This document shows, piece after piece, positions 1-64,000 of a stretch of 64,000 bases of DNA. A program made the translations under genes and the position numbers. The first letter of the stretch is position 1. Each line of letters starts with the position of its first letter. The notes below the pieces were generated by a model. It had not been told where the DNA came from and did not search any database. It saw nothing but the letters and a program-made list of their open reading frames with translations. Source of the DNA: Magnetospirillum sp. SS-4 (GTDB lineage: Bacteria > Pseudomonadota > Alphaproteobacteria > Rhodospirillales > Magnetospirillaceae); assembly GCF_902729425.1 (NCBI RefSeq), contig NZ_CACVCH010000081.1, positions 1 through 64,000 on the forward strand, read 5' to 3'.

Positions 1-273
1 TGCCCTGACACCATCAAGAGATTTCTTCGCGTTATTCCAACACTCTGAACTAGTGTCAAATATTGCTAACGATCGAGCTAAGTCAACATTACCATACATG
101 TCGATCACAATATGTGTGGTTACAATACCGTTTTGCGGCTTGAAATATGTCGATTCTCCGAACGCCGGACCACTCAGCGCGAGAATGGCTAGCCATGTTC
201 CAAGCGCCATCCGTAATCTCAGGAAATTTGAAACCGCGGCGAATTTTATCTTTCCGGAATTATGCGTGTGCAT
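1..273 (-). CDS. Secreted protein, N-terminal part only (runs off left edge)
   Basis: An open minus-strand frame runs from an ATG at 273 to the window edge without a stop (91 codons visible). The N terminus has basic residues and then a hydrophobic stretch, MALGTWLAILALSGPAFG, followed by ES. This looks like a signal peptide cleaved after AFG, so the product is probably exported. A second ATG at 210 would start right at the hydrophobic stretch; neither start has a convincing ribosome binding site. I do not recognise the visible mature part (it begins ESTYFKPQNGIVTTHIVID). Base composition is clearly less GC-rich than the core genes further right, in keeping with acquired DNA. The plus-strand ORF over the same bases is taken to be its shadow. 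Confidence 0.6.
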   Translation of the reverse strand, partial: MHTHNSGKIKFAAVSNFLRLRMALGTWLAILALSGPAFGESTYFKPQNGIVTTHIVIDMYGNVDLARSLAIFDTSSECWNNAKKSLDGVRA

Positions 274-416
274 TGGCGTACGGCCCCGCGTTGTACCGCG
301 ACCATGCGGCACCAAGCATTCTATAGCGTACGAATGTACAATGCACGCAAAAATAACGCGTTTAAATTGTTTAAGTCGCGGAAAAGTGCCTGAGTGGTTG
401 TTGCTGTGCTGATGCG

Positions 417-569
417 TTATGCGGTTTCAAGTGTTTTCTGAAGGCGCCTCAAGATGTTGCCTGTCGCGCGCCTCATTTTAATGACGTTTAACTCACGCAA
501 TGCCTTTTGAACAATTGGTGTCTGAAGTTTATACGTTATCAATATTCTAACGATTTCAACGTCTGACAT
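417..569 (-). CDS. Small 50-residue basic protein, unknown
   Basis: A 50-codon minus-strand ORF starts at the ATG at 569, preceded by a strong AAGGAGG ribosome binding site (about 4 bases away), and ends with TAA at 417. The product begins MSDVEIVRILITYKLQTP and is Lys/Arg-rich towards the C terminus (KMRRATGNILRRLQKTLETA), with amphipathic helical character. No family is recognised. It lies upstream of and in the same orientation as the truncated secreted-protein gene at 1-273, from which it is separated by about 140 bp of AT-rich DNA. The near-perfect Shine-Dalgarno site is the main reason to call it. It could equally be a leader peptide or the remnant of a larger gene. Confidence 0.5.
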   Translation of the reverse strand: MSDVEIVRILITYKLQTPIVQKALRELNVIKMRRATGNILRRLQKTLETA

Positions 570-773
570 GGGGCCTCCTTATGTAGGCATGGCTGTGATG
601 GAACCTGCTATCGATGTGGGTACGGTTCCCATCAAAATCAAGATCCGCGTGGCAGGGCTGCTTTGAGTTGATTGGACCGCAGGCGAACGAATGGGAAATC
701 ATCTCCTTCGCTCTCTCATAGCGCCAGCGGTGGCAGGATAATTTCGGGCAAGCGACCAAAAATTAACTGGCGG

Positions 774-795
774 TGGTTGCGTGCCCCCGCAACCA
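774..795 (+). other. Displaced 3' end of initiator tRNA / candidate attachment site
   Basis: Bases 782-795 (TGCCCCCGCAACCA) match the 3' end, with CCA, of a bacterial initiator tRNA-fMet, but the rest of the tRNA is absent upstream. The 8 bases CGCAACCA at 788-795 also occur inverted (TGGTTGCG) at 774-781, giving a hairpin with a 6-base loop. A strong terminator follows 8 bases later. The simplest reading is that an element integrated into the 3' end of tRNA-fMet, restored the tRNA at its far end, and pushed the original 3' end and terminator to here. The tRNA match is from memory of the consensus, not a computed alignment. Confidence 0.5.
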
Positions 796-801
796 GATCA
801 T

Positions 802-836
802 AACCCCTTGAAACTTAACCGTTTCAAGGGGTTTTT
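802..836 (+). terminator. Rho-independent terminator
   Basis: A perfect 11-bp stem (CCCCTTGAAAC at 804-814 with GTTTCAAGGGG at 821-831) has a 6-base loop and is followed directly by TTTTT; flanking A/T pairs extend the stem to 13 bp. No intact plus-strand gene lies directly upstream, so it is probably the original terminator of the tRNA whose 3' end is at 782-795. Confidence 0.9.
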
Positions 837-869
837 CGTGTCCAACTCACCCCGCCGCCGCCAAGCCCG

Positions 870-1358
870 GGTAAGCACAGGGTAAGCAGCCCAGCGCAAG
901 CCCCTGCACGAAGGGGCAAGGTCATGCGTACCCGTCCGGGGAAGGCCACCTACCGCGCGCCCGCGTGATCTGAGTATCCCCCCGGTGACGGCCGCCTGTT
1001 CGAGCGGCCCTTGGTCTGAGATTCTGCCAGCCTGATTGGCGTTGGTGGTGGCGGATGTGTCCACAAATTCGTTTATGGACAGAAGTTCGGTTGTTCGGCG
1101 CCGGAACCGGTCATGGCCTGAACCGCTGAAACGGGAGATCGTCGCGGCGACGTTCGAGCCTGGGGCCTTGGTCGCGGCGGTGGCGCGCCGCTATGAGGTC
1201 AATGCCAATCAACTCTTCGGCTGGCGGAAGCTCTTTGGTCCGCCTGGGCTCGACACGATGGCGCCGGGCTTGGTGCCGGTGGTGCTGACGGTGGAGCCGC
1301 AACCGGAGCCACATCCCGTCGCGCGCGATGATCGGATCGAGATCGAACTGGCTGGCGG
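870..1358 (+). mobile_element. IS66-family remnant (left end and most of the accessory gene tnpA)
   Basis: The sequence GTAAGCACAGGGTAAGCAGC at 870-889 resembles the GTAAGC-type ends of IS66 elements and is followed by about 190 bp of leader. From 1075 an ORF encodes a typical IS66 TnpA: basic N terminus, a helix-turn-helix with PLKREIVAATFEPGA, then NANQLFGWRKLF, then the region leading to RIEIELAGG. It breaks off there, where IS66 TnpA normally continues for about 20 residues, and joins IS5-type sequence. TnpB, TnpC and the right end are missing. The left boundary is an estimate. Confidence 0.65.
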
Positions 1359-1650
1359 CTATCGTAAAGATAATCGGCTGTTTGTCGATGCGGTCTTGTG
1401 GATCGCGAGAAGTGGATCGCATTGGCGCGAGTTGCCAGAGGTGTTCGGCAACTGGAACAGCGTGTTCGCACGCTACAATCGTTGGGCCAAGAACGGCGTC
1501 TGGGAGCGGGTCTTCCAGGCACTTTCCGGTGATCCCGACTTCGAATACGTCTTGATGGACTCGACGATCATCCGCGCTCATCAGCACAGTGCCGGAGCAA
1601 AAGGGGGGATGCGCAGGCGGAAGCCATTGGCCGTTCCCGGGGCGGGCTGA
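1075..1650 (+). pseudogene. Chimeric ORF: IS66 TnpA fused in frame to an IS5-family transposase fragment
   Basis: One open frame starts at the ATG at 1075 (MDRSSVVRRRNRSW). About 95 residues are IS66 TnpA with its helix-turn-helix. It then passes without a stop into an IS5-type (IS427-like) transposase, beginning DNRLFVDAVLWIARSGSHW and running through a WNSVF/RWAKNGVWERVF segment to the IIRAHQHSAGAKGG region. The IS5 part lacks its N terminus. At 1599-1608 is an AAAAGGGGGG run where the transposase frame changes by -1, so this frame ends in unrelated residues at 1650. IS5/IS427 elements are known to use programmed -1 frameshifting, so the shift itself may be ancestral. Neither transposase can be functional. 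Confidence 0.75.
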
Positions 1651-1818
1651 CGACCAAGGTGCATACCTTGACTGACGCCTTGGGCAACCCGGTTCGCTTC
1701 ATCTTGACCGGTGGAAACGAGGCCGACTGCACTCAAGCACTGCCCCTGATTGAAGGTATTCCCACCGAGGCTGTGCTTGGTGACAAGGGCTACGACACCG
1801 ATGCCATCGTGAACGCCG
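1359..1818 (+). mobile_element. IS5-family (IS427-like) remnant, both ends missing
   Basis: The first part (to about 1605) is in the frame of the chimeric ORF. After a -1 shift the transposase continues as EAIGRSRGGLTTKVHTLTD, then DALGNPVRFILTGGNEADC and ALPLIEGIPTEAVLGDKGYD, ending near 1818 in VNAAT. Both terminal inverted repeats and the C-terminal catalytic part of the DDE domain are absent. The right break coincides with the stop codon of parD on the other strand, which suggests that a deletion joined this remnant to parD and removed the parE toxin gene. Confidence 0.7.
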
Positions 1819-2064
1819 CTACCCGGCATGCCTGGCCCGCATGCCCTTCAGGAATGCCTCGTTATCGAACGGCACCGGCGCGCCGGATTCCTCCCCGACG
1901 ATGAGCGCGTCCTGCAAGGCCTTCACCTTGGCTTCGTGCTCCTCCAGCAGCCGCAGCCCCGCCCGCACCACATCGCTGGCCGAACCGAAGCGGCCGGTCT
2001 GAACCTGAGCATCGATGAAATCGGCGAAATGGTCGCCGAGCGAAACCGACGTGTTGCGCGCCAT
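1819..2064 (-). CDS. parD: ParD-family antitoxin, orphan
   Basis: The 81-residue product has the ParD layout: an N-terminal ribbon-helix-helix DNA-binding part (MARNTSVSLGDHFADFID, then GRFGSASDVVRAGLRLLEE) and a C-terminal toxin-binding tail ending NEAFLKGMRARHAG. It is full length for the family. ParD normally neutralises the ParE gyrase poison and represses its own operon. The start has a very good AAGGAGG ribosome binding site 6 bases upstream and a plausible promoter. The partner parE, expected to overlap or follow the stop at 1819, is missing; an IS5 remnant lies there instead. It may be non-functional, or may act on a ParE encoded elsewhere. Confidence 0.85.
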   Translation of the reverse strand: MARNTSVSLGDHFADFIDAQVQTGRFGSASDVVRAGLRLLEEHEAKVKALQDALIVGEESGAPVPFDNEAFLKGMRARHAG

Positions 2065-2116
2065 GTGGCACCTCCTTGGCTGATGCCAATATATACCATT
2101 CTTTGGTACCCGACAA
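2065..2116 (-). promoter_or_regulatory. parD promoter and probable operator
   Basis: On the minus strand, TTGTCG (2111-2116) and TATATT (2088-2093) are spaced by 17 bases, giving a reasonable sigma-70 promoter. An inverted repeat TTGGC-TGAT-GCCAA at 2076-2089 overlaps the -10 edge and precedes the AAGGAGG site; it is a likely autoregulatory operator of the type used by ParD proteins. Confidence 0.5.
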
Positions 2117-2140
2117 AGACACCAAAAGAGAGATCGGCAC

Positions 2141-2266
2141 CTATGGACCTGCCGCCAGCCGTCGCAATTCCGCCAGGGCGTCGGCGATCTCGTGCCCCTT
2201 GGTTTCGATGGTGTCCATCAAATCCGACGGCGTGCGCGTATCCACCTGCGGCACCAGGATGAACAT
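2141..2266 (-). CDS. Small 41-residue ORF, possibly a truncated or start-less gene
   Basis: The ORF starts at the ATG at 2266 and encodes MFILVPQVDTRTPSDLMDTI followed by a helical tail ending LAELRRLAAGP. The same frame stays open upstream as GDETVSQQSDVV, and 8 bases before the GTA codon of that stretch there is an AAAAGGAG ribosome binding site. One reading is therefore that the gene originally started with GTG, now mutated to GTA. It lies on the same strand as parD, upstream of its promoter. No family is recognised. Confidence 0.35.
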   Translation of the reverse strand: MFILVPQVDTRTPSDLMDTIETKGHEIADALAELRRLAAGP

Positions 2267-2411
2267 TACCACGTCAGATTGCTGAGATACCGTTTCGTCT
2301 CCTTTTCAATGGCCGCCCAAGCCTTTTTCAAAGCAGCCTCTGTGTGCGGCAGTCAGGCGGGAAGCGACCTCAAAAAAACGGCAAGGTTCCGTTTGCCGCA
2401 ACGATCATGCG
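2266..2411 (-). other. Degenerate coding-like stretch
   Basis: Three minus-strand frames each carry protein-like pieces. One starts at an ATG at about 2408 (MIVAANGTLPFF) and stops at a TTTTTTTGA run. The next continues as FEVASRLTAAH. The third reads ALKKAWAAIEKETKRYLSN and ends with a TAA that overlaps the ATG at 2266. If two single-base frameshifts are allowed, one protein of about 45 residues would result. This looks like a decayed small gene, but the case is weak. Confidence 0.25.
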
Positions 2412-2417
2412 TCGTGA

Positions 2418-3806
2418 TCAGCCGGGGGGAGTGAGGCTCTTGCATGTGGAATAGGATTGCGGCGGGTTGCCGCAGTACTGGGCGTTATAGGCCTCGCACG
2501 AGGTGACGCCGGTGGTGGACGGGCAGGCGTTGTTGTCGTGGGTGGCGCAGAATGCCGCCGCCGCCGCCTCGCACTTGCAATTGCCGGACGAGGTGTAGCT
2601 GTAGTCCAGGCGCGTCTGGATGCAGACCGCCTTGCGCTGGCAGACGCCGTTGTCGTCGGTGCACCAGATCCTGGCGCACTGGTCCAGCGCGTCCTGCGGC
2701 TTGACCTGGCCGGGGCTGGCGGCGATCAGGCGCAGGGCGCAGGCGGCGCGCAGGTCCATCAGTTCGTCGGCGACGAGGTTGTCGTCGGTGTAGGCGACGG
2801 GAGCGGCGTCGGCCTTGCCTTCCGACTTGGGAGTGTCGCCGGGACAGGACTGGTAGGTGGTCACGTCGGGATGGTTGGTGGCGACCCAGGGAATGGCGGT
2901 GCCGCCGGGCGGCGCGTAGGTGCCGACCGTGCCGGGCTTGACCGTGCCCATGCCGGTGATGGCGGCCCAGCTCGCCAGGGCATCCGAGCCCGCCACCTGG
3001 AGCGGCTGGGTAACCTGGGCGTCCGACCTCGGCGGATCGAGCAGCAGGTTGACCATCGGCTGATCGTAGCCGGGCGAGAAGAAGCCGGTGGTGGCGGCGA
3101 TGTAGTTGCTTTGCCCCGAGCCGGGCGCGGCGATGGGGTGCACGTCGACGATGGTTTCGTACCGCACCGGGTCGGAAATCCCGACCCGCTGCAACACGGT
3201 CGACCAGCGCGCCATGGTGAAGTTGCTGAGGTAATCGGCGCTGCACAGGGCGTCGCTCGGCGGATAATTGAGCAGCATCACCGCCTTCTGGTTGACCAGG
3301 GGCAGGCCGAGCGGCAGATAGAACGCCCAGGGCGAGGCGCTGGTGGCCGAGGCCGGGTCCCAGCAGCCGGACTTGTCCTGGCAGCCGAGCGCCCCGCTCC
3401 ACCCCAGCCCGGCATTGCCGATGAAGCCGGTCAGCATCGGACCGTAGCCGGCCAGCGCCTTCACCACCGCCGGATCGGAACTGGTCATGGTGATGGTGGC
3501 GGCGGTGGTTCCGTTCGTTGTCACCGAAACGTCGGCCTTCAGCCCGTCGCGCTGGAGCGAGGCCTGGGTGAATTGCAGGATGGATTGCCCCAACGTCTGG
3601 GGAAATCCGGTCTTGGCCTTGTAATAGGCCGGCATCGCCGGGTCCTGGGCGTTGGGGTAGTAGTGGATCAGGTTGGGATCGCTCAGGGTGACGACCACCT
3701 GATCGGCGCAGGCCGTCAGGGCCGTCAGGGGCGTCAGGGCGGCGAGGCACAGGCAGGCACACACCAGGACGCGGCGGACCCTGCCCAGGACGGACGCGAT
3801 CTTCAT
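2418..3806 (-). CDS. Secreted Cys-rich protein, probable lipoprotein, unknown function
   Basis: The 462-residue product has an N-terminal basic and hydrophobic export signal. Around residues 30-33 the sequence LTAC followed by ADQ fits a lipobox, so the mature protein may be lipid-anchored at Cys33; a plain signal peptide is the alternative. The middle is rich in Gly/Ala/Thr and aromatic residues with few charged ones. The last 100 residues hold about a dozen cysteines (ARIWCTDDNGVCQRKAVC, then NCKCEAAAAAFC and later pairs), suggesting a disulfide-bonded domain. No known family is recognised. A GGAGGGGG ribosome binding site precedes the ATG at 3806. The gene stands alone between the accessory region and the signalling cluster. 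Confidence 0.75.
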   Translation of the reverse strand: MKIASVLGRVRRVLVCACLCLAALTPLTALTACADQVVVTLSDPNLIHYYPNAQDPAMPAYYKAKTGFPQTLGQSILQFTQASLQRDGLKADVSVTTNGTTAATITMTSSDPAVVKALAGYGPMLTGFIGNAGLGWSGALGCQDKSGCWDPASATSASPWAFYLPLGLPLVNQKAVMLLNYPPSDALCSADYLSNFTMARWSTVLQRVGISDPVRYETIVDVHPIAAPGSGQSNYIAATTGFFSPGYDQPMVNLLLDPPRSDAQVTQPLQVAGSDALASWAAITGMGTVKPGTVGTYAPPGGTAIPWVATNHPDVTTYQSCPGDTPKSEGKADAAPVAYTDDNLVADELMDLRAACALRLIAASPGQVKPQDALDQCARIWCTDDNGVCQRKAVCIQTRLDYSYTSSGNCKCEAAAAAFCATHDNNACPSTTGVTSCEAYNAQYCGNPPQSYSTCKSLTPPG

Positions 3807-4187
3807 GGTTTCCCCCTCCCCATTCTTCGGCTCCTCTCCCGCCTCTGATCGTGATTAGCAATTAACTAGACGCCGCCACATCGGAAGATAGTTGGGTGCC
3901 AATCCGCAATCATTGAGGGATGATTTGTCTTGTTCGATTATTATTGTACATCACATCCATGTCGTCAGCAATCCGACAGGAGCAACGCCCTCGCATATCG
4001 CTTTCGCCATGGTCGGTGCGCGAGGGGTGGGCGGCCCCAACCGAAAGGCCTGGACCTGTGAGCGCAACCTCTTTCCGCGACTACCCAAGTGTGCTTAATT
4101 AATCTCCAAATAGGCGGGACGCGCCGGCCGCCGAAGCCGGCCGGAATAGATAATAATACGATCAGGAACACGGCAGAGAGAGGCTTC
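3807..4187 (+). other. Intergenic region between divergent genes
   Basis: These 381 bp contain no gene I can support. The left part is AT-rich (around 3850-3960). Near 4117-4143 there are two GCCGGC-type palindromes forming a weak hairpin, followed by TAATAAT about 30 bases before the next gene, a possible -10 element. It should hold divergent promoters for the secreted protein and for the signalling cluster. Confidence 0.5.
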
Positions 4188-5516
4188 ATGACCAAATCCC
4201 CCGTTGGCACGATCAATCTGGAAAGCCTGATGAGTCGGGCGAACATCCTGTTCACGAGCGGCTACCGGTTTCGTGGGGATCTGCATGTCGGCAATCTGGA
4301 GAAGAGCTTCGCCGCCGTAAGCGGGAACATCGAGAAATTCCAGCACAAGATGCGGTTCCGGGCCCAGAACGACTTCGACTGGATTCATGCCGGCGGTCAC
4401 GACACGCGGCTTCGGGTGATCGACGCCGACGACCTCGACCACGAGTTCAAGGAACTGTGCCGCCACAGCCTGTCCCTGCTCGACGGCGGCAACCATTGTC
4501 CCATGGTGCTGACGGTGATCCGCGACCGCGGCCGGCCGCACGACTTCATCGTCGCCCAGACCAGCGAGCACACCTATGTGGACGCGCGAAGCGCCGAGAC
4601 GGTGTTCAACCTGATCATCGACCACTACAACGCGCTGTGCCGGGGCGATGAGGCCCGTCAGGCCGAGGTGCTGGACGCCGCCCGCCGGATCAGGACCCTG
4701 CCGGCCGCCGAGATGGTCGAGATCCTCACCGCCGACGGCTATGACCGCGACGCCCATATGGAGGGGCTGGCCGCCTATCCCGTCGCCGACGTCGGCGAAT
4801 ACGCCATCCCGCTCGACATGGTTCCGGCCTGCCTCGAGGAATACAAGAAGCGGCGTTTCGCTCCGGTCATGCGCTTCTTCAAGCTCGGGAAGTTGGTCGA
4901 CCGGTGCCGCGCCAAATACCCCGAACTGACCCAGAACGCGGTGGCCTGCGCCGCCCTGTCCAAGGGCTTCTACAACCTGAACCTGAAGACCCGGGGCGCG
5001 CCGGACCAGCACGTCATCAGCTTCAAGATGCTGTCCGACCTGCTGAAGCCGGAACTGCGGGAGCAGTACAGCGGCAACTACATCGCCTTCGTGCCGACCA
5101 GCGTCGACGGTCACCTGCCGATCGAAGAGATGGCGAAGGCGATTCACGACCGCATCCGCCACTTCAAGGACAGCAAGCTCGACGCCACCATCTTCAATCT
5201 GGTGGAAGAGGCGGTTGACGCCGCCCAGGTGGGAACCGCCAACGACCCCCTGTCGTTCGTGGTGACCAACTGGAACAACTACCGCTATCTCAATCAGGCC
5301 GAGTACCTCCACGGCTGCCAGTCGGTCCGTCACCAGAGCGGCGTCAACATCGAGCCCAAGGATGTGTTGGGGGCGGTGCTGGTCAACCGGCCGATCCTGG
5401 TGATCAACATGTCGGCCAAGGACGAACTGTGCCTGTCGTTCTTCCCCTCGCTCCGCGCCGAGGCGGAAAACCTGGCGGCGGCCGACGAGATCGCCGCCGT
5501 GATCGAGCAGGCCTGA
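4188..5516 (+). CDS. HxxxD-motif acyltransferase/condensation-like protein
   Basis: The 442-residue product (from the ATG at 4188, AGAGAGG upstream) carries H128-T-Y-V-D132 in the context QTSEHTYVDARSAETVF. This resembles the active-site HxxxD of the chloramphenicol acetyltransferase/condensation-domain/wax-ester-synthase superfamily, where the His is the general base for acyl transfer. Length and overall pattern (two halves of 200-odd residues, no membrane segment) also fit. The C-terminal DFGWG-type motif of plant-type members is not seen, so the assignment is to the fold only. A longer frame back to 4089 is open, but its extra residues have no ribosome binding site and look non-coding. It is the first gene of the signalling cluster, 69 bp before the giant kinase, and may modify a cluster partner or make a signal molecule. 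Confidence 0.6.
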   Translation: MTKSPVGTINLESLMSRANILFTSGYRFRGDLHVGNLEKSFAAVSGNIEKFQHKMRFRAQNDFDWIHAGGHDTRLRVIDADDLDHEFKELCRHSLSLLDGGNHCPMVLTVIRDRGRPHDFIVAQTSEHTYVDARSAETVFNLIIDHYNALCRGDEARQAEVLDAARRIRTLPAAEMVEILTADGYDRDAHMEGLAAYPVADVGEYAIPLDMVPACLEEYKKRRFAPVMRFFKLGKLVDRCRAKYPELTQNAVACAALSKGFYNLNLKTRGAPDQHVISFKMLSDLLKPELREQYSGNYIAFVPTSVDGHLPIEEMAKAIHDRIRHFKDSKLDATIFNLVEEAVDAAQVGTANDPLSFVVTNWNNYRYLNQAEYLHGCQSVRHQSGVNIEPKDVLGAVLVNRPILVINMSAKDELCLSFFPSLRAEAENLAAADEIAAVIEQA

Positions 5517-5585
5517 TTTTCCGGAGCGTCCGGCGGCGGCCCCGCCCTCGCCGGACCTCGTCCAATCCGTTCAGCAGGATCGCCC

Positions 5586-8500
5586 GTGCACGCATTATCG
5601 AACTACCAGCTGCTGGAAGAGATCTACGGCTCCGGCCACACCCGCGTCTGCCGGGCGCTCAGCCTCGCCGACCAGCAGCCGGTGATCTTGAAGATCCTGA
5701 GCGGCGAGACGGTCCATTCCGACGTCTACGCCCAGTACCAGCACGAATTCGAGGTTACCCGGTCGCTGGCCGACATCGAGGATGTGATCAAGGTGCGCGC
5801 CCTGGAAGCGGTGCAGGACACCGTGATGATCGTCGAGGAGGATATCGGCGGCCAGTCCCTGGCGAGGACGCTGCAATCCGGCCCGGTTGGGCTGGAGGAA
5901 GGGTTGGACTTGGCGGCGCGCGTCGCCCATGTCCTCGGCCAGATCCACCAGCACCGCGTCATCCACAAGGACTGCACTCCCGCCAACATCATCTGGAACC
6001 GCGAGAGCGGGGCGCTCAGGATCATCGATTTCGGCATCTCGTCGCAGTTGAGCCAGGAACGCCTCGACTTCCAGAACGTCAACCAGCTGGAAGCCAACCT
6101 GGCCTACGCCTCGCCGGAACAGACCGGCCGGGTCAACCGCAAGCTGGACTACCGTTCCGACCTTTATTCCCTCGGCGTCACGCTCTACCAGATGTTCACC
6201 GGTTCGCTGCCCTTTCTGGCGCGGGCGGGGATCGAGCTGGTGCATGCCCATATCGCCCTGATGCCGCCCGCGCCGCACGAGATCGCGCCCGATCTCCCCC
6301 GTCCGCTGTCGGACATCATCATGCGCCTGATGGCCAAGATGGCCGACGACCGCTACCAGAGCGCCTGGGGGCTGGAACACGACCTTCGCCGCTGCTTGGA
6401 TTCGCTCCGGCGGACCGGCGGCATCGCGCCCTTCGACCTGGGGGAAAAGGACGCTTCCACCCGGCTGCAAATTCCGCAGAAGCTGTACGGCCGCCAGATG
6501 GAAACCGCCGCCATCATCGCCGCCTTCGAACGCGCCGCCATGGGGCCGGCCGAGCTGCTACTGGTCAGCGGCTTCTCCGGCACCGGCAAGAGCGCCCTGG
6601 TGCATGAGGTGCACAAGCCCCTGACCGAGCGGCGCGGCAGCTTCATCTCGGGCAAGTTCGACCAGTACCAGCGCGACGTGCCCTTCCATGCCTGGAAGAT
6701 GGCGTTCGAGGAGCTGTGCAGTCTTTTGCTGAAGGAGGACGAGGCCTCGCTCGCCCGCTGGCGCGACCGCATCGCCGGGGCGCTGGGGAGCATCGGCAAG
6801 GTGGTGGCCGAGGTGATCCCGTCCATCGAACTGATCGTCGGACCGCAGCCCGAGGTGCCGCCGCTCGCCGGCGAACAGGCGCTGAACCGCCTGAACTACG
6901 CCTTCGCCAATTTCCTGAAGGCGCTGTGCGTCAAGGACTTCCCCCTGGTGGTGTTCATCGACGACTGGCAATGGGCGGATTCCGGCTCGCTGTCGCTGCT
7001 CAGATCGGTGATGGCGGACAAGGAGATCCGCCATCTGCTGCTGATCGGCGCCTATCGCGACAACGAGATCCACACCGCTCACCCGCTCAGCCTCGCGCTC
7101 GACGACATCGGCAAGGCGGAAGGCCGGATGACCACCATCGAGCTGCCGCCGCTTGGAACCGCCGACGTGCGCGACCTGGTGCGCGACACCTTGAACGACG
7201 CGCCCGGAATCGAGGACGTCGCCCGCGTGATCCATGGCAAGACCCGGGGCAATGCCTTCTTCACGGTGCAACTGCTGACCGATTTGTACGAGACCTCGGT
7301 GATCCGCTTCAGCCAGGAGGACTGGCGCTGGGTGTGGCGGCAGGCCGACATCGAATCGCGCGACATCTCGGGCAACGTCGTCGACCTGATGACGGTGAAG
7401 ATCGGGCGGCTGCCGGAAAAGGTGCAGCGGACCCTGATCCACGCATCTTGCATCGGCGACCGCTTCGAGCTGTCGACCCTGGCCGCCATCCTGGAGAAGC
7501 CGGCGCACCTGGCGGCGGCCGAGCTGGAAGTGGCGTTGCAGGAAGGCATCCTGGTGCCGGTCGGGCTCAACTACCGCATCGCCCGGCAAAAGGGCAACAC
7601 CGCCAACGTCACCTACCAGTTCGTCCATGACCGGGTGCGCCAGGCGGCCCAGGGCATGCTGGAACCCAGCGCGGCGGAACGGATTCACTTCGACATCGCC
7701 AACAAGTGGCTGTCGGAGTTTTCGGAGGAGGAGCAGGAACTCCGCATCTTCGACATCGCCAACCAGTTCAACGCCGGCCGCAACCACATCGCCGCCCCCG
7801 ACCAGCGCACCCGGCTGGCGATGATCAACTTGCGGGCCGGCCGCCGCGCCAAGAGCGCCACCGCCTATCCCACGGCGCTTCACTACCTGCAAACCGCCAT
7901 GGAGCTGCTGCCCGGCGATTGCTGGACCTCCCTGCCGGCCGATACGGCCGAGCTTTACCTGCTGGCCGCCGAGGTCGCCTTTCTGACCAAGGACTACCCG
8001 GCGATGGAAGGATGGGTGGACACCTATCTCGCCCACCGCGCCGCGCCGCTGGACCGGGTCGGCGCCCACAAGATCCGCATCATGGCCTATGTCGCCCAGA
8101 ACCGCCTGTCCGAGGCGGTGGCGGTGTCGCTGCACGCCCTGGATCTGGTGGGGGTGCCGCTGCCCGACGCGCCGACCGGCGCCGAGGTGATGGAGCAGCT
8201 GACCCGGACCATCGGCATGCTGTCGGGCAAGAGCATGGACGAATTGCTGAACCTGCCCGCCATGACCGACCCGGACCGGCTGGCCGCCATGGACCTTCTG
8301 GGGCTGGCGCTGCCGCCGGCCTACTGGACGTCGCAGGAACTGCTGGCGCTGGTGGTGTTCCAGATGGTGCAGCAGACCGTGCTGCACGGCCATTCGCCCA
8401 ATGCCGGCTATGGCTTCTCGTGGTGGGGCATCATCGACTGCGCCATCCTCGGCAATATCGAGGAGGGATGCGCCTTTGGCACCTTCGCCATCGATCTGGC

Positions 8501-11500
8501 CCGGCGTCACGGCCTCAACCTGCAACAGCCCCTGTTCTTCGAGGCCTGGATCGTCCGGAAGTACCGGCGTCATCTGGCGGAATCGATCCCGCTGTTCGAA
8601 CAGGCCTTCGCCCTGTCGCTGGAGATCGGCGACTTCGAATACGCCTCCTACGCCCGCAACAACCACATGCAGGCGCTGTTCCATCTCGGCCGCGGCCTGG
8701 ACTCCCTGCTCGGCGAGATGGAGCGGGCGCATCGCGACCTGCAACGCTTCCAGGTCGGCTCGTCGCTCTACTGGCACGACATCTGGTGGCAGGCGGCGAT
8801 CAATCTGGCGCGGCCCTGTCCCGAGCCTCACGTCCTGGCCGGCCCGGCCTATGACGAGGCGGTGTCGGTGCCCCAGCACCTCAAGGTCAACGACGTCAGC
8901 ACCCTTTTCCTGCTCTATCAGGCCAAGCTGCTGATCGCCTGCGTCATGGGCGAGCGCGCCGCCGCCGCCGCCTATGCCGAGCGGGCGCGCGCCTATTGCA
9001 AGGGCGGAGTCGGCATGCATGCCTTCACCTTGTTCCATGCCTACGAATCCCTGGCCCTGCTGGCCAACGCCGGGACGCTGGGCCGGCGCAAGGTGGCCAG
9101 GCTGGTGGCGGAGAACCAGGAGAAGCTGAAGGTCTGGGCCGACAACGCCCCCATGAACTATCGCCACCACTGGCTGCTGGTCGAGGCCGAGCGGCTGCGG
9201 GTGGCGGGCAAGTCGGACCAGTCGATCCGCCTCTACGACGAGGCCATCGACCAGGCCCGCGCCGGCGGTTTCCTGCACGAGGAGGCGCTGGCCCACGAAC
9301 TGACCGCCCGCTGCTATGTCGAGCGCGGGCAGGAACGCCTGGCCGGATTCTACCTGCGCCACGCGATACAGCTTTACGAGCGCTGGGGGGCGCAGGCCAA
9401 GACGGCGCGCCTGACCGCCGAGTTCCCCGAACTGTTGCTGACGGTGGCGCTGGGCGCGGACCACCACCAGAGCACCGCCCGGGACAAGAGCGGCGGCAGC
9501 GGCAGGCAGAGCCACAAGGCTTTCGACGCCCTGGCCCTGACCCAGGCGTCGCAGGCGATCTCGCGCGAGATCGTCATCGGCGACATGATCACGACCCTGC
9601 TGCGGATCGTGATCGAGCATTCCGGGGCGCAAAAGGCCCTGCTGGTGCTGAAGAAGGGCGACGAGCTGTCCATCGAGGCCCAGGGCGCCGCCCGCGAATC
9701 CACCGAGATCGCGGTGCGGTCCATCCCCATCGGGGAGGAAGGCGAACTGCCCCTGCCGCGCTCCATGATCCAGTTCGCCGTCCGCACCGGCAAATCGCAG
9801 GTGATCCACGACGCCCGACAGGGCTCGATCTTTTCCTCCGATCCCTACTTCGTTCGGGTTCGGCCGCTGTCGGTGCTGTGCGAGCCGATCGTCCATCAGG
9901 GCAAGCTGGTCGGCATGCTCTATCTGGAAAACAACCTGACCGTCGGCGCCTTCACCGAGGAAAGGCTGGAACTGCTGCGTCACCTGTCGGCCCAGGCCGC
10001 CATCTCGATCGAGAACGCCCGGCTCTACGCCGATATGGAGGCCCGCGTCCGCGACCGGACCCGCGAGCTGGCCGAATCGCTTCAGACCGTCCGGGTCAAG
10101 AGCAGCCAGGTCTCGGCCCTGCTCGACAATTCCGGCCAGGGCTTCCTGTCCTTCGGCCCCGATCTGGTGGTCGAGCCCGAATTCAGTCAGGCCTGCCTGA
10201 CCTTCTTCGGCGGCTCGCCGGCCGGCCGGCCGGTGGACGAGCTTTTGTGCCGGGACGCCGTCGGCGACCGCGAGACCCTGCGCGCCTGCGTCCAGGCCGC
10301 TTTCGACGACGATGATCCGTTGCGCCGCCACCTCTACCTGTCGCTGCTGCCCGAGGAGATCGTGGTCGGCGACAAGGCGCTGAAGACCGAGTTCCGCATG
10401 CTGGAACGGGCGGTCATGGCGGTGGTGACCGACGTCACCGAGGAGAAGGCCCTGGCCGCCCAGGTGGAGCGCGAGCGGGCGCGCCTGGAGATGATCGTGG
10501 CGGCGGTGACCTGCGGCAACGACTTCTTCGACGCGGTGGCGGATTTCCGCGACTTCGCCCGCAAGGGGGCAGCGCCCTGGAGCAACGGCGGCGGCAAGGC
10601 GCCGCTCTACCGCGCCATCCACACCTTCAAGGGCACCTTCAACCAGTTCGGCTTTCACCACGTCACCCAGGCGCTGCATGTGGTGGAATCGTCGCTTCAG
10701 ACCCTGCCCGAGCAGACCGGCGCCGTCGAGGCGGCCGCCCTGGCCTTCGGCCACGACTGGAACGCCCTGCTCGATTCCGATCTGGAGACGGTGACCTCGT
10801 CCCTGGGCGAGGACTTCATGGCCCGGCGTGGCTTCGTCGCCATTCCGCCCGATCAGGCCCGCCGCTTCGAGCTGTTCGCCCGCGGCCTGCTCGACAAGGC
10901 GGAGGCACCGAAGGTGCTGGAGGAAATCGCCGCCATCCGCACCGTCTCCCTCAAGCAGGGGCTGGCCGAGTACGATAAGCTGATCCAGCAGGTGGCGCGC
11001 CGGCTGGAGAAGACGGTGGTGCCGCTGGAGGTCTCCGGTGGCGATATCCGCGTCGACCCCGAGACGATGGGGCCGTTCCTGCGCTCGCTCGGCCATGTGT
11101 TCCGCAACGCGGTCGACCACGGAATCGAGGTTCCCGATACCCGGCTGGCCGCCGGCAAGTCGGAGTTCGGCGTCATCGCCTGCGCCATCGGCCGCGACAA
11201 CGGCGACATCACCATCGAGATCACCGACGACGGCGGCGGCATCGACGTCGAGGGGCTGAGGCGGCGGGCCTCGGCCGTCACCGGCCAGGACGTCTCGGCC
11301 TGGGGGCTGGCGGACCTCGTCTTCGCCGAGGGCGTCTCCAGCCGGGCCGAGGCCACCGACCTGTCCGGCCGCGGCGTCGGCATGCCGGCGGTGAAGGCGG
11401 CCATCCTCCAACTGGGCGGCAGCGTCCGCCTCGACACCCGTCCCGGACGGGGTACGTCGTTTCTCTTTCGCGTTCCGGCCCGGCCGGCGGAAAGGAGGGG

Positions 11501-11507
11501 GGCGTGA
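5586..11507 (+). CDS. Giant hybrid kinase: Ser/Thr kinase, AAA ATPase, TPR-like, GAF, PAS, HPt and CheA-type HATPase
   Basis: A 1,973-residue cytosolic protein (GTG start, AGGA upstream). Domains in order: eukaryotic-type protein kinase, about 7-270, with catalytic loop H127-K-D129 and D148-F-G; a STAND/AAA-type ATPase, about 305-700, with Walker A GFSGTGKS at 329-336 and Walker B VFIDD at 456-460; a long helical TPR-like region to about 1300; GAF, about 1313-1480; coiled coil; PAS-like, about 1510-1610; an HPt domain with H1679 in AIHTFKGTF; and a CheA-type HATPase, about 1820-1965, with N1841 in RNAVDHG, the DDGGGID box and GRGVGM. Proteins with the first four domains usually end in HisKA; here the transmitter is HPt plus HATPase as in CheA. 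All catalytic motifs look intact. Its stop overlaps the next gene by 4 bp. Confidence 0.9.
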   Translation: MHALSNYQLLEEIYGSGHTRVCRALSLADQQPVILKILSGETVHSDVYAQYQHEFEVTRSLADIEDVIKVRALEAVQDTVMIVEEDIGGQSLARTLQSGPVGLEEGLDLAARVAHVLGQIHQHRVIHKDCTPANIIWNRESGALRIIDFGISSQLSQERLDFQNVNQLEANLAYASPEQTGRVNRKLDYRSDLYSLGVTLYQMFTGSLPFLARAGIELVHAHIALMPPAPHEIAPDLPRPLSDIIMRLMAKMADDRYQSAWGLEHDLRRCLDSLRRTGGIAPFDLGEKDASTRLQIPQKLYGRQMETAAIIAAFERAAMGPAELLLVSGFSGTGKSALVHEVHKPLTERRGSFISGKFDQYQRDVPFHAWKMAFEELCSLLLKEDEASLARWRDRIAGALGSIGKVVAEVIPSIELIVGPQPEVPPLAGEQALNRLNYAFANFLKALCVKDFPLVVFIDDWQWADSGSLSLLRSVMADKEIRHLLLIGAYRDNEIHTAHPLSLALDDIGKAEGRMTTIELPPLGTADVRDLVRDTLNDAPGIEDVARVIHGKTRGNAFFTVQLLTDLYETSVIRFSQEDWRWVWRQADIESRDISGNVVDLMTVKIGRLPEKVQRTLIHASCIGDRFELSTLAAILEKPAHLAAAELEVALQEGILVPVGLNYRIARQKGNTANVTYQFVHDRVRQAAQGMLEPSAAERIHFDIANKWLSEFSEEEQELRIFDIANQFNAGRNHIAAPDQRTRLAMINLRAGRRAKSATAYPTALHYLQTAMELLPGDCWTSLPADTAELYLLAAEVAFLTKDYPAMEGWVDTYLAHRAAPLDRVGAHKIRIMAYVAQNRLSEAVAVSLHALDLVGVPLPDAPTGAEVMEQLTRTIGMLSGKSMDELLNLPAMTDPDRLAAMDLLGLALPPAYWTSQELLALVVFQMVQQTVLHGHSPNAGYGFSWWGIIDCAILGNIEEGCAFGTFAIDLARRHGLNLQQPLFFEAWIVRKYRRHLAESIPLFEQAFALSLEIGDFEYASYARNNHMQALFHLGRGLDSLLGEMERAHRDLQRFQVGSSLYWHDIWWQAAINLARPCPEPHVLAGPAYDEAVSVPQHLKVNDVSTLFLLYQAKLLIACVMGERAAAAAYAERARAYCKGGVGMHAFTLFHAYESLALLANAGTLGRRKVARLVAENQEKLKVWADNAPMNYRHHWLLVEAERLRVAGKSDQSIRLYDEAIDQARAGGFLHEEALAHELTARCYVERGQERLAGFYLRHAIQLYERWGAQAKTARLTAEFPELLLTVALGADHHQSTARDKSGGSGRQSHKAFDALALTQASQAISREIVIGDMITTLLRIVIEHSGAQKALLVLKKGDELSIEAQGAARESTEIAVRSIPIGEEGELPLPRSMIQFAVRTGKSQVIHDARQGSIFSSDPYFVRVRPLSVLCEPIVHQGKLVGMLYLENNLTVGAFTEERLELLRHLSAQAAISIENARLYADMEARVRDRTRELAESLQTVRVKSSQVSALLDNSGQGFLSFGPDLVVEPEFSQACLTFFGGSPAGRPVDELLCRDAVGDRETLRACVQAAFDDDDPLRRHLYLSLLPEEIVVGDKALKTEFRMLERAVMAVVTDVTEEKALAAQVERERARLEMIVAAVTCGNDFFDAVADFRDFARKGAAPWSNGGGKAPLYRAIHTFKGTFNQFGFHHVTQALHVVESSLQTLPEQTGAVEAAALAFGHDWNALLDSDLETVTSSLGEDFMARRGFVAIPPDQARRFELFARGLLDKAEAPKVLEEIAAIRTVSLKQGLAEYDKLIQQVARRLEKTVVPLEVSGGDIRVDPETMGPFLRSLGHVFRNAVDHGIEVPDTRLAAGKSEFGVIACAIGRDNGDITIEITDDGGGIDVEGLRRRASAVTGQDVSAWGLADLVFAEGVSSRAEATDLSGRGVGMPAVKAAILQLGGSVRLDTRPGRGTSFLFRVPARPAERRGA

Positions 11508-12049
11508 ATATCCGGAAAAAAGACTTCCCCAAGACCATGGACGCCGTCCTGAAGCGGGCGCGGGCGTACCTGGAGGACGAGATCGGAGCTACCTTCGTCA
11601 GGAACGAGACGATGATCGGCAACATCGACATCCTGGACCTGAAGAGGATCACCATCATTGTCGGCACCGGCGGTCCGGTGAACCTGCTGATCGCCTTCTG
11701 CTTCGACCAGAGCCTGCTTGAACGCCTGTTCCACGTCTCGACCGCCAAGCTGGGGATCGAGCCGCACGAGCGCGAGCTGTTCCTGCGCGAGACCGCGGCC
11801 GAGACGGTCAATTTCATCCTCGGCCACGCCACCGCCGACCTTGCCGAGCAGGGCAACGACGTCAGCCTGTCTCCGCCGGTGGTGCTGGAGGAAGGGCGGT
11901 GCATCCACCGCCCAAGAAAGGCGACGTTCGCTACAATTCAAATCTCAACAAGCGTCGGCATACTCGATATCTATTTCATAGGTCCATCGGAGCTGTTCGA
12001 TCATCGGCTGAACGTCCTGTCGGAAGAGGGGGGAACATGCATCCGCTGA
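11504..12049 (+). CDS. CheX-like phosphatase-domain protein
   Basis: The 181-residue product contains E100-T-V-N103 in the context RETAAETVNFILGHATADL, the ExxN signature of CheX/CheC/FliY phosphatases that dephosphorylate CheY-type receivers. The order of alternating strands and helices around it also fits CheX. It starts within the last codons of the giant kinase gene (ATGA-type overlap) and its own end overlaps the CheY-like gene by 13 bp, so the three are translationally coupled. The natural inference is that it removes phosphate from the receiver encoded next to it. Fold assignment rests on the motif and context, since overall CheX identity is low. Confidence 0.7.
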   Translation: MNIRKKDFPKTMDAVLKRARAYLEDEIGATFVRNETMIGNIDILDLKRITIIVGTGGPVNLLIAFCFDQSLLERLFHVSTAKLGIEPHERELFLRETAAETVNFILGHATADLAEQGNDVSLSPPVVLEEGRCIHRPRKATFATIQISTSVGILDIYFIGPSELFDHRLNVLSEEGGTCIR

Positions 12050-12402
12050 AGGTCCTGATCGTCGATGATTCCCTGCTTACCGTCAGAACGCTGACCGCCA
12101 TGCTGAAGGATATGGGCCATCTGGTGGTGCAGACGGCCGGAACCGGCGCCCTGGCGCTGGAGGCCTACCGCGCGAGTCCCCCCGATCTGGTCACCATGGA
12201 CATCACCATGCCGGACATGGACGGCATTCAGGCCACCTCCAGCATCATCCGGGAGTTCCCCGGCGCCAAGATCATCATGGTGACCTCGCACGGGCAGGAA
12301 GGCATGGTGATGAAGGCGGTCAAGGCCGGCGCCAAGGGATACGTGTTGAAGCCCATCAAGCCTGAGAAACTGCGCGACATGATAGCGCGCATCTTCAATT
12401 GA
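12037..12402 (+). CDS. CheY-like single-domain response regulator
   Basis: A stand-alone 121-residue receiver domain. Acidic pocket D10/D11, phosphoacceptor D55 in VTMDITMPDMDG, switch residue T83 in MVTSHG and K105 in LKPIKP are all present. There is no output domain, so it should act by protein contact. The ATG at 12037 is preceded by AGAGGGGGG and lies inside the CheX-like gene. It is the likely phosphate acceptor of the HPt/HATPase part of the giant kinase and the likely substrate of the CheX-like protein. An upstream in-frame extension to 11899 is open but has no translation signal. Confidence 0.9.
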   Translation: MHPLKVLIVDDSLLTVRTLTAMLKDMGHLVVQTAGTGALALEAYRASPPDLVTMDITMPDMDGIQATSSIIREFPGAKIIMVTSHGQEGMVMKAVKAGAKGYVLKPIKPEKLRDMIARIFN

Positions 12403-12422
12403 GGGGAAGGCGGTACACCGGC

Positions 12423-13337
12423 ATGCCAAAGGGCTCCAGACAACCTTCCTCGGCGGAAACGGCATTCCGGGACGGCCTCCTCGACGCCATTCCGTTCCCC
12501 ATTTACGTCACCGACATGAATTCGCTGGAAATCGTCAGCGTCAACCGGGCGATGCACGACAAGACCGGCGCCCGGCCGGGCGAGGCCTGCCACTGGGCGA
12601 TCTATCGCCAGTCCTCCCCCTGCATCTTCTGCAAGATCCATGACTTGCGCGGGACGAAGGATTCCGGCGCCGTGGTGTTCGAGCATTTCAACGATCGCGA
12701 CGAATGCTGGTACCAGTTGCACGAAACCGTTCTGACCTGGCTGGACGGCCGGCCGGTGAAACATTCCATCGCGGTGGATATCTGCCGGATGAAGGAGGCC
12801 CAGAACGAGCTGTCGGAGGCCTATGCCCTGCTCGCGCTGAAAAGCGAGGAGTTGGAGCTGCTGTCGGTGACCGATGCCCTGACCGGACTCTACAACCGCC
12901 GGCGGCTGGACCAGTCCCTCGATTACGAACTGGGCCGCGCCGCCCGCTACAACGTCCCCCTGTCGGTGATTCTGCTCGACGTCGACCGCTTCAAGCAGAT
13001 CAACGACGCCCACGGCCACCAGATCGGCGACAAGGTGTTGCAGGTGGTGGCCGACACCATGCGCAAGGGCTTTCGCACCGTCGACACCATCGGCCGCTGG
13101 GGCGGGGAGGAGTTCCTGATCCTCAGCCCCGAGACCAATCTGGAGGGCGGCCTTGCCCTGGCCGAGAAGCTGCGCGGCCTGATCCAGGGGGCCGATTATC
13201 CCGGCGATGTCCAGGCCACGGCCTCGTTCGGAGTGGCCGAGGCGTTTCCGGGCGAAAGCGTCCGCAACCTGGTTTCCCGCGTCGACGCCGCCCTTTACCG
13301 GGCCAAGTCCCTGGGGCGCAACCGGGTCGAGACCTGA
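12423..13337 (+). CDS. PAS-GGEEF diguanylate cyclase
   Basis: The 304-residue product has an N-terminal PAS domain (about 15-125), a short helix, and a GGDEF-class domain (about 145-304). The active-site signature is G227-G-E-E-F231 and an RxxD inhibitory site (R218-T-V-D221) sits five residues upstream, so it should make c-di-GMP from GTP with product inhibition. The PAS domain holds Cys56, Cys67 and Cys70 (SSPCIFCK), an arrangement seen in PAS domains that bind a metal or cofactor; that role is inferred. An AGGGGAAGG site lies 12 bases before the ATG; a TTG at 12399 overlapping the receiver stop is the alternative start. It ends the signalling cluster. Confidence 0.9.
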   Translation: MPKGSRQPSSAETAFRDGLLDAIPFPIYVTDMNSLEIVSVNRAMHDKTGARPGEACHWAIYRQSSPCIFCKIHDLRGTKDSGAVVFEHFNDRDECWYQLHETVLTWLDGRPVKHSIAVDICRMKEAQNELSEAYALLALKSEELELLSVTDALTGLYNRRRLDQSLDYELGRAARYNVPLSVILLDVDRFKQINDAHGHQIGDKVLQVVADTMRKGFRTVDTIGRWGGEEFLILSPETNLEGGLALAEKLRGLIQGADYPGDVQATASFGVAEAFPGESVRNLVSRVDAALYRAKSLGRNRVET

Positions 13338-13443
13338 AGCAAGCCGATACCGAGGCAAGGCCCTGGCCCGATGCCGTGAGTCTTTGCACCCGACATGCGC
13401 CGGGGCTATAACCCGCCGGGAGATCGGATGAGAGGATGAGCCC

Positions 13444-14556
13444 GTGGGGCGCAGGGACGTCAGACGAATGCTGATGGGGCACAGGAAGCCCCTGTGGGAA
13501 CGTCCCTCGTTTCTGGTGGGGGTAATGGCCGCGGTGCTGCTGCTTGGCCTTGCCGTCGGGCTTGGCATCGGCCGGCTCAGCGACAGGGCGTCGAAATCCG
13601 CTCCGGCCATCGCCACGGAACAGGCCCCGGCGCCGGTGGTTCCCGCCCTGCCGCCGCAAGGCGGACCAACCGGGGACGATTCCGCGGAGGCGGGGCCGCT
13701 GATTCAGCCGCCGCCGCCGCGTCCCGATCCGGGGTCGTCGGAAGCCCTGGAACTGGGGCATGCGTCCGACGTGGCCGTCCTGCCGCCGCCAAGGGATGAT
13801 GCCCGTCCACCGCCGAAACCGTCTTCCGCCGCAGCGGGGATGTGGCTGCGACACGCCTTGCCGCCCCCGAAGGTGGCGGGACGGCCGATGATCGCCATCA
13901 TCATCGACGACCTTGGCGTCGACCGTAAGCGCAGCGAGCGCGTCGCCATGCTGAAAGGGCCGCTGACCTTATCCTATATGACCTATGCAGAGGACTTGGC
14001 GCGTCAGACAGCCGATGCCCGCGCCCGGGGGCACGAACTGATGGTCCATGTTCCCATGCAGCCGCAAAGCGCCACCTACGATCCGGGACCCGAGGTTCTG
14101 GAGGTGGGGCATTCCCCCGAGGAAATCCGCCAGCGCCTCGATTGGGGGCTGTCGCGGTTCGGCGGCTATATCGGCATCAACAACCATATGGGCAGCCGTT
14201 TCACCTCGAACGTCGCCGGCATGCGGGTGGTGATGGCGGAATTGCGCCGGCGTGGCCTGGTGTTCGTCGATTCGGTGACCTCGGAACGCAGCGTCGGCGC
14301 CGAGACGGCGAAGCAGTACGGAGTTCCCTTCACCGCCCGCCATATCTTCCTGGACAATGATTCAAGTCCGGCCCATGTCCGGGCCCAACTGGCCAAGACC
14401 GAAGCCCATGCCCGCAAGCACGGTTTCGCCGTCGCCATCGGCCACCCCCACGACGGCACCATCGACGCGCTGGCGGGGTGGCGGGGAGGATTGGAGGCCA
14501 AGGGGCTGGTGCTGGTTCCGGTCAGCACCATCATCCGTCTGTCTTCCCGGGACTGA
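13444..14556 (+). CDS. Divergent polysaccharide deacetylase family protein (YibQ-like)
   Basis: The 370-residue product starts with a single N-terminal membrane helix (VAAVLLLGLAVGLGIG-type, residues about 20-42), then a Pro-rich linker of about 90 residues, then a NodB-like domain. The domain starts MIAIIIDDLGVD and includes HELMVHVPMQP, NNHMGSRFT and AIGHPHDGTI, the conserved set of the 'divergent polysaccharide deacetylase' family (DUF610/YibQ). The linker should span the periplasm. It may act on a cell-wall glycan, but family members are poorly characterised. The GTG at 13444 has GAGAGGAT upstream; an ATG at 13468 is the alternative. It converges on the lexA operon. Confidence 0.85.
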   Translation: MGRRDVRRMLMGHRKPLWERPSFLVGVMAAVLLLGLAVGLGIGRLSDRASKSAPAIATEQAPAPVVPALPPQGGPTGDDSAEAGPLIQPPPPRPDPGSSEALELGHASDVAVLPPPRDDARPPPKPSSAAAGMWLRHALPPPKVAGRPMIAIIIDDLGVDRKRSERVAMLKGPLTLSYMTYAEDLARQTADARARGHELMVHVPMQPQSATYDPGPEVLEVGHSPEEIRQRLDWGLSRFGGYIGINNHMGSRFTSNVAGMRVVMAELRRRGLVFVDSVTSERSVGAETAKQYGVPFTARHIFLDNDSSPAHVRAQLAKTEAHARKHGFAVAIGHPHDGTIDALAGWRGGLEAKGLVLVPVSTIIRLSSRD

Positions 14557-14577
14557 CGTTCCCCCGGGGGGCGGGGA

Positions 14578-14784
14578 TCACTCCGCCACCACCTGATCGG
14601 CGGTCCAGCGGCGGGTGACCGGATTACCGGTTTGCCGCCATTCCTCGAACCGGCGCCGGGCGTCGGCCTCGGCGGCCTTGCGGTCGAAGCGGCCGTGATA
14701 GGTGACGTTCATGGCGGCGCGGTCGCGGCCAGCGGGCTGGCCGTCGACGGTGAAGCCAAACCGTAGCGGACGGGCGGAGGCCAT
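14578..14784 (-). CDS. Small conserved-looking protein downstream of lexA
   Basis: The 68-residue product (MASARPLRFGFTVDGQPAG...) is charged, without signal peptide or membrane helix, and I do not recognise a family. Its ATG lies one base after the lexA stop codon (TGACATG), so it is very probably translated from the lexA transcript and would share SOS control. Position in the operon is the best argument that it is real. Confidence 0.6.
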   Translation of the reverse strand: MASARPLRFGFTVDGQPAGRDRAAMNVTYHGRFDRKAAEADARRRFEEWRQTGNPVTRRWTADQVVAE

Positions 14785-14785
14785 G

Positions 14786-15490
14786 TCAGTAACTCCGGAG
14801 CAGGCCGACCAGGCGGCCCTGGACCTTGACCCGATCCGGCGGAAATATCCGGGTCTCGTACTTCTTGTTGGCGGGTTCCAGGGCGATGGAGGCGCCCTTG
14901 CGGCGCAGCCGCTTCAAGGTGACTTCCTCGTTGTCGACCAGGGCGACGACGATGGTGCCGGCCTCGGCGCTGTCGCAGTTGCGGATCACGACGGTGTCGC
15001 CGTCGTGGATGCCGGCGTCGATCATGGAATCGCCCTCGACGGTCAGGGCGTAGTGATTGCCGCTGCCCAGCATGGAGGCGGGAATGTCGATGCTGTTGCT
15101 GTGATCGCGCAGGGCCTCGATGGGGGTGCCGGCGGCGATCTTGCCGTAGAGCGGCAGGGTTACGGCGTCGGAGGGGCCGGCTACCGGCGCTCCGACCAGC
15201 GTCTGAGGAAAGCCGCCCTTGATCACCGTGGGGGCAAAGGACATGGCCGGAGGCGGCAGCGGCTGATCGGCGACGTTCTCGGGCAGGCGCACCACCTCCA
15301 GCGCCCGGGCGCGGTGGGCGAGGCGGCGGATGAAGCCCCGTTCCTCCAGCCCGGTGATCAGGCGGTGAATGCCCGACTTGGACTTCAGGTCCAGCGCGTC
15401 CTTCATTTCGTCGAACGAGGGGGAGATGCCGGTGGCGCGAAGCCGCTGATCGATGAACATCAACAGTTCGTATTGCTTGCGGGTCAACAT
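14786..15490 (-). CDS. lexA: SOS repressor LexA
   Basis: The 234-residue protein has the N-terminal winged helix ([17 protein letters not shown] to about residue 65), a long linker, and the S24 self-cleavage domain. The cleavage site is A120-G121 (KIAAGTPIE), the nucleophile S155 ([10 protein letters not shown]) and the base K193 (EVTLKRL). It represses DNA-damage genes and is cleaved when RecA is activated. Start: the ATG at 15490 has GGAGGGGG 7 bases upstream and gives the normal N terminus; the frame is open 36 bases further but without support. Two SOS-type boxes upstream indicate autoregulation. Confidence 0.98.
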
Positions 15491-15520
15491 GCCGCCCCCT
15501 CCCCTGACGAAAACATTCAA

Positions 15521-15535
15521 GAACAAACCTTAAAC
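15521..15535 (-). promoter_or_regulatory. Second, imperfect LexA box
   Basis: GAAC-N7-AAAC (GTTT-N7-GTTC on the coding strand), one base off the alphaproteobacterial SOS consensus, lies about 30 bases before the lexA start and 11 bases from the perfect box. Confidence 0.5.
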
Positions 15536-15546
15536 CAACCTGTTTT

Positions 15547-15561
15547 GTTCTAGGCTCGTTC
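15547..15561 (-). promoter_or_regulatory. LexA operator (SOS box)
   Basis: GTTC-TAGGCTC-GTTC is an exact match to the alphaproteobacterial SOS box GTTC-N7-GTTC. It lies 57 bases upstream of the lexA start codon, as expected for autorepression. Confidence 0.85.
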
Positions 15562-15613
15562 CCGATTTGCGTCAAGGGGATTTTTCGTATCGCCCCGGCG
15601 CCGCCCCACAGCG

Positions 15614-15642
15614 AAACGGCGGGCCTCTCGCGAGACCCGCCG
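15614..15642 (-). terminator. Probable terminator of the pnt operon
   Basis: CGGCGGG (15617-15623) pairs with CCCGCCG (15636-15642), with a TCTCGCGAGA palindrome inside. On the minus strand a short TTT follows. It lies 30 bases after the pntB stop. The weak T tract lowers confidence. Confidence 0.5.
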
Positions 15643-15671
15643 TCCTTGCGTCGTGGCGCCGATGACGGCGG

Positions 15672-17081
15672 TCAGCTCTTCAGCGCGGTCAGCACCTCGT
15701 CCAGCATCTTCTTGGCGTCGCCGAACAGCATGCGGTTGTTGTCCTTGTAGAACAGCGGATTGTCGACGCCGGCGTAACCCGACGCCATCGACCGCTTCAT
15801 GACGATGGAGGTCTTGGCCTTCCACACCTCCAGCACCGGCATGCCGGCGATGGGGCTGTTGGGGTCCTCCTGCGCCGCCGGATTGACGATGTCGTTGGCG
15901 CCGATCACCATCGAGACGTCGGTTTCGGGGAAATCGTCGTTGACCTCGTCCATTTCCATCACGATGTCGTAGGGCACCTTGGCCTCGGCCAGCAGCACGT
16001 TCATGTGGCCGGGCATGCGCCCCGCCACCGGATGGATGCCGAAGCGGATGTTGACGCCCTTTTCCCGCAGGTGCTTGGTGATCTCGTAGACGGTGTGCTG
16101 GGCCTGCGCCACCGCCATGCCGTAGCCCGGCACGATGACGACGTTCTTGGCTTCCTTCAGAAGGTCGGCGGTTTCCTGGGCGCTGATCGGGGTGACCTCG
16201 CCGGCCGGCTGGCCGTCGGCCGCCGCCGCCACCGTGCCGCCGCCGGTACCGAAGCCGCCGGCGATGACGCTGATGAAGTTGCGGTTCATCGCCCGGCACA
16301 TGATGTAGGAGAGGATGGCGCCGCTTGACCCCACCAGCGCGCCGGTGACGATCAGGAGGTCGTTGGACAGCATGAAGCCGGTGGCGGCGGCCGCCCAGCC
16401 GGAATAGCTGTTCAGCATGGAGACCACCACCGGCATGTCGGCGCCGCCGATGGCCATCACCATGTGGACGCCGAACGCCAGCGCGATGATGGTCATGACG
16501 ATCAGGGCGAAGGCGCCGGCGCCGCCGGATTCGACGTTGACGAAGATGTTGCCGACCCAGATCACGACGAGCAGGCCCGCCAGGTTCATCCAGTGCCGCG
16601 CCGGCAGCAGCAGCGGCTTGCCGTCGATCTTGGCGGACAGCTTGCCGAAGGCGATCAGCGAGCCGGAGAAGGTGATGGCGCCGATCAGGATGCCGATATA
16701 GATCTCGACCTCGTGGATGGTCTTTTCCACGCCGGTATAGGTGATCGAGGTGTCGGCATAGCTGGCGAAGCCGACCAGGCAGGCGGCCAGGCCGACCAGC
16801 GAGTGCATCAGCGCCACCAGTTCGGGCATCTGGGTCATCTGCACCTTGCGGGCGGCGTAGAGACCGACGCTGCCGCCGATGGTCATGGCGATGATGATCC
16901 AGGGAACCCCGCCCCAGGTGACTTGTGGTCCGAACACGGTGGCGACGACGGCGAGCGCCATGCCGACCATGCCGAAATAGTTGCCCCGGCGCGAGGTCTC
17001 GGGGTTGGACAGGCCGCCCAGGCTGAGGATGAACAAGATGGTGGCACCGATATAGCATACGGTGACGAGACTTGCGGACAT
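15672..17081 (-). CDS. pntB: NAD(P) transhydrogenase subunit beta
   Basis: The 469-residue product has about eight N-terminal membrane helices (domain II, to about residue 270) and a C-terminal NADP(H)-binding domain III. The latter carries [44 protein letters not shown] and [10 protein letters not shown], all typical of PntB. It couples proton flow across the inner membrane to hydride transfer from NADH to NADP+. It follows pntA by 9 bp in the same operon. Confidence 0.97.
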
Positions 17082-17090
17082 GGTGCCTCC

Positions 17091-18680
17091 TTACTTGCGG
17101 AACATCGCCAGCATGCGGCGGGTGACGGCGAATCCGCCGAACATGTTGATGGAGGTGAGGATGATGCCGATCACCGCCAGGAATCCGATCCAGATGTTGG
17201 GGCGCGAGACGCCCTCGGCCAAGGGCGGCGAGATCTGGACCAGGGCGCCGATGGCGATGATGCTGGAGATGGCGTTGGTGACGCTCATCAGCGGGGTATG
17301 CAGGGCGGGGGTGACGTTCCACACAACCATGTAGCCGACGAAGCAGGCCAGCACGAACACGGTGAAATGTCCGAGGAAGGCGGCCGGGGCGTACATTCCC
17401 ACGAACCAGAACGCCAGGGCGCCCAGTCCGAAGACGATGGCCAGGGTCTTGAGCGACATCGGCTCGCCGGAACCGTGGCCATGGCCGGAGGATTTCTTCG
17501 CCGCGACCGGGGCGGCGGCCGGCTTGGCCGGCGGCGGCGCCGGCAGCACGAGAGGCGGCGGCGGCCAGGTGATCTCGCCCTCCTTGATCACGGTCAGGCC
17601 GCGGATGGCGTCGTCACTCATGTTGACGTCGATGACGCCGTCCTTGGTCTTGCACAGTTCCTCGGTCAGGCGCAGCAGATTGGTGGCGTAAAGCGTCGAG
17701 GCCTGCTTGGACAGGCGGCTCGGCAGGTCGGCATAGCCGATGATGGTCACGCCATGGCGCACCACCACCTCGCCCGGCACGGTCAGCTCGCAATTGCCGC
17801 CTTGTTCGGCGGCCATGTCGACGATGACGCTGCCGGCCTTCATGCTCTGGACCATCTCGGCGGTGATCAGCCGGGGAGCGGGCTTGCCGGGGATCAGGGC
17901 GGTGGTGATGATGATGTCCACCTCGCGCGCCTGCTGGGCGTACATCTCGCGCTGGGCGGCCTGGAAGCCCTCGCTCATCACCTTGGCGTAGCCGCCGCCG
18001 CCCGACCCCTCTTCCTGGTAGTCCACGGCGACGAACTCGGCGCCCATGGACTTGACCTGATCGGCCACTTCGGAACGGGTGTCGTTGGCGCGCACGATGG
18101 CGCCCAGGCTGACGGCGGTGCCCAGCGCCGCCAGGCCGGCGACGCCGGCGCCGGCGACGAAGACCTTGGCCGGCGGAACCTTGCCGGCGGCGGTGATCTG
18201 GCCGGTGAAGAAGCGGCCGAACTGATTGGCGGCCTCGACCACGGCGCGGTAGCCGGCGATATTGGCCATGGAGGACAGGGCGTCCATCTTCTGGGCGCGC
18301 GAGAGCTGCCGCGGCACGCAGTCCATGGCCAGCACGGTGATCTTGCGGGCTGCCAGCGCCTGCATCAGCTCGGGGTTCTGCGCCGGCCAGATGAAGCCGA
18401 TCAGGGTGGTGCCTTCTTTTATCAGCGCCACTTCGTCCATGCCGGGGGCGCGGACCTTGAAGACGATGTCGGCGCCGTCCCACAGCTCGGCCGCGTTGGC
18501 GGCGATTTTCGCTCCGGCGGCGGCGTAGGATTCGTCGTCGAAGTTCGCCAAGGCGCCGGCACCGCTTTCGACAATCACTCCGAATCCCAGCTTGATCAGC
18601 TTCTCGACCACATCGGGAACCGACGCGACCCGCTTTTCGTTGGGGTAGATTTCCTTAGGAATTCCAATGATCGAAGGCAT
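17091..18680 (-). CDS. pntA: NAD(P) transhydrogenase subunit alpha, fused PntAA-PntAB form
   Basis: The 529-residue protein joins the NAD(H)-binding domain I (residues 1-380, with [16 protein letters not shown], the [19 protein letters not shown] region and the [16 protein letters not shown] Rossmann loop) to a Pro/Ala linker with a His-Gly-rich patch and three or four membrane helices (about 420-529). In several alphaproteobacteria, such as Rhodospirillum, alpha is split into PntAA and PntAB; here it is one chain as in E. coli. An AGGAGAAACC site precedes the ATG. Confidence 0.97.
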
Positions 18681-18978
18681 GGTTTCTCCTGTGCTTCATT
18701 GGCGTTGCATCTCGACCCGGACAGTCACGACGGCGCGGCCTCCCTGGTTCAGGCCCGCCATGGGGCGGGCTTGACCATGCATCGTGTGCGGCGGGACGGG
18801 CAGACCCCTGACGCTCCCTGTAGGTGGTGGGCTTTTCCGCCTCTATTTTACGGGTAACAATGCCCTTACCCCGCTCTTTTGCCAAGCAGGTTTGACTCAA
18901 ATCATGCGTTCCGATCAGGATTTGAGGTGGCGGCCCTTCCGGTGATAATCTCGGGAGCGTGGAGGCGAGGGACGACCC

Positions 18979-19815
18979 ATGAAAAGTCCGCTGACCGGCC
19001 TGATGCTAGCCGTGATGATCGCGCTTCCGGCCAGGGCCGAGCCGGTGGGGTACCGCTACGAGATCATGTGGGGCGGCTTCCATGCCGGCGAACTGGCGAT
19101 CACCCGCGACGACGGCGGTCCGCGCACCGTCACCGGCATGTCCATCCGCACGCTGGGCCTGTTCGACAGCCTGCTGCGCCTTCGTTTCAGCGCCGAGGGT
19201 GGCGGGCGCCGGGATGACGGAACCGGCCTGACCTCGGAGTACTACCGCACCCATTTCCGCAACCGCAGCCGCGAACAGGTGTTGCGCGTGGCCTATCGTC
19301 CGGGCGACGAGGCGGTGATCGTCGAGGATCAGGTATTGGCCGTCTTCGCGCCGTCCTCCGACGATGGGGACCCCATGCCCGAGGTTCCACCCGAATTGCG
19401 GCGGGGGGGCCTGGACCCGCTGACCAACGTCGCCCTCCTGGGGAAAAAGGCCGCGGAAGCCCTGAACGGGGGGGCGTCGCGCTTTCGCACCACCACCTTC
19501 GACGGTCGGCGCAACTATGATTTCGATGTGACCGTGGAAGGCCGCGGCCGGGTCAACATCCGTGGCCGGGAATACCAGACCATCCGGCTGAGAATGGTCC
19601 TGCATCCGGTCGCCGGCTTCAAGGAACGGTTCCGCAAGCTGTGGGAGGGGGCCGACTACACCGTCCACCTGGACCCGCAAACCCTGCTGCCGGTCCGGAT
19701 CGAGACCGACAGCTTCACCGCCTCGACGGTGATCAATGTCATCGAACCCTGCCTGGTCGCCGCCGATCAGTGCGGGCCGCGACTGGCGGCGGACGGGGAG
19801 GGTGGCGGCAAGTGA
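18979..19815 (+). CDS. DUF3108-domain secreted protein
   Basis: The 278-residue product has a signal peptide (MKSPLTGLMLAVMIALPARA, cleaved before EPVGY) and a beta-rich body with YRYEIMWGGFHAGELAIT and later YDFDVTVEGRGRVNIRGREYQT, the pattern of DUF3108 proteins. These are periplasmic proteins of unknown role, possibly beta-barrel-like. A GAGGCGAGGG site precedes the ATG. The 298 bp upstream, shared with divergent pntA, holds a GCCCGCC-ATGG-GGCGGGC hairpin at 18753-18770 of unknown use and no other gene. Confidence 0.8.
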   Translation: MKSPLTGLMLAVMIALPARAEPVGYRYEIMWGGFHAGELAITRDDGGPRTVTGMSIRTLGLFDSLLRLRFSAEGGGRRDDGTGLTSEYYRTHFRNRSREQVLRVAYRPGDEAVIVEDQVLAVFAPSSDDGDPMPEVPPELRRGGLDPLTNVALLGKKAAEALNGGASRFRTTTFDGRRNYDFDVTVEGRGRVNIRGREYQTIRLRMVLHPVAGFKERFRKLWEGADYTVHLDPQTLLPVRIETDSFTASTVINVIEPCLVAADQCGPRLAADGEGGGK

Positions 19816-19953
19816 CCGCCGTTCCGCGATCCCGCCACGGTGTCGTCCGCATGGTTCCGGGGGGGCGATTAGAGGTTCTCGTTTGCCGTGGCCGACGCTA
19901 TGGTGGGGACGTTCGTTCAAGCTGCCCGTATTGACCTGCCAGGTGCCCATCCC

Positions 19954-21930
19954 GTGAGAGTTCCCGTTCTTGCCGTCCTGCTCGCCGTCGGACTCGCCTT
20001 GTTCCAGCCAGCGCCGGCCAAGGCCGAGTCCGTGCCCGGCGATCTCGCCGTCGCCCGTCAGGCCCTGGCGGCCGCCAAGAAGGACCGCTTCGACGAGGCG
20101 CTGCGGTTGGCGCGGCAGTCGAAGAACCCGACCTTGCCGCGGCTGGTGACCTGGATGGCCTATGTCTCGGGACGCTCCAGCGCCGATTTCTCCCAGTTGA
20201 CCGGATTCATCAAGGCCAATCCGGATTGGCCGATGATGTCCAACATGACCCGGCGGGCCGAGGAATCCATCACCGCCGCCACCCCCAACGCCGAGGTCCT
20301 GGCCTGGTTCGAGCATCATCCGCCCACCACCGCCGATGGCGGCATGGCCCATGCGCGGTCGCTGTTCGCCGCCGGCCGGACCGAGCAGGCGGTCAAGGCG
20401 GTGCGCGACACCTGGGTCAATCAGAGTTTCGGCGTCTTGCAGGAACGGCAGTTCCTGTCACTGTTCGGCGATCATCTCCGCTACGAGGATCATTGGGGGC
20501 GGCTCGACCGCCTGCTGTGGGACCGTCAGGAGGCCTCGGTCCAGCGCATGCTGCTCAAGGTCGACGCGGGTCACCGCTCGCTGGCCCAGGCGCGGCTGGC
20601 GCTGCAATCGGGCAAGGCCAATCCCGAACCGCTGCTGGGGGCGGTTCCCCCGGGCCTGCGCGATGACCCCGGCCTGATCTACGAGCGGGTGCGCTGGCGG
20701 CGCCAGAAGGACCTGGACGAAGAGGCCATAGACCTGCTGCTGCACCCGGCCCGCAACAAGATCCGTCCCGACCTGTGGTGGCAGGAACGCGCCATCCTGG
20801 CGCGGCGCGCCCTTCAGAAGGGGCATGTGTCGCGGGCCTATCAGGCCGCCGCCGACCATGGCCTGGAGGGCGGCACCCAATATGTGGACGCCGAGTTCCT
20901 GGCCGGCTGGATCGCCCTGCGCTTCCTCGACGACCGCGAGACGGCCATAACCCACTTCACCCGCCTGCACGAATGGGCCAGCCACCCGCTGTCCCGCGCC
21001 CGCGCCGCCTATTGGGCCGGCCGCGCCTTCGAGGCCGGCGGCGATCCCAAGGCGCGGGAGTGGTTCACCCGGGCGGCGCGCTACCCCACCGCCTATTACG
21101 GCCAGCTGGCGGCGTCCAAGCTGGGCGATCACCATTGGCCGCTGCCGGAAGATCCCCGTCCGACCGCCGAGGACGCGGCCCGGTTCGGGAACCGCGACGT
21201 GGTCCAGGCGGCGCGGCTGCTGCTCGGCGCCGGCGAGAGCGAGTCGCTGCGGGCCTTCTTCATCCGGCTCAACGACATCGTCCACACTCCGGGCGAACGG
21301 ACCCTGGTGGCGCGTCTGGCCACCAAGGCCGGCCGCGACGACCTTGCCCTGACGGTGGCCAGGCGCTCCGAGCGCGAGGGCGTCACCCTGATCGAGGCCG
21401 GCTGGCCGGTGCCTCGCGTCGGCGCCGAGGACGGAACGCCGGAAAAAGCCCTGGTCCTGGCCCTGATCCGCCAGGAAAGCGGCTTCATGCCGGCTGTTCA
21501 ATCCACCGCCGGCGCCCGTGGCCTGATGCAGCTGATGCCGGCCACCGCCGCCAAGGTCGCCAAGACGTTGAAGCTGAAATTCCACCCCGGCAGGCTGGAC
21601 GATCCCGATTTCAACATCCAACTGGGATCGGCCTATCTTGGCGAGATGCTGGGCAATTTCGAGGGCTCGTACGTGCTGGCGCTGGCGTCCTACAATGCCG
21701 GGCCGGGGCGGGCGCGCCGCTGGATCAGGGAATACGGCGACCCACGCGAACCCGCCGTCGACGTGGTCGACTGGGTCGAGATGATTCCGTTCAACGAAAC
21801 GCGCAACTACGTCCAGCGGGTGATCGAAAGCGTCGCCGTCTACCGCCGCCGGCTGGGCAAGCCGGCCGGGCCGACCCTGGAGGCCGACCTGAAGCGCTGG
21901 AACCGCCGCACCGCCGGGGCGATGCCGTGA
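19954..21930 (+). CDS. Soluble lytic murein transglycosylase (Slt-type)
   Basis: The protein cleaves peptidoglycan glycan strands in the periplasm. From a GTG at 19954 the product is 658 residues and begins with a clean signal peptide (MRVPVLAVLLAVGLALF, cut after AKA). A long alpha-superhelical U domain follows, then a C-terminal SLT domain (from about residue 500) with catalytic Glu in ALIRQESGF, then GARGLMQLMPATA and ALASYNAGPGRARRW. A GTG at 19888 would add 22 residues in front of the signal peptide, which is why the later start is chosen. The gene after it begins 49 bases on. Confidence 0.93.
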   Translation: MRVPVLAVLLAVGLALFQPAPAKAESVPGDLAVARQALAAAKKDRFDEALRLARQSKNPTLPRLVTWMAYVSGRSSADFSQLTGFIKANPDWPMMSNMTRRAEESITAATPNAEVLAWFEHHPPTTADGGMAHARSLFAAGRTEQAVKAVRDTWVNQSFGVLQERQFLSLFGDHLRYEDHWGRLDRLLWDRQEASVQRMLLKVDAGHRSLAQARLALQSGKANPEPLLGAVPPGLRDDPGLIYERVRWRRQKDLDEEAIDLLLHPARNKIRPDLWWQERAILARRALQKGHVSRAYQAAADHGLEGGTQYVDAEFLAGWIALRFLDDRETAITHFTRLHEWASHPLSRARAAYWAGRAFEAGGDPKAREWFTRAARYPTAYYGQLAASKLGDHHWPLPEDPRPTAEDAARFGNRDVVQAARLLLGAGESESLRAFFIRLNDIVHTPGERTLVARLATKAGRDDLALTVARRSEREGVTLIEAGWPVPRVGAEDGTPEKALVLALIRQESGFMPAVQSTAGARGLMQLMPATAAKVAKTLKLKFHPGRLDDPDFNIQLGSAYLGEMLGNFEGSYVLALASYNAGPGRARRWIREYGDPREPAVDVVDWVEMIPFNETRNYVQRVIESVAVYRRRLGKPAGPTLEADLKRWNRRTAGAMP

Positions 21931-21978
21931 CGCCGCGCCATCTCCGCCGAGTGCCGGCCTTGTCGGGAGTTTGACACC

Positions 21979-22308
21979 ATGAACGACGTGGATATCCTTC
22001 AGGCCGAGAACGATGAACTGCGCCGCGAGATCGAATCGCTGCGCCAGGAGGTCGAGGACCTGCATGCCGAGGCCGATATCGACGCCTGCCATGTCGCCGG
22101 GCTTACCGCCCAGATCAAGGCCCTGATCGCCGAGGGCGATGCCTGTCCGGACAAGGCGGCGCATCCGCTGCTGGAGCGGACCCAATACGTCCACGCCCGC
22201 ACCGGCGAGACCGTCACCAAGACCCGCGCCTTTCCCATCTACCGCGAGGCGTTCGACGCCGAGGCCCGGCGGCTGGGAATCGAGCACCCGGAGAAGATCC
22301 GGGGCTGA
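21979..22308 (+). CDS. Small coiled-coil protein, unknown
   Basis: The 109-residue product starts with about 45 residues of heptad-like coiled coil (LQAENDELRREIESLRQEVE) followed by a helical middle and a basic C-terminal third (TVTKTRAFPIYREAFDAEARR). It has no signal or membrane segment. GGGAG lies 8 bases before the ATG. No family is recognised. Confidence 0.7.
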   Translation: MNDVDILQAENDELRREIESLRQEVEDLHAEADIDACHVAGLTAQIKALIAEGDACPDKAAHPLLERTQYVHARTGETVTKTRAFPIYREAFDAEARRLGIEHPEKIRG

Positions 22309-22334
22309 GGCGGGGCGGGGAGGCCGCTTGGCCG

Positions 22335-22580
22335 TCACTGGCTCCGCTCGATCTCTTCCTGGACGCGGGCCGGAAGGCGGTCGAGAATGTCCTTCCTCTC
22401 CCGCCCGTCCATGGTGGACCATGCCTTGATCTCGGCACGGGTCCGCTTGCAGCCGACGCACCAGCCGAACCGGTCGTCGATGCGGCACACCGACCGGCAG
22501 GGGCTGTCGAACAGGCGCAACGGCGGGTGGGGCAAGCCGACCTCCTCCTCAACTCCCCATTCGGCGGGGCATCTTCCCAT
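22335..22580 (-). CDS. DUF1289-type small cysteine protein
   Basis: The 81-residue product has four cysteines in SPCRSVCRIDD and WCVGCKRTRAEI, then a helical tail (GRERKDILDRLPARVQEE). This is the DUF1289 pattern, a small domain presumed to bind metal; its function is not established. The frame is open to an ATG at 22634, adding 18 residues rich in Gly/Leu. The ATG at 22580 is preferred because the extension does not look like the family, but neither has a good ribosome binding site. Confidence 0.75.
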   Translation of the reverse strand: MGRCPAEWGVEEEVGLPHPPLRLFDSPCRSVCRIDDRFGWCVGCKRTRAEIKAWSTMDGRERKDILDRLPARVQEEIERSQ

Positions 22581-22684
22581 ATGGGGCCTACTCAGGAGTC
22601 CTAAAACCCCCGCCGCCTCTGGCAGTGCGCCCATGACCGGCGTATCCTGGCCCCAACAACAAAACGGTTCAGGGAGGATGCGCG

Positions 22685-23899
22685 ATGCTGCATGGCAAGG
22701 TTCTGGTCGCCCAGGGCGGCGGCCCGACGGCGGTGATCAATCAGTCCATGGTCGGAGCCGTGCTGGAATCGCGCAAGTTCCGCAACGTTGACCTGGTCTA
22801 CGGCGCCCATCACGGCGTGCGCGGCATCATCAACGAGGAGTTCCTCGACCTGACCCAGGAAACCAGCCACAATCTGGAGGCGGTGGCACAGACTCCGTCC
22901 TCGGCGCTGGGCTCGACCCGGGACAAGCCCGACCTGAAATACTGCCAGGAGGTGTTCAAGGTCCTCCAGGCCCATGGCATCGCCTATTTCTTCTACATCG
23001 GCGGCAACGATTCCTCCGACACCGTGCGCATCGTCTCGGAGGAAGCGCACAAGGCCGGCTATCCGCTGCGTTGCATCCATATCCCCAAGACCATCGACAA
23101 CGATCTGGTGCTGAACGACCACACGCCGGGCTTTCCCTCGGCGGCGCGGTTCGTCGCCCAGGCCTTCATGGGCGCCAACCTGGACAACGCCGCCCTGAAG
23201 GGCGTCTATCTGGCGGTGGTGATGGGCCGCCATGCCGGCTTTCTCACCGCCGCCTCGGCGCTGGGCAAGAAGTTTCCCGACGACGGTCCCCACCTGATCT
23301 ACATTCCCGAGCGGGTGTTCTCGCTCGACCGCTTCCTCGGCGACGTCAAGGACTGCTACGAGCGTCATGGCCGCTGCGTGATCGCGGTGTCCGAGGGAAT
23401 TCACGACGAGAACGGCGCTCCCATCATCACCGCGTTGGCCAAGGATGTGGAAAAGGACGCCCACGGCAATATCCAGTTGTCGGGCACCGGCGCCCTGGCC
23501 GACCTGCTGTGCGAGGAGATCAAGTCCAAGCTGGGCATCAAGCGGGTCAGGGGCGACACCTTCGGCTATATCCAGCGTTCGTTCATCGGATGCGTCTCCG
23601 ACGTGGACCAGCGCGAGGCCCGCGAGGTCGGCGAGAAGGCGGTCCAGTTCGGCATGTGGGGCGCCGTCGACGGCTCGGTCTCCATTCAGCGCACCGGATT
23701 CTACTCGGTTGACTACAAGCTGCTGCCGCTGGAGATGGTCGCCGGCAAGACCCGGGTGATGGAAGACCATCTCATCGCCGATTCGGGCACCGACGTCACC
23801 GACGCCTTCCGCATGTATCTGCGTCCGCTGCTGGGGTCCGGCATGCCCGACGCCTTCCGCCTGCGCCTCAACGCCGTCCCCAAGATATTGAACCGCTAG
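22685..23899 (+). CDS. pfp: Pyrophosphate-dependent 6-phosphofructokinase
   Basis: The 404-residue product has the PfkA fold: QGGGPTAVINQS at the start, YIGGNDSSDT for the phosphoryl-donor site, PKTIDNDL for the fructose-6-phosphate catalytic loop, and MGRHAGFLTAASAL. Lys in PKTIDND, where ATP-dependent enzymes have Gly, marks a PPi-using enzyme. It phosphorylates fructose 6-phosphate reversibly, which suits both glycolysis and gluconeogenesis. AGGGAGG lies 7 bases before the ATG. It is a single gene. Confidence 0.93.
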   Translation: MLHGKVLVAQGGGPTAVINQSMVGAVLESRKFRNVDLVYGAHHGVRGIINEEFLDLTQETSHNLEAVAQTPSSALGSTRDKPDLKYCQEVFKVLQAHGIAYFFYIGGNDSSDTVRIVSEEAHKAGYPLRCIHIPKTIDNDLVLNDHTPGFPSAARFVAQAFMGANLDNAALKGVYLAVVMGRHAGFLTAASALGKKFPDDGPHLIYIPERVFSLDRFLGDVKDCYERHGRCVIAVSEGIHDENGAPIITALAKDVEKDAHGNIQLSGTGALADLLCEEIKSKLGIKRVRGDTFGYIQRSFIGCVSDVDQREAREVGEKAVQFGMWGAVDGSVSIQRTGFYSVDYKLLPLEMVAGKTRVMEDHLIADSGTDVTDAFRMYLRPLLGSGMPDAFRLRLNAVPKILNR

Positions 23900-23934
23900 G
23901 CGACCGGGATCGCCTCGCCGGGCGCACAAAGGCG

Positions 23935-23962
23935 TTGACTCTCGGCCTTGGCTGGGTATAGT
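23935..23962 (+). promoter_or_regulatory. rplU-rpmA promoter
   Basis: TTGACT (23935-23940) and TATAGT (23957-23962) are spaced by 16 bases, close to the sigma-70 consensus, 66 bases before rplU. Confidence 0.75.
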
Positions 23963-24027
23963 TCGGCCCTCTCGCGCGGGGGGCCTTCCTTGCGCGTCAC
24001 TAATTCTTTTGCTCAGGTAGAATCGTC

Positions 24028-24330
24028 ATGTTCGCAGTCATCCAGACCGGCGGTAAGCAGTACAAGGTGGCCCAGGACGACGTGATTCGCGTCGAGAAGC
24101 TGGCCGGCGAGGCCGGTTCCGAGATCGTGCTCGATCAGGTGCTGATGGTCGGCGACAAGGTCGGCGCTCCCGTGGTGGCCGGCGCCCAGGTCAAGGCGAC
24201 CGTGGTCGCCCAGGCCCGCGGCGAGAAGATCATCGTCTTCAAGAAGCGCCGCCGCCAGAATTCGCGCCGCAAGAACGGCCACCGCCAGGACCTGACGATC
24301 CTGCGCATCACCGACATCTCCGCCGGCTGA
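24028..24330 (+). CDS. rplU: 50S ribosomal protein L21
   Basis: The 100-residue protein starts [20 protein letters not shown] and ends with the conserved [21 protein letters not shown] region, typical L21. It binds 23S rRNA in the large subunit. It is followed 34 bp later by rpmA, the usual pair, under the promoter at 23935-23962. Confidence 0.98.
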
Positions 24331-24364
24331 TCGCAGCCAGACGCGGATACGAGGAGAGTAGACT

Positions 24365-26990
<2,626 letters not shown>

Positions 26991-27084
26991 CCGCGAAGGC
27001 GCAGGAGGTTGCCCACTCGTCCTTGTCAGGGGAGGGGAGGGGGCATAGAGTGGAGCTCCGTCGCTCCCAGGGGTCGGACGAAAC

Positions 27085-27546
27085 ATGGCCGAGATATCGA
27101 CGAAGCAGTTCATTTCGTTCACCGTCGGCGACGAGGAATACGGCGTCGACATCATCGCTATTCGCGAGATCAAGGGCTGGACCCCCACCACGCCGCTGCC
27201 CGAGGCGCCTCTTCACATGCGCGGCGTCATCGACCTGCGCGGCGCCATCGTTCCCATCATCGATCTCCGGGTCCGGTTTCATAATGGCCGGACCGAGGTC
27301 ACCCCCACCCACGTCATCATCGTGGTCGCCATCGGCGACATGACGGTGGGACTGCTGGCCGACGCGGTGGTGGATATCCTGACGGTGCCCGTCACCGACA
27401 TCCAGCCGCCACCCGATCTGGAGAACGGCGGCGGTCCGGGCTATGTGGGCGGGATCGTCACGGTGGAGGGGCGGATGGTGGTGCTGCTGGATCTCGTCCG
27501 CCTGATGGAACGCGACAGGGACATCCTGTCCGTCGCCGCCGCCTGA
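27085..27546 (+). CDS. CheW-like chemotaxis coupling protein
   Basis: A single 153-residue CheW domain: QFISFTVGDEEYGVDIIAIREI, LPEAPLHMRGVIDLRGAIVPIIDLR and the C-terminal YVGGIVTVEGRMVVLLDL. It links receptors to CheA-type kinases. It stands alone 94 bp after proB and is not in a che operon; partners could be the giant HPt/HATPase protein (5586-11507) or a che cluster elsewhere. Confidence 0.92.
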   Translation: MAEISTKQFISFTVGDEEYGVDIIAIREIKGWTPTTPLPEAPLHMRGVIDLRGAIVPIIDLRVRFHNGRTEVTPTHVIIVVAIGDMTVGLLADAVVDILTVPVTDIQPPPDLENGGGPGYVGGIVTVEGRMVVLLDLVRLMERDRDILSVAAA

Positions 27547-27571
27547 TCTTCCGGTTTCCGATGGTTGAGGG

Positions 27572-28279
27572 TCAGCGCAGCCTGGGAAGGAAGCGCGGCA
27601 CCTCGCGGGCGTAGTCGCGGTATTCCGGGAAGGCTTCCGCCAGCACCTTCTCCTCGTAATGGATGCGGGCAAGCTGCAACGCGGTCTGGACCAGCCCCAG
27701 GATCACCGCCGCCCAGCCGAGATGCAGCATGACCATGCCCACCGTGGCGATGGCTTCCGCGACGTAGAGCGGGTGGCGGATCACGCCGTAGGGACCGCTG
27801 CGCACCAGCCGGCGGGCCTGCGGCAGCACCGAGAACGACCGGCCGAGATGGGCGAGGCAGACCACCGTCGCCACGTTGCCGACCGCCAGCAGCAGCACCG
27901 CGACCGCCTGGGTGGCCGGCGACAGGCTGGCCATGGGCAGGTGGTTGACGATGGTGAGGATGAAGGCTCCCGACAGGGCGCTGACCAGCGGAGCCCAGCC
28001 GCTGGCGCGGCGCACCGGCTTCAGCCGCAACACCGCCAGCAGGCAGACCATGGCGGCGAAGACGAAGGCTCCCAGCTCTCCCAGGAAATCCAGGGTGGTC
28101 AGCGGATCGGGCTGGGCCAGCAGGGTCCGCATGCGGGTGAAGCTTCCCGCCGCCACCAGCGACATCAAGGTGATCAGCAGGGCGCGGCCGATGATCTCGG
28201 CGATGTCGGTCGCCCCCTCCCGCCCGGCGGGGACGGCGGGGACGGCGAGGGCGGCCTGGGATGATGATGGGGCGGTCAT
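27572..28279 (-). CDS. Membrane methyltransferase, isoprenylcysteine/phospholipid methyltransferase-like
   Basis: The 235-residue product has five or six membrane helices and a C-terminal LVRSGPYGVIRHPLYVAE motif with FPEYRDYAREVPRF close to the end. This is the RHPxY...E signature of the ICMT/PEMT-type family, which binds S-adenosylmethionine at the membrane face. The substrate is unknown. The ATG at 28279 has AAGGACG upstream. It is divergent from the Crp/Fnr gene. Confidence 0.8.
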   Translation of the reverse strand: MTAPSSSQAALAVPAVPAGREGATDIAEIIGRALLITLMSLVAAGSFTRMRTLLAQPDPLTTLDFLGELGAFVFAAMVCLLAVLRLKPVRRASGWAPLVSALSGAFILTIVNHLPMASLSPATQAVAVLLLAVGNVATVVCLAHLGRSFSVLPQARRLVRSGPYGVIRHPLYVAEAIATVGMVMLHLGWAAVILGLVQTALQLARIHYEEKVLAEAFPEYRDYAREVPRFLPRLR

Positions 28280-28458
28280 GGTCTTGCGTCCTTGGAACCT
28301 GAAAGATGACGGGCAGTGTCGCGCCTTCGGCCGGATCGGTCTGTGAACCGTCTCACTTCCCCCCATCCAATGGTCTGCCACACTGGAGGAAAGGTTGAAT
28401 TGCTCCGCCCGCTCACCGATACTTCGGCGTGAACGTGGCGCAGACGACGAGGAAGAAG

Positions 28459-29148
28459 ATGGATGCCATCGACGGAGCGCTGTCCCGCGTTTCCCTGTTC
28501 GCCGACCTGCCGGCCGCCGCCCTGGCCGAGATCGAGGGGCGTTGCGCCTGGCACCGCTTCGCTTCGGGCGATCAGGTGTTCGACAAGGAAAGCGATACCC
28601 TCGACGTTTATTTCGTCATCGACGGCGCCGTCCGCATCCTGAACGCCACCGGCGACGACCGCGAGGTGGCCCTGGCCGACGTGCTGGCCGGCAATTACTT
28701 CGGCGAGCTGGCCGCCATCGACGGAATGAGGCGTTCGGCGCGGGTGATCGCCACGCGCGAGTCGGTGCTGGCCTCGCTGGACGGGGCGTCCTTCCTGGAC
28801 CTGATGCGCCGTTATCCGGAAATCGCCATGAAGGTGCTGTCGCGGCTGACCCGCATCGTCCGCAACCTGGACAGCCGGGTGACCCAACTGACCTCGCAGA
28901 CCGAGGCCCAGCGCATCTGGTGCGAACTGGTGCGCCTCGCCGAACCCGATGTGGCCCGGCCCGAGTGCTGGCACATTCCCGACATGCCCAATCATCGCGA
29001 GATCGCCGCCTGGGCCGGCACCAGCCGCGAGCAGGTGGCCCAGGCCATCGGCGAGCTTGCCCGCGACGGCATCGTCCGGCGCAAGACCATGGGACTGGTG
29101 ATCTGCGATCTCGACCGCCTGCGGATGATGGCCCGCCTGACGGCCTGA
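28459..29148 (+). CDS. Crp/Fnr-family transcriptional regulator
   Basis: The 229-residue protein has an N-terminal cyclic-nucleotide-binding-like domain (LFADLPAAALAEIE, then NYFGELAAIDGMRRSARVIA) and a C-terminal winged helix (NHREIAAWAGTSREQVAQAIGELARDGIVRRK). The FNR-type N-terminal cysteine set is missing, so it is not an Fe-S oxygen sensor of that type; a CRP- or DNR-like mode is possible. The GAGGAAG site favours the ATG at 28459 over a GTG at 28429. Its position just upstream of the respiratory region makes it a candidate regulator of those genes. Confidence 0.9.
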   Translation: MDAIDGALSRVSLFADLPAAALAEIEGRCAWHRFASGDQVFDKESDTLDVYFVIDGAVRILNATGDDREVALADVLAGNYFGELAAIDGMRRSARVIATRESVLASLDGASFLDLMRRYPEIAMKVLSRLTRIVRNLDSRVTQLTSQTEAQRIWCELVRLAEPDVARPECWHIPDMPNHREIAAWAGTSREQVAQAIGELARDGIVRRKTMGLVICDLDRLRMMARLTA

Positions 29149-29290
29149 CCCCCTCGGCCCACCTCAGGCGTTCCGGGGGGGGAGAACGGACGGCCACTTG
29201 ACCAAAAACAAGTTGCGTCCCACCGTCGCCGTGGTCTACTCCCGACCGGAATGGGACCGCCGGTTCCAAGGCAGATGGTGTTCGAAGTTC

Positions 29291-29863
29291 ATGTCCGATC
29301 GTGTTCTCATCCTGGTGGCGATATCCATCATCCTGGCCCTGGTGTTCGGCACCAGCCTTCAGATGCGCAAGCCGCAGGCGGTGTCGCCCCTGCTGATCGA
29401 ACAGGTTTCGGTGGCCAAGGTGCCGCGGCCGCTGTCCGATATCGCCTCGGTGGATGCCGACGGCGCCAGTCTGCCGTTCAATGCCCGCGTCACCCGGCCG
29501 ACCATCATCAATTTCTGGGCGACCTGGTGCATTCCCTGCCTGCGCGAGCTGCCCACCCTGGGGCAGTTCAAGGCCATGGCCGACGCCGCCGGCATTGACG
29601 TCCTGATGGTGTCCGAGGACAAGGAAGGCGCCGGCCCGCCGGTCAAGGTCCTGGCCGAGAAGGGATTGTCCCATCTCAGGCTGGTGGTGGACGCCGACGG
29701 CTCGGTGGCCAAGGCGCACCGGGTGAACGGCATGCCCACCACCCTGATCGTCAACGAAAAGGGTGTCGAGATCGCCCGCATGACCGGCGAGGCCGACTGG
29801 AGCCAGAAAGCCTCGCTGGATGTGGTGACCGGGCTGTTGAACGGAACCCTGCCGGAGCAGTGA
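29291..29863 (+). CDS. TlpA-like membrane-anchored thioredoxin
   Basis: The 190-residue product has an N-terminal membrane anchor (RVLILVAISIILALVFGTS) and a periplasmic thioredoxin fold with C80-I-P-C83 (NFWATWCIPCLREL) and the cis-Pro GMPTTLIV. It is likely a thiol reductant for the nearby CuA-containing subunits or for SCO, by analogy with TlpA. A TTG at 29198 would extend it by 31 residues. It is followed closely by ctaA. Confidence 0.88.
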   Translation: MSDRVLILVAISIILALVFGTSLQMRKPQAVSPLLIEQVSVAKVPRPLSDIASVDADGASLPFNARVTRPTIINFWATWCIPCLRELPTLGQFKAMADAAGIDVLMVSEDKEGAGPPVKVLAEKGLSHLRLVVDADGSVAKAHRVNGMPTTLIVNEKGVEIARMTGEADWSQKASLDVVTGLLNGTLPEQ

Positions 29864-29874
29864 GGATTCTCGGG

Positions 29875-30963
29875 ATGAGCAGCGCGACCGATTCCCTCGA
29901 AACCACCGGCCTGGCCGGATCAGGCCCCGCCGCCCACCGCCCCGCCGCCCACCGCCATGTCGCCGTCTGGCTGCTGGCCTGCTGCTTCATGGTGGCGGTG
30001 ATGGTGCTGCTGGGCGGACTCACCCGCCTGACCCATTCCGGCCTGTCCATGGTGGAGTGGGAGCCCATCCGAGGCATCATCCCCCCCCTGACCGAGGCCG
30101 ACTGGCAGCTGTTCTTCGACAAGTACCGCCAGACTCCGGAATACATCAAGGTCAACGCCGGGATGAGCCTGTCCGACTTCAAGGGCATCTTCTGGCTTGA
30201 ATACATCCATCGGGTCTGGGGGCGGCTGATCGGCCTGGTTTTTCTGCTGCCGTTCCTGTGGCTGGCCTATTCCGGCCGCATCGGCAAGGAGATGATTCCC
30301 CGCATGGTCGGGCTGTTCCTGCTGGGGGCGGCCCAGGGCGGCATGGGCTGGTTCATGGTGAAAAGCGGCCTGGTCGACAATCCGGCGGTCAGCCACTACC
30401 GCCTGACCGCCCATCTCGGCCTCGCCTTCCTGATCCATGCCTGGATGTTCTGGATGGCGCTCGACATCCTGGCCGCGCATCGGCCGCCGCCCCGCCGGCT
30501 TGGCGACGATGCCGCCGCCACCGTCCGCTGGCTTGGGGTCCTGACTGCGCTGGTGGTGGCGACGCTTCTTTACGGTGGTCTGGTCGCCGGCCTCAGGGCC
30601 GGCCTGATCTACAACACCTGGCCGCTGATGGACGGCAGCCTGATTCCCAAGGGGCTGTTCGCCACCGGCCTGCACGAGGCGTTCGAGGACCATATGACGG
30701 TCCAGTTCATTCACCGCACCCTGGCCGAACTGACCGTCGTGGTCGCGGTCGTCGGCTGGTTCGGCGCCCGCCGGCGGCTGGGAAGCGCCGTGCCGGCCTC
30801 GGTCCACGCCGTGGCGGCCATGGCGGTGGCGCAGGTGGGACTCGGCATTGCCACTCTTCTCATGGTTGTCCCCGTATCGCTGGCCTCGGCCCACCAGATG
30901 GGGGCGATGCTGCTGCTGACCCTCTGTCTGTGGGCCATGCACGGCTTGCGTCGACAGACCTGA
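29875..30963 (+). CDS. ctaA: Heme A synthase
   Basis: The 362-residue protein has eight membrane helices. Two pairs of heme-ligand histidines are seen in EYIHRVWGR and HLGLAFLIHAW, and in VQFIHRTLAE and LASAHQMGAM, as in COX15/CtaA. It converts heme O to heme A. The ATG at 29875 has GAGG 8 bases upstream; a GTG at 29860 overlaps the previous gene. Its place directly before a heme-copper enzyme suggests that this enzyme may carry heme A, but this cannot be read from sequence. Confidence 0.93.
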   Translation: MSSATDSLETTGLAGSGPAAHRPAAHRHVAVWLLACCFMVAVMVLLGGLTRLTHSGLSMVEWEPIRGIIPPLTEADWQLFFDKYRQTPEYIKVNAGMSLSDFKGIFWLEYIHRVWGRLIGLVFLLPFLWLAYSGRIGKEMIPRMVGLFLLGAAQGGMGWFMVKSGLVDNPAVSHYRLTAHLGLAFLIHAWMFWMALDILAAHRPPPRRLGDDAAATVRWLGVLTALVVATLLYGGLVAGLRAGLIYNTWPLMDGSLIPKGLFATGLHEAFEDHMTVQFIHRTLAELTVVVAVVGWFGARRRLGSAVPASVHAVAAMAVAQVGLGIATLLMVVPVSLASAHQMGAMLLLTLCLWAMHGLRRQT

Positions 30964-30983
30964 TTCTTCAGGGATTTTAATTT

Positions 30984-31007
30984 CGGCATGTCCATGCCGA
31001 TTTTTTT
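30984..31007 (+). terminator. Terminator after ctaA
   Basis: CGGCAT (30984-30989), GTCC loop, ATGCCG (30994-30999), then ATTTTTTT. The stem is short but GC-rich with a good T tract. Confidence 0.75.
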
Positions 31008-31127
31008 CCGGATTCACCGTCCGGAACCGTGTCACTTTACCAAAGTCAAGGAGATGAACTTTCCGTAATGCGAGGCTCATCGTCCGGTCGTCCGGAGTTT
31101 TTCGGAAATGCCAAGGGAGTTCGATCG

Positions 31128-31286
31128 ATGTCCAATCAAGTCGACAACGAGGAAGCCGATGTTCCTGTGATGCAGCGCATCCTGGACAATCCGTTCCTCC
31201 TGCTTTTTATCGGGGTCGTGGTTCCGACGGTGTCCTACACCATGTGGGGGATCATGGAAGTCGCCCAGCTGCCTATCGCTAAGTAA
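31128..31286 (+). CDS. 52-residue single-helix membrane protein of the first heme-copper cluster
   Basis: The product starts MSNQVDNEEADVPVMQRILD and then has one membrane helix (NPFLLLFIGVVVPTVSYTMW). The ATG at 31128 has AAGGGAG 8 bases upstream; the longer frame from 31029 has no support. It precedes subunit II by 14 bp. Small one-helix subunits are common in B- and C-type heme-copper oxidases and related enzymes, so it is probably an accessory subunit. Confidence 0.8.
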   Translation: MSNQVDNEEADVPVMQRILDNPFLLLFIGVVVPTVSYTMWGIMEVAQLPIAK

Positions 31287-31300
31287 GGGAGGAGCGCGCA

Positions 31301-31843
31301 ATGTCTATCACTCCTCCGAAAGCCGGCTGGTACAATGAACCAGTCGACAAGGTCGAGTTGCTGTGGGTCGGCATCGCCCTGGTGTGGGCGCTCATCATGT
31401 TCGCCATGATGCCGCTGTGGCACCTCAAGGGCACCCAGAACATGTCCAACGAGGCCTATCGCATCCACCCCGAGGCCTTCCAGGCCAAGGTCGATGAGAT
31501 GGTCGAGAAGTACAAGGTGGGTGAGGAAGGCAAGGTTCAGACCCCGGTGGTGCGTCCGCCGGCCGGTTCCGACGTCTACCTGCTGGCCCGCCTGTGGGAA
31601 TGGTATCCGGTTCTGGAACTGGAGCAGGGCAAGAGCTATCGCCTGCACCTCTCCTCGCTGGATTGGCAGCATGGTTTCTCCGTGCAGCCGGCCAACATCA
31701 ATTTGCAGGTCCATCCCGGTATCGACGAGGTGGTGACCATCACTCCGACCACGTCGGGTGATTTCGGCATCATCTGCAACGAATACTGCGGTATCGGCCA
31801 CCACACCATGCTCGGAAAGATCCGAGTCGTGGCAGCCAAGTAA
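31301..31843 (+). CDS. Heme-copper enzyme subunit II with CuA site
   Basis: The 180-residue protein has one N-terminal membrane helix (about 20-40) and a periplasmic cupredoxin domain. The CuA set is complete: H124, C159, E161, C163, H167 and M170 (CNEYCGIGHHTM). It takes electrons from a cytochrome c or similar donor and passes them to subunit I. The short single-helix form resembles the ba3-type rather than the two-helix aa3-type subunit II. It lies 16 bp before subunit I. Confidence 0.92.
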   Translation: MSITPPKAGWYNEPVDKVELLWVGIALVWALIMFAMMPLWHLKGTQNMSNEAYRIHPEAFQAKVDEMVEKYKVGEEGKVQTPVVRPPAGSDVYLLARLWEWYPVLELEQGKSYRLHLSSLDWQHGFSVQPANINLQVHPGIDEVVTITPTTSGDFGIICNEYCGIGHHTMLGKIRVVAAK

Positions 31844-31859
31844 TCGAGGGGGAGCGCAA

Positions 31860-33536
31860 ATGGTTGCCAAGCCCGTATTTCGAACCTGTGGCCTCACAGG
31901 TCTGAAAATTCACGACGAAGCTGAAAAGCTGATCAAGGCCAACGCGGTCGTCGCCATCGTGGTGCTGGCCGTCGGTGGTCTGTTCGGTCTGCTCGTCGCC
32001 CTGACCCGCTGGCCGTCCGTGCATCTGCTGCCGGCCGACCTGTTCTACCTGGCGCTGACTGCGCACGGTATCGACATCCTGATCGTCTGGTGCATCTTCT
32101 TCGAAGTCGCCCTGATGTACTTTGCCTCGGCCATTCTTCTGGGCAGCCGGCTGGCGGCCCCCAAGATGGGCTGGGTCGCGTTCGCCCTGATGGTCCTGGG
32201 CGCCGTCATCACCAACTGGAAGGTCCTTGAGGGCAATTCCAGCGTGATGATGACCTCCTACGTGCCGATGCAGGCCGATCCGCTGTTCTACGTGGGTCTG
32301 ATCCTGTTCGCCGTGGGCGCGCTGATCGCCTGCTTCATCTTCCTCGGCACCCTGGTGGTCGCCAAGGCCGAGAAGACCTATGAAGGGTCGATTCCGCTGG
32401 TCACCTTCGGTGCCCTGGTGGCCTGCATCATCGCGGTCTACACCATCGCCTCCGGCGCCATCATCCTGATCCCGACCTTCCTGTGGTCCATTGGCCTGAT
32501 CGGCCATATCGACCCCCTGATGTACAAGGTCGTGTGGTGGGGCATGGGCCACTCGTCGCAGCAGATCAACGTGGCCGCCCACATCGCTGTGTGGTACGCC
32601 ATCGCCGCGATCCTGTTCGGCGCCAAGCCGCTGTCCGAGAAGGTCAGCCGCATGGCTTACCTGACCTACGTCTTCTTCCTCCAGATCGCCTCGGCCCACC
32701 ATCTGCTGGTGGAACCCGGCCTGTCGTCGTCCTACAAGATCTTCAACACCTCGTACGGCATGTATCTCGCCGTGCTGGGCTCGATGATCCACGGTCTGAC
32801 GGTTCCGGGCTGCATCGAGGCGGCCCAGCGCAAGAAGGGCTTCAACAAGGGCCTGTTCGAGTGGCTGCGCAAGGCTCCGTGGGGCAATCCGGTGTTCTCC
32901 GGCATGTTCCTCTCCCTGATCATGTTCGGCTTCCTGGGCGGCATCTCCGGTGTCACCATGGGCGTGGAACAGATCAACATCATGATCCACAACACCATCT
33001 ACGTCCCCGGCCACTTCCATGGCACGGTGGCGGTCGGCACCACGCTGGCGTTCATGGCGATCACCTACTTCCTGGTGCCCGCCCTGTGGCAGCGTGAAAT
33101 CATGTTCCCGGGTCTCGCCAAGTTGCAGCCGTACCTGTTCGGCCTCGGCATGGGCGTGTTCTCGCTGTTCATGATGGGCGCCGGCACCCTGGGCGTGTCC
33201 CGCCGTCACTGGGACATGGCCTTCTCCGACGCTCCGCATGCCTTCAGCCATGCCCCCGCCGCCTATCTGATGATGGGCGTGGTCGGCATCTCCGCCGTCG
33301 TGGCGGTGGTTGGCGGCGCGCTGTTCGTGCTGATCATCGTCTGCTCGGTGTTCTTCGGAAATCCGATCAAGGCGACCGCTCCGGCTCCGGCTCCGTCGCC
33401 GGTGGCGTCCTACGGCAGCGAGGAGCATGCCAGCGTTCCGGGTACCTTCACCCTGGCGCTGCTGTTCCTGACCATGTTCGTGCTGTACTACTTCGTGAAC
33501 TGGAAGTATCTGGCCAGCACCTGGCTCATGAGCTAG
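31860..33536 (+). CDS. Heme-copper oxidase superfamily subunit I with non-canonical active site (candidate eNOR-type NO reductase)
   Basis: The 558-residue protein has about 14 membrane helices. All six canonical histidines are there: H69 (low-spin heme, helix II), H231 (helix VI), H280-H281 (helix VII), H385 and H387 (helix X). The residue four after H231, which is Tyr in A/B-type oxygen reductases and Glu in cNOR/qNOR, is Gln235 (GHSSQQINV). That argues against a standard oxidase. A Gln here together with a CuA subunit II is, as I recall, a feature of the eNOR group. The ATG at 31860 has GAGGGGGAG upstream. A strong terminator follows, so the unit is 31128-33536. Confidence 0.85.
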   Translation: MVAKPVFRTCGLTGLKIHDEAEKLIKANAVVAIVVLAVGGLFGLLVALTRWPSVHLLPADLFYLALTAHGIDILIVWCIFFEVALMYFASAILLGSRLAAPKMGWVAFALMVLGAVITNWKVLEGNSSVMMTSYVPMQADPLFYVGLILFAVGALIACFIFLGTLVVAKAEKTYEGSIPLVTFGALVACIIAVYTIASGAIILIPTFLWSIGLIGHIDPLMYKVVWWGMGHSSQQINVAAHIAVWYAIAAILFGAKPLSEKVSRMAYLTYVFFLQIASAHHLLVEPGLSSSYKIFNTSYGMYLAVLGSMIHGLTVPGCIEAAQRKKGFNKGLFEWLRKAPWGNPVFSGMFLSLIMFGFLGGISGVTMGVEQINIMIHNTIYVPGHFHGTVAVGTTLAFMAITYFLVPALWQREIMFPGLAKLQPYLFGLGMGVFSLFMMGAGTLGVSRRHWDMAFSDAPHAFSHAPAAYLMMGVVGISAVVAVVGGALFVLIIVCSVFFGNPIKATAPAPAPSPVASYGSEEHASVPGTFTLALLFLTMFVLYYFVNWKYLASTWLMS

Positions 33537-33561
33537 GCGTCCGGTCGGACAAGGGTAAAGG

Positions 33562-33595
33562 CGGGCGGGACCCTCGGGTCCCGCCCGTTTCTTTT
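33562..33595 (+). terminator. Terminator after the first heme-copper cluster
   Basis: CGGGCGGGACCC (33562-33573) pairs with GGGTCCCGCCCG (33576-33587), followed by TTTCTTTT. Confidence 0.88.
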
Positions 33596-33674
33596 GGGGC
33601 TTCGATTCGGGCGGAATTCCTGAGGCTTGACCGCCGTCATGTTGACTTCGGGAAAGGCGAGTTAGAAAGTCGTC

Positions 33675-34484
33675 ATGTTTCGCTTCATCACACTGATCCT
33701 GCTGGGGCTTTCCCTGTCGGGGATGCCGCCGGCCATCGGGGCGCCGACCGTTTCCGCCAATGCCGAGGCGGCGCTGAAGGCGTCGCTCGAGTCGGTGGGC
33801 CGGACTGTCGGGCCGCATCTTTTGCGCGATCAGGACGGCAAGCCGGTGGATATCGCCTCGTTCCGGGGCAAGCCACTGGTGATCAGCATGGTCTATACCG
33901 CCTGCGACCACACCTGCCCGGTGACCACCCAGACGGTGGCCAAGGCGGTGGAGGTGGCGCGCAAGTCGCTGGGGCGCGACGGTTTTCATGTGGTGACCAT
34001 CGGCTTCGACACGGTGCGCGACACCCCGGAGGCGCTGCGCATGTACGCGAAGCAGCATGACATCGGGCTGGACGGCTGGACCTTCCTGGCCGGCGACGCC
34101 GCCACGATGGAGGCGCTGGCCGCCAATCTCGGCTTTACCTGGTTCGTCACCTCCAGGGGGTTCGACCATATCGCCCAGACCACGGTGGTCGACGCCGATG
34201 GCGTCATCTACCGCCAGGTCTATGGCGAGAATTTCGACATTCCGCTGCTGGTGGAACCGCTGAAGGACCTGCTTTTGGGGCGGGTGTCGGCGGCGCTGGA
34301 TTCGGTCGAGGCCATCGGCAACCGCATCCGCTATTTCTGCACGGTCTACGACCCCCGATCCGATGCCTATCGCTTTGATTACGGCATCATTCTTTCGATC
34401 GCGTTCGGCTTCCTGGCCGTCCTGACCATCATCGTCTGGACCTTCAGGCTGTGGCGCGAGAGCCGGTCCGCCTCGGGTTCGTGA
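33675..34484 (+). CDS. SCO1/SenC-family copper chaperone
   Basis: The 269-residue protein has a signal peptide, a thioredoxin-like SCO domain with C77 and C81 (YTACDHTCPVTT) and H165 (GFDHIAQTT), the copper-binding set, and an unusual C-terminal membrane helix (IAFGFLAVLTIIVWTF, about 245-262). SCO proteins deliver copper to, or reduce, the CuA site of subunit II. It starts the second respiratory unit and probably serves the CuA subunits at 31301 and 37956. Confidence 0.92.
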   Translation: MFRFITLILLGLSLSGMPPAIGAPTVSANAEAALKASLESVGRTVGPHLLRDQDGKPVDIASFRGKPLVISMVYTACDHTCPVTTQTVAKAVEVARKSLGRDGFHVVTIGFDTVRDTPEALRMYAKQHDIGLDGWTFLAGDAATMEALAANLGFTWFVTSRGFDHIAQTTVVDADGVIYRQVYGENFDIPLLVEPLKDLLLGRVSAALDSVEAIGNRIRYFCTVYDPRSDAYRFDYGIILSIAFGFLAVLTIIVWTFRLWRESRSASGS

Positions 34485-34520
34485 GCGGCGAAAAAATGGA
34501 AACGAAAAGGAAATTTCGCC

Positions 34521-36086
34521 TTGTCTAATCCAATCAAAACCGCGCTGAGGAACGGCCTGTTCCGCGTCGAAAGCGGCTGGGACGCGCTGGTCGGACGCGA
34601 ATCGAACCCCATGTACTGCCTGGGCGCCATGTCGTGGTACTTCTTCTGGATCGTGGGGGCGTCGGGTCTGTACCTGTTCATTCCCTACGACACCAGCGCG
34701 GCGCGCGCCTGGGACTCGATCCAGTACATCTCCACCGAGCAATGGTACTGGGGCGGCATGATCCGCAGCCTGCACCGCTACGCCTCGGACGCCATGGTGC
34801 TCACCATGATGCTCCACCTGCTGCGGGAATGGCTGATCGACCGCTATCATGGGGTCCGCTGGTTCGCCTGGTTCACCGGCGTGCCGCTGATCTGGATGGT
34901 GTTCGCCTCGGGCGTCACCGGCTATTGGCTGGTGTGGGACGAACTGGCGCAGTACCTGGCGGTCGGCACCGCCGAATGGCTGGACTGGCTGGGCATCTTC
35001 GGCCAAAGCATCGCGCGCAACTTCCTCAACCGGGAAGCCCTGACCGATCGCTTCTTCACCCTGCTGATCTTCATCCACATCGCGGTGCCGCTGTTCCTGC
35101 TGTTCGCCATGTGGGTCCATATCCTGCGCATCAACCGCGCCAACACCAACCCGCCGCGGCCCCTGGTCATCGGCGCGACCTTGATGCTGGTGGCGCTGTC
35201 GCTGATCTATCCCGCGCAGAGCCATCCGCCGGCCGATCTCGACAAGGCCACCAGCGTGCTGAACCCGGACTGGTTCTTCATGGGGCTGTATCCGCTCTAT
35301 GATACCAAGGGACCGGCCGTGGCCTGGGCGGTGGCGGTGGGCGCCAGCATCTTCCTGTCGCTGATGCCGTGGATGGCGTTCCGCCGCAAGCGGCGCAAGC
35401 CGGCCCAGGTGTCGCCGCCCAACTGCAACGGCTGCGGCGTCTGCACCTTCGATTGTCCGTTCGGCGCCGTGGTCATGCGTCCGCGCCAGGACGAGTCCGG
35501 GCATCAGAAGATCGCGGTGGTCCAGCCCGACCTGTGCACCAGCTGCGGCATGTGCATGGCGTCGTGCAACCGGACCAATCCGTTCCTGCCCAGCCAGAAG
35601 CACGAGACCGGCATCGACATTCCCGATTTCTCCTTCGATCTGATGGTCAAGCGGATATCGGCCCGGACCCATGGCCTGGTGGGCGAGGGGCGGGTGATGG
35701 TGCTGGGTTGCGAGCACGGCTCCGTCCTCGACCATCTGAAGGGGCCGTCGGTCGGCGTCCTGGCGCTGCATTGCACCGGCATGCTGCCGCCATCGCTGAT
35801 TGATTATATCTTGAACAAGGACCTTGCCGACGGCGTGCTGGTCACCGCGTGCCGCCCCGGCGAATGCTTCTACCGTCTCGGGCCGGAATGGACCGAGCTG
35901 CGTCTGGCGGGGCAGCGCGTGCCCAAGCTGCGCGGCGCGGTGCCGCGCGACCGGGTCCGCCTGTCCTGGGCGGCAAGCACCGAGACCAAGGCGCTGGCCG
36001 CCGATCTGGCCGCGTTCCGCGCGGCCCTGGCCGACCTGCCCAAGCCGGAACGGCCGGAAACCACCAAGAGGAGGGTGGCGGAATGA
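34521..36086 (+). CDS. Cytochrome b - 2[4Fe-4S] ferredoxin - MvhD-like fusion
   Basis: The 521-residue protein (TTG start with AAAAGGAAA upstream) joins three modules. Residues 1-290 are a cytochrome b/b6-like membrane part with the two bis-His pairs H85/H99 and H186/H200, each spaced by 13. Residues 300-350 are a ferredoxin with two clusters, C302/C305/C308/C312 and C339/C342/C345/C349. Residues 390-490 resemble the delta subunit of methyl-viologen hydrogenase (MvhD): LGCEHG, ALHCTGMLPPS, then GVLVTACRPGECFYRLG, with C397, C418, C444 and C449. It is likely a membrane quinol/Fe-S electron-transfer protein feeding the neighbouring enzyme. It overlaps the next gene by 4 bp. Confidence 0.85.
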   Translation: MSNPIKTALRNGLFRVESGWDALVGRESNPMYCLGAMSWYFFWIVGASGLYLFIPYDTSAARAWDSIQYISTEQWYWGGMIRSLHRYASDAMVLTMMLHLLREWLIDRYHGVRWFAWFTGVPLIWMVFASGVTGYWLVWDELAQYLAVGTAEWLDWLGIFGQSIARNFLNREALTDRFFTLLIFIHIAVPLFLLFAMWVHILRINRANTNPPRPLVIGATLMLVALSLIYPAQSHPPADLDKATSVLNPDWFFMGLYPLYDTKGPAVAWAVAVGASIFLSLMPWMAFRRKRRKPAQVSPPNCNGCGVCTFDCPFGAVVMRPRQDESGHQKIAVVQPDLCTSCGMCMASCNRTNPFLPSQKHETGIDIPDFSFDLMVKRISARTHGLVGEGRVMVLGCEHGSVLDHLKGPSVGVLALHCTGMLPPSLIDYILNKDLADGVLVTACRPGECFYRLGPEWTELRLAGQRVPKLRGAVPRDRVRLSWAASTETKALAADLAAFRAALADLPKPERPETTKRRVAE

Positions 36087-36589
36087 AGATCAAGCCGCAG
36101 CACATCGCCGGCCAGGCGCTGGCCTATACCGCCTTCGCCGTCGTGATCGCCTACTTCTCGGCGTCGCCGTCCTACATCCATCATCCGCCGGATGCCGCGC
36201 TGCTGAAGCTGTCGTTGACCCATGCCGGCCAGCGGGTGGACGACTGCAAGGAGCGCACCGCCGAGGAACTGGCCAAGGTGGCGCCCAACATGCGCACCAA
36301 GCAATCCTGCGGCCGCGAGCGCAACGCCGTGACCCTGGAGATGGACATCGACGGCAAGCCCGTCTATCGCCATACCGCCAAGCCGGCCGGCCTGTCGGGC
36401 GACGGGCGCTCGCGCTTCTACGATTCGCGCGAGATTCCCGCCGGCCGCCACGTCATCCGGGCCAGGATGCGCGACGGCAACAACCCCGACGTATTCGACT
36501 ACGATTCCGAGATCGTGGTTGACCTCAAGCCCCGTCAGGTGTTCGTGGTCGATTTCGATGAAGAGGACAAGAAGCTGTCCTTCAAGTAG
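36083..36589 (+). CDS. Membrane-anchored protein of the second heme-copper cluster, unknown
   Basis: The 168-residue product starts MKIKPQHIAGQALAYTAFAV with one N-terminal membrane helix and a periplasmic beta-rich part. C79 and C102 (DDCKERTAEE, KQSCGRERN) could form a disulfide. The ATG at 36083 overlaps the stop of the cytochrome b fusion and has GAGGAGGG upstream; the longer open frame back to 35849 lies inside that gene and is not used. It precedes the second subunit I by 3 bp. The tight coupling implies an assembly or structural role. I do not recognise the family. Confidence 0.7.
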   Translation: MKIKPQHIAGQALAYTAFAVVIAYFSASPSYIHHPPDAALLKLSLTHAGQRVDDCKERTAEELAKVAPNMRTKQSCGRERNAVTLEMDIDGKPVYRHTAKPAGLSGDGRSRFYDSREIPAGRHVIRARMRDGNNPDVFDYDSEIVVDLKPRQVFVVDFDEEDKKLSFK

Positions 36590-36592
36590 ACC

Positions 36593-37963
36593 ATGGAGAC
36601 GATGCTGACGACCTGGTCCCCCACCTCCCTCTCTCCGGCCCGCCGCTCGGAACTGCGCGGCTGGCTGCTGCTGGCGGTGGGGTCGCTGGCCATCGCCGGC
36701 ATCCTGGCCCTGCTGCTGGGATTGTCGCGAACCCCCGGGGCGCAGGACTGGCTGCCCTGGGGGCCGCACTTCTTCTACCGCGCCCTGGTCACCCATGTGG
36801 TGCTGTCGGTGGTGGTCTGGTATCTGGCCTCGCTGGGAGCGCTGTCGGTGCTGGCGGCCTCGGCTGGGAACGGCGGCGACCGCCTCGGCTGGACCGGCTT
36901 GCTGCTGGGGGCGGCCGGGGTGATCTTGCTGCTGATTCCCGCCCTCGCCGATCAGGGCGAGCCGTCGCTGAACAATTACGTCCCGGTGGTCGGGCATCCC
37001 CTGTTCTACGTGGGATTGGGCCTGCACGCCCTGGGCGTCGCCATCGCCGCCCTGCGGCCGCTGGCGCTGCTGTGGCGCCTGCCCCGCCGGCCGGTTCCGT
37101 TCGCCATCGCCTGCGCCGCCCTGACCTATCTGGCGGCGCTCGCCTGCTTTCTGCTGGCCTGGACGCTGATCCCGGCCGGGACCGATCCCGACTTGTTCAA
37201 CGAGCGGGTGTTCTGGGGCGGCGGCCATGTGTTGCAGATTCTGAATACCCTGATCCTGATGATCGCCTGGCAGGTACTGAGCGAGCGCGAATTCGGCACC
37301 GGTCCGGTGCCGGCGGGTCTGGCCAATGCCGGTTTCGCCGCCCTGGCGCTGTTCGCCGTCGCCTCGCCGCTGGTCTACTGGTTGGGGGGCGATGTCCTGG
37401 GGCTGGGGCACCGCCAGATCTTCACCCGCCTGCTGTGGGTCGGCCTGCCGTTGCCGCCGCTGGTGATGGGGGCCGGGCTGGCGTTGCGTCTGCTGCGCGG
37501 GCCGAGGAACTGGCGTTCGCCGGCCTTCCTGTCGCTGGCGCTGTCGCTGGTGGTGTTCGCCATCGGCGGTTTTGCCGGATTCTTCCTGGGGGTGGCCGAC
37601 ACCCGCACGCCGTCGCATTACCACGCCGTGATCGGCGGCGTCCAACTGGGCCTGATGGGGCTGATCCTGGTGGTGATCCTGCCGCTGCTGGGGCGCCGCC
37701 TCGGCGAGGGCAGGGCGGGGCGGCTGCAATTCCACCTCTATGGCTGGGGGCAGCTGATCCACGCGCTGGGCTTCTTCCTGGCGGGCACCGCCGGGGTGCC
37801 GCGCAAGACCACCGGCCTGGATCAGGGGCTCGACACCTTGTGGAAGAAGGTTTCCATGGGGGTGGTCGGCATGGGGACCGGCCTGGCGGTGCTGGGCGGC
37901 GTCATCTTCGTGTGGATGGCCCTGGCCCGGCTGCTGCGGCGCGGGGAGGGCGGGCATGACTGA
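36593..37963 (+). CDS. Divergent heme-copper oxidase superfamily subunit I with altered CuB site
   Basis: The 456-residue protein has about 12 membrane helices. Matching positions to other subunits I: H68 in helix II (VTHVVLSVVVW), H212 in helix VI (WGGGHVLQIL), H342 and H344 in helix X (SHYHAVIGG). In helix VII only H273 is present, followed by Arg (GLGHRQIFT), where other members have HH. The residue four after H212 is Ile, so the Tyr or Glu of oxidases and cNOR is absent. An Asp at 267 lies in the same region. This fits one of the unusual NO-reductase-like groups (gNOR/sNOR type) better than an oxygen reductase, but the group cannot be fixed by eye. It overlaps its subunit II gene by 8 bp. 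Confidence 0.75.
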   Translation: METMLTTWSPTSLSPARRSELRGWLLLAVGSLAIAGILALLLGLSRTPGAQDWLPWGPHFFYRALVTHVVLSVVVWYLASLGALSVLAASAGNGGDRLGWTGLLLGAAGVILLLIPALADQGEPSLNNYVPVVGHPLFYVGLGLHALGVAIAALRPLALLWRLPRRPVPFAIACAALTYLAALACFLLAWTLIPAGTDPDLFNERVFWGGGHVLQILNTLILMIAWQVLSEREFGTGPVPAGLANAGFAALALFAVASPLVYWLGGDVLGLGHRQIFTRLLWVGLPLPPLVMGAGLALRLLRGPRNWRSPAFLSLALSLVVFAIGGFAGFFLGVADTRTPSHYHAVIGGVQLGLMGLILVVILPLLGRRLGEGRAGRLQFHLYGWGQLIHALGFFLAGTAGVPRKTTGLDQGLDTLWKKVSMGVVGMGTGLAVLGGVIFVWMALARLLRRGEGGHD

Positions 37964-38435
37964 GCGGCGCGGCTTCGCCCCCATCGCCCTGGTTCTGGCC
38001 AGCCTGCTGCTGCTGCTGACATGGCTGGGCGGCCATGGTTGGGAACCCACCCTGGCCGTGGAAAGCTATGCCGTCGATTCCGCCGCCTTCACCGCCCGTT
38101 TCGAGGCGCAACTGGCGGCCCACGCCACTGGCGAGACCATCGGCACCATGTCGGTGGTGCGTCCGCCGCCCGGCGATGTGGTGGTGCGGGTCCGGCGCTG
38201 GGAATTCTCGCCGGCCCTTGAGCTTCGGCCGGGCCAAACCTACCGGCTGCACCTGCTGGCCGAGGACGTGGTGCATTCCGCCGCCATCGGCGATGCCGAG
38301 GAACTGCTGGTGCCGGGGGTGGTCAAGGTGGTCACCCTGGTCACGCCGCCGTCGGGGCGGGTGCGCATCCAGTGCGGCGAATATTGCGGTCTGGGCCACA
38401 CCAAGATGATCGGCAGCATCGAAATCGTCCGGTAA
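37956..38435 (+). CDS. Second CuA-containing subunit II
   Basis: The 159-residue protein has one N-terminal membrane helix and a cupredoxin domain. The CuA ligands H107, C140, E142, C144, H148 and M151 (CGEYCGLGHTKM) are complete. It is short, like the subunit II at 31301 and ba3-type ones. GGGGAGGG lies before the ATG, within the last codons of subunit I. It supplies electrons to the divergent subunit I. Confidence 0.9.
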   Translation: MTERRGFAPIALVLASLLLLLTWLGGHGWEPTLAVESYAVDSAAFTARFEAQLAAHATGETIGTMSVVRPPPGDVVVRVRRWEFSPALELRPGQTYRLHLLAEDVVHSAAIGDAEELLVPGVVKVVTLVTPPSGRVRIQCGEYCGLGHTKMIGSIEIVR

Positions 38436-38559
38436 CCTTCCAGCGGTCGGCGGCGAACCCTCGACAGGAACGTTTTGTCGGAAGGGACCGGAGATGGATT
38501 GCGCCGCCACGGTTTCCGGGCCATGGTTGCCTTCGGCGGGGAAGGAAGGCCATCGCGGC

Positions 38560-39138
38560 ATGACCGTAGCCGGAGATTCGGATTGGAGCGCCATGATGCG
38601 CGCCGCCCAGGGCGGCGACAGCCGCGCCTACGCCGCCCTGCTGACCGAGATCACCCCGGTGCTGCGCCGGGTGGTGCGGCGGCGCTGGGGCGGGTCCGGG
38701 TCGGCCGACGCCGAGGATGTGGTTCAGGACGTGCTGATATCGCTGCATTCGGTCCGCCATACCTATGACCCCGCCCGGCCGTTCATGCCCTGGCTGATGG
38801 CCATCGTCTCGTTCCGTCTCAAGGATGCTGGCCGCAAGGCGGCCCGCCGTTCGGTCCACGAGCGTTCGGAATGGAGCCTGGAGCACGGCCTGCCCGACGC
38901 CGCCGCCGAACCGGCGCCGGAAAGTCCGGGTGATTCCGAGGAACTGAGGCGCGCCATCGCCAGCCTGCCGGACGGGCAGCGCCGCGCCATCGAACTGATG
39001 AAGCTGGAGGAACATTCGCTGAAGGAGGCCGCCGCCGTCACCGGCATGAGCGTCGGGGCGCTGAAGGTGGCGGTTCACCGGGGATTGAAGACCTTGCGCG
39101 CGGTCCTGGCGGGAGGAAAGCATGACCGGAACCGATGA
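38560..39138 (+). CDS. ECF-type RNA polymerase sigma factor
   Basis: The 192-residue protein has region 2 (ADAEDVVQDVLISLHSVRHTY, RPFMPWLMAIVSFRLKD) and region 4 (LPDGQRRAIELMKLEEHSLKEAAAVTGMS). It is of the type that is paired with NrsF (DUF1109) anti-sigma factors, as in Caulobacter SigF. The ATG at 38560 has AAGG upstream; the frame is open to 38494. It overlaps the anti-sigma gene, and follows the CuA gene by 124 bp. Confidence 0.92.
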   Translation: MTVAGDSDWSAMMRAAQGGDSRAYAALLTEITPVLRRVVRRRWGGSGSADAEDVVQDVLISLHSVRHTYDPARPFMPWLMAIVSFRLKDAGRKAARRSVHERSEWSLEHGLPDAAAEPAPESPGDSEELRRAIASLPDGQRRAIELMKLEEHSLKEAAAVTGMSVGALKVAVHRGLKTLRAVLAGGKHDRNR

Positions 39139-39763
39139 TCTGATCCGTCGTCTGGCCGAACGCGCGGTTCCGGTGCGACGCCTGCGTCCGCCCCTGATGC
39201 GGGCGGCCCTGTGGCTGGCGGTGGTGGTTCCGGCCCTTCTTGGCGTCGCCCTGGTCATGGGGCCGCGTGTCGATCTGGCCGGGCATCTGGCCGAGCCGTC
39301 GGCGCTCTTGACCCTGGGCGCCGGCCTCGTCACCGCGTTCTGCGCCGCCGCCGCCGCGCTGGCCCTGGGGATTCCGGGGCTGTCGCCGGGCTGGGCCTTG
39401 CTGCCGCTGCCGCCGATGCTGGTTTGGCTGGCCGGGTTCGGCCGCCAATGCGTTCTGGAATGGCTGGGGCTGGTCGAGGGCAGCCGTCTTGGCCTGCCTC
39501 ATCCGGAATGCCTGCCCGATATCGTGGTGATGACCGCGGTTCCCACCGTCGTCATGGTGATGATGGTGCGCCGCGGCGCCTGGCTGCGGCCGCGCCTGGC
39601 CCTGGCCATGGGGGGACTGGCGGTGGCGGCCCTGACCAATTCCGCCCTCGGCCTGATCCATCCCGACGACGCCGGCCTGCTGGTGCTTCTGGTCCAGTTC
39701 GCCGTCCTGGCGTCGCTGGCGGCGGTGCTGGGCAGGACGCCGCCGATCCGGTCGATTCCTTGA
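39122..39763 (+). CDS. NrsF/DUF1109-type membrane anti-sigma factor
   Basis: The 213-residue protein has six membrane helices and the layout of DUF1109/NrsF, including cysteines in FGRQCVLEW and LPHPECLPD. In the Caulobacter protein such cysteines take part in sensing redox-active metals. It should hold the upstream ECF sigma factor inactive at the membrane. GGGAGGAAAG precedes the ATG, inside the sigma gene. Confidence 0.88.
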   Translation: MTGTDDLIRRLAERAVPVRRLRPPLMRAALWLAVVVPALLGVALVMGPRVDLAGHLAEPSALLTLGAGLVTAFCAAAAALALGIPGLSPGWALLPLPPMLVWLAGFGRQCVLEWLGLVEGSRLGLPHPECLPDIVVMTAVPTVVMVMMVRRGAWLRPRLALAMGGLAVAALTNSALGLIHPDDAGLLVLLVQFAVLASLAAVLGRTPPIRSIP

Positions 39764-39816
39764 CGAACCCTTTCGCGGGTGGGAAGATTTTCTTCTTATA
39801 ACCTGCGGGAGGTTCC

Positions 39817-41184
39817 ATGGTCGCCAAGAAGCCCGAGACCGTCGCCAAGGCCCTGGGGCTGCGGCCGGATTTCGTCTGGGGGGTGTCGACCTCGGCCTAT
39901 CAGGTCGAGGGCGCGGTCAAGGAGGACGGGCGCGGCCCCAGCATCTGGGATATCCGTTGCCGCCTGCAAGGCGGCGTGTGGAACGGCGCCACCGGCGACG
40001 TCGCCTGCGACCATTACCACCGCTGGCCGGAAGACGTGGCGCTGATGAGGGAAATCGGCGTCGGCGCCTATCGCTTTTCCCTGGCATGGCCGCGCCTCCA
40101 GCCCAGGGGACGGGGGGCGGTCAACCAGCCCGGCCTCGACTTTTATGACCGCCTGATCGACGGCCTGCTGGAGGCCGGGATCGAGCCCTGGGTCTGTCTC
40201 TACCACTGGGATCTGCCCCAGGCGCTGGATGATCTCGGCGGCTGGACCAACCGCGACTGCGCCGGCTGGTTCGCCGATTACGCCGTGGTGGCGGCCAAGC
40301 GCTATGGCGACCGGGTCAAGCACTGGGCCACCTTCAACGAATTCTCGGTGTTCACAATGTTCGGCTACGCCATCGACTGGGCCGCGCCGGGGGTGACCGA
40401 CCGTTCGGCCCACATGAAGGCCATCCACCATGTCAATCTGGCCCATGGGCTGGGAGTCGACGTGGTGCGCGACCATGTGGCGGGCGCCTCCATCGGCGCC
40501 ATCCACAATCGCCAGATCGTGCGCCCCGAGGGCGGGCTGGAGGAGAACGTGGCGGCGGCGGAACTGCTGTCGGCCCACTGGAATCTGGTCTTCGTCGACC
40601 CGCAGCATCTCGGCTATTATCCGGCCATCGTCATCAACGACATGGAACCCCACGTCAGGGCCGGCGACATGGCCCGCATCTGCCGGCCCACCGACTGGAT
40701 CGGCCTCAATCACTACGGTCCCATCTACGCCAAGGCCGATCCCGCCACCACCTGGGGGTACGGCTGGGGGGCGCCACCCGAATCGGCCAACCATCCCGAA
40801 GTGGGCTGGCCGATCTTTCCCGAGGTGTTCCGGGACGAATTGCTGGAACTGACCCGACGCTACAAGATGCCGATCTTCGTCACCGAGAACGGTTGCGGCG
40901 GCGGCAAGGGCAGCGACGAGCCCGATGGGGCCGGCGAGGTCAAGGACACCCACCGCATCGCCTATTTCCGGGAATACATCAAGGCCATGCGCGACGCGGC
41001 GGCGGCCGGGGCCGATATCCGCGGCTATTTCGTCTGGTCGCTGCTGGACAATTTCGAGTGGGGCTCGGGCTACGGCCCCCGCTTCGGTCTGCTGCACGTG
41101 GATTTCGGGACCCAGAAGCGGACCTTGAAGAATTCCGGCAAGTGGTACCGGGACCTGATCGCCGGCAGGCATAAGGGGGAGTAG
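39817..41184 (+). CDS. GH1 family beta-glucosidase
   Basis: The 455-residue protein is a complete GH1 enzyme: FVWGVSTSAYQVEGA at the start, acid/base E175 in TFNEF, nucleophile E357 in FVTENGC, and GYFVWSLLDNFEWGSGY near the end. There is no signal peptide, so it acts in the cytoplasm on imported beta-glucosides or similar. GGGAGG precedes the ATG. A single gene. Confidence 0.96.
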   Translation: MVAKKPETVAKALGLRPDFVWGVSTSAYQVEGAVKEDGRGPSIWDIRCRLQGGVWNGATGDVACDHYHRWPEDVALMREIGVGAYRFSLAWPRLQPRGRGAVNQPGLDFYDRLIDGLLEAGIEPWVCLYHWDLPQALDDLGGWTNRDCAGWFADYAVVAAKRYGDRVKHWATFNEFSVFTMFGYAIDWAAPGVTDRSAHMKAIHHVNLAHGLGVDVVRDHVAGASIGAIHNRQIVRPEGGLEENVAAAELLSAHWNLVFVDPQHLGYYPAIVINDMEPHVRAGDMARICRPTDWIGLNHYGPIYAKADPATTWGYGWGAPPESANHPEVGWPIFPEVFRDELLELTRRYKMPIFVTENGCGGGKGSDEPDGAGEVKDTHRIAYFREYIKAMRDAAAAGADIRGYFVWSLLDNFEWGSGYGPRFGLLHVDFGTQKRTLKNSGKWYRDLIAGRHKGE

Positions 41185-41200
41185 TCCTCCCCCCCCTATG
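41169..41200. terminator. Possible bidirectional terminator between convergent genes
   Basis: GGGGGAG (41175-41181) pairs with CTCCCCC (41187-41193), flanked by GCAT/ATGC. It overlaps the stop of the GH1 gene and lies 8 bp from the end of the DUF4189 gene. There is no real T tract. Confidence 0.4.
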
Positions 41201-41207
41201 CGTCGTC

Positions 41208-41567
41208 CTACTGGCAGTCGGAAACCACGATCCGGCAACCGCTGCCGCAGGCTTCCAGGGCGTTGGCCTTGGCCTCGCTCTCGCTGCTGCCCCAACCGGT
41301 GCCGGAATAGTCCTTGGACGCGGCATAGGCGCCGCAGGTGTCGTAGCGCACCGCCACCTTGCAACCGGTATTCCCGGCCTTCCTGCATTCGTTCATGGCG
41401 TCCCTGGCCGCCTCTTCCCTGGTGCTGCCGCTGCCGACGCCGTAGCCGACCTCGCTTGCCTTCGAGCCCTGTTCGTCATCGACCGCGATGGCTCCGGCGG
41501 CAAGGGCGCCACCGGCGGAAAGGCCGATCGCGATGGCGAGGCTGAAGGCCAATATCGTGCGTTTCAT
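41208..41567 (-). CDS. DUF4189-type secreted protein
   Basis: The 119-residue product has a signal peptide (MKRTILAFSLAIAIGLSAGG, cut after ALA) and two similar halves with EEAARDAMNECRKAG and SEAKANALEACGSG, each with paired cysteines, typical of DUF4189. Function unknown. The ATG at 41567 has GGGGA 7 bases upstream and is preferred to the ATG at 41573. Confidence 0.85.
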   Translation of the reverse strand: MKRTILAFSLAIAIGLSAGGALAAGAIAVDDEQGSKASEVGYGVGSGSTREEAARDAMNECRKAGNTGCKVAVRYDTCGAYAASKDYSGTGWGSSESEAKANALEACGSGCRIVVSDCQ

Positions 41568-41727
41568 CGTCATTCCCCACTTTGGCAATTAAATAATTAC
41601 AGAGGATAGGCGCGAATTCGGAATTGGGAAATCTGAATCTTGGGGCTGCGGCCAAGGCGCGATCCGCTCTTGCAAGCCGGCGGGGGCGGGAGCAAGTTTG
41701 AGGTGTGGAACCGGTCGTGGAGGAGAC

Positions 41728-42243
41728 GTGAGCGCCTTCCGGAAAATGCTGCTGGCGGCCTTGTTCGTCGTGGTGGCGGGGATATCTTCCTGGCTGCGGT
41801 TCGGCGACCCCCAGGCGCTGATGCAGTGGTGGCGGAATCGCCCGCCCCCGGCGCCGGTCGCCGCTCCGGCCGCCCCGCAAGACGAATCGCTGCCGGTCCA
41901 TGTCGGCTATTCCGGCGGCGCCGCCGCTTCCGGCGACGCCCTGATGGTCCTGCATTTCCGGAGGGCTGACGGCGCCGAGGAGGCCATGGCCAGCGTCGCC
42001 GCCAAGGTGTACGGCCCCGACGGAATCCTGCGCAAGGAGGTTTCGGCCTGGGCCGCCTTCCGCCGCGAGACTCCGGCCGGTGCTTCGCTGGCCCGCGTCG
42101 CGGTCGGCAGCTTTCCCCCCGGCAGCTACCGGGTCGTGGTCGATGTGGGATCGAAGCAGCCGCTGGGCATCCGCCGGGCGGCCCTGGAACTGGCCGTCGG
42201 CGGCGCCGAGCCGGTCTGGGCGGAGCTTGGCAAGGCGAGGTAG
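41728..42243 (+). CDS. Membrane-anchored hypothetical protein
   Basis: The 171-residue product has one N-terminal membrane helix (MLLAALFVVVAGISSWL), a Pro/Ala-rich linker and a beta-sandwich-like domain (ALMVLHFRRADGAEEAMA, SYRVVVDVGS). The GTG at 41728 has GGAGGAG just upstream and is preferred to an earlier ATG at 41698. No family is recognised. Confidence 0.65.
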   Translation: MSAFRKMLLAALFVVVAGISSWLRFGDPQALMQWWRNRPPPAPVAAPAAPQDESLPVHVGYSGGAAASGDALMVLHFRRADGAEEAMASVAAKVYGPDGILRKEVSAWAAFRRETPAGASLARVAVGSFPPGSYRVVVDVGSKQPLGIRRAALELAVGGAEPVWAELGKAR

Positions 42244-42259
42244 CCGACGCCGGCCGTGC

Positions 42260-42757
42260 CTATCCCTGTCCCAGGCGGCAATAGCCGACGATGAAATCCG
42301 ATATGCCGGCGACATCGTCGCGATGGAAGCGCGGCAAGGCGACGTGCGGAACGGGGAGGTCGGACGCCATGGCCACCACCGACGGTTCCGACGGCGCCAA
42401 CATGGGCTTGCCGAGATCGGGCGCCCAGACTTCCAGCTTGGGATGCGGCGCCCACTTGAATCCCTCGATCAGCAGCAGGTCGATGCCGGCGAAGCGTGTC
42501 GTCAGTTGGTCGAGCGGCGGTTCCTCGGCGCCGTGGAATTCATTGATGAGGGCAAATCGGCGCGGTGAGGCCATCATCACCTCGCTTGCCCCCGCCGCGG
42601 CCAGTGTCCGGCTTTCATCGTCGCCGACCGCCGGATTGTGATGGGTGTGCTTGATGGTGGCGACCTCGATACCCCGGCCGGTCAGGGCCGGAATCAGGCG
42701 GACCAGCAAGGTGGTCTTGCCGCTGCCGCTCCAGCCGGCGATTCCGAAGATCTTCAT
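42260..42757 (-). CDS. mobB: Molybdopterin-guanine dinucleotide biosynthesis protein MobB
   Basis: The 165-residue protein has the P-loop GWSGSGKTTLLVRLI, VATIKHTHH and LLLIEGFKWAPHPKLEVW, typical of MobB, a GTP-binding helper in Mo-bis-MGD cofactor synthesis. That cofactor is needed by nitrate reductase and formate dehydrogenase. The ATG at 42757 lies 20 bp after the prfB stop, so it is probably cotranscribed. Confidence 0.93.
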   Translation of the reverse strand: MKIFGIAGWSGSGKTTLLVRLIPALTGRGIEVATIKHTHHNPAVGDDESRTLAAAGASEVMMASPRRFALINEFHGAEEPPLDQLTTRFAGIDLLLIEGFKWAPHPKLEVWAPDLGKPMLAPSEPSVVAMASDLPVPHVALPRFHRDDVAGISDFIVGYCRLGQG

Positions 42758-42776
42758 GGCCGGTCCTGGGTGGGGA

Positions 42777-43895
42777 TCATCCCTTGCCGCCGGCGTCGCC
42801 CTTGATGCGGCTGGCCAGCGAGGCGGCGAGGAACTGGTCGAGGTCGCCGTCCAGCACGCCCTGGGAATCCGAGGTTTCCACGTTGGTCCGCAGGTCCTTG
42901 ACCATCTGGTAGGGTTGCAGCACGTAGGAGCGGATCTGGTGGCCCCAGCCAATGTCGGTCTTCTGGTCTTCCAGCGCCTGGGCGGCGGCCTCGCGCTTTT
43001 GCAGTTCGGCCTCGTACATGCGGGCGCGCAGCATGTCCCAGGCCCTGGCCCGGTTCTGGTGCTGCGAGCGTTCCATCTGGCAGGCGGCGACGATGCCGGT
43101 GGGAATGTGGGTGATGCGCACCGCCGAATCGGTCTTGTTGATGTGCTGGCCGCCGGCGCCGGAGGCGCGGTAGGTGTCGATGCGGCATTCGCTTTCGTTG
43201 ATCTGGATCTCGATGGTGTCGTCGATCACCGGATAGACCCACACCGACGAGAAGCTGGTGTGACGCCGCGCCGCGCTGTCATAGGGCGAGATGCGCACCA
43301 GCCGGTGGACGCCGCTCTCGGTCTTCAGCCAGCCATAGGCATTGTGGCCCGAGACGCGGATGGTGGCCGACTTGATGCCGGCGGCCTCGCCCTCGCTCTC
43401 CTCCAGCCAGTCGACCTTGTAGCCGTGCTGTTCGGCCCAGCGGGTGTACATGCGCAGCAGCATCTCGGCCCAGTCCTGGGACTCGGTGCCGCCGGCGCCG
43501 GCGTTGATTTCCAGGTAGCAGTCGTTGTGGTCGGCCTCGCCCGACAGCAGGGTCTCCAGCTCCATCTTGGCGGCATGGTCGCGGATGGCGCGGATCTGCG
43601 CCTCGGCGTCGTCGACCACGTCCCGGTCGCCTTCGGCCTCGCCCAGCTCGATGAGGTCCAGCAGGTCGGCCAGGTCGCGCTCGGCGGCGCGGATGCCGGA
43701 GATGGCGGTCTCCAGTTCGGTGCGCTCGCGCATGATCTTCTGGGCGGCGGCGGCGTCGTTCCACAGATCGGGGTTCTCGGCCGAGGCGTTGAGCTCGTCA
43801 AGCCGCATCAGCGCCGCGTCCCAGTCGAGATGGCGCTTCACCAGGGCGACGGAACGTCCGATATCCTGGGCGAGCGTTTCGATCTCTGCCCGCAT
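42777..43895 (-). CDS. prfB: Peptide chain release factor 2
   Basis: The 372-residue protein has [22 protein letters not shown] with the GGQ loop for peptidyl-tRNA hydrolysis, and [13 protein letters not shown] at the codon-recognition site, where E. coli has SPF. It reads UGA and UAA. The gene is one uninterrupted frame: the programmed +1 frameshift near codon 25 found in many bacteria is absent. AAGGGGA lies 6 bases before the ATG at 43895; an ATG at 43901 is too close to it. Confidence 0.96.
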
Positions 43896-43959
43896 GATCA
43901 TTCCCCTTGAATGCGTGGAGGAGCCTTTTTAAGGAAGTCGGCTGGGGGAGGCAACCCTA

Positions 43960-46482
43960 CTAATACAATCCCCCCGCCGACGGCGCCGGGCCGGCCGGCT
44001 GGGGCGGCGGGGCGCCGGTCCCGGCAGGGCGGGGGGCGGAGGGATCGGCCGGGGCGGCGGCGCCCTCCTCGGCGTTGAGATAGGGCGCGAAGCTGAAGCC
44101 GGAATCGGCGCTGCCCGACCCCTCCAGCACGTCTTCCTCGTCGCTGGGCATGGGATCGTTGCTCTTGAACGCCTCGTAGATGGCCTTGGCCTCGCCGGGC
44201 ATGGCCGGCTTGCCGGTCGAGGCGTTGACCCGGACCAGCCGCACCCCCGGCGGAACCCGGAACGGCGTCGGCGGCTTGTCCTTCAGGGCCTCGGCCATGA
44301 AGTCGCGGAAGATGGGCGCGGCGATGGAGCCGCCGGTTTCCTTGGGGCCCAGCGTCGCGGGGTCGTCGAAGCCGACGAACACCCCCACCGCCAGATCGGG
44401 CGAGAAGCCGACGAACCAGACGTCGTTGGAATCGTTGGAGGTGCCGGTCTTGCCGGCCAGCGGCTTGCCCACCGCCCGGACCGAGGTGCCGGTGCCGCGC
44501 TGGACCACGCCTTCCATGATGCTGACCATCTGGTAGGCCGAGACCGGGTCGACCAGCTGTTCGCGGATGTCGGGAAGGTGGGGCATGTCCTGGCCGCTGT
44601 AGCGCTGGGCCGAGCAGCCGTCGCAGAAGCGCAGGTCGTGGCTGAAGATGGTCTTGCCGTTGCGGTCCTGGATGCGGTCGATCAGGGTCGGGCGGATGCG
44701 CTTGCCGCCGTTGACCAGCATGGCGTAGGCGGCGGTCAGCTTCAGCGGCGTGGTCTCGCCGGCCCCCAGCGACATGGCCAACTGATGCGGCAGCTTGTCG
44801 TAGATGCCGAAGCGCTCGGCGTAATCGGCCACCTTTTCCATGGTGACGGCCTGGGCGAGGCGGACCGTCATCAGGTTGCGCGACTTCTCCAGTCCGACGC
44901 GAAGGGTGGTGGGGCCGAGGAAATCGTCATTGTAGTTCTTGGGCCGCCACAGCGGCAGGCCCGGCCCCTGGGGCAGGGCGATGGGGGCGTCCAGCACCAG
45001 CGAGGACGGCGTATAGCCGTTCTCCAGCGCCGCCAGATAGATGAAGGGCTTGAAGGACGAGCCCGGCTGGCGCAAGGCCTGGCTGGCCCGGTTGAACTGG
45101 CTCTTGCCGTAGGCCCAGCCCCCCACCATGGCCAGGACGCGGCCGGTATGGGGATCGATGGCCACCAGCGCCCCCTCGACCTTGGGAATCTGGCGCAGGG
45201 CAAAGGCCTTGCCGTCCTCGGCCTTGTCCGCCGCCTCGACCAGGATCACATCGCCCTGGCCCAGCACGTCGGAGGGACGGCGCGGCATCGGCCCGACCAT
45301 CTGTTTTTCCAGGGCCGGGCGGGCCCATTTCATCTCGGCGAATGGCAGCTTGCCGGTGCGGTTGCCCAGCAGGCCGAGGGTGGCCTCGTGGTCGTTGAGG
45401 CCGGTGACCACGGCGATTTCCCAGGTTTCCGGGGCGGCCGGCGGATGCGGCACCCCGGCCAGGAGCTGCGGCCAGTTGGGGGTGACGGGAATCCGGGTCA
45501 GCGGCCCGCGCCAGCCATGGCGGCGGTCGTAATTGGTCAGTCCCTGGCGCAGCAGCTTGGACCCCACCGCCTGGAGATGGGCGTCCATCGAGGCACGGAC
45601 CACCAGCCCGCCCTTGTACAGCGCGGTTTCGCCGAACTTGGCCTGAATCTCGCGCCGGATGTCCTCGGCGAAGTAGTCGGCGCCCTGGGTGGCCTGCATT
45701 TCCTTGCGGGTGCGAACCTCCAGTGGCATGGCGGTCATGGTCTGGTATTCGATCTGGCTGATGCGGCCATCCTCGTACATACGGCCGATCACCCAGTCGC
45801 GGCGCTCCTTGGCGGCGGCGTAGTTGCGGTGGGGGTTGTAGTTGTTGGGTGCCTTGGGCAGCGCCGCCAGATAGGCGGCCTCGTGGATGGACAATTCGTC
45901 CAGGCCCTTGTCGAAATAGTTGAGCGCGGCGGCGGCGACGCCGTACGAGCCGACCCCCAGATAGATTTCGTTCAGGTAGAGTTCGAGGATGTGATCCTTG
46001 GAGAAGGTCCGTTCGATGCGGAAGGCCAGGATGGCCTCCTTGACCTTGCGCTCGATGGAGACCTCGTTGGTCAGCAGGAAGTTCTTGGCGACCTGCTGGG
46101 TGATGGTCGAGGCGCCCACCGGCCGGCGGTCGCCGCCCATGCCGCGGTTGCGCAGGTTGACCACGATGGCGCGGGCGATGCCCACCGGATCGATGCCGGG
46201 ATGGCTGTAGAAGTTCTTGTCCTCGGCCGCCAGGAAGGCGTCCTTGATCACCTGCGGCATGGAATGCAGCGGCACGAACACCCGCTTCTCCACCGCGTAC
46301 TCGGCGACCAGACGGCCGTCGCCGCCATAGACGCGGGTGGTGATGGGCGGCTCGTAATGGGCCAACTGGTGGTAGTCGGGCAGGTCGCGGCCGAAATGCC
46401 AGAACACGAACACGATTCCGCCCGCCGCGATCACGCCCAGCAGGAGGAGAAACGAGAACAGCCCGACGAGGAAACGCAGCAT
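43960..46482 (-). CDS. mrcA: Penicillin-binding protein 1A
   Basis: The 840-residue class A PBP has an N-terminal membrane helix, a glycosyltransferase domain with EDKNFYSHPGID and the GASTITQQVAKN motif, an OB-like insert, and a transpeptidase domain with PGSSFKP (catalytic Ser and Lys), a SRN motif and KTGTSNDSND. It ends in a Pro/Ala-rich periplasmic tail. It polymerises and crosslinks peptidoglycan. It is followed by prfB 64 bp later. Confidence 0.96.
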   Translation of the reverse strand: MLRFLVGLFSFLLLLGVIAAGGIVFVFWHFGRDLPDYHQLAHYEPPITTRVYGGDGRLVAEYAVEKRVFVPLHSMPQVIKDAFLAAEDKNFYSHPGIDPVGIARAIVVNLRNRGMGGDRRPVGASTITQQVAKNFLLTNEVSIERKVKEAILAFRIERTFSKDHILELYLNEIYLGVGSYGVAAAALNYFDKGLDELSIHEAAYLAALPKAPNNYNPHRNYAAAKERRDWVIGRMYEDGRISQIEYQTMTAMPLEVRTRKEMQATQGADYFAEDIRREIQAKFGETALYKGGLVVRASMDAHLQAVGSKLLRQGLTNYDRRHGWRGPLTRIPVTPNWPQLLAGVPHPPAAPETWEIAVVTGLNDHEATLGLLGNRTGKLPFAEMKWARPALEKQMVGPMPRRPSDVLGQGDVILVEAADKAEDGKAFALRQIPKVEGALVAIDPHTGRVLAMVGGWAYGKSQFNRASQALRQPGSSFKPFIYLAALENGYTPSSLVLDAPIALPQGPGLPLWRPKNYNDDFLGPTTLRVGLEKSRNLMTVRLAQAVTMEKVADYAERFGIYDKLPHQLAMSLGAGETTPLKLTAAYAMLVNGGKRIRPTLIDRIQDRNGKTIFSHDLRFCDGCSAQRYSGQDMPHLPDIREQLVDPVSAYQMVSIMEGVVQRGTGTSVRAVGKPLAGKTGTSNDSNDVWFVGFSPDLAVGVFVGFDDPATLGPKETGGSIAAPIFRDFMAEALKDKPPTPFRVPPGVRLVRVNASTGKPAMPGEAKAIYEAFKSNDPMPSDEEDVLEGSGSADSGFSFAPYLNAEEGAAAPADPSAPRPAGTGAPPPQPAGPAPSAGGLY

Positions 46483-46559
46483 GGGGGGCAGGGTCCGGTT
46501 CCGTCCGGCAGGCCTTCGGCCGGATCATCGCCGGTGGTAGCGCCTTGGCCCGTTCCCCG

Positions 46560-48581
46560 TCAAGTGCGCTTTGGACGCACCTCCAGCCGGCGGGTCCTGC
46601 GTCCGGCGCGGGCTTCTTCCCAGATCGTCTCGAACGCGGCTTCGATATCGCGGACGAAACCAGCGGTATCGAACAGCGGCGCGGTGGTCCGGCTGGCGGC
46701 CAGGCGCGATTTCACCGCCGCCAGATCGTCGGGACGGGTGGCGAGGCGGACAGCCAGGTCCTCGTAGGAATCGAGGTCCGGGCAGATCAGGTCGCCAAGG
46801 CCGACATGGGTCAGCAGGCTGGCCGCCACCCGCGAGGCGAAGGCGCGGCCGGGATGGGTGATCACCGGCACGCCGGCCCACAGGGCGTCGCTGGCGGTGG
46901 TGTGGGCGTTGTAGAACAAGGTGTCGAGAAACAGGTCGGCATGGCGGTGGCGCGCCAGATGGCGGGGCTTGGGCAGGCGGGCGGCGAACGCCAGCCGGTC
47001 GGGGTCGATGCCCCTGGCCGCCGCTTCGCGCCGCAGATTGGCTCTCGTCTCGGGCGAGCCGGCCAGCAGCCACAGCACCGAATCCGGCACCCGCGCCAGA
47101 ATCCGCATCCAGCGGCCGAACGCCACCGGTTCGATCTTGAAGGCCTGATTGAAGCAGCAGAACACGAAGGCTCCCGGCGGCAGGCCGCATTCCGCCCGGT
47201 CGGGGCCGTCCTCGGCGATGATCTGGTCGCGGTCGTTGGGCTGGTAGCAATGGGGCAGGACGGCGAGGCGCTCGCGGAAATCGGCCTCGTGGCCGGGCGG
47301 CGCCGTCACCGCGTCGACCAGGGCCCAATCCATGAAGGCGGCGCCGCTGGAGCCGGGCAGCCCCAGCCAGTTGACCGTCACCGGCGCGGGGCGGAGCGCG
47401 GTCAGTTGCAGCCGGTTGCCCCGGGTGTGGACATTGATGTCCACCAGGATGTCGATTCCAGCCCCGGCGATGGCCTGGGCCGCCTCCAGGGTGTCGAGCG
47501 GCGCCAGGTCGAGAAACACGTCGCTGTGGTCGCGGATGAAACAGCGGTAATCGCCGCCATCGTCGGGGTCCAGCGCCAGACACGCCACCTTGAAGCGGGA
47601 GCGGTCGTGGGCGGGGAACATGCCGCGCATCAGATGGCTGGTGGGGTGATCGTGGAAATCGGCCGACAGATAGCCGATGGTCAGGCGGTCGCGCCGGCCC
47701 GGCCTGGCCGCCTTGACCTTGGCCCGCAGCGGCGCCACCTCGGCCGCCACGATGTCGGAGCGCTGGCGGGCGAAGGCGAGCAATTCCCCGGGCGACAGAT
47801 CCAGCGGCAGGCACAGCGCCATCAGCGGCCCCACCACCCCCGGCGTCTTCAGGGCCGGCTCGATCAGGTCGGCGCGCAAGGTTTCCACGTCCTGCCAGTC
47901 GCAGGTTCCCAGGCGGGCCTCGGTCAGGCGGGCGCGGATGGCGAGGTCGTGGGGGCGGGCGGCGGCGGCGCGCTCGTAAAATCCGATGGCCTTGCCCATC
48001 TCTCCCAGCTTGCGGGCGGCGTGGCCGGCTCCCAGCAGCGCTTCAGGCATGGCCGGAGCCAGGGCCAGGGCGCGGTCGAGCAGGCCGGCGGCCTCGGTTG
48101 CCGAGCCGTAATCCACCAGCAGGTTGCCGAGATTGGTCAGGGTTGGCGCCGAATCCGGGGCCAGCCCGAGCGAGCGGCGCAGCAGGTCCAGCGCCTCGTT
48201 CCGCCGTCCCTGGCGGATGCGGACATGGGCCAACCCCGTCAGCAATTGCCAGGTCTGGGGGCGGACGGCGAGGCCGCGTTCGAACGCCTCGGCCGCCTCG
48301 GTCAACCGTCCGGCCTCGCCCAGCAGCGAGCCGAGATTGAGCCAGCCCTCCACCAGGGCCGGCGCCAGGGCCAGCGCCTTGCGCAACGCCGCCGCCGCGG
48401 CGTCGGTCCTGCCCCGGTCCGTCAGCACGCGGGCCAGATTGTAATGGACCATGGGGTGGTCGGGCAGCAGGCCGGCCAGCTTGCGGCAGGCGGCCTCCGC
48501 CTCGGCCAGCCTGCCCTCGCGGTAGAGGGTTTCCGAGCGCACGGCCAGCGCCTCGGCCTCGTGGGCGTGTCGTTGGGTCAT
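46560..48581 (-). CDS. TPR protein with O-GlcNAc-transferase-like (GT41) domain
   Basis: The 673-residue protein starts with about six TPR repeats (residues 15-210, such as MVHYNLARVLTDRGRTDAAA) and continues with a GT41/SPINDLY-type catalytic region: RLTIGYLSADFHDHPTSHLM, DILVDINVHTRGNRL, VNWLGLPGSSGAAFMDW, then FCCFNQAFKIEP and FYNAHTTASDALWAGVPVIT. It should transfer a sugar, probably GlcNAc, to a protein. In motile bacteria such proteins can modify flagellin, but no flagellar gene is near. Confidence 0.88.
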   Translation of the reverse strand: MTQRHAHEAEALAVRSETLYREGRLAEAEAACRKLAGLLPDHPMVHYNLARVLTDRGRTDAAAAALRKALALAPALVEGWLNLGSLLGEAGRLTEAAEAFERGLAVRPQTWQLLTGLAHVRIRQGRRNEALDLLRRSLGLAPDSAPTLTNLGNLLVDYGSATEAAGLLDRALALAPAMPEALLGAGHAARKLGEMGKAIGFYERAAAARPHDLAIRARLTEARLGTCDWQDVETLRADLIEPALKTPGVVGPLMALCLPLDLSPGELLAFARQRSDIVAAEVAPLRAKVKAARPGRRDRLTIGYLSADFHDHPTSHLMRGMFPAHDRSRFKVACLALDPDDGGDYRCFIRDHSDVFLDLAPLDTLEAAQAIAGAGIDILVDINVHTRGNRLQLTALRPAPVTVNWLGLPGSSGAAFMDWALVDAVTAPPGHEADFRERLAVLPHCYQPNDRDQIIAEDGPDRAECGLPPGAFVFCCFNQAFKIEPVAFGRWMRILARVPDSVLWLLAGSPETRANLRREAAARGIDPDRLAFAARLPKPRHLARHRHADLFLDTLFYNAHTTASDALWAGVPVITHPGRAFASRVAASLLTHVGLGDLICPDLDSYEDLAVRLATRPDDLAAVKSRLAASRTTAPLFDTAGFVRDIEAAFETIWEEARAGRRTRRLEVRPKRT

Positions 48582-48587
48582 GGGGGA

Positions 48588-48926
48588 TCAGTGCGATCCC
48601 TGGCGCGGCGGCGGCGCCGGGCGGGAATGGGGCGGCGCCGGCGGCGGCGTCGGGCGTTGCGGCGGCCGGTCGTCGGCTTCATCCTCCGTCGCCTTCTGGC
48701 GGATGACGAAGCCCTGGATGGCCCAGCCGGTCAGCCAGCCGGCCGCCAGGAACAGCCACAGGCCGGCGCCGGCATAGACGATGGCGCGGTGAATCGCTTC
48801 CTCGGCGAGGCCGAAGCTGCCCAGGGCCCACAGCATGGGGGCGGACAGCGCCGCCGCCGTTCCGGCCGCCACCCCCAGGCGGGTCCAGCCACTGGCCTTG
48901 ATGAAGCTTACCCTGTAGCTCGACAT
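48588..48926 (-). CDS. Small membrane protein with Pro-rich tail
   Basis: The 112-residue product has two membrane helices (AAGTAAALSAPMLWALG; GAGLWLFLAAGWLTGW) and a Pro-rich, basic C-terminal tail (RPTPPPAPPHSRPAPPPR). The ATG at 48926 has AAGGGAGG 8 bases upstream. It ends 7 bp before the TPR/GT41 gene and may be cotranscribed with it. Unknown function. Confidence 0.7.
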   Translation of the reverse strand: MSSYRVSFIKASGWTRLGVAAGTAAALSAPMLWALGSFGLAEEAIHRAIVYAGAGLWLFLAAGWLTGWAIQGFVIRQKATEDEADDRPPQRPTPPPAPPHSRPAPPPRQGSH

Positions 48927-49110
48927 GACGCGCCCTCCCTTGCCGGATATGGATTCTCCCCTTTCCCTGCGGCAAGCGCAATATCCGACATTTGGCGCCG
49001 GGGCCAAGAAATCCGTGACAGATTATGTCGATCACGGTTATTTCTAGACAATGCGCACGGTGTCGGGGCGTGCGGCGGGAGCGCTATTATACTGACGGGA
49101 CGGCACCAGA

Positions 49111-50811
49111 ATGGCTGCAAGTCGTGAAAGTTTCGAAGTCCAGGTCCTGAAGGATGGCCGCTGGGCCACCGAAACCATTGCCTACAAGGAAGACGAGGCC
49201 CGCACTCTGGCCAAGAAGTTCCTGGCCAACAAGAAGTGCGAGGGGGCCAAGATCGTGCGCAATTGGTTGCGCAGCGACGGCACCATGGTGGAATCTGAGA
49301 TTTTCTGCGAGTCGCGCACCATCAAGGATGACGGCCCCGTCCGCATCGTTCCCATCGATTCCGTTCCCGACGAAAAGTGCGAGACCCCCGAGGATTTCAT
49401 GGGGGCCAGTTCGCGCAACGTGGTCAACCGGGTGTTCCGCAATTACCTGGACAAGGCGTTCCTCACCCCCACCGAATTGATGCACAACTTCAAGGAGTTG
49501 AAGCGTCTTCAGGAAAAGGACACCCTGGTCCCGTCGGCGGTGGACCGGGTCGCCCAGTTGCAGACCAAGGACGGCGACCAGGATTCCAAGAGCCGCGGCC
49601 AGGAAATCTTCAAGTCCATCGACGAGATATCGGCCCGCGCCCGCCGGGTCGAAAGCATGAAGCTGCCCAAGCTGGAAGGCAGCTTCAGCCAGGTTCTGGC
49701 CAAGATCGGCACCATGGGCGAGAAGGAGGATGTCGACTATCTGGCCATGGTGGTGCTGTCGCGCGACCTGGTGAACGTGCGCAACTGGGTGGGCAAGCTG
49801 GACCGGCTGTGTTCCCTGGCGGTGGAGGACACCGACCCCCATGCCATCGAGATGCTGGACGGCGTCATCGCCGACGTGCTGGGGTCGAACGTGGTGCAGG
49901 ACGTGCTCGGCTGGCAGCCCGGACTGGGCGCCGCCATCATCGCCATGTTCGATCTGGCCGAGGGCAAGCTGCCCGCCGTCAAGAGCGACGCCGGCGAATC
50001 CACCGAGATGCTGAACCGCCTGTTCGCCGAGAGGAAGCTGCCGGTCAGCCGCGCCGTTCTGCTGGACCGGGCCCATCGCCAGATACGCTCGCCCAATCCG
50101 CTGTACCGCAACGAGGCCGGCAAGGAACTGGACGAGTTCAAGCGCCTGATCGGCCGGACGCTGGTCGCCACCGGCTTCGCCTGCGGGGCCGAGACCGCCG
50201 ACGCGCTGACCGCTCGCTATACCCGCATGGTCGAGCAGGGCGGTGCCGCCGGGCGCAAGGCCGCCATCGACGGGGTGTTCCGCGCCATGCCGGACCGCGC
50301 CACCGGGCTGATGTATCTGTGCGACATGGCCAAAAGCTCGTTCATGCCCGAGCATTTCGACGATCTGGTCGCCTGCCTCGACCTGGTCTACATGGCGCGC
50401 GGCATCGGCGAGCTGTGCCTGCGCACCCTGCCGCCCAAGGACCGCATGATCCGCGCCACCAATGCCCACAAGGCGGTGATGGCGTCCAGCTTTCCGGCGG
50501 AACTCAAGCAGAAGCTGGCCGATTTCATCGACGGCGTTCTGGAACGCTATCTGATCGACGAGCAGATCGTCGAAAAGCTGGATCACCATGATTCGCCGCT
50601 GCGCGACCGCGCCGTTCGGCTGGTGCAGTTCTGCGCCGCCGGGGTGCTGCCCGAGGGGCGGGCCATGACCCGGGCTCGCCAGCGCATCCTGGCGCTGTTG
50701 CGCCAGCCCAATTTCGACGCCCACTTCGTCGATGGCTTCACCGATCCCCTGAAGGCGCAGAAGGCCCTGCGCGACTTCCACCAGTTGCTGGTCAAGGCCG
50801 GGTTCGGCTGA
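49111..50811 (+). CDS. Conserved-looking hypothetical protein, 566 residues
   Basis: A soluble, helix-rich protein without signal peptide, membrane helix or recognised catalytic motif. The first 80 residues ([20 protein letters not shown], then [16 protein letters not shown]) look like a small alpha-beta domain; the remainder is almost all helical. Codon use matches its core neighbours, so it is probably native. It is transcribed divergently from 48926, with TATTAT about 25 bp before the ATG as a possible -10 element. No family is recognised and I infer no function. Confidence 0.75.
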
Positions 50812-50900
50812 CGGGAAGGCGCGGCTTCCCCCTTTCCCCTTTCCATTCCGTCCCGGTCTTGCTATCCAGTCCCCCTCCGCCAGAAGGGGGTGAAGCAGGG

Positions 50901-52259
50901 ATGACGCGCAAGCTGTTCGGCACCGACGGGGTGCGAGGCACCGCCAATATCGAGCCCATGACCGCCGAGACGGCGCTGAAGCTGGGCATGGCCGCCGGCC
51001 GGCAATTCACCCGCGGCGACCACCGTCACATGGTGGTGATCGGCAAGGATACCCGGCTGTCGGGGTATCTGCTGGAACCGGCCCTGACCGCCGGCTTCAT
51101 CTCGGTCGGCATGGACGTGATGCTGCTGGGGCCGCTGCCGACGCCGGCGGTGGCCATGCTGACCCGATCGCTCCGCGCCGATCTCGGCGTGATGATCTCG
51201 GCGTCGCACAATCCCTATCAGGACAACGGCATCAAGCTGTTCGGCCCCGACGGATTCAAGCTGTCCGACGAGGACGAGATGTCCATCGAGGCCAAGATGG
51301 ACAACGGCCTGGAAGCCTATCGCACCGGCGCCGACCATCTGGGCCGCGCCAAGCGGCTCGACGACGCCAACGGCCGCTATATCGAATACGCCAAGAACAC
51401 CTTTCCGCGCGGGCTGCGCCTCGACGGCCTCAAGATCGTGGTGGATTGCGCCAACGGCGCCGCCTACAAGGTCGCCCCCACCGTGCTGTGGGAACTGGGC
51501 GCCGAGGTGGTGCCGGTGGCGGTCGCTCCCGATGGCTTCAACATCAACAAGGATTGCGGTTCGCTTCACACCCAGACCATGCGCGAGCAGGTGGTGGCGC
51601 ACGGCGCCCATCTCGGCATCGCGCTGGATGGCGACGCCGACCGGGTGGTGCTGTGCGACGAATTGGGCCACATGATCGACGGCGACCAGTTGATGGCGCT
51701 GATCGGCGACCTGTGGCACCGGTCGGGCCAGTTGCGGGGCGGCGGCGTCGTCGCCACCGTCATGTCCAATCTGGGGCTGGAACGCTTCCTGGCCCAGCGC
51801 GGCCTGACCACCGTCCGCACCAATGTCGGCGACCGCTACGTGCTCGAACACATGCGGCGCGAGGGCTTCAACGTCGGCGGCGAGCAATCCGGCCACATCA
51901 TCCTGTCCGATCATTCCACCACCGGCGACGGGCTGGTGGCGGCGTTGCAGGTTCTGGCGGCGCTGGTTCAGTCGGGCCGGCCAGCCAGCGAGATGCTGCG
52001 GCTGTTCACTCCGCTGCCGCAGATTCTGAAGAATGTCCGGGTGGCGGGCGCCTCGGTGGCCGAGGTGCTGGCCCATGCCGACGTCGTGGCCGCCATCGCC
52101 GCGGGTGAACGCCGTCTCGCCGGCGGCGGCCGGCTGCTGATCCGCAAATCAGGCACCGAACCGCTGATCCGGGTGATGGCCGAAGGTGAGAGCGAGCCCC
52201 TGGTCGGCGCCGTGGTCGACGACGTCGTCGAGACCATCAGGCGCGTCGCCGGGGGCTGA
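50901..52259 (+). CDS. glmM: Phosphoglucosamine mutase
   Basis: The 452-residue protein has [13 protein letters not shown], the phosphoserine loop [15 protein letters not shown], the metal loop [13 protein letters not shown] and the sugar-binding GGEQSGHII, all typical of GlmM, and the C-terminal [14 protein letters not shown]. It converts glucosamine 6-phosphate to the 1-phosphate for peptidoglycan and LPS. The ATG at 50901 gives the family N terminus [10 protein letters not shown]; an upstream frame from 50859 is not supported. Confidence 0.97.
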
Positions 52260-52263
52260 CCCG

Positions 52264-52458
52264 TCAGGCGGCGACGGCCTTGGCCGCCGTTCCGCCGACC
52301 CTGTCGATGACCAGATGCATGGTCCGGGCGATGTCCGGACAAAGCTCGGTCAGCTTCTCGGCCAGCGAGCGGGCCCGCTCGACGTCGATGGGCTGTCCGG
52401 CGGCCTCGGCTTCGAGGATTTCAGCGAGTTGATCGATTTCTTCCCAACGGTACTGCAT
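52264..52458 (-). CDS. Small helical protein, unknown
   Basis: The 64-residue product (MQYRWEEIDQLAEILEAEAA...) is acidic and fully helical. It has no export or membrane signal. GAGGTGAAAG lies just before the ATG, a good ribosome binding site. It converges on glmM with only 4 bp between the stop codons. Confidence 0.65.
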   Translation of the reverse strand: MQYRWEEIDQLAEILEAEAAGQPIDVERARSLAEKLTELCPDIARTMHLVIDRVGGTAAKAVAA

Positions 52459-52649
52459 CTTTCACCTCGTCGGTGTGATGGACCCTATCCCTACCCAAGA
52501 TAATGCTAATACGAAATGGTGCGACGCACAATGGAAAGGCACCGGATTTTGTGGCGCCTTACAAAATGTCACCAAAATGCAGCCTTGCATCGGCGGTGTG
52601 ATGGAGTGTCGTTCGCTGTGGCGAAATGAAATGACCGGGAGGCTCGAAC
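52459..52649 (+). other. Intergenic region with direct and inverted repeats before thiD
   Basis: CGGTGTGATGGA occurs twice, at 52471-52482 and 52594-52605. Between them ATTTTGT (52546-52552) and ACAAAAT (52561-52567) form an inverted repeat with an 8-base loop. I see no thi-box (TPP riboswitch) core sequence. Confidence 0.5.
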
Positions 52650-53450
52650 ATGCAAGGACGGGTGCTGATCGTGGCCGGTTCGGATTCCGGCGGCGGCGCC
52701 GGTATTCAGGCCGACATCAAGGCGGTGACCTGCCTGGGGGGATTCGCGACGACCGCAATCACGGCGGTGACGGCGCAGAATACCCTGGGTGTTCACGGGG
52801 TGGTCGAGATCGCCCCTGATTTCGTCCGCCGCCAGATGGAGGTGGTGCTGGACGATATCGGCGCCGATTGCGTCAAGACCGGCATGCTGGCGTCCGCCGC
52901 CATCGTCGAGGCGGTGGCCGACGCTCTGGCCGAATTCGCGCCCGGCGCGCCGCTGGTGCTCGATCCCGTGATGGTGGCCAAGGGAGGGGCCGCCCTGCTG
53001 GCCGACAGCGCCGCCGGGGCGCTGAGGGGGCGGCTGTTGCCCCTGGCGCGGCTGCTGACCCCCAACATCCCCGAGGCCGAGGTTCTGCTGGGCCGTGCCA
53101 TCGCCACCGTCGACGACATGGAGCGCGCCGCGCTGGACCTGCTGGCGCTGGGGCCGCGGGCGGTGCTGCTGAAGGGCGGTCACATGGAGGGCGACGACCT
53201 GGTGGACCTGTTGGCCGAAGCCGGCGGCCGGGTCACCCGCTTTGCCGGCCGGCGCATCGTCAGCCGGTCCACCCACGGCACCGGCTGCACCCTGGCCTCG
53301 GCCATCGCCTGCGGTCTGGCGCTGGGGCTGCCGCTGGTCGACGCGGTGGCGAGGGGACGGGACTACGTGCGCGAGGCGATTCGGACCGCGCCTGATTTGG
53401 GCGGCGGCCATGGGCCGCTCAACCATGGCCATACGGTGCGGGTGGGCTAG
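52650..53450 (+). CDS. thiD: Hydroxymethylpyrimidine/phosphomethylpyrimidine kinase
   Basis: The 266-residue protein has VLIVAGSDSGGGAGIQADIKA, PLVLDPVMVAKGG, LTPNIPEAEVLLG and the anion-hole STHGTGCTLASAIA motif, all typical of ThiD. It phosphorylates HMP and HMP-P for thiamine synthesis. GGGAGG precedes the ATG. Its stop overlaps the end of the convergent gene by 4 bp. Confidence 0.96.
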   Translation: MQGRVLIVAGSDSGGGAGIQADIKAVTCLGGFATTAITAVTAQNTLGVHGVVEIAPDFVRRQMEVVLDDIGADCVKTGMLASAAIVEAVADALAEFAPGAPLVLDPVMVAKGGAALLADSAAGALRGRLLPLARLLTPNIPEAEVLLGRAIATVDDMERAALDLLALGPRAVLLKGGHMEGDDLVDLLAEAGGRVTRFAGRRIVSRSTHGTGCTLASAIACGLALGLPLVDAVARGRDYVREAIRTAPDLGGGHGPLNHGHTVRVG

Positions 53451-54235
53451 AGACCCCGGTGCCGGTCGGCCCGCTTCGGCTTGGCCGGCTTGATGGACGG
53501 GAACCAGTCGTGGAGATGGGCTTCGGCCGGAAACACCTTCTCGCCGCGCCACCAGCGGGCGGCGGCATCGGGCCGGTTGATCACCGCCTTCAACGCCGGC
53601 ATGAAATCCACGCCGGCGCAGTCGCGGCCGGCCCGGTGGAAGGGCAGGGCGAGACCGAACACGGCCCCGTCGAAGACGTCCTTGGGCGGGGCCTGATAAT
53701 CGTGGGACGGCGGCGGCCCGAACAGGGGAACGTCCAGCTTGGCGTAGGTGGTCATGCACCAGCGGGCGTCCAACTGGTACAGCCCCCGGCACTTGAACGG
53801 GCGCAGCTCGTAGATGGCGCAGGCGCCGTCCACCAGGAAGGCGCAGGCCCGCCCGGTCGGCCAGGCATCGAGGCGGGCGATCAGGGTGTCGGCGTCGGGG
53901 CGCAGGCGCAATTGCCGGGCGATGTGCAGCACCTCCACCGCCGCCGCCCCCACCCGCTGGTGGCAGCACCAGCCGCACCCCTTGCCGCAGGCGGCCTTGG
54001 CGGTTCCGAACGCATATGCGGGGGTGGCGCGGATGTCGGCCCATATGGCCTCGGCGACGGCGTAGGCCTGTCCGACCGCGTCCAGCGCCGCCTCGGCTCC
54101 ACCGGCCAGGGCGGGAGCGACCATCGCCTGGACGGCGTCGAACGCGGCGTCCTTGATGGGAGAGGAACGTCCGTCGCGGGAACGGGGCGCCCGTATGGTG
54201 GACAGGGCGGATTCAGCGGTGAACGGAGCGGTCAT
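53447..54235 (-). CDS. YkgJ-type cysteine cluster protein
   Basis: The 262-residue protein has CGKGCGWCCHQRVG and, further on, RACAFLVDGACAIYELRPFKCRG, the eight-cysteine pattern of the YkgJ/UPF0153 family, presumed to bind zinc or iron. Its role is unknown. The ATG at 54235 is preferred; an earlier in-frame ATG at 54274 adds a short hydrophobic stretch. Confidence 0.85.
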   Translation of the reverse strand: MTAPFTAESALSTIRAPRSRDGRSSPIKDAAFDAVQAMVAPALAGGAEAALDAVGQAYAVAEAIWADIRATPAYAFGTAKAACGKGCGWCCHQRVGAAAVEVLHIARQLRLRPDADTLIARLDAWPTGRACAFLVDGACAIYELRPFKCRGLYQLDARWCMTTYAKLDVPLFGPPPSHDYQAPPKDVFDGAVFGLALPFHRAGRDCAGVDFMPALKAVINRPDAAARWWRGEKVFPAEAHLHDWFPSIKPAKPKRADRHRGL

Positions 54236-54431
54236 GGCGGCGAGGATAGCAAGTCCGGCCATTGGGCGCCACACGGCAGTTTATGCTCTTTTTCGATGGC
54301 TCAGTCTGTATGTTGAGCAGTTTTTGGCGATTAAATGCATGGAATTTGTAACCAATCGAAATTGATTTATTGAATATTTTTCCCCAATTGGGATATGCTT
54401 CCCCGTCTTGATGCCGTCCGGGGAGGGGGCG
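54236..54431. promoter_or_regulatory. AT-rich divergent promoter region with palindrome
   Basis: Bases 54290-54395 are far more AT-rich than the surroundings. A perfect 10-base palindrome, CCCAATTGGG, lies at 54383-54392, about 40 bases before the patatin-like gene, and could be an operator. No gene is seen here. Confidence 0.4.
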
Positions 54432-56474
54432 ATGGGGCAGTTTCAGATCGGTCTGACCATGGCTGGGGCGATTTCGGCGGGGGCCTACACCGCCGGAGTG
54501 TTCGACTTCCTGATTCAGGCGCTGAGCGCCTGGGACGAGGAGAGCCGGAAGAACGGCTTTCACCGGACCGCCATCACCACCATGACCGGCGCCTCGGCCG
54601 GCGGCATGACGGCGGTGCTGGGGGCCATCGCCATGGGACGGGGCTTGCAGCCGACCCAAAAGGGAAATGGCGACCGCAGGGTCAATTGCGTCCTGCCCGG
54701 GCTCTATGCCGCCTGGGTGGAAGAGGCGCGGATGGTGTCCCGGAATTCCGCCGCCGACCTGCTGTCGTTTGAGGATCTGGGCGACGGCAAGGTGCATTCC
54801 CTGCTCAATGCCAGCCTGCTGGACCGGATTCAGGCCACGGCGCTGAAGGCGCCCGACCCGATTCCCGCCGTTACCCCCTACGGGTTCCTGGCCGATCCGC
54901 TGCACGTCTACGTCACCCTGACCAATCTGCGCGGCATCCAGTACGACATCGATTTCGGCACCGGCAAGTACCGCATGCTCAACCACGCCGACCGCAAGCA
55001 TTTCAGCGTCAAGGGGCTGGGCGGCAATTCAACGGCGGCAAGCATATGGTCGAACGGCGATCCCGCCGCGGCCCACCTGACGCTGGCCGAACTGAACCAG
55101 CCGGGAGAGGTCGGTCCCGGATGGAAGGCCATGGGCGTCGCGGCGGTCGCCACCGGCGCGTTTCCGGTGGGACTGGCGGCGCGCCGGATCGAGACGGGGG
55201 TGGCGGAGTACAAGAGCCGGCCGTGGCCGGTGGTCGGCGCCCTCAACGACGACGGCAGCCACCATGCGGTGATCGACCCCCATTGGCCGGACGCTTTCCA
55301 GGCGATGGACCGGCGGTTCAGCTATGTGGCGGTCGACGGCGGCACCATCAACAACGAGCCCTTCGAACTGGCCCGATTCTCCATCATGGACGGCAAGACC
55401 ACCCGGAATCCCCGTTCATCCTGGGATGCGGACCGGGCGGTGATCATGGTGGCGCCATTTCCCGAGGGATATTCCTTTCCGGTCAGCGATCCCGCCGATG
55501 CCGATTACCAGTTGGTGAAGGTGATCGCGGCGCTGCTGCCCACCATGATCCAGCAGGCCCGCTTCAAGGATGACGAACTGGTGGCGGCGGCCAAGCCGGA
55601 TGTTCGCAGCCGGTTTCTCATCGCTCCGAAACGCGGGAACGGCGCCTCGGTCAGTTCGAAGGACATCGCCTGCGGCCTGCTGGGTGGATTCGGCGGTTTC
55701 CTCGACCAGGGTTTCCGCGAGCATGACTTCAAGCTGGGGCAGCGCAACTGCCAGCAATTCCTTCGCAATCATTTCAACCTTCACGTCAACAACAAGGTGT
55801 TCGGCGGGAATGGCGAGGCACCGGCCGCCGGAGCCGACGAGACGGACAAGAACAATGAATTGCCCATCGTTCCTCTGATAGGCGATCTGAAGTCCGAGAT
55901 TTCCGAGCCGGACTGGCCGCGCATGTCGATGGAGGCGTTCGAGACCCTGATGCGGCGGATCGAGGATCGGGCCGACCGGCTGGTGCCGCTTCTGTCCAAG
56001 CAGGAAATCGCCAACAGCCGGATGATGCGTTTGGGCGTCGCCATGCTCTGGCCCGTCAGCGGGCGGCGCATGCTGATGTCGCTGGTACGGCGAAGCATCC
56101 TGGCCGACCTCATCCGCCGCGATCAGATCGAGGATGGACTGGCCGCCATCGAATCGCCCCGGGGGACGCCCTTGCCGGGATTCAGCGCGCAACAGCGCGA
56201 GGTGCTGGCGGCGCTGGCCGGGTCATCGGCCGACCTGCGCACGATTCCCAGTCTGGCCCGCCAGACCAGCCTGGGATGCGCGCAGGTGACCGAGGCGCTT
56301 GATCTGGCGTCCGGGGTGTCGCCCGGCGCGGTTCATGCGGTCTGGAAATCGGCGATCACCGACGATGGCGGCCAGATCGGCTACGCGCTGCATTCCCGCA
56401 AGCCGAACCTGGTGGAAACCCTGCCCGTGCTGGGCGGCATGGTTCGAAAGATATCCGGCGTCAAGATCGACTGA
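54432..56474 (+). CDS. Patatin-like phospholipase-domain protein
   Basis: The 680-residue protein starts with GLTMAGAISAGAYTAGVFDF, in the place of the oxyanion glycine loop. The nucleophile elbow is G53-A-S55-A-G57 (MTGASAGGMTA), the TGAFPVG motif follows, and the catalytic Asp is D302 in VAVDGGTINNEP. These form the Ser-Asp dyad of patatins, which act on acyl lipids. The C-terminal half (from about 400) is not recognised. There is no signal peptide. GGGAGGGGG lies just before the ATG at 54432, favoured over an ATG at 54408. It is followed 10 bp later by a membrane-protein gene. Confidence 0.85.
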   Translation: MGQFQIGLTMAGAISAGAYTAGVFDFLIQALSAWDEESRKNGFHRTAITTMTGASAGGMTAVLGAIAMGRGLQPTQKGNGDRRVNCVLPGLYAAWVEEARMVSRNSAADLLSFEDLGDGKVHSLLNASLLDRIQATALKAPDPIPAVTPYGFLADPLHVYVTLTNLRGIQYDIDFGTGKYRMLNHADRKHFSVKGLGGNSTAASIWSNGDPAAAHLTLAELNQPGEVGPGWKAMGVAAVATGAFPVGLAARRIETGVAEYKSRPWPVVGALNDDGSHHAVIDPHWPDAFQAMDRRFSYVAVDGGTINNEPFELARFSIMDGKTTRNPRSSWDADRAVIMVAPFPEGYSFPVSDPADADYQLVKVIAALLPTMIQQARFKDDELVAAAKPDVRSRFLIAPKRGNGASVSSKDIACGLLGGFGGFLDQGFREHDFKLGQRNCQQFLRNHFNLHVNNKVFGGNGEAPAAGADETDKNNELPIVPLIGDLKSEISEPDWPRMSMEAFETLMRRIEDRADRLVPLLSKQEIANSRMMRLGVAMLWPVSGRRMLMSLVRRSILADLIRRDQIEDGLAAIESPRGTPLPGFSAQQREVLAALAGSSADLRTIPSLARQTSLGCAQVTEALDLASGVSPGAVHAVWKSAITDDGGQIGYALHSRKPNLVETLPVLGGMVRKISGVKID

Positions 56475-56484
56475 GGAGGCGGGC

Positions 56485-57327
56485 ATGGCCTGGCAGGCAA
56501 TCCTTGATATCGCCGTCGTGCTGGTCTCGATCTATCTGGTGATGGCCGCCGCCGCCTCGGGTCTGGTGGAATTGCTGGGAAGCGTGTTGAACTGGCGGGG
56601 AAACACGCTGAGGGACGGTATCGGGCGCATGCTCGGCGACCCCCGCATGCGGTCCCTGGCGAGGCGGGTGTGGACGCATCCCCTGATCGCGTCGCAGCCG
56701 TCGGGCCGCCGGGGGCCGAGCTACCTGGATTCCAAGGTCTTCGGCCTGGCCCTTGCCGACGTCGTCAAGGAATCGGGGGAGTTCGATTCCACCGTCCAAG
56801 GGGGGGCGGTGGGGGCCTTGCTGCGGGCCAGCGGCAACGATCCCGCCGCGTTCCGCGCCGGCGCCGAACGGTGGTTCGACGAGGGCATGGCGCGGGTGTC
56901 GGGCGCCTACAAGCGGCGAACCCATGTGGTCATGCTGGCGTTCTCGCTGGCGGTGGCGGCGTTGTGCAACATTGATTCGATCCAACTGGTGCGGACCCTG
57001 GCCCAGATGCCAAACGACCAGCGGTCGGTTCTGAGCGATTCCCTGGGGCACGCGGCCGCCGCCCCCGCCCCCGCCCCGGACAGCGCTCCGGCGGCCGGTT
57101 CCGAGGCCGACATGGGCGTCATCGCCGCCGCCGTCGACGCCGCGCTCGGCCGTATCGGCGAGGTCGGCAAGGTGCTTCCCTTCGTCAAGCCGGATAGCGC
57201 CATGGGCTGGGCGGGGAAGATTGTGGGATGGCTGATCACCGCCGTGGCGGCGGCGGTGGGATCGCAATTCTGGTTCGGATTGCTTGGAAACGTGGTGCGG
57301 CTCAGCGGCCGCAGGCCCGGCGCCTGA
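56485..57327 (+). CDS. Membrane protein partner of the patatin-like protein
   Basis: The 280-residue product has an N-terminal membrane helix ([19 protein letters not shown]), a basic cytosolic region, a middle helix ([17 protein letters not shown]), an Ala/Pro-rich linker and a C-terminal helix ([25 protein letters not shown]). It resembles uncharacterised proteins with the N-terminal 'VSxxL..E' membrane segment, but no family is assigned. GAGGAGG lies 6 bases before the ATG. The close spacing implies that it works with the patatin-like protein, perhaps as anchor or channel. Confidence 0.75.
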
Positions 57328-57347
57328 TCGGGTGAAATCGCCATCGG

Positions 57348-57403
57348 CGAGGCATTTTTTTGCAAATGCCTCGTTGACGCGCTCGCGTCCCCCCCCATAC
57401 ACT
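57348..57403 (+). promoter_or_regulatory. serC promoter with adjacent inverted repeat
   Basis: TTGACG (57374-57379) and TACACT (57398-57403) are spaced by 18 bases. A perfect 10-bp inverted repeat (CGAGGCATTT at 57348-57357, AAATGCCTCG at 57364-57373) ends exactly where the -35 begins. It could be an operator, or a hairpin ending transcription from the upstream gene, although no T tract follows it. Confidence 0.5.
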
Positions 57404-57463
57404 CCGGCCGGGCCACGGTCCCCCAACGGGCCGCGTCCCTTCTGTAAGGGAGGGTTACATCCT
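57404..57463 (+). ncRNA. Candidate serC leader RNA
   Basis: The stretch between the promoter and serC contains TCCCTT-CTGT-AAGGGA (57436-57451), a 6-bp hairpin whose 3' arm overlaps the ribosome binding site AAGGGAGGG, and an upstream CGGCC/GGCCG pairing. A conserved 'serC' leader motif is known in front of serC in alphaproteobacteria and this has the right position and SD-sequestering form. The match is from memory; a covariance-model search would settle it. Confidence 0.5.
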
Positions 57464-58642
57464 ATGACCGATTTTCCGCGGCCGGCTGTTCGGCCCAGCA
57501 ATCCCAATTTCTCCTCTGGTCCCTGCGCCAAGCGTCCCGGTTGGACGGTGGACGCGCTGAAGGATACTCCGGTGGGCCGCTCCCACCGCGCCAAGATCGG
57601 CAAGGCCCGCCTGGAAGAGGTCATCAACCGCACCCGCGCCGTGCTCGGCATTCCCGACGACTACCGCATCGGCATCGTGCCGGCCTCGGACACCGGCGCC
57701 GTCGAGATGGCCATGTGGTCGCTGCTCGGTGCCCGCGGCATCGACGCGCTGGCCTGGGAAAGCTTCGGCGAGGGCTGGGTCACCGACATCACCAAGCAGC
57801 TGAAGATCGAGGACACCCGCGTCTTCAAGGCCGGCTATGGCGAGTTGCCCAAGCTGTCCGAGGTCGATTGCGACCGCGACGTGGTGTTCACCTGGAACGG
57901 CACCACCTCGGGCGTCCGCATTCCCAACGGCGACTGGATCAAGTCCGACCGCAAGGGCCTGACCATCTGCGACGCCACCAGCGCCGTGTTCGCCATGGAT
58001 CTGCCGTGGGACAAGCTGGACGTGGTCACCTGGTCCTGGCAGAAGGTTCTGGGCGGCGAGGGCGCTCACGGCATGCTGGTGCTCAGCCCCCGCGCCGTCG
58101 AGCGTCTGCTGACCTACAAGCCGTCGTGGCCGCTGCCCAAGATTTTCCGCATGACGTCGGGCGGCAAGCTGTCCGAGGGCATCTTCAAGGGCGAGACCAT
58201 CAACACGCCGTCGATGATCGCGGTGGAAGACCAGATCGACGCCCTGAAGTGGGTCGAATCCATCGGCGGCCTCAAGGCCCTGATCGCCCGCTCCGAGGCC
58301 AACCTGAAGGCCGTCCAGTCCTGGCTGGACAAGTCCGACTGGGCCGCCAATCTGGCCGACGATCCCAAGGTCCGGTCCTGCACCTCCATCTGCATGATCG
58401 TCAAGGCGCCGTTCTTCGCCAGGCTGTCGGCCGACGATCAGGCGGCGGCGGCCAAGAAGATCGTCTCGATCCTGGAGAAGGAGGGCATCGCCTACGACAT
58501 CGGCGCCTATCGCGACGCTCCCGCCGGCCTCCGGGTCTGGGGGGGCGCCACCATCGAGACCGCCGACATCGAGGCGCTGCTGCCCTGGCTGGACTGGGCC
58601 TTCGCCCAGGTCAAGGCCGAGTTCGCGGCCAAGGTCGCCTGA
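57464..58642 (+). CDS. serC: Phosphoserine aminotransferase
   Basis: The 392-residue PLP enzyme has [15 protein letters not shown] at the start, the [14 protein letters not shown] segment and the PLP lysine in [17 protein letters not shown]. It is of the alphaproteobacterial/Methanosarcina type. It converts 3-phosphohydroxypyruvate to phosphoserine. It precedes serA by 71 bp. The start at 57464 has AAGGGAGGG 9 bases upstream; the earlier open frame covers the promoter. Confidence 0.95.
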
Positions 58643-58713
58643 TCTATTCCAACGCATAAACGCGGGCGCCGCCTTCCTCCAGGGCGGCGCCCGAACCATA
58701 TGAGGGAACTGAC

Positions 58714-60291
58714 ATGCCCAAGGTTCTGATCAGCGACAAGCTGAGCGCCGCCGCCGTCCAGATCTTCAAGGATCGCGGCATCGAGACCGACGTCAAGGTT
58801 GGCCTCGCTCCCGACGAGTTGAAGGCCATCATCGGCCAGTACGATGGCCTCGCTATCCGGTCCAACACCAAGGTCACCGCCGAGATCCTGGAAGCCGCCG
58901 GCAATCTCAAGGTGGTCGGCCGCGCCGGCATCGGCGTCGACAACGTCGACGTTCCCGCCGCCACCGCCCGCGGCGTGGTGGTGATGAACACCCCGTTCGG
59001 CAATTCCATCACCACCGCCGAGCACGCCATCGCCATGATGTTCGCCCTGGCCCGCGACATTCCCCAGGCCAATGCCAGCACCCATGCCGGCAAGTGGGAG
59101 AAGTCCAAGTTCATGGGCGTCGAGCTGACCGGCAAGGTGCTGGGCATCGTCGGCTGCGGCAATATCGGCGCCATCGTCGCCGACCGCGCCCAGGGCCTGC
59201 GCATGCGGGTCATCGCCTATGATCCCTTCCTGTCGCACGAGCGCGCCAAGGAACTGAACGTGGAAAAGGTCGAACTGGACGACCTGTTCCCGCGCGCCGA
59301 CTTCATCACGCTGCACACGCCGCTGACCGACGCCACCCGCAACATCATCGACGCCAAGGCCATGGCCAGGATGAAGAAGGGCGTGCGCATCATCAATTGC
59401 GCCCGTGGCGGCCTGGTGGTCGAGGAGGACCTGAAGGCGGCCATCGAATCCGGTCACGTCGCCGGCGCCGCCCTGGACGTGTTCAAGGTCGAGCCGGCCA
59501 AGGATAACGGCCTGTTCGGCAACGAGAAGGTGGTGTGCACCCCGCATCTCGGCGCGTCCACTTCCGAGGCCCAGGAGAACGTCGCCCTCCAGGTGGCCGA
59601 GCAGATGGCCGATTACCTGCTGACCGGCGCCGTCACCAACGCCATCAACATGCCGTCGGTCTCGGCCGAGGACGCCCCCAAGCTGCGGCCCTACATGAAG
59701 CTGGCCAACCAGCTGGGCAGCTTCGCCGGCCAGCTTACCGAAACCGGCATCAAGGAAGTGCGGATCGAGTATCTGGGCCATGTGGCGACGGTCAACACCA
59801 AGCCGCTGACCGCCATCGTCCTCGAAGGGCTGCTGAAGCCCATGAACGAGACGGTCAACATGGTCAACGCCCCGGTGGTCGCCAAGGACCGCAACATCAA
59901 GGTCTCGGAGGTCAAGTCCGAGACCGAGGGCGATTATCACACCCTGATCCGCCTCACCGTGGTGACCGACAAGCGCGAGCGGTCGGTGGCCGGCACCCTG
60001 TTCGGCGGCGACAAGCCCCGCGTGGTCGACATCAAGGGCATCGCCATCGAGGCCGAGCTTGGCCCGAACATGCTGTTCGTCACCAACCAGGACAAGCCGG
60101 GCTTCATCGGCGCCCTGGGCAGCCTGCTGGGCCAGCACGGCGTCAATATCGCCACCTTCCATCTTGGCCGCAACGAGCAGGGCGGCGACGCCATCCTGCT
60201 GACCCAGGTGGATCAGCCCCTGACGGCCGATCTGATCGAGAAGGTCAAGGCGTTGCCGCAGGTGGTCCAGGCCAAGTCGCTCAGCTTCTGA
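58714..60291 (+). CDS. serA: D-3-phosphoglycerate dehydrogenase
   Basis: The 525-residue long-form enzyme has the substrate domain, an NAD-binding Rossmann domain (LGIVGCGNIGAIVADRAQG), the INCARGGLVVEE and CTPHLGASTSEAQEN motifs with catalytic Arg/Glu/His, an intervening domain and a C-terminal ACT domain (MLFVTNQDKPGFIGALGSLL). It starts serine synthesis; the ACT domain is the usual site of serine feedback. GAGGGAACTGAC precedes the ATG. A terminator follows. Confidence 0.97.
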   Translation: MPKVLISDKLSAAAVQIFKDRGIETDVKVGLAPDELKAIIGQYDGLAIRSNTKVTAEILEAAGNLKVVGRAGIGVDNVDVPAATARGVVVMNTPFGNSITTAEHAIAMMFALARDIPQANASTHAGKWEKSKFMGVELTGKVLGIVGCGNIGAIVADRAQGLRMRVIAYDPFLSHERAKELNVEKVELDDLFPRADFITLHTPLTDATRNIIDAKAMARMKKGVRIINCARGGLVVEEDLKAAIESGHVAGAALDVFKVEPAKDNGLFGNEKVVCTPHLGASTSEAQENVALQVAEQMADYLLTGAVTNAINMPSVSAEDAPKLRPYMKLANQLGSFAGQLTETGIKEVRIEYLGHVATVNTKPLTAIVLEGLLKPMNETVNMVNAPVVAKDRNIKVSEVKSETEGDYHTLIRLTVVTDKRERSVAGTLFGGDKPRVVDIKGIAIEAELGPNMLFVTNQDKPGFIGALGSLLGQHGVNIATFHLGRNEQGGDAILLTQVDQPLTADLIEKVKALPQVVQAKSLSF

Positions 60292-60316
60292 TTTTCTTCC
60301 AAAATCAAAGCCAACG

Positions 60317-60356
60317 GTCCCGCAAGGAGATGCTTCTTGCGGGACTTTTCTTTTTT
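60317..60356 (+). terminator. Terminator after serA
   Basis: GTCCCGCAAG (60317-60326), a 9-base loop, CTTGCGGGAC (60336-60345), then TTTTCTTTTTT. Confidence 0.93.
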
Positions 60357-60479
60357 CAGATTATGGTTTTTGTATTATTTCTCCGGAAAGTGCCTGTGTG
60401 GAAATATGGGGTAGAGACCCGATAATGACTTTGGTATAAGACATCCATAATAAACAAAGCATGGCCTGTGGGGGTGCGC

Positions 60480-61874
60480 ATGTCCTGGTTCGGTTCGCGG
60501 CAGAAAGAGAGTCCCGCGGTCGTCGCGGTTGATCCTTGCAGTTCGGAGATGACGGCGCCGGAGCAACTGGCCCGGATCGAGGCGTCCATCGATCTCATCC
60601 TGGCCGGGCGCTACCACTCCGTGCCGGAAGGCGAGTGCCCGATGTCGCGCAAGATCAAGGAAATGGCGCGGCAACTCGAAGGCAAGGCGCGCCAGACCCT
60701 CAAGATGGACGTGGACCTGTCGGTCAACATCAACGAGGCGGTGACCAAGGCCGCCGGCATGATGCGCGACGTCAACGAGGTCGACCGCCGCAGCCAGGCC
60801 ATCGCCGCCGCCGCCGAGGAACTGGTGGCCAGTGTCGGGGAGATCGCGCGCAATTCCGACGCCGCCGCCGAGGATGCCCGTTCGGCCCAATCCACGGCCA
60901 GCGAGGGGCAGGGCGCCGCTGATCAGGCCATCGTCGCCATGCATTCCATCGCCGACGCGGTCAAGGCCGCCGCCGGCAAGGTCGATTCCCTGGCCCAGGC
61001 CTCGGTGCAGATCGGCGACATCGTCAATCAGATCGAGGATATCGCGTCCCAGACCAACCTTCTCGCCCTGAACGCCACCATCGAGGCGGCTCGCGCCGGC
61101 GAGGCCGGCAAGGGCTTCGCCGTGGTCGCCAACGAGGTCAAGACCCTGGCCAACCAGACCGCCAAGGCCACCGTCGACATCCGGGCGCGCATCGAATCGC
61201 TGCGGGTGGAGATGGGCGACATCGTCTTGACCATGCAGCAGGGCGCCGAGGCGGTGCAGCGGGGCGAGGAGGTCATCACCGCCACCAGCGACGGCATGCG
61301 CCGGGTGGTGGGGCAGGTCCAGAACGTGTCGATCAAGATGGCCGAGATCGCCGGCATTCTCAGCCAGCAGACCGCCGCCTCCGCCGACGTGTCCGAAGGG
61401 GTGAGCATGATTGCCTCGCTGGCCGCCAACAACGTCGCCGCCATCACCGACGTGGTCGGCGAGATGGATCAGGCCTCCAAGGCGGTGGTCGCCACCCTCA
61501 ACGACATGGCCAGCCTGGAGATCGAGGACTTCACCTTGCATGTCGCCAAGTCCGATCACATGCTGTGGCGCAAGCGGCTCGCCGACATGGTGGTCGGGCG
61601 CGAGGTCCTCAACCCCGACGAACTGGCCGATCACACCAAATGCCGGCTGGGCAAGTGGTGTGGCGCCTTGACCGATCCCAGCATCTTGAAGCATCCCGCC
61701 TTCGCCCGTCTGGAGGCCCCGCACCGTGACGTGCATCGGCATGGCATCGAGGCTGCGCGCCGCTTCAAGGTCGGCGATCTGGACGGCGCCCTGGCCGAAA
61801 TCTCCCTGGCGGCCGAGGCCTCCAAGGGGGTGATGGCCTGCCTGGACGATCTGGGGAATCGGAACCGGTTCTGA
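60480..61874 (+). CDS. Soluble methyl-accepting chemotaxis protein with C-terminal CZB domain
   Basis: The 464-residue protein has no membrane helix. A short N-terminal region of about 80 residues leads into the receptor signalling coiled coil, with the hairpin tip [21 protein letters not shown]. At the C terminus is a chemoreceptor zinc-binding (CZB) domain: [28 protein letters not shown] and [15 protein letters not shown] domains bind zinc and can respond to oxidants such as hypochlorite. The ATG at 60480 is used; a GTG lies 12 bases before it. A CheA-type kinase and CheW are expected partners. Confidence 0.93.
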
Positions 61875-61995
61875 GGCGGCGCTGATTTGCATCATTTCCG
61901 TTTGCCGTTCCGTGGCAAACGCGATAGGTAGGCTGGTGCTCGACTCAACCGGGGTGGCTGCGGCCGCCCCCTCGTCTCAGGTTGCGACATCTTTC

Positions 61996-63132
61996 ATGAC
62001 CGATATCGCCAATCGTGCCCTGCTGCCCGCCGGCCTGCGCGACATGCTGCCCCCCGACGCCGATCACGAGGCCAACGTGGTCAGCCTGCTGATGACCCAT
62101 TTTTCCGCCCAGGGCTACGAGAGGGTCAAGCCGCCGCTGATCGAGTTCGAGGAAAGCCTGCTGGATGGCGCCGGCGCCGCCACCTCGCACCACACCTTCA
62201 GGGTCATGGACCCGGTCAGCCAGCGGATGATGGGCCTGCGCGCCGACATGACGCCGCAGGTGGCCCGCATCGCCACCGTCCGCTTGGCCCAGGTGGAGCG
62301 GCCGCTGCGCCTGTCCTACGCCGGCCAGGTGCTGCGGGTGAAGGGCAGCCAGTTGCGGCCCGAGCGCCAGTTCGGTCAGGCCGGCATCGAGCTGATCGGC
62401 AGCGATTCTCCCGTCGCCGACGCCGAGGTCCTGGTGCTGACCGCCGACGCCCTGGCCGATCTCGGTGTGCCGGGGGTTTCGGTCGATCTGGCGCTGCCGA
62501 CCCTGATGCCGGTGCTGTTTTCCGAGCTTGGCCTGACGGGTGAACTGGCCGAGCGGTTGCGGGCCGCCCTCGACCACAAGGATTCCGCCCTGGTGGCCGA
62601 GGCGGGCGCCGCCGCGCCGCTGCTGCGGGCGCTCATCAGCGCCGCCGGTCCGGCCGAGCGCGCCGTGGCGGCGCTGAGGGCGCTGACCCTGCCGCCCGCC
62701 GCCGCCGCCGAACGCGACCGGCTGGCCCGGGTGGTGGAACTGGTGCGCGCCGACCTTCCCGATTTGACCCTGACGGTCGATCCGGTGGAAAATCGCGGTT
62801 TCGAGTATCATACCGGTGTCGGCTTCACCCTGTTCGCCCGCAACATGGGGGCCGAACTGGGGCGTGGCGGCCGCTATCTGGCCGGCGGGGTCGAACCGGC
62901 CACCGGCGCGACCCTGTTCATGGATTCGGTGCTGGCGGCATTGCCCCGGCCCAAGGCCAGGAACAGGGTCTTCATTCCCGCCGGCACCCCCAGGGCCTGG
63001 GCCCAGGCCATGCGAGCGAAGGGATTCGTCACCGTCGGCGGCCTCGATGCCGGCCGTGACCGAATGGAAGAGGCAAGGCGTCTCGGCTGCGGGCAGTTGC
63101 TCGGTCCGGACGGTATCATCGACGTCCAATAG
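61996..63132 (+). CDS. hisZ: ATP phosphoribosyltransferase regulatory subunit
   Basis: The 378-residue protein resembles class II histidyl-tRNA synthetase (ALLPAGLRDMLPPDA, FEESLLDGAG, LRADMTPQVARI, RPERQFGQAGIELIG) but lacks the anticodon-binding domain, as HisZ does. It activates the short form of HisG in histidine synthesis. The ATG at 61996 gives the family N terminus MTDIANRALLPAG; the frame is open to 61912. It precedes purA by 15 bp, a common alphaproteobacterial pair. Confidence 0.95.
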   Translation: MTDIANRALLPAGLRDMLPPDADHEANVVSLLMTHFSAQGYERVKPPLIEFEESLLDGAGAATSHHTFRVMDPVSQRMMGLRADMTPQVARIATVRLAQVERPLRLSYAGQVLRVKGSQLRPERQFGQAGIELIGSDSPVADAEVLVLTADALADLGVPGVSVDLALPTLMPVLFSELGLTGELAERLRAALDHKDSALVAEAGAAAPLLRALISAAGPAERAVAALRALTLPPAAAAERDRLARVVELVRADLPDLTLTVDPVENRGFEYHTGVGFTLFARNMGAELGRGGRYLAGGVEPATGATLFMDSVLAALPRPKARNRVFIPAGTPRAWAQAMRAKGFVTVGGLDAGRDRMEEARRLGCGQLLGPDGIIDVQ

Positions 63133-63138
63133 GGTTAG

Positions 63139-64000
<862 letters not shown>

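Follow-up and report, generated by a model that had tools for sequence, protein, structure and literature searches.

The question raised by this locus is what a second subunit I of the heme-copper oxidase (HCO) type, with an altered CuB site, is doing at the end of an eNOR gene cluster. The window, that is, the whole stretch of 64,000 nucleotides from Magnetospirillum sp. SS-4 that was analysed, carries a tightly packed cluster whose genes, like all codons given below, lie on the forward strand. Its order is the heme A synthase gene ctaA (29860–30963; PF02628, 359.5 bits), the eNOR CuA subunit II (31301–31843; CoxB, E 1.5e-11), the eNOR subunit I with its HH pair and GHSSQQ motif (31860–33536; PF00115, 215.9 bits, and alignment), a Sco1/SenC-type protein (33675–34484; PF02630, 63.8 bits), a cytochrome b/two [4Fe-4S]/FlpD fusion recognised by Pfam (34521–36086), a 168-aa protein (36083–36589) and, at the end, a COX1-like subunit I of 456 aa (36593–37963) with its own CuA subunit II of 159 aa (37956–38435), the last two ORFs overlapping by a few bases. 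Eight related loci, 77–82% identical, came from Paramagnetospirillum, Magnetospirillum, Phaeospirillum and Terasakiella records, and in all nine cases (Magnetospirillum sp. SS-4 and its eight relatives) the COX1-like gene and its CuA subunit II lay in the eNOR cluster. A ctaB gene was found near the COX1-like gene in six of the related loci (L002–L007), and none was detected in the 64-kb window, L001 or L008.

The first-pass annotation had described the COX1-like protein as a heme-copper-like subunit I, and this was borne out. It matched PF00115 with 60.3 bits (cut-off 34.8), and its AlphaFold (AF2) model (pLDDT 92.8, pTM 0.93) superposed on aa3, ba3 and cbb3 subunits over 408–429 residues with VIA Z scores of 27.8–29.8 and rmsd values of 3.2–3.9, the best Foldseek match being ba3 (TM 0.77). 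The Pfam match and the fold together place it in the HCO superfamily; a phmmer search of the PDB with the single sequence returned unrelated weak matches only. The partner subunit, which has an N-terminal hydrophobic stretch, scored below the family cut-offs (CoxB, E 2e-7, under the equivalog cut-off; COX2, 20.6 bits against a cut-off of 22). Its CuA motif, CGEYCGLGHTKM at residue 140, was nevertheless complete, as had been claimed: by homology the ligands would be H107, C140, E142, C144, H148 and M151, in the pattern H, C-x-E-x-C, H, M.

We then looked at the metal-ligand sites, using for conservation and gene context a set of 109 family members, which is a subset of all matches, includes nine sequences of the Magnetospirillum sp. 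SS-4 group and two copies from one genome (G664), and contains some contexts that stop at a contig edge. The histidines expected in helices II, VI and X were present. H68 (codon 36794–36796), by homology the low-spin heme ligand of helix II, and H342-Y343-H344 (codons 37616–37624), the predicted heme ligands of helix X in an HYH that stands for the usual HFH, were found in 109/109 members, so that all three predicted heme histidines are retained; H212 of helix VI (codon 37226–37228), R404 and K405 were likewise invariant. The situation was different in helix VII. In a MAFFT alignment the HH pair of 16 eNOR sequences fell on V261-Y262 of the COX1-like protein (codons 37373–37378), with the same result when 8 eNOR sequences were used; hhalign of the family profile against an eNOR profile put HH on the same two residues (E 1.3e-34); and in a PDB profile search, whose best match was the Thermus thermophilus ba3 oxidase (E 4.5e-20), the HH of ba3 aligned with the family consensus I-Y. 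An HH dipeptide was absent from the whole COX1-like protein and, within residues 240–290 of its numbering, from every one of the 109 members; the pair itself was found in 0/109, and a histidine at its second position alone in 10/109. Since the three kinds of alignment agree on V261-Y262, both helix-VII CuB histidines are, judging from sequence, gone and H212 is the only CuB-type histidine left.

The first-pass annotation was thus right that the CuB site is altered, but it had placed an H273-Arg in the position of HH and counted one histidine as lost, with H273 as the surviving ligand. H273 (codon 37409–37411) is at another position: in the model H273-R274 lies 11–12 residues downstream of the HH position, near the start of a predicted helix (271–284). 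The three-histidine CuB or FeB site with a helix-VII HH that marks catalytic HCOs and NO reductases was therefore not found in the COX1-like protein. Four residues past H212 there is an isoleucine (I216), as had been noted; this His+4 position was Phe in 88, Leu in 8, Tyr in 7 and another residue in 6 of the 109 members, so that the tyrosine of the oxidases is present there in 7/109. The preceding Q215, at His+3, was kept in 108/109 and aligned without a gap with the first of the two Gln of eNOR; it sits on the ba3 tyrosine if one residue is skipped, as in the HMM alignment with its one-residue gap.

Does the protein belong to one of the known NO-reductase groups? The eNOR, sNOR, gNOR and nNOR classes were reportedly defined in a 2024 paper in PNAS. 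With eNOR, a CuA-type NO reductase that carries Gln at the Tyr position, it shares a CuA subunit II, the HCO fold, H68, H212, H342, H344 and Q215, and a place in the same gene cluster. However, the HH pair present in 16/16 eNOR sequences is V-Y in the COX1-like protein, eNOR has Gln at both His+3 and His+4 whereas the COX1-like protein has it at His+3 only, and the HFH of 8/8 eNOR sequences is HYH in 109/109 members of the COX1-like family. A quick tree of 125 rows put the 109 family members on one branch (SH-aLRT 99) and the 8 eNOR rows on another (SH-aLRT 100), in a sampling with few outside families, where long branches meet, and with gNOR, sNOR, qNOR and B-type oxidases left out. Membership in eNOR was rejected on the missing HH and the separate clade. 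The setting of the gene in these bacteria is that of NO-related loci. The B-type ba3 oxidase, the best match by profile and by structure, differs by its HH and by a Tyr where the COX1-like protein has Gln or Ile, depending on the register. The sNOR, gNOR, cNOR and qNOR enzymes resemble the COX1-like protein as HCO-superfamily NO reductases in which a residue close to the binuclear site is changed; at the Tyr position they have N, D, E and E, respectively (PMC8756737, Table A4). The protein was assigned to none of these four classes, since it has Q215 or I216 there, by register, and has lost both histidines of the pair; membership in gNOR or sNOR, which had been envisaged, fails because neither residue is the Asp or Asn listed. 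This comparison is by description, with class traits taken from Table A4 and general background, and covers eNOR, sNOR, gNOR, cNOR and qNOR. A further oxidase-family gene of the SS-4 genome was seen on contig C78 (L104:1444–2904; G000 C78:151743–153053). Its product of 487 aa contains HH, HFH and GHVFINATIY, the last with the Asn at His+4 that is listed for sNOR, and a Sco-like protein is encoded nearby (by eye); the genome may thus hold three NO-reductase types, namely eNOR, a NorB-like gene on contig C6 and the C78 gene.

The COX1-like family turned out to be widespread. Of 199 genomes of the order, 131 gave matches to a profile made from the nine sequences (E ≤ 1e-30), a few of them as contig-edge fragments. 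With a wider profile the family was also detected elsewhere in the class, in four genomes from other orders (G256, G307, G309 and G407), and in other classes, the count of 58 genomes including some with eNOR-range matches only, such as G626. Among 19 positive genomes of the class, 13 had an eNOR-range match only (ORFs of 566–597 aa) and no COX1-like gene, and in a further genome, G284, such a match was shorter; the five of those 13 proteins that were aligned all carried HH. For the sequences collected by then, the scores formed two non-overlapping groups, the family at about 219 bits or more and eNOR at 98–138 bits. Against the eight relatives dN/dS was 0.16–0.28, which indicates purifying selection. 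This, and the fact that the loss of the CuB pair is common to all 109 members, argue that the loss is more than chance. Two longer relatives of the family (L097:5310–7193 and L098:7121–9256; ORFs of 628 and 743 aa) lay in clusters where a ResB/CcsA-like gene and genes for CxxCH-rich proteins were recognised by eye, and could possibly form a second CuB-less subfamily.

Looking at the neighbourhoods of the COX1-like gene (109 contexts, 6 kb on either side, with examples of DUF420, CtaB and cytochrome cd1 NirS checked by Pfam/NCBIfam), we found DUF420 in 74, ctaB in 74 and both in 62. Other neighbours were aa3 COX1 (55), Cox11 (42), ctaA (21), Sco (18), eNOR (11), an ABC-2 type permease (7: L042, L051, L080, L082–L084 and L088) and nirS (5). 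At least one of the assembly genes ctaA, ctaB, DUF420, Cox11 and Sco was near the COX1-like gene in 95/109 contexts. A downstream CuA subunit was present in 24/109, five of them with a variant motif; on the starred branches of the tree no fewer than four changes of this label are required, which indicates repeated gain or loss of the CuA subunit.

The association with DUF420 was also seen across genomes. In raw counts that ignore phylogeny, the 199 genomes of the order comprised 125 with both the COX1-like gene and DUF420, 6 with the COX1-like gene only, 4 with DUF420 only and 64 with neither. The corresponding numbers for ctaA were 126, 5, 46 and 22, meaning that 126 of the 131 COX1-like genomes possess ctaA. 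Among the 172 ctaA-bearing genomes, the COX1-like gene and SURF1 occurred together in 5, the COX1-like gene alone in 121, SURF1 alone in 25 and neither in 21, a strong anticorrelation in these raw numbers; 22 of the 25 SURF1-only genomes belong to one genus, and with that genus counted once, and no correction for phylogeny, it weakened to p = 0.04. In all 47 chosen COX1-like genomes there was a stronger COX1-family match, as judged by match strength with the CuB site left aside (E 1e-113 or better in 46, and 1.6e-68 in G033). One of the 47 is a 1.3-Mb genome that has retained the COX1-like gene with two COX1-family matches in all.

How does the SS-4 locus fit into this picture? In the SS-4 genome DUF420 and ctaB lie together on another contig (C69), and a COX1-like gene is missing from between them; G140 shows the same arrangement, whereas G133, of the same family of bacteria, has kept the order DUF420–COX1-like–ctaB (L042). 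This comparison suggests that the COX1-like gene moved out of the DUF420–ctaB cluster within the Magnetospirillaceae. The coupling survived the separation: of the 12 genomes sampled in the SS-4 genus, the nine with the COX1-like gene have DUF420, as well as ctaA and eNOR, and the three without it lack DUF420. Of these three, G118 has ctaA and SURF1 and no eNOR, and G170 and G180 lack all five genes. The sister genus g4 was different again. There, nirS adjoins the COX1-like gene in 5/6 genomes and a CuA subunit II was found in 4/6, with eNOR in 0/6; eNOR was present in one (G063) of the 21 genomes searched outside the SS-4 genus, so that CuA-linked members without eNOR do exist there. The 168-aa protein encoded directly upstream in the window gave zero Pfam or NCBIfam matches at E 0.1. 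In its model (pLDDT 83, pTM 0.64) a single helix at the N-terminus precedes a domain rich in beta structure. The model superposed on an HGSNAT domain (VIA Z 9.3, rmsd 2.7, 94 residues), and Foldseek gave no significant match (best E 4e-3), so no function is claimed for it. Its gene is present in 11/109 contexts spanning two classes, and the order cytochrome b fusion, 168-aa protein, COX1-like gene is repeated in two genomes of another class (L081 and L089).

Because of the DUF420 coupling, a role in oxidase biogenesis is the best-supported reading of the COX1-like family. More precisely, we propose, with confidence just short of even and from sequence comparison, that the protein is a two-heme, CuB-less HCO paralogue whose family would serve the biogenesis or upkeep of heme-A oxidases together with DUF420 (CtaM) and the heme O synthase CtaB, and that in the SS-4 lineage it left the DUF420–ctaB cluster for that of eNOR and acquired a CuA subunit II as partner. 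The protein would bind two hemes, a low-spin one through H68 and H344 and a high-spin one through H342, and in the 24 CuA-linked members electrons would enter from CuA. It would not work as a binuclear-site reductase of O2 or NO. Such a redox chain may assist the loading or maturation of a client oxidase, for instance by holding copper or heme in the reduced state; alternatively, the COX1-like protein may act as a template that partners assembly factors. The CuA-bearing form of the Magnetospirillaceae would be a derived version able to take electrons from cytochrome c.

Bacillus, which uses CtaM, is not known to have a protein like those of the COX1-like family. CtaM itself is an unrelated small membrane protein, here the neighbour and genome-wide partner of the family. 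According to excerpts of PMC9145763 and PMC13344008, Bacillus needs it to obtain active aa3 and caa3 oxidases, even though hemes a and a3 are still made in its absence, and a part in copper handling, by export or reduction, has been proposed for it. In the open-access literature (most subscription papers are outside this scope) we found no description of the COX1-like family save one mention of a ctaB-adjacent protein. This is a COX1-like protein of Acetobacter which, according to an excerpt of PMC10715153 citing earlier work, has none of the metal-binding residues and possibly stabilises CtaB. It resembles the family by its place next to ctaB and is set apart, by that description, by the heme histidines and H212 that the family keeps in 109/109. 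The portions of PMC6431628, PMC4013037, PMC8239418, PMC12808453, PMC11014258 and PMC12774639 that were covered contain nothing on the family. RNA-seq of M. gryphiswaldense, in the part of PMC9549626 that was covered, reports MSR1_08150 (a putative cytochrome c) and MSR1_08970 (a putative cytochrome c oxidase) as up under anoxia; judging from the tag numbers, MSR1_08150 seems to be a gene other than the COX1-like one.

Several observations count against the biogenesis reading. The COX1-like gene is absent from 46 of the 172 ctaA-bearing genomes, so that clients exist without it, and 13 of the 19 positive genomes of the class have the eNOR-range match without it. Fourteen of the 109 contexts contain no assembly gene at all; seven of these (L041, L057, L058 and L106–L109) are from genera g4 and g6 of the SS-4 strain's own family, and in the g4 genomes with nirS both ctaB and DUF420 are absent within 6 kb. 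Finally, an assembly factor would not be expected to have a CuA subunit of its own. A broader proposal, possible in our view with chances clearly below even, is that this unnamed family does two-heme, CuB-less redox work as a partner of CtaM/DUF420, and that the Magnetospirillaceae turned it into an electron-transfer enzyme of NO-related loci, fed by CuA.

The main rival to the biogenesis reading takes the CuA-linked form as an enzyme in its own right, in which electrons would pass from CuA through the low-spin heme to a mononuclear high-spin heme, where NO or a related N-oxide would be reduced with no second metal. We regard this as doubtful. Its strengths are the complete CuA ligand set of the partner, the conservation in CuA-linked members of D336-T337-R338 (24/24), D267 (23/24) and R274 (22/24), the constant place in the eNOR cluster of the SS-4 group, and the g4 genomes, where nirS adjoins the gene and eNOR is missing. 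It has to contend with the NorB-like gene also present in the SS-4 genome (by eye) and with the 85 of 109 members for which, in contexts that sometimes end at a contig edge, no CuA partner was detected; 76 of these 85 members are near an assembly gene. Moreover, the known NO reductases of the HCO superfamily hold their second metal by three histidines.

A gas or redox sensor built on the oxidase fold, tuning denitrification or oxidase expression, seems improbable. Two Crp-like genes adjoin the COX1-like gene in L057 and L058 of g4 (by eye; one was checked by Pfam), and in the window an ECF sigma factor and NrsF-type pair (38494–39763) lies between the CuA subunit II gene and a GH1 glucosidase; that pair, however, does not follow the CuA subunit II gene in L003 or L008, and a role for it was rejected on this account.

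Very improbable, in our estimation, is the idea of the first-pass annotation that a metal is still bound, through H212, D267 and H273, in an altered CuB or FeB enzyme. The three residues are indeed invariant in the nine closest sequences, the eight close homologues retaining H68, R274, H342 and H344 as well, and D267 (codon 37391–37393) is Asp in 23 of the 24 CuA-linked members. Of the three, however, only H212 holds throughout the wider family. H273 is His in 26/109 members (28/64 in another set and alignment, as this loop aligns unstably) and in 15 of the 24 CuA-linked members, and the 109 members include 44 with Asp and 21 with Glu at position 267. In addition, both residues lie past the HH position, towards the next helix of the model, and the residue aligned with D267 is Asp or Glu in eNOR and Asp in ba3, both of which have the full HH, which makes D267 an unlikely replacement ligand.

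A decaying oxidase paralogue without function, to which the loss of the CuB ligands might point, is scarcely credible, and a decayed pseudogene was rejected, given the heme ligands kept in 109/109 members, the low dN/dS and the retention of the gene in a 1.3-Mb genome.

Altogether, the CuB centre defines heme-copper oxidase activity, and here a widespread family has kept the predicted heme ligands and appears to have given CuB up. This, and its association with CtaM/DUF420 and heme O synthase, point to a so far overlooked role in the building of oxidases, or to one-metal chemistry on the scaffold. Because they match COX1 models, such genes would be taken for oxidases or NO reductases, and surveys of respiration and denitrification would be skewed as a result. 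The tight coupling with DUF420 also makes the role of CtaM testable in an alphaproteobacterium. If the proposal of a CuB-less redox partner rebuilt for NO-related loci is true, the Magnetospirillaceae would possess a complex of the heme-copper superfamily that works without its defining binuclear centre.
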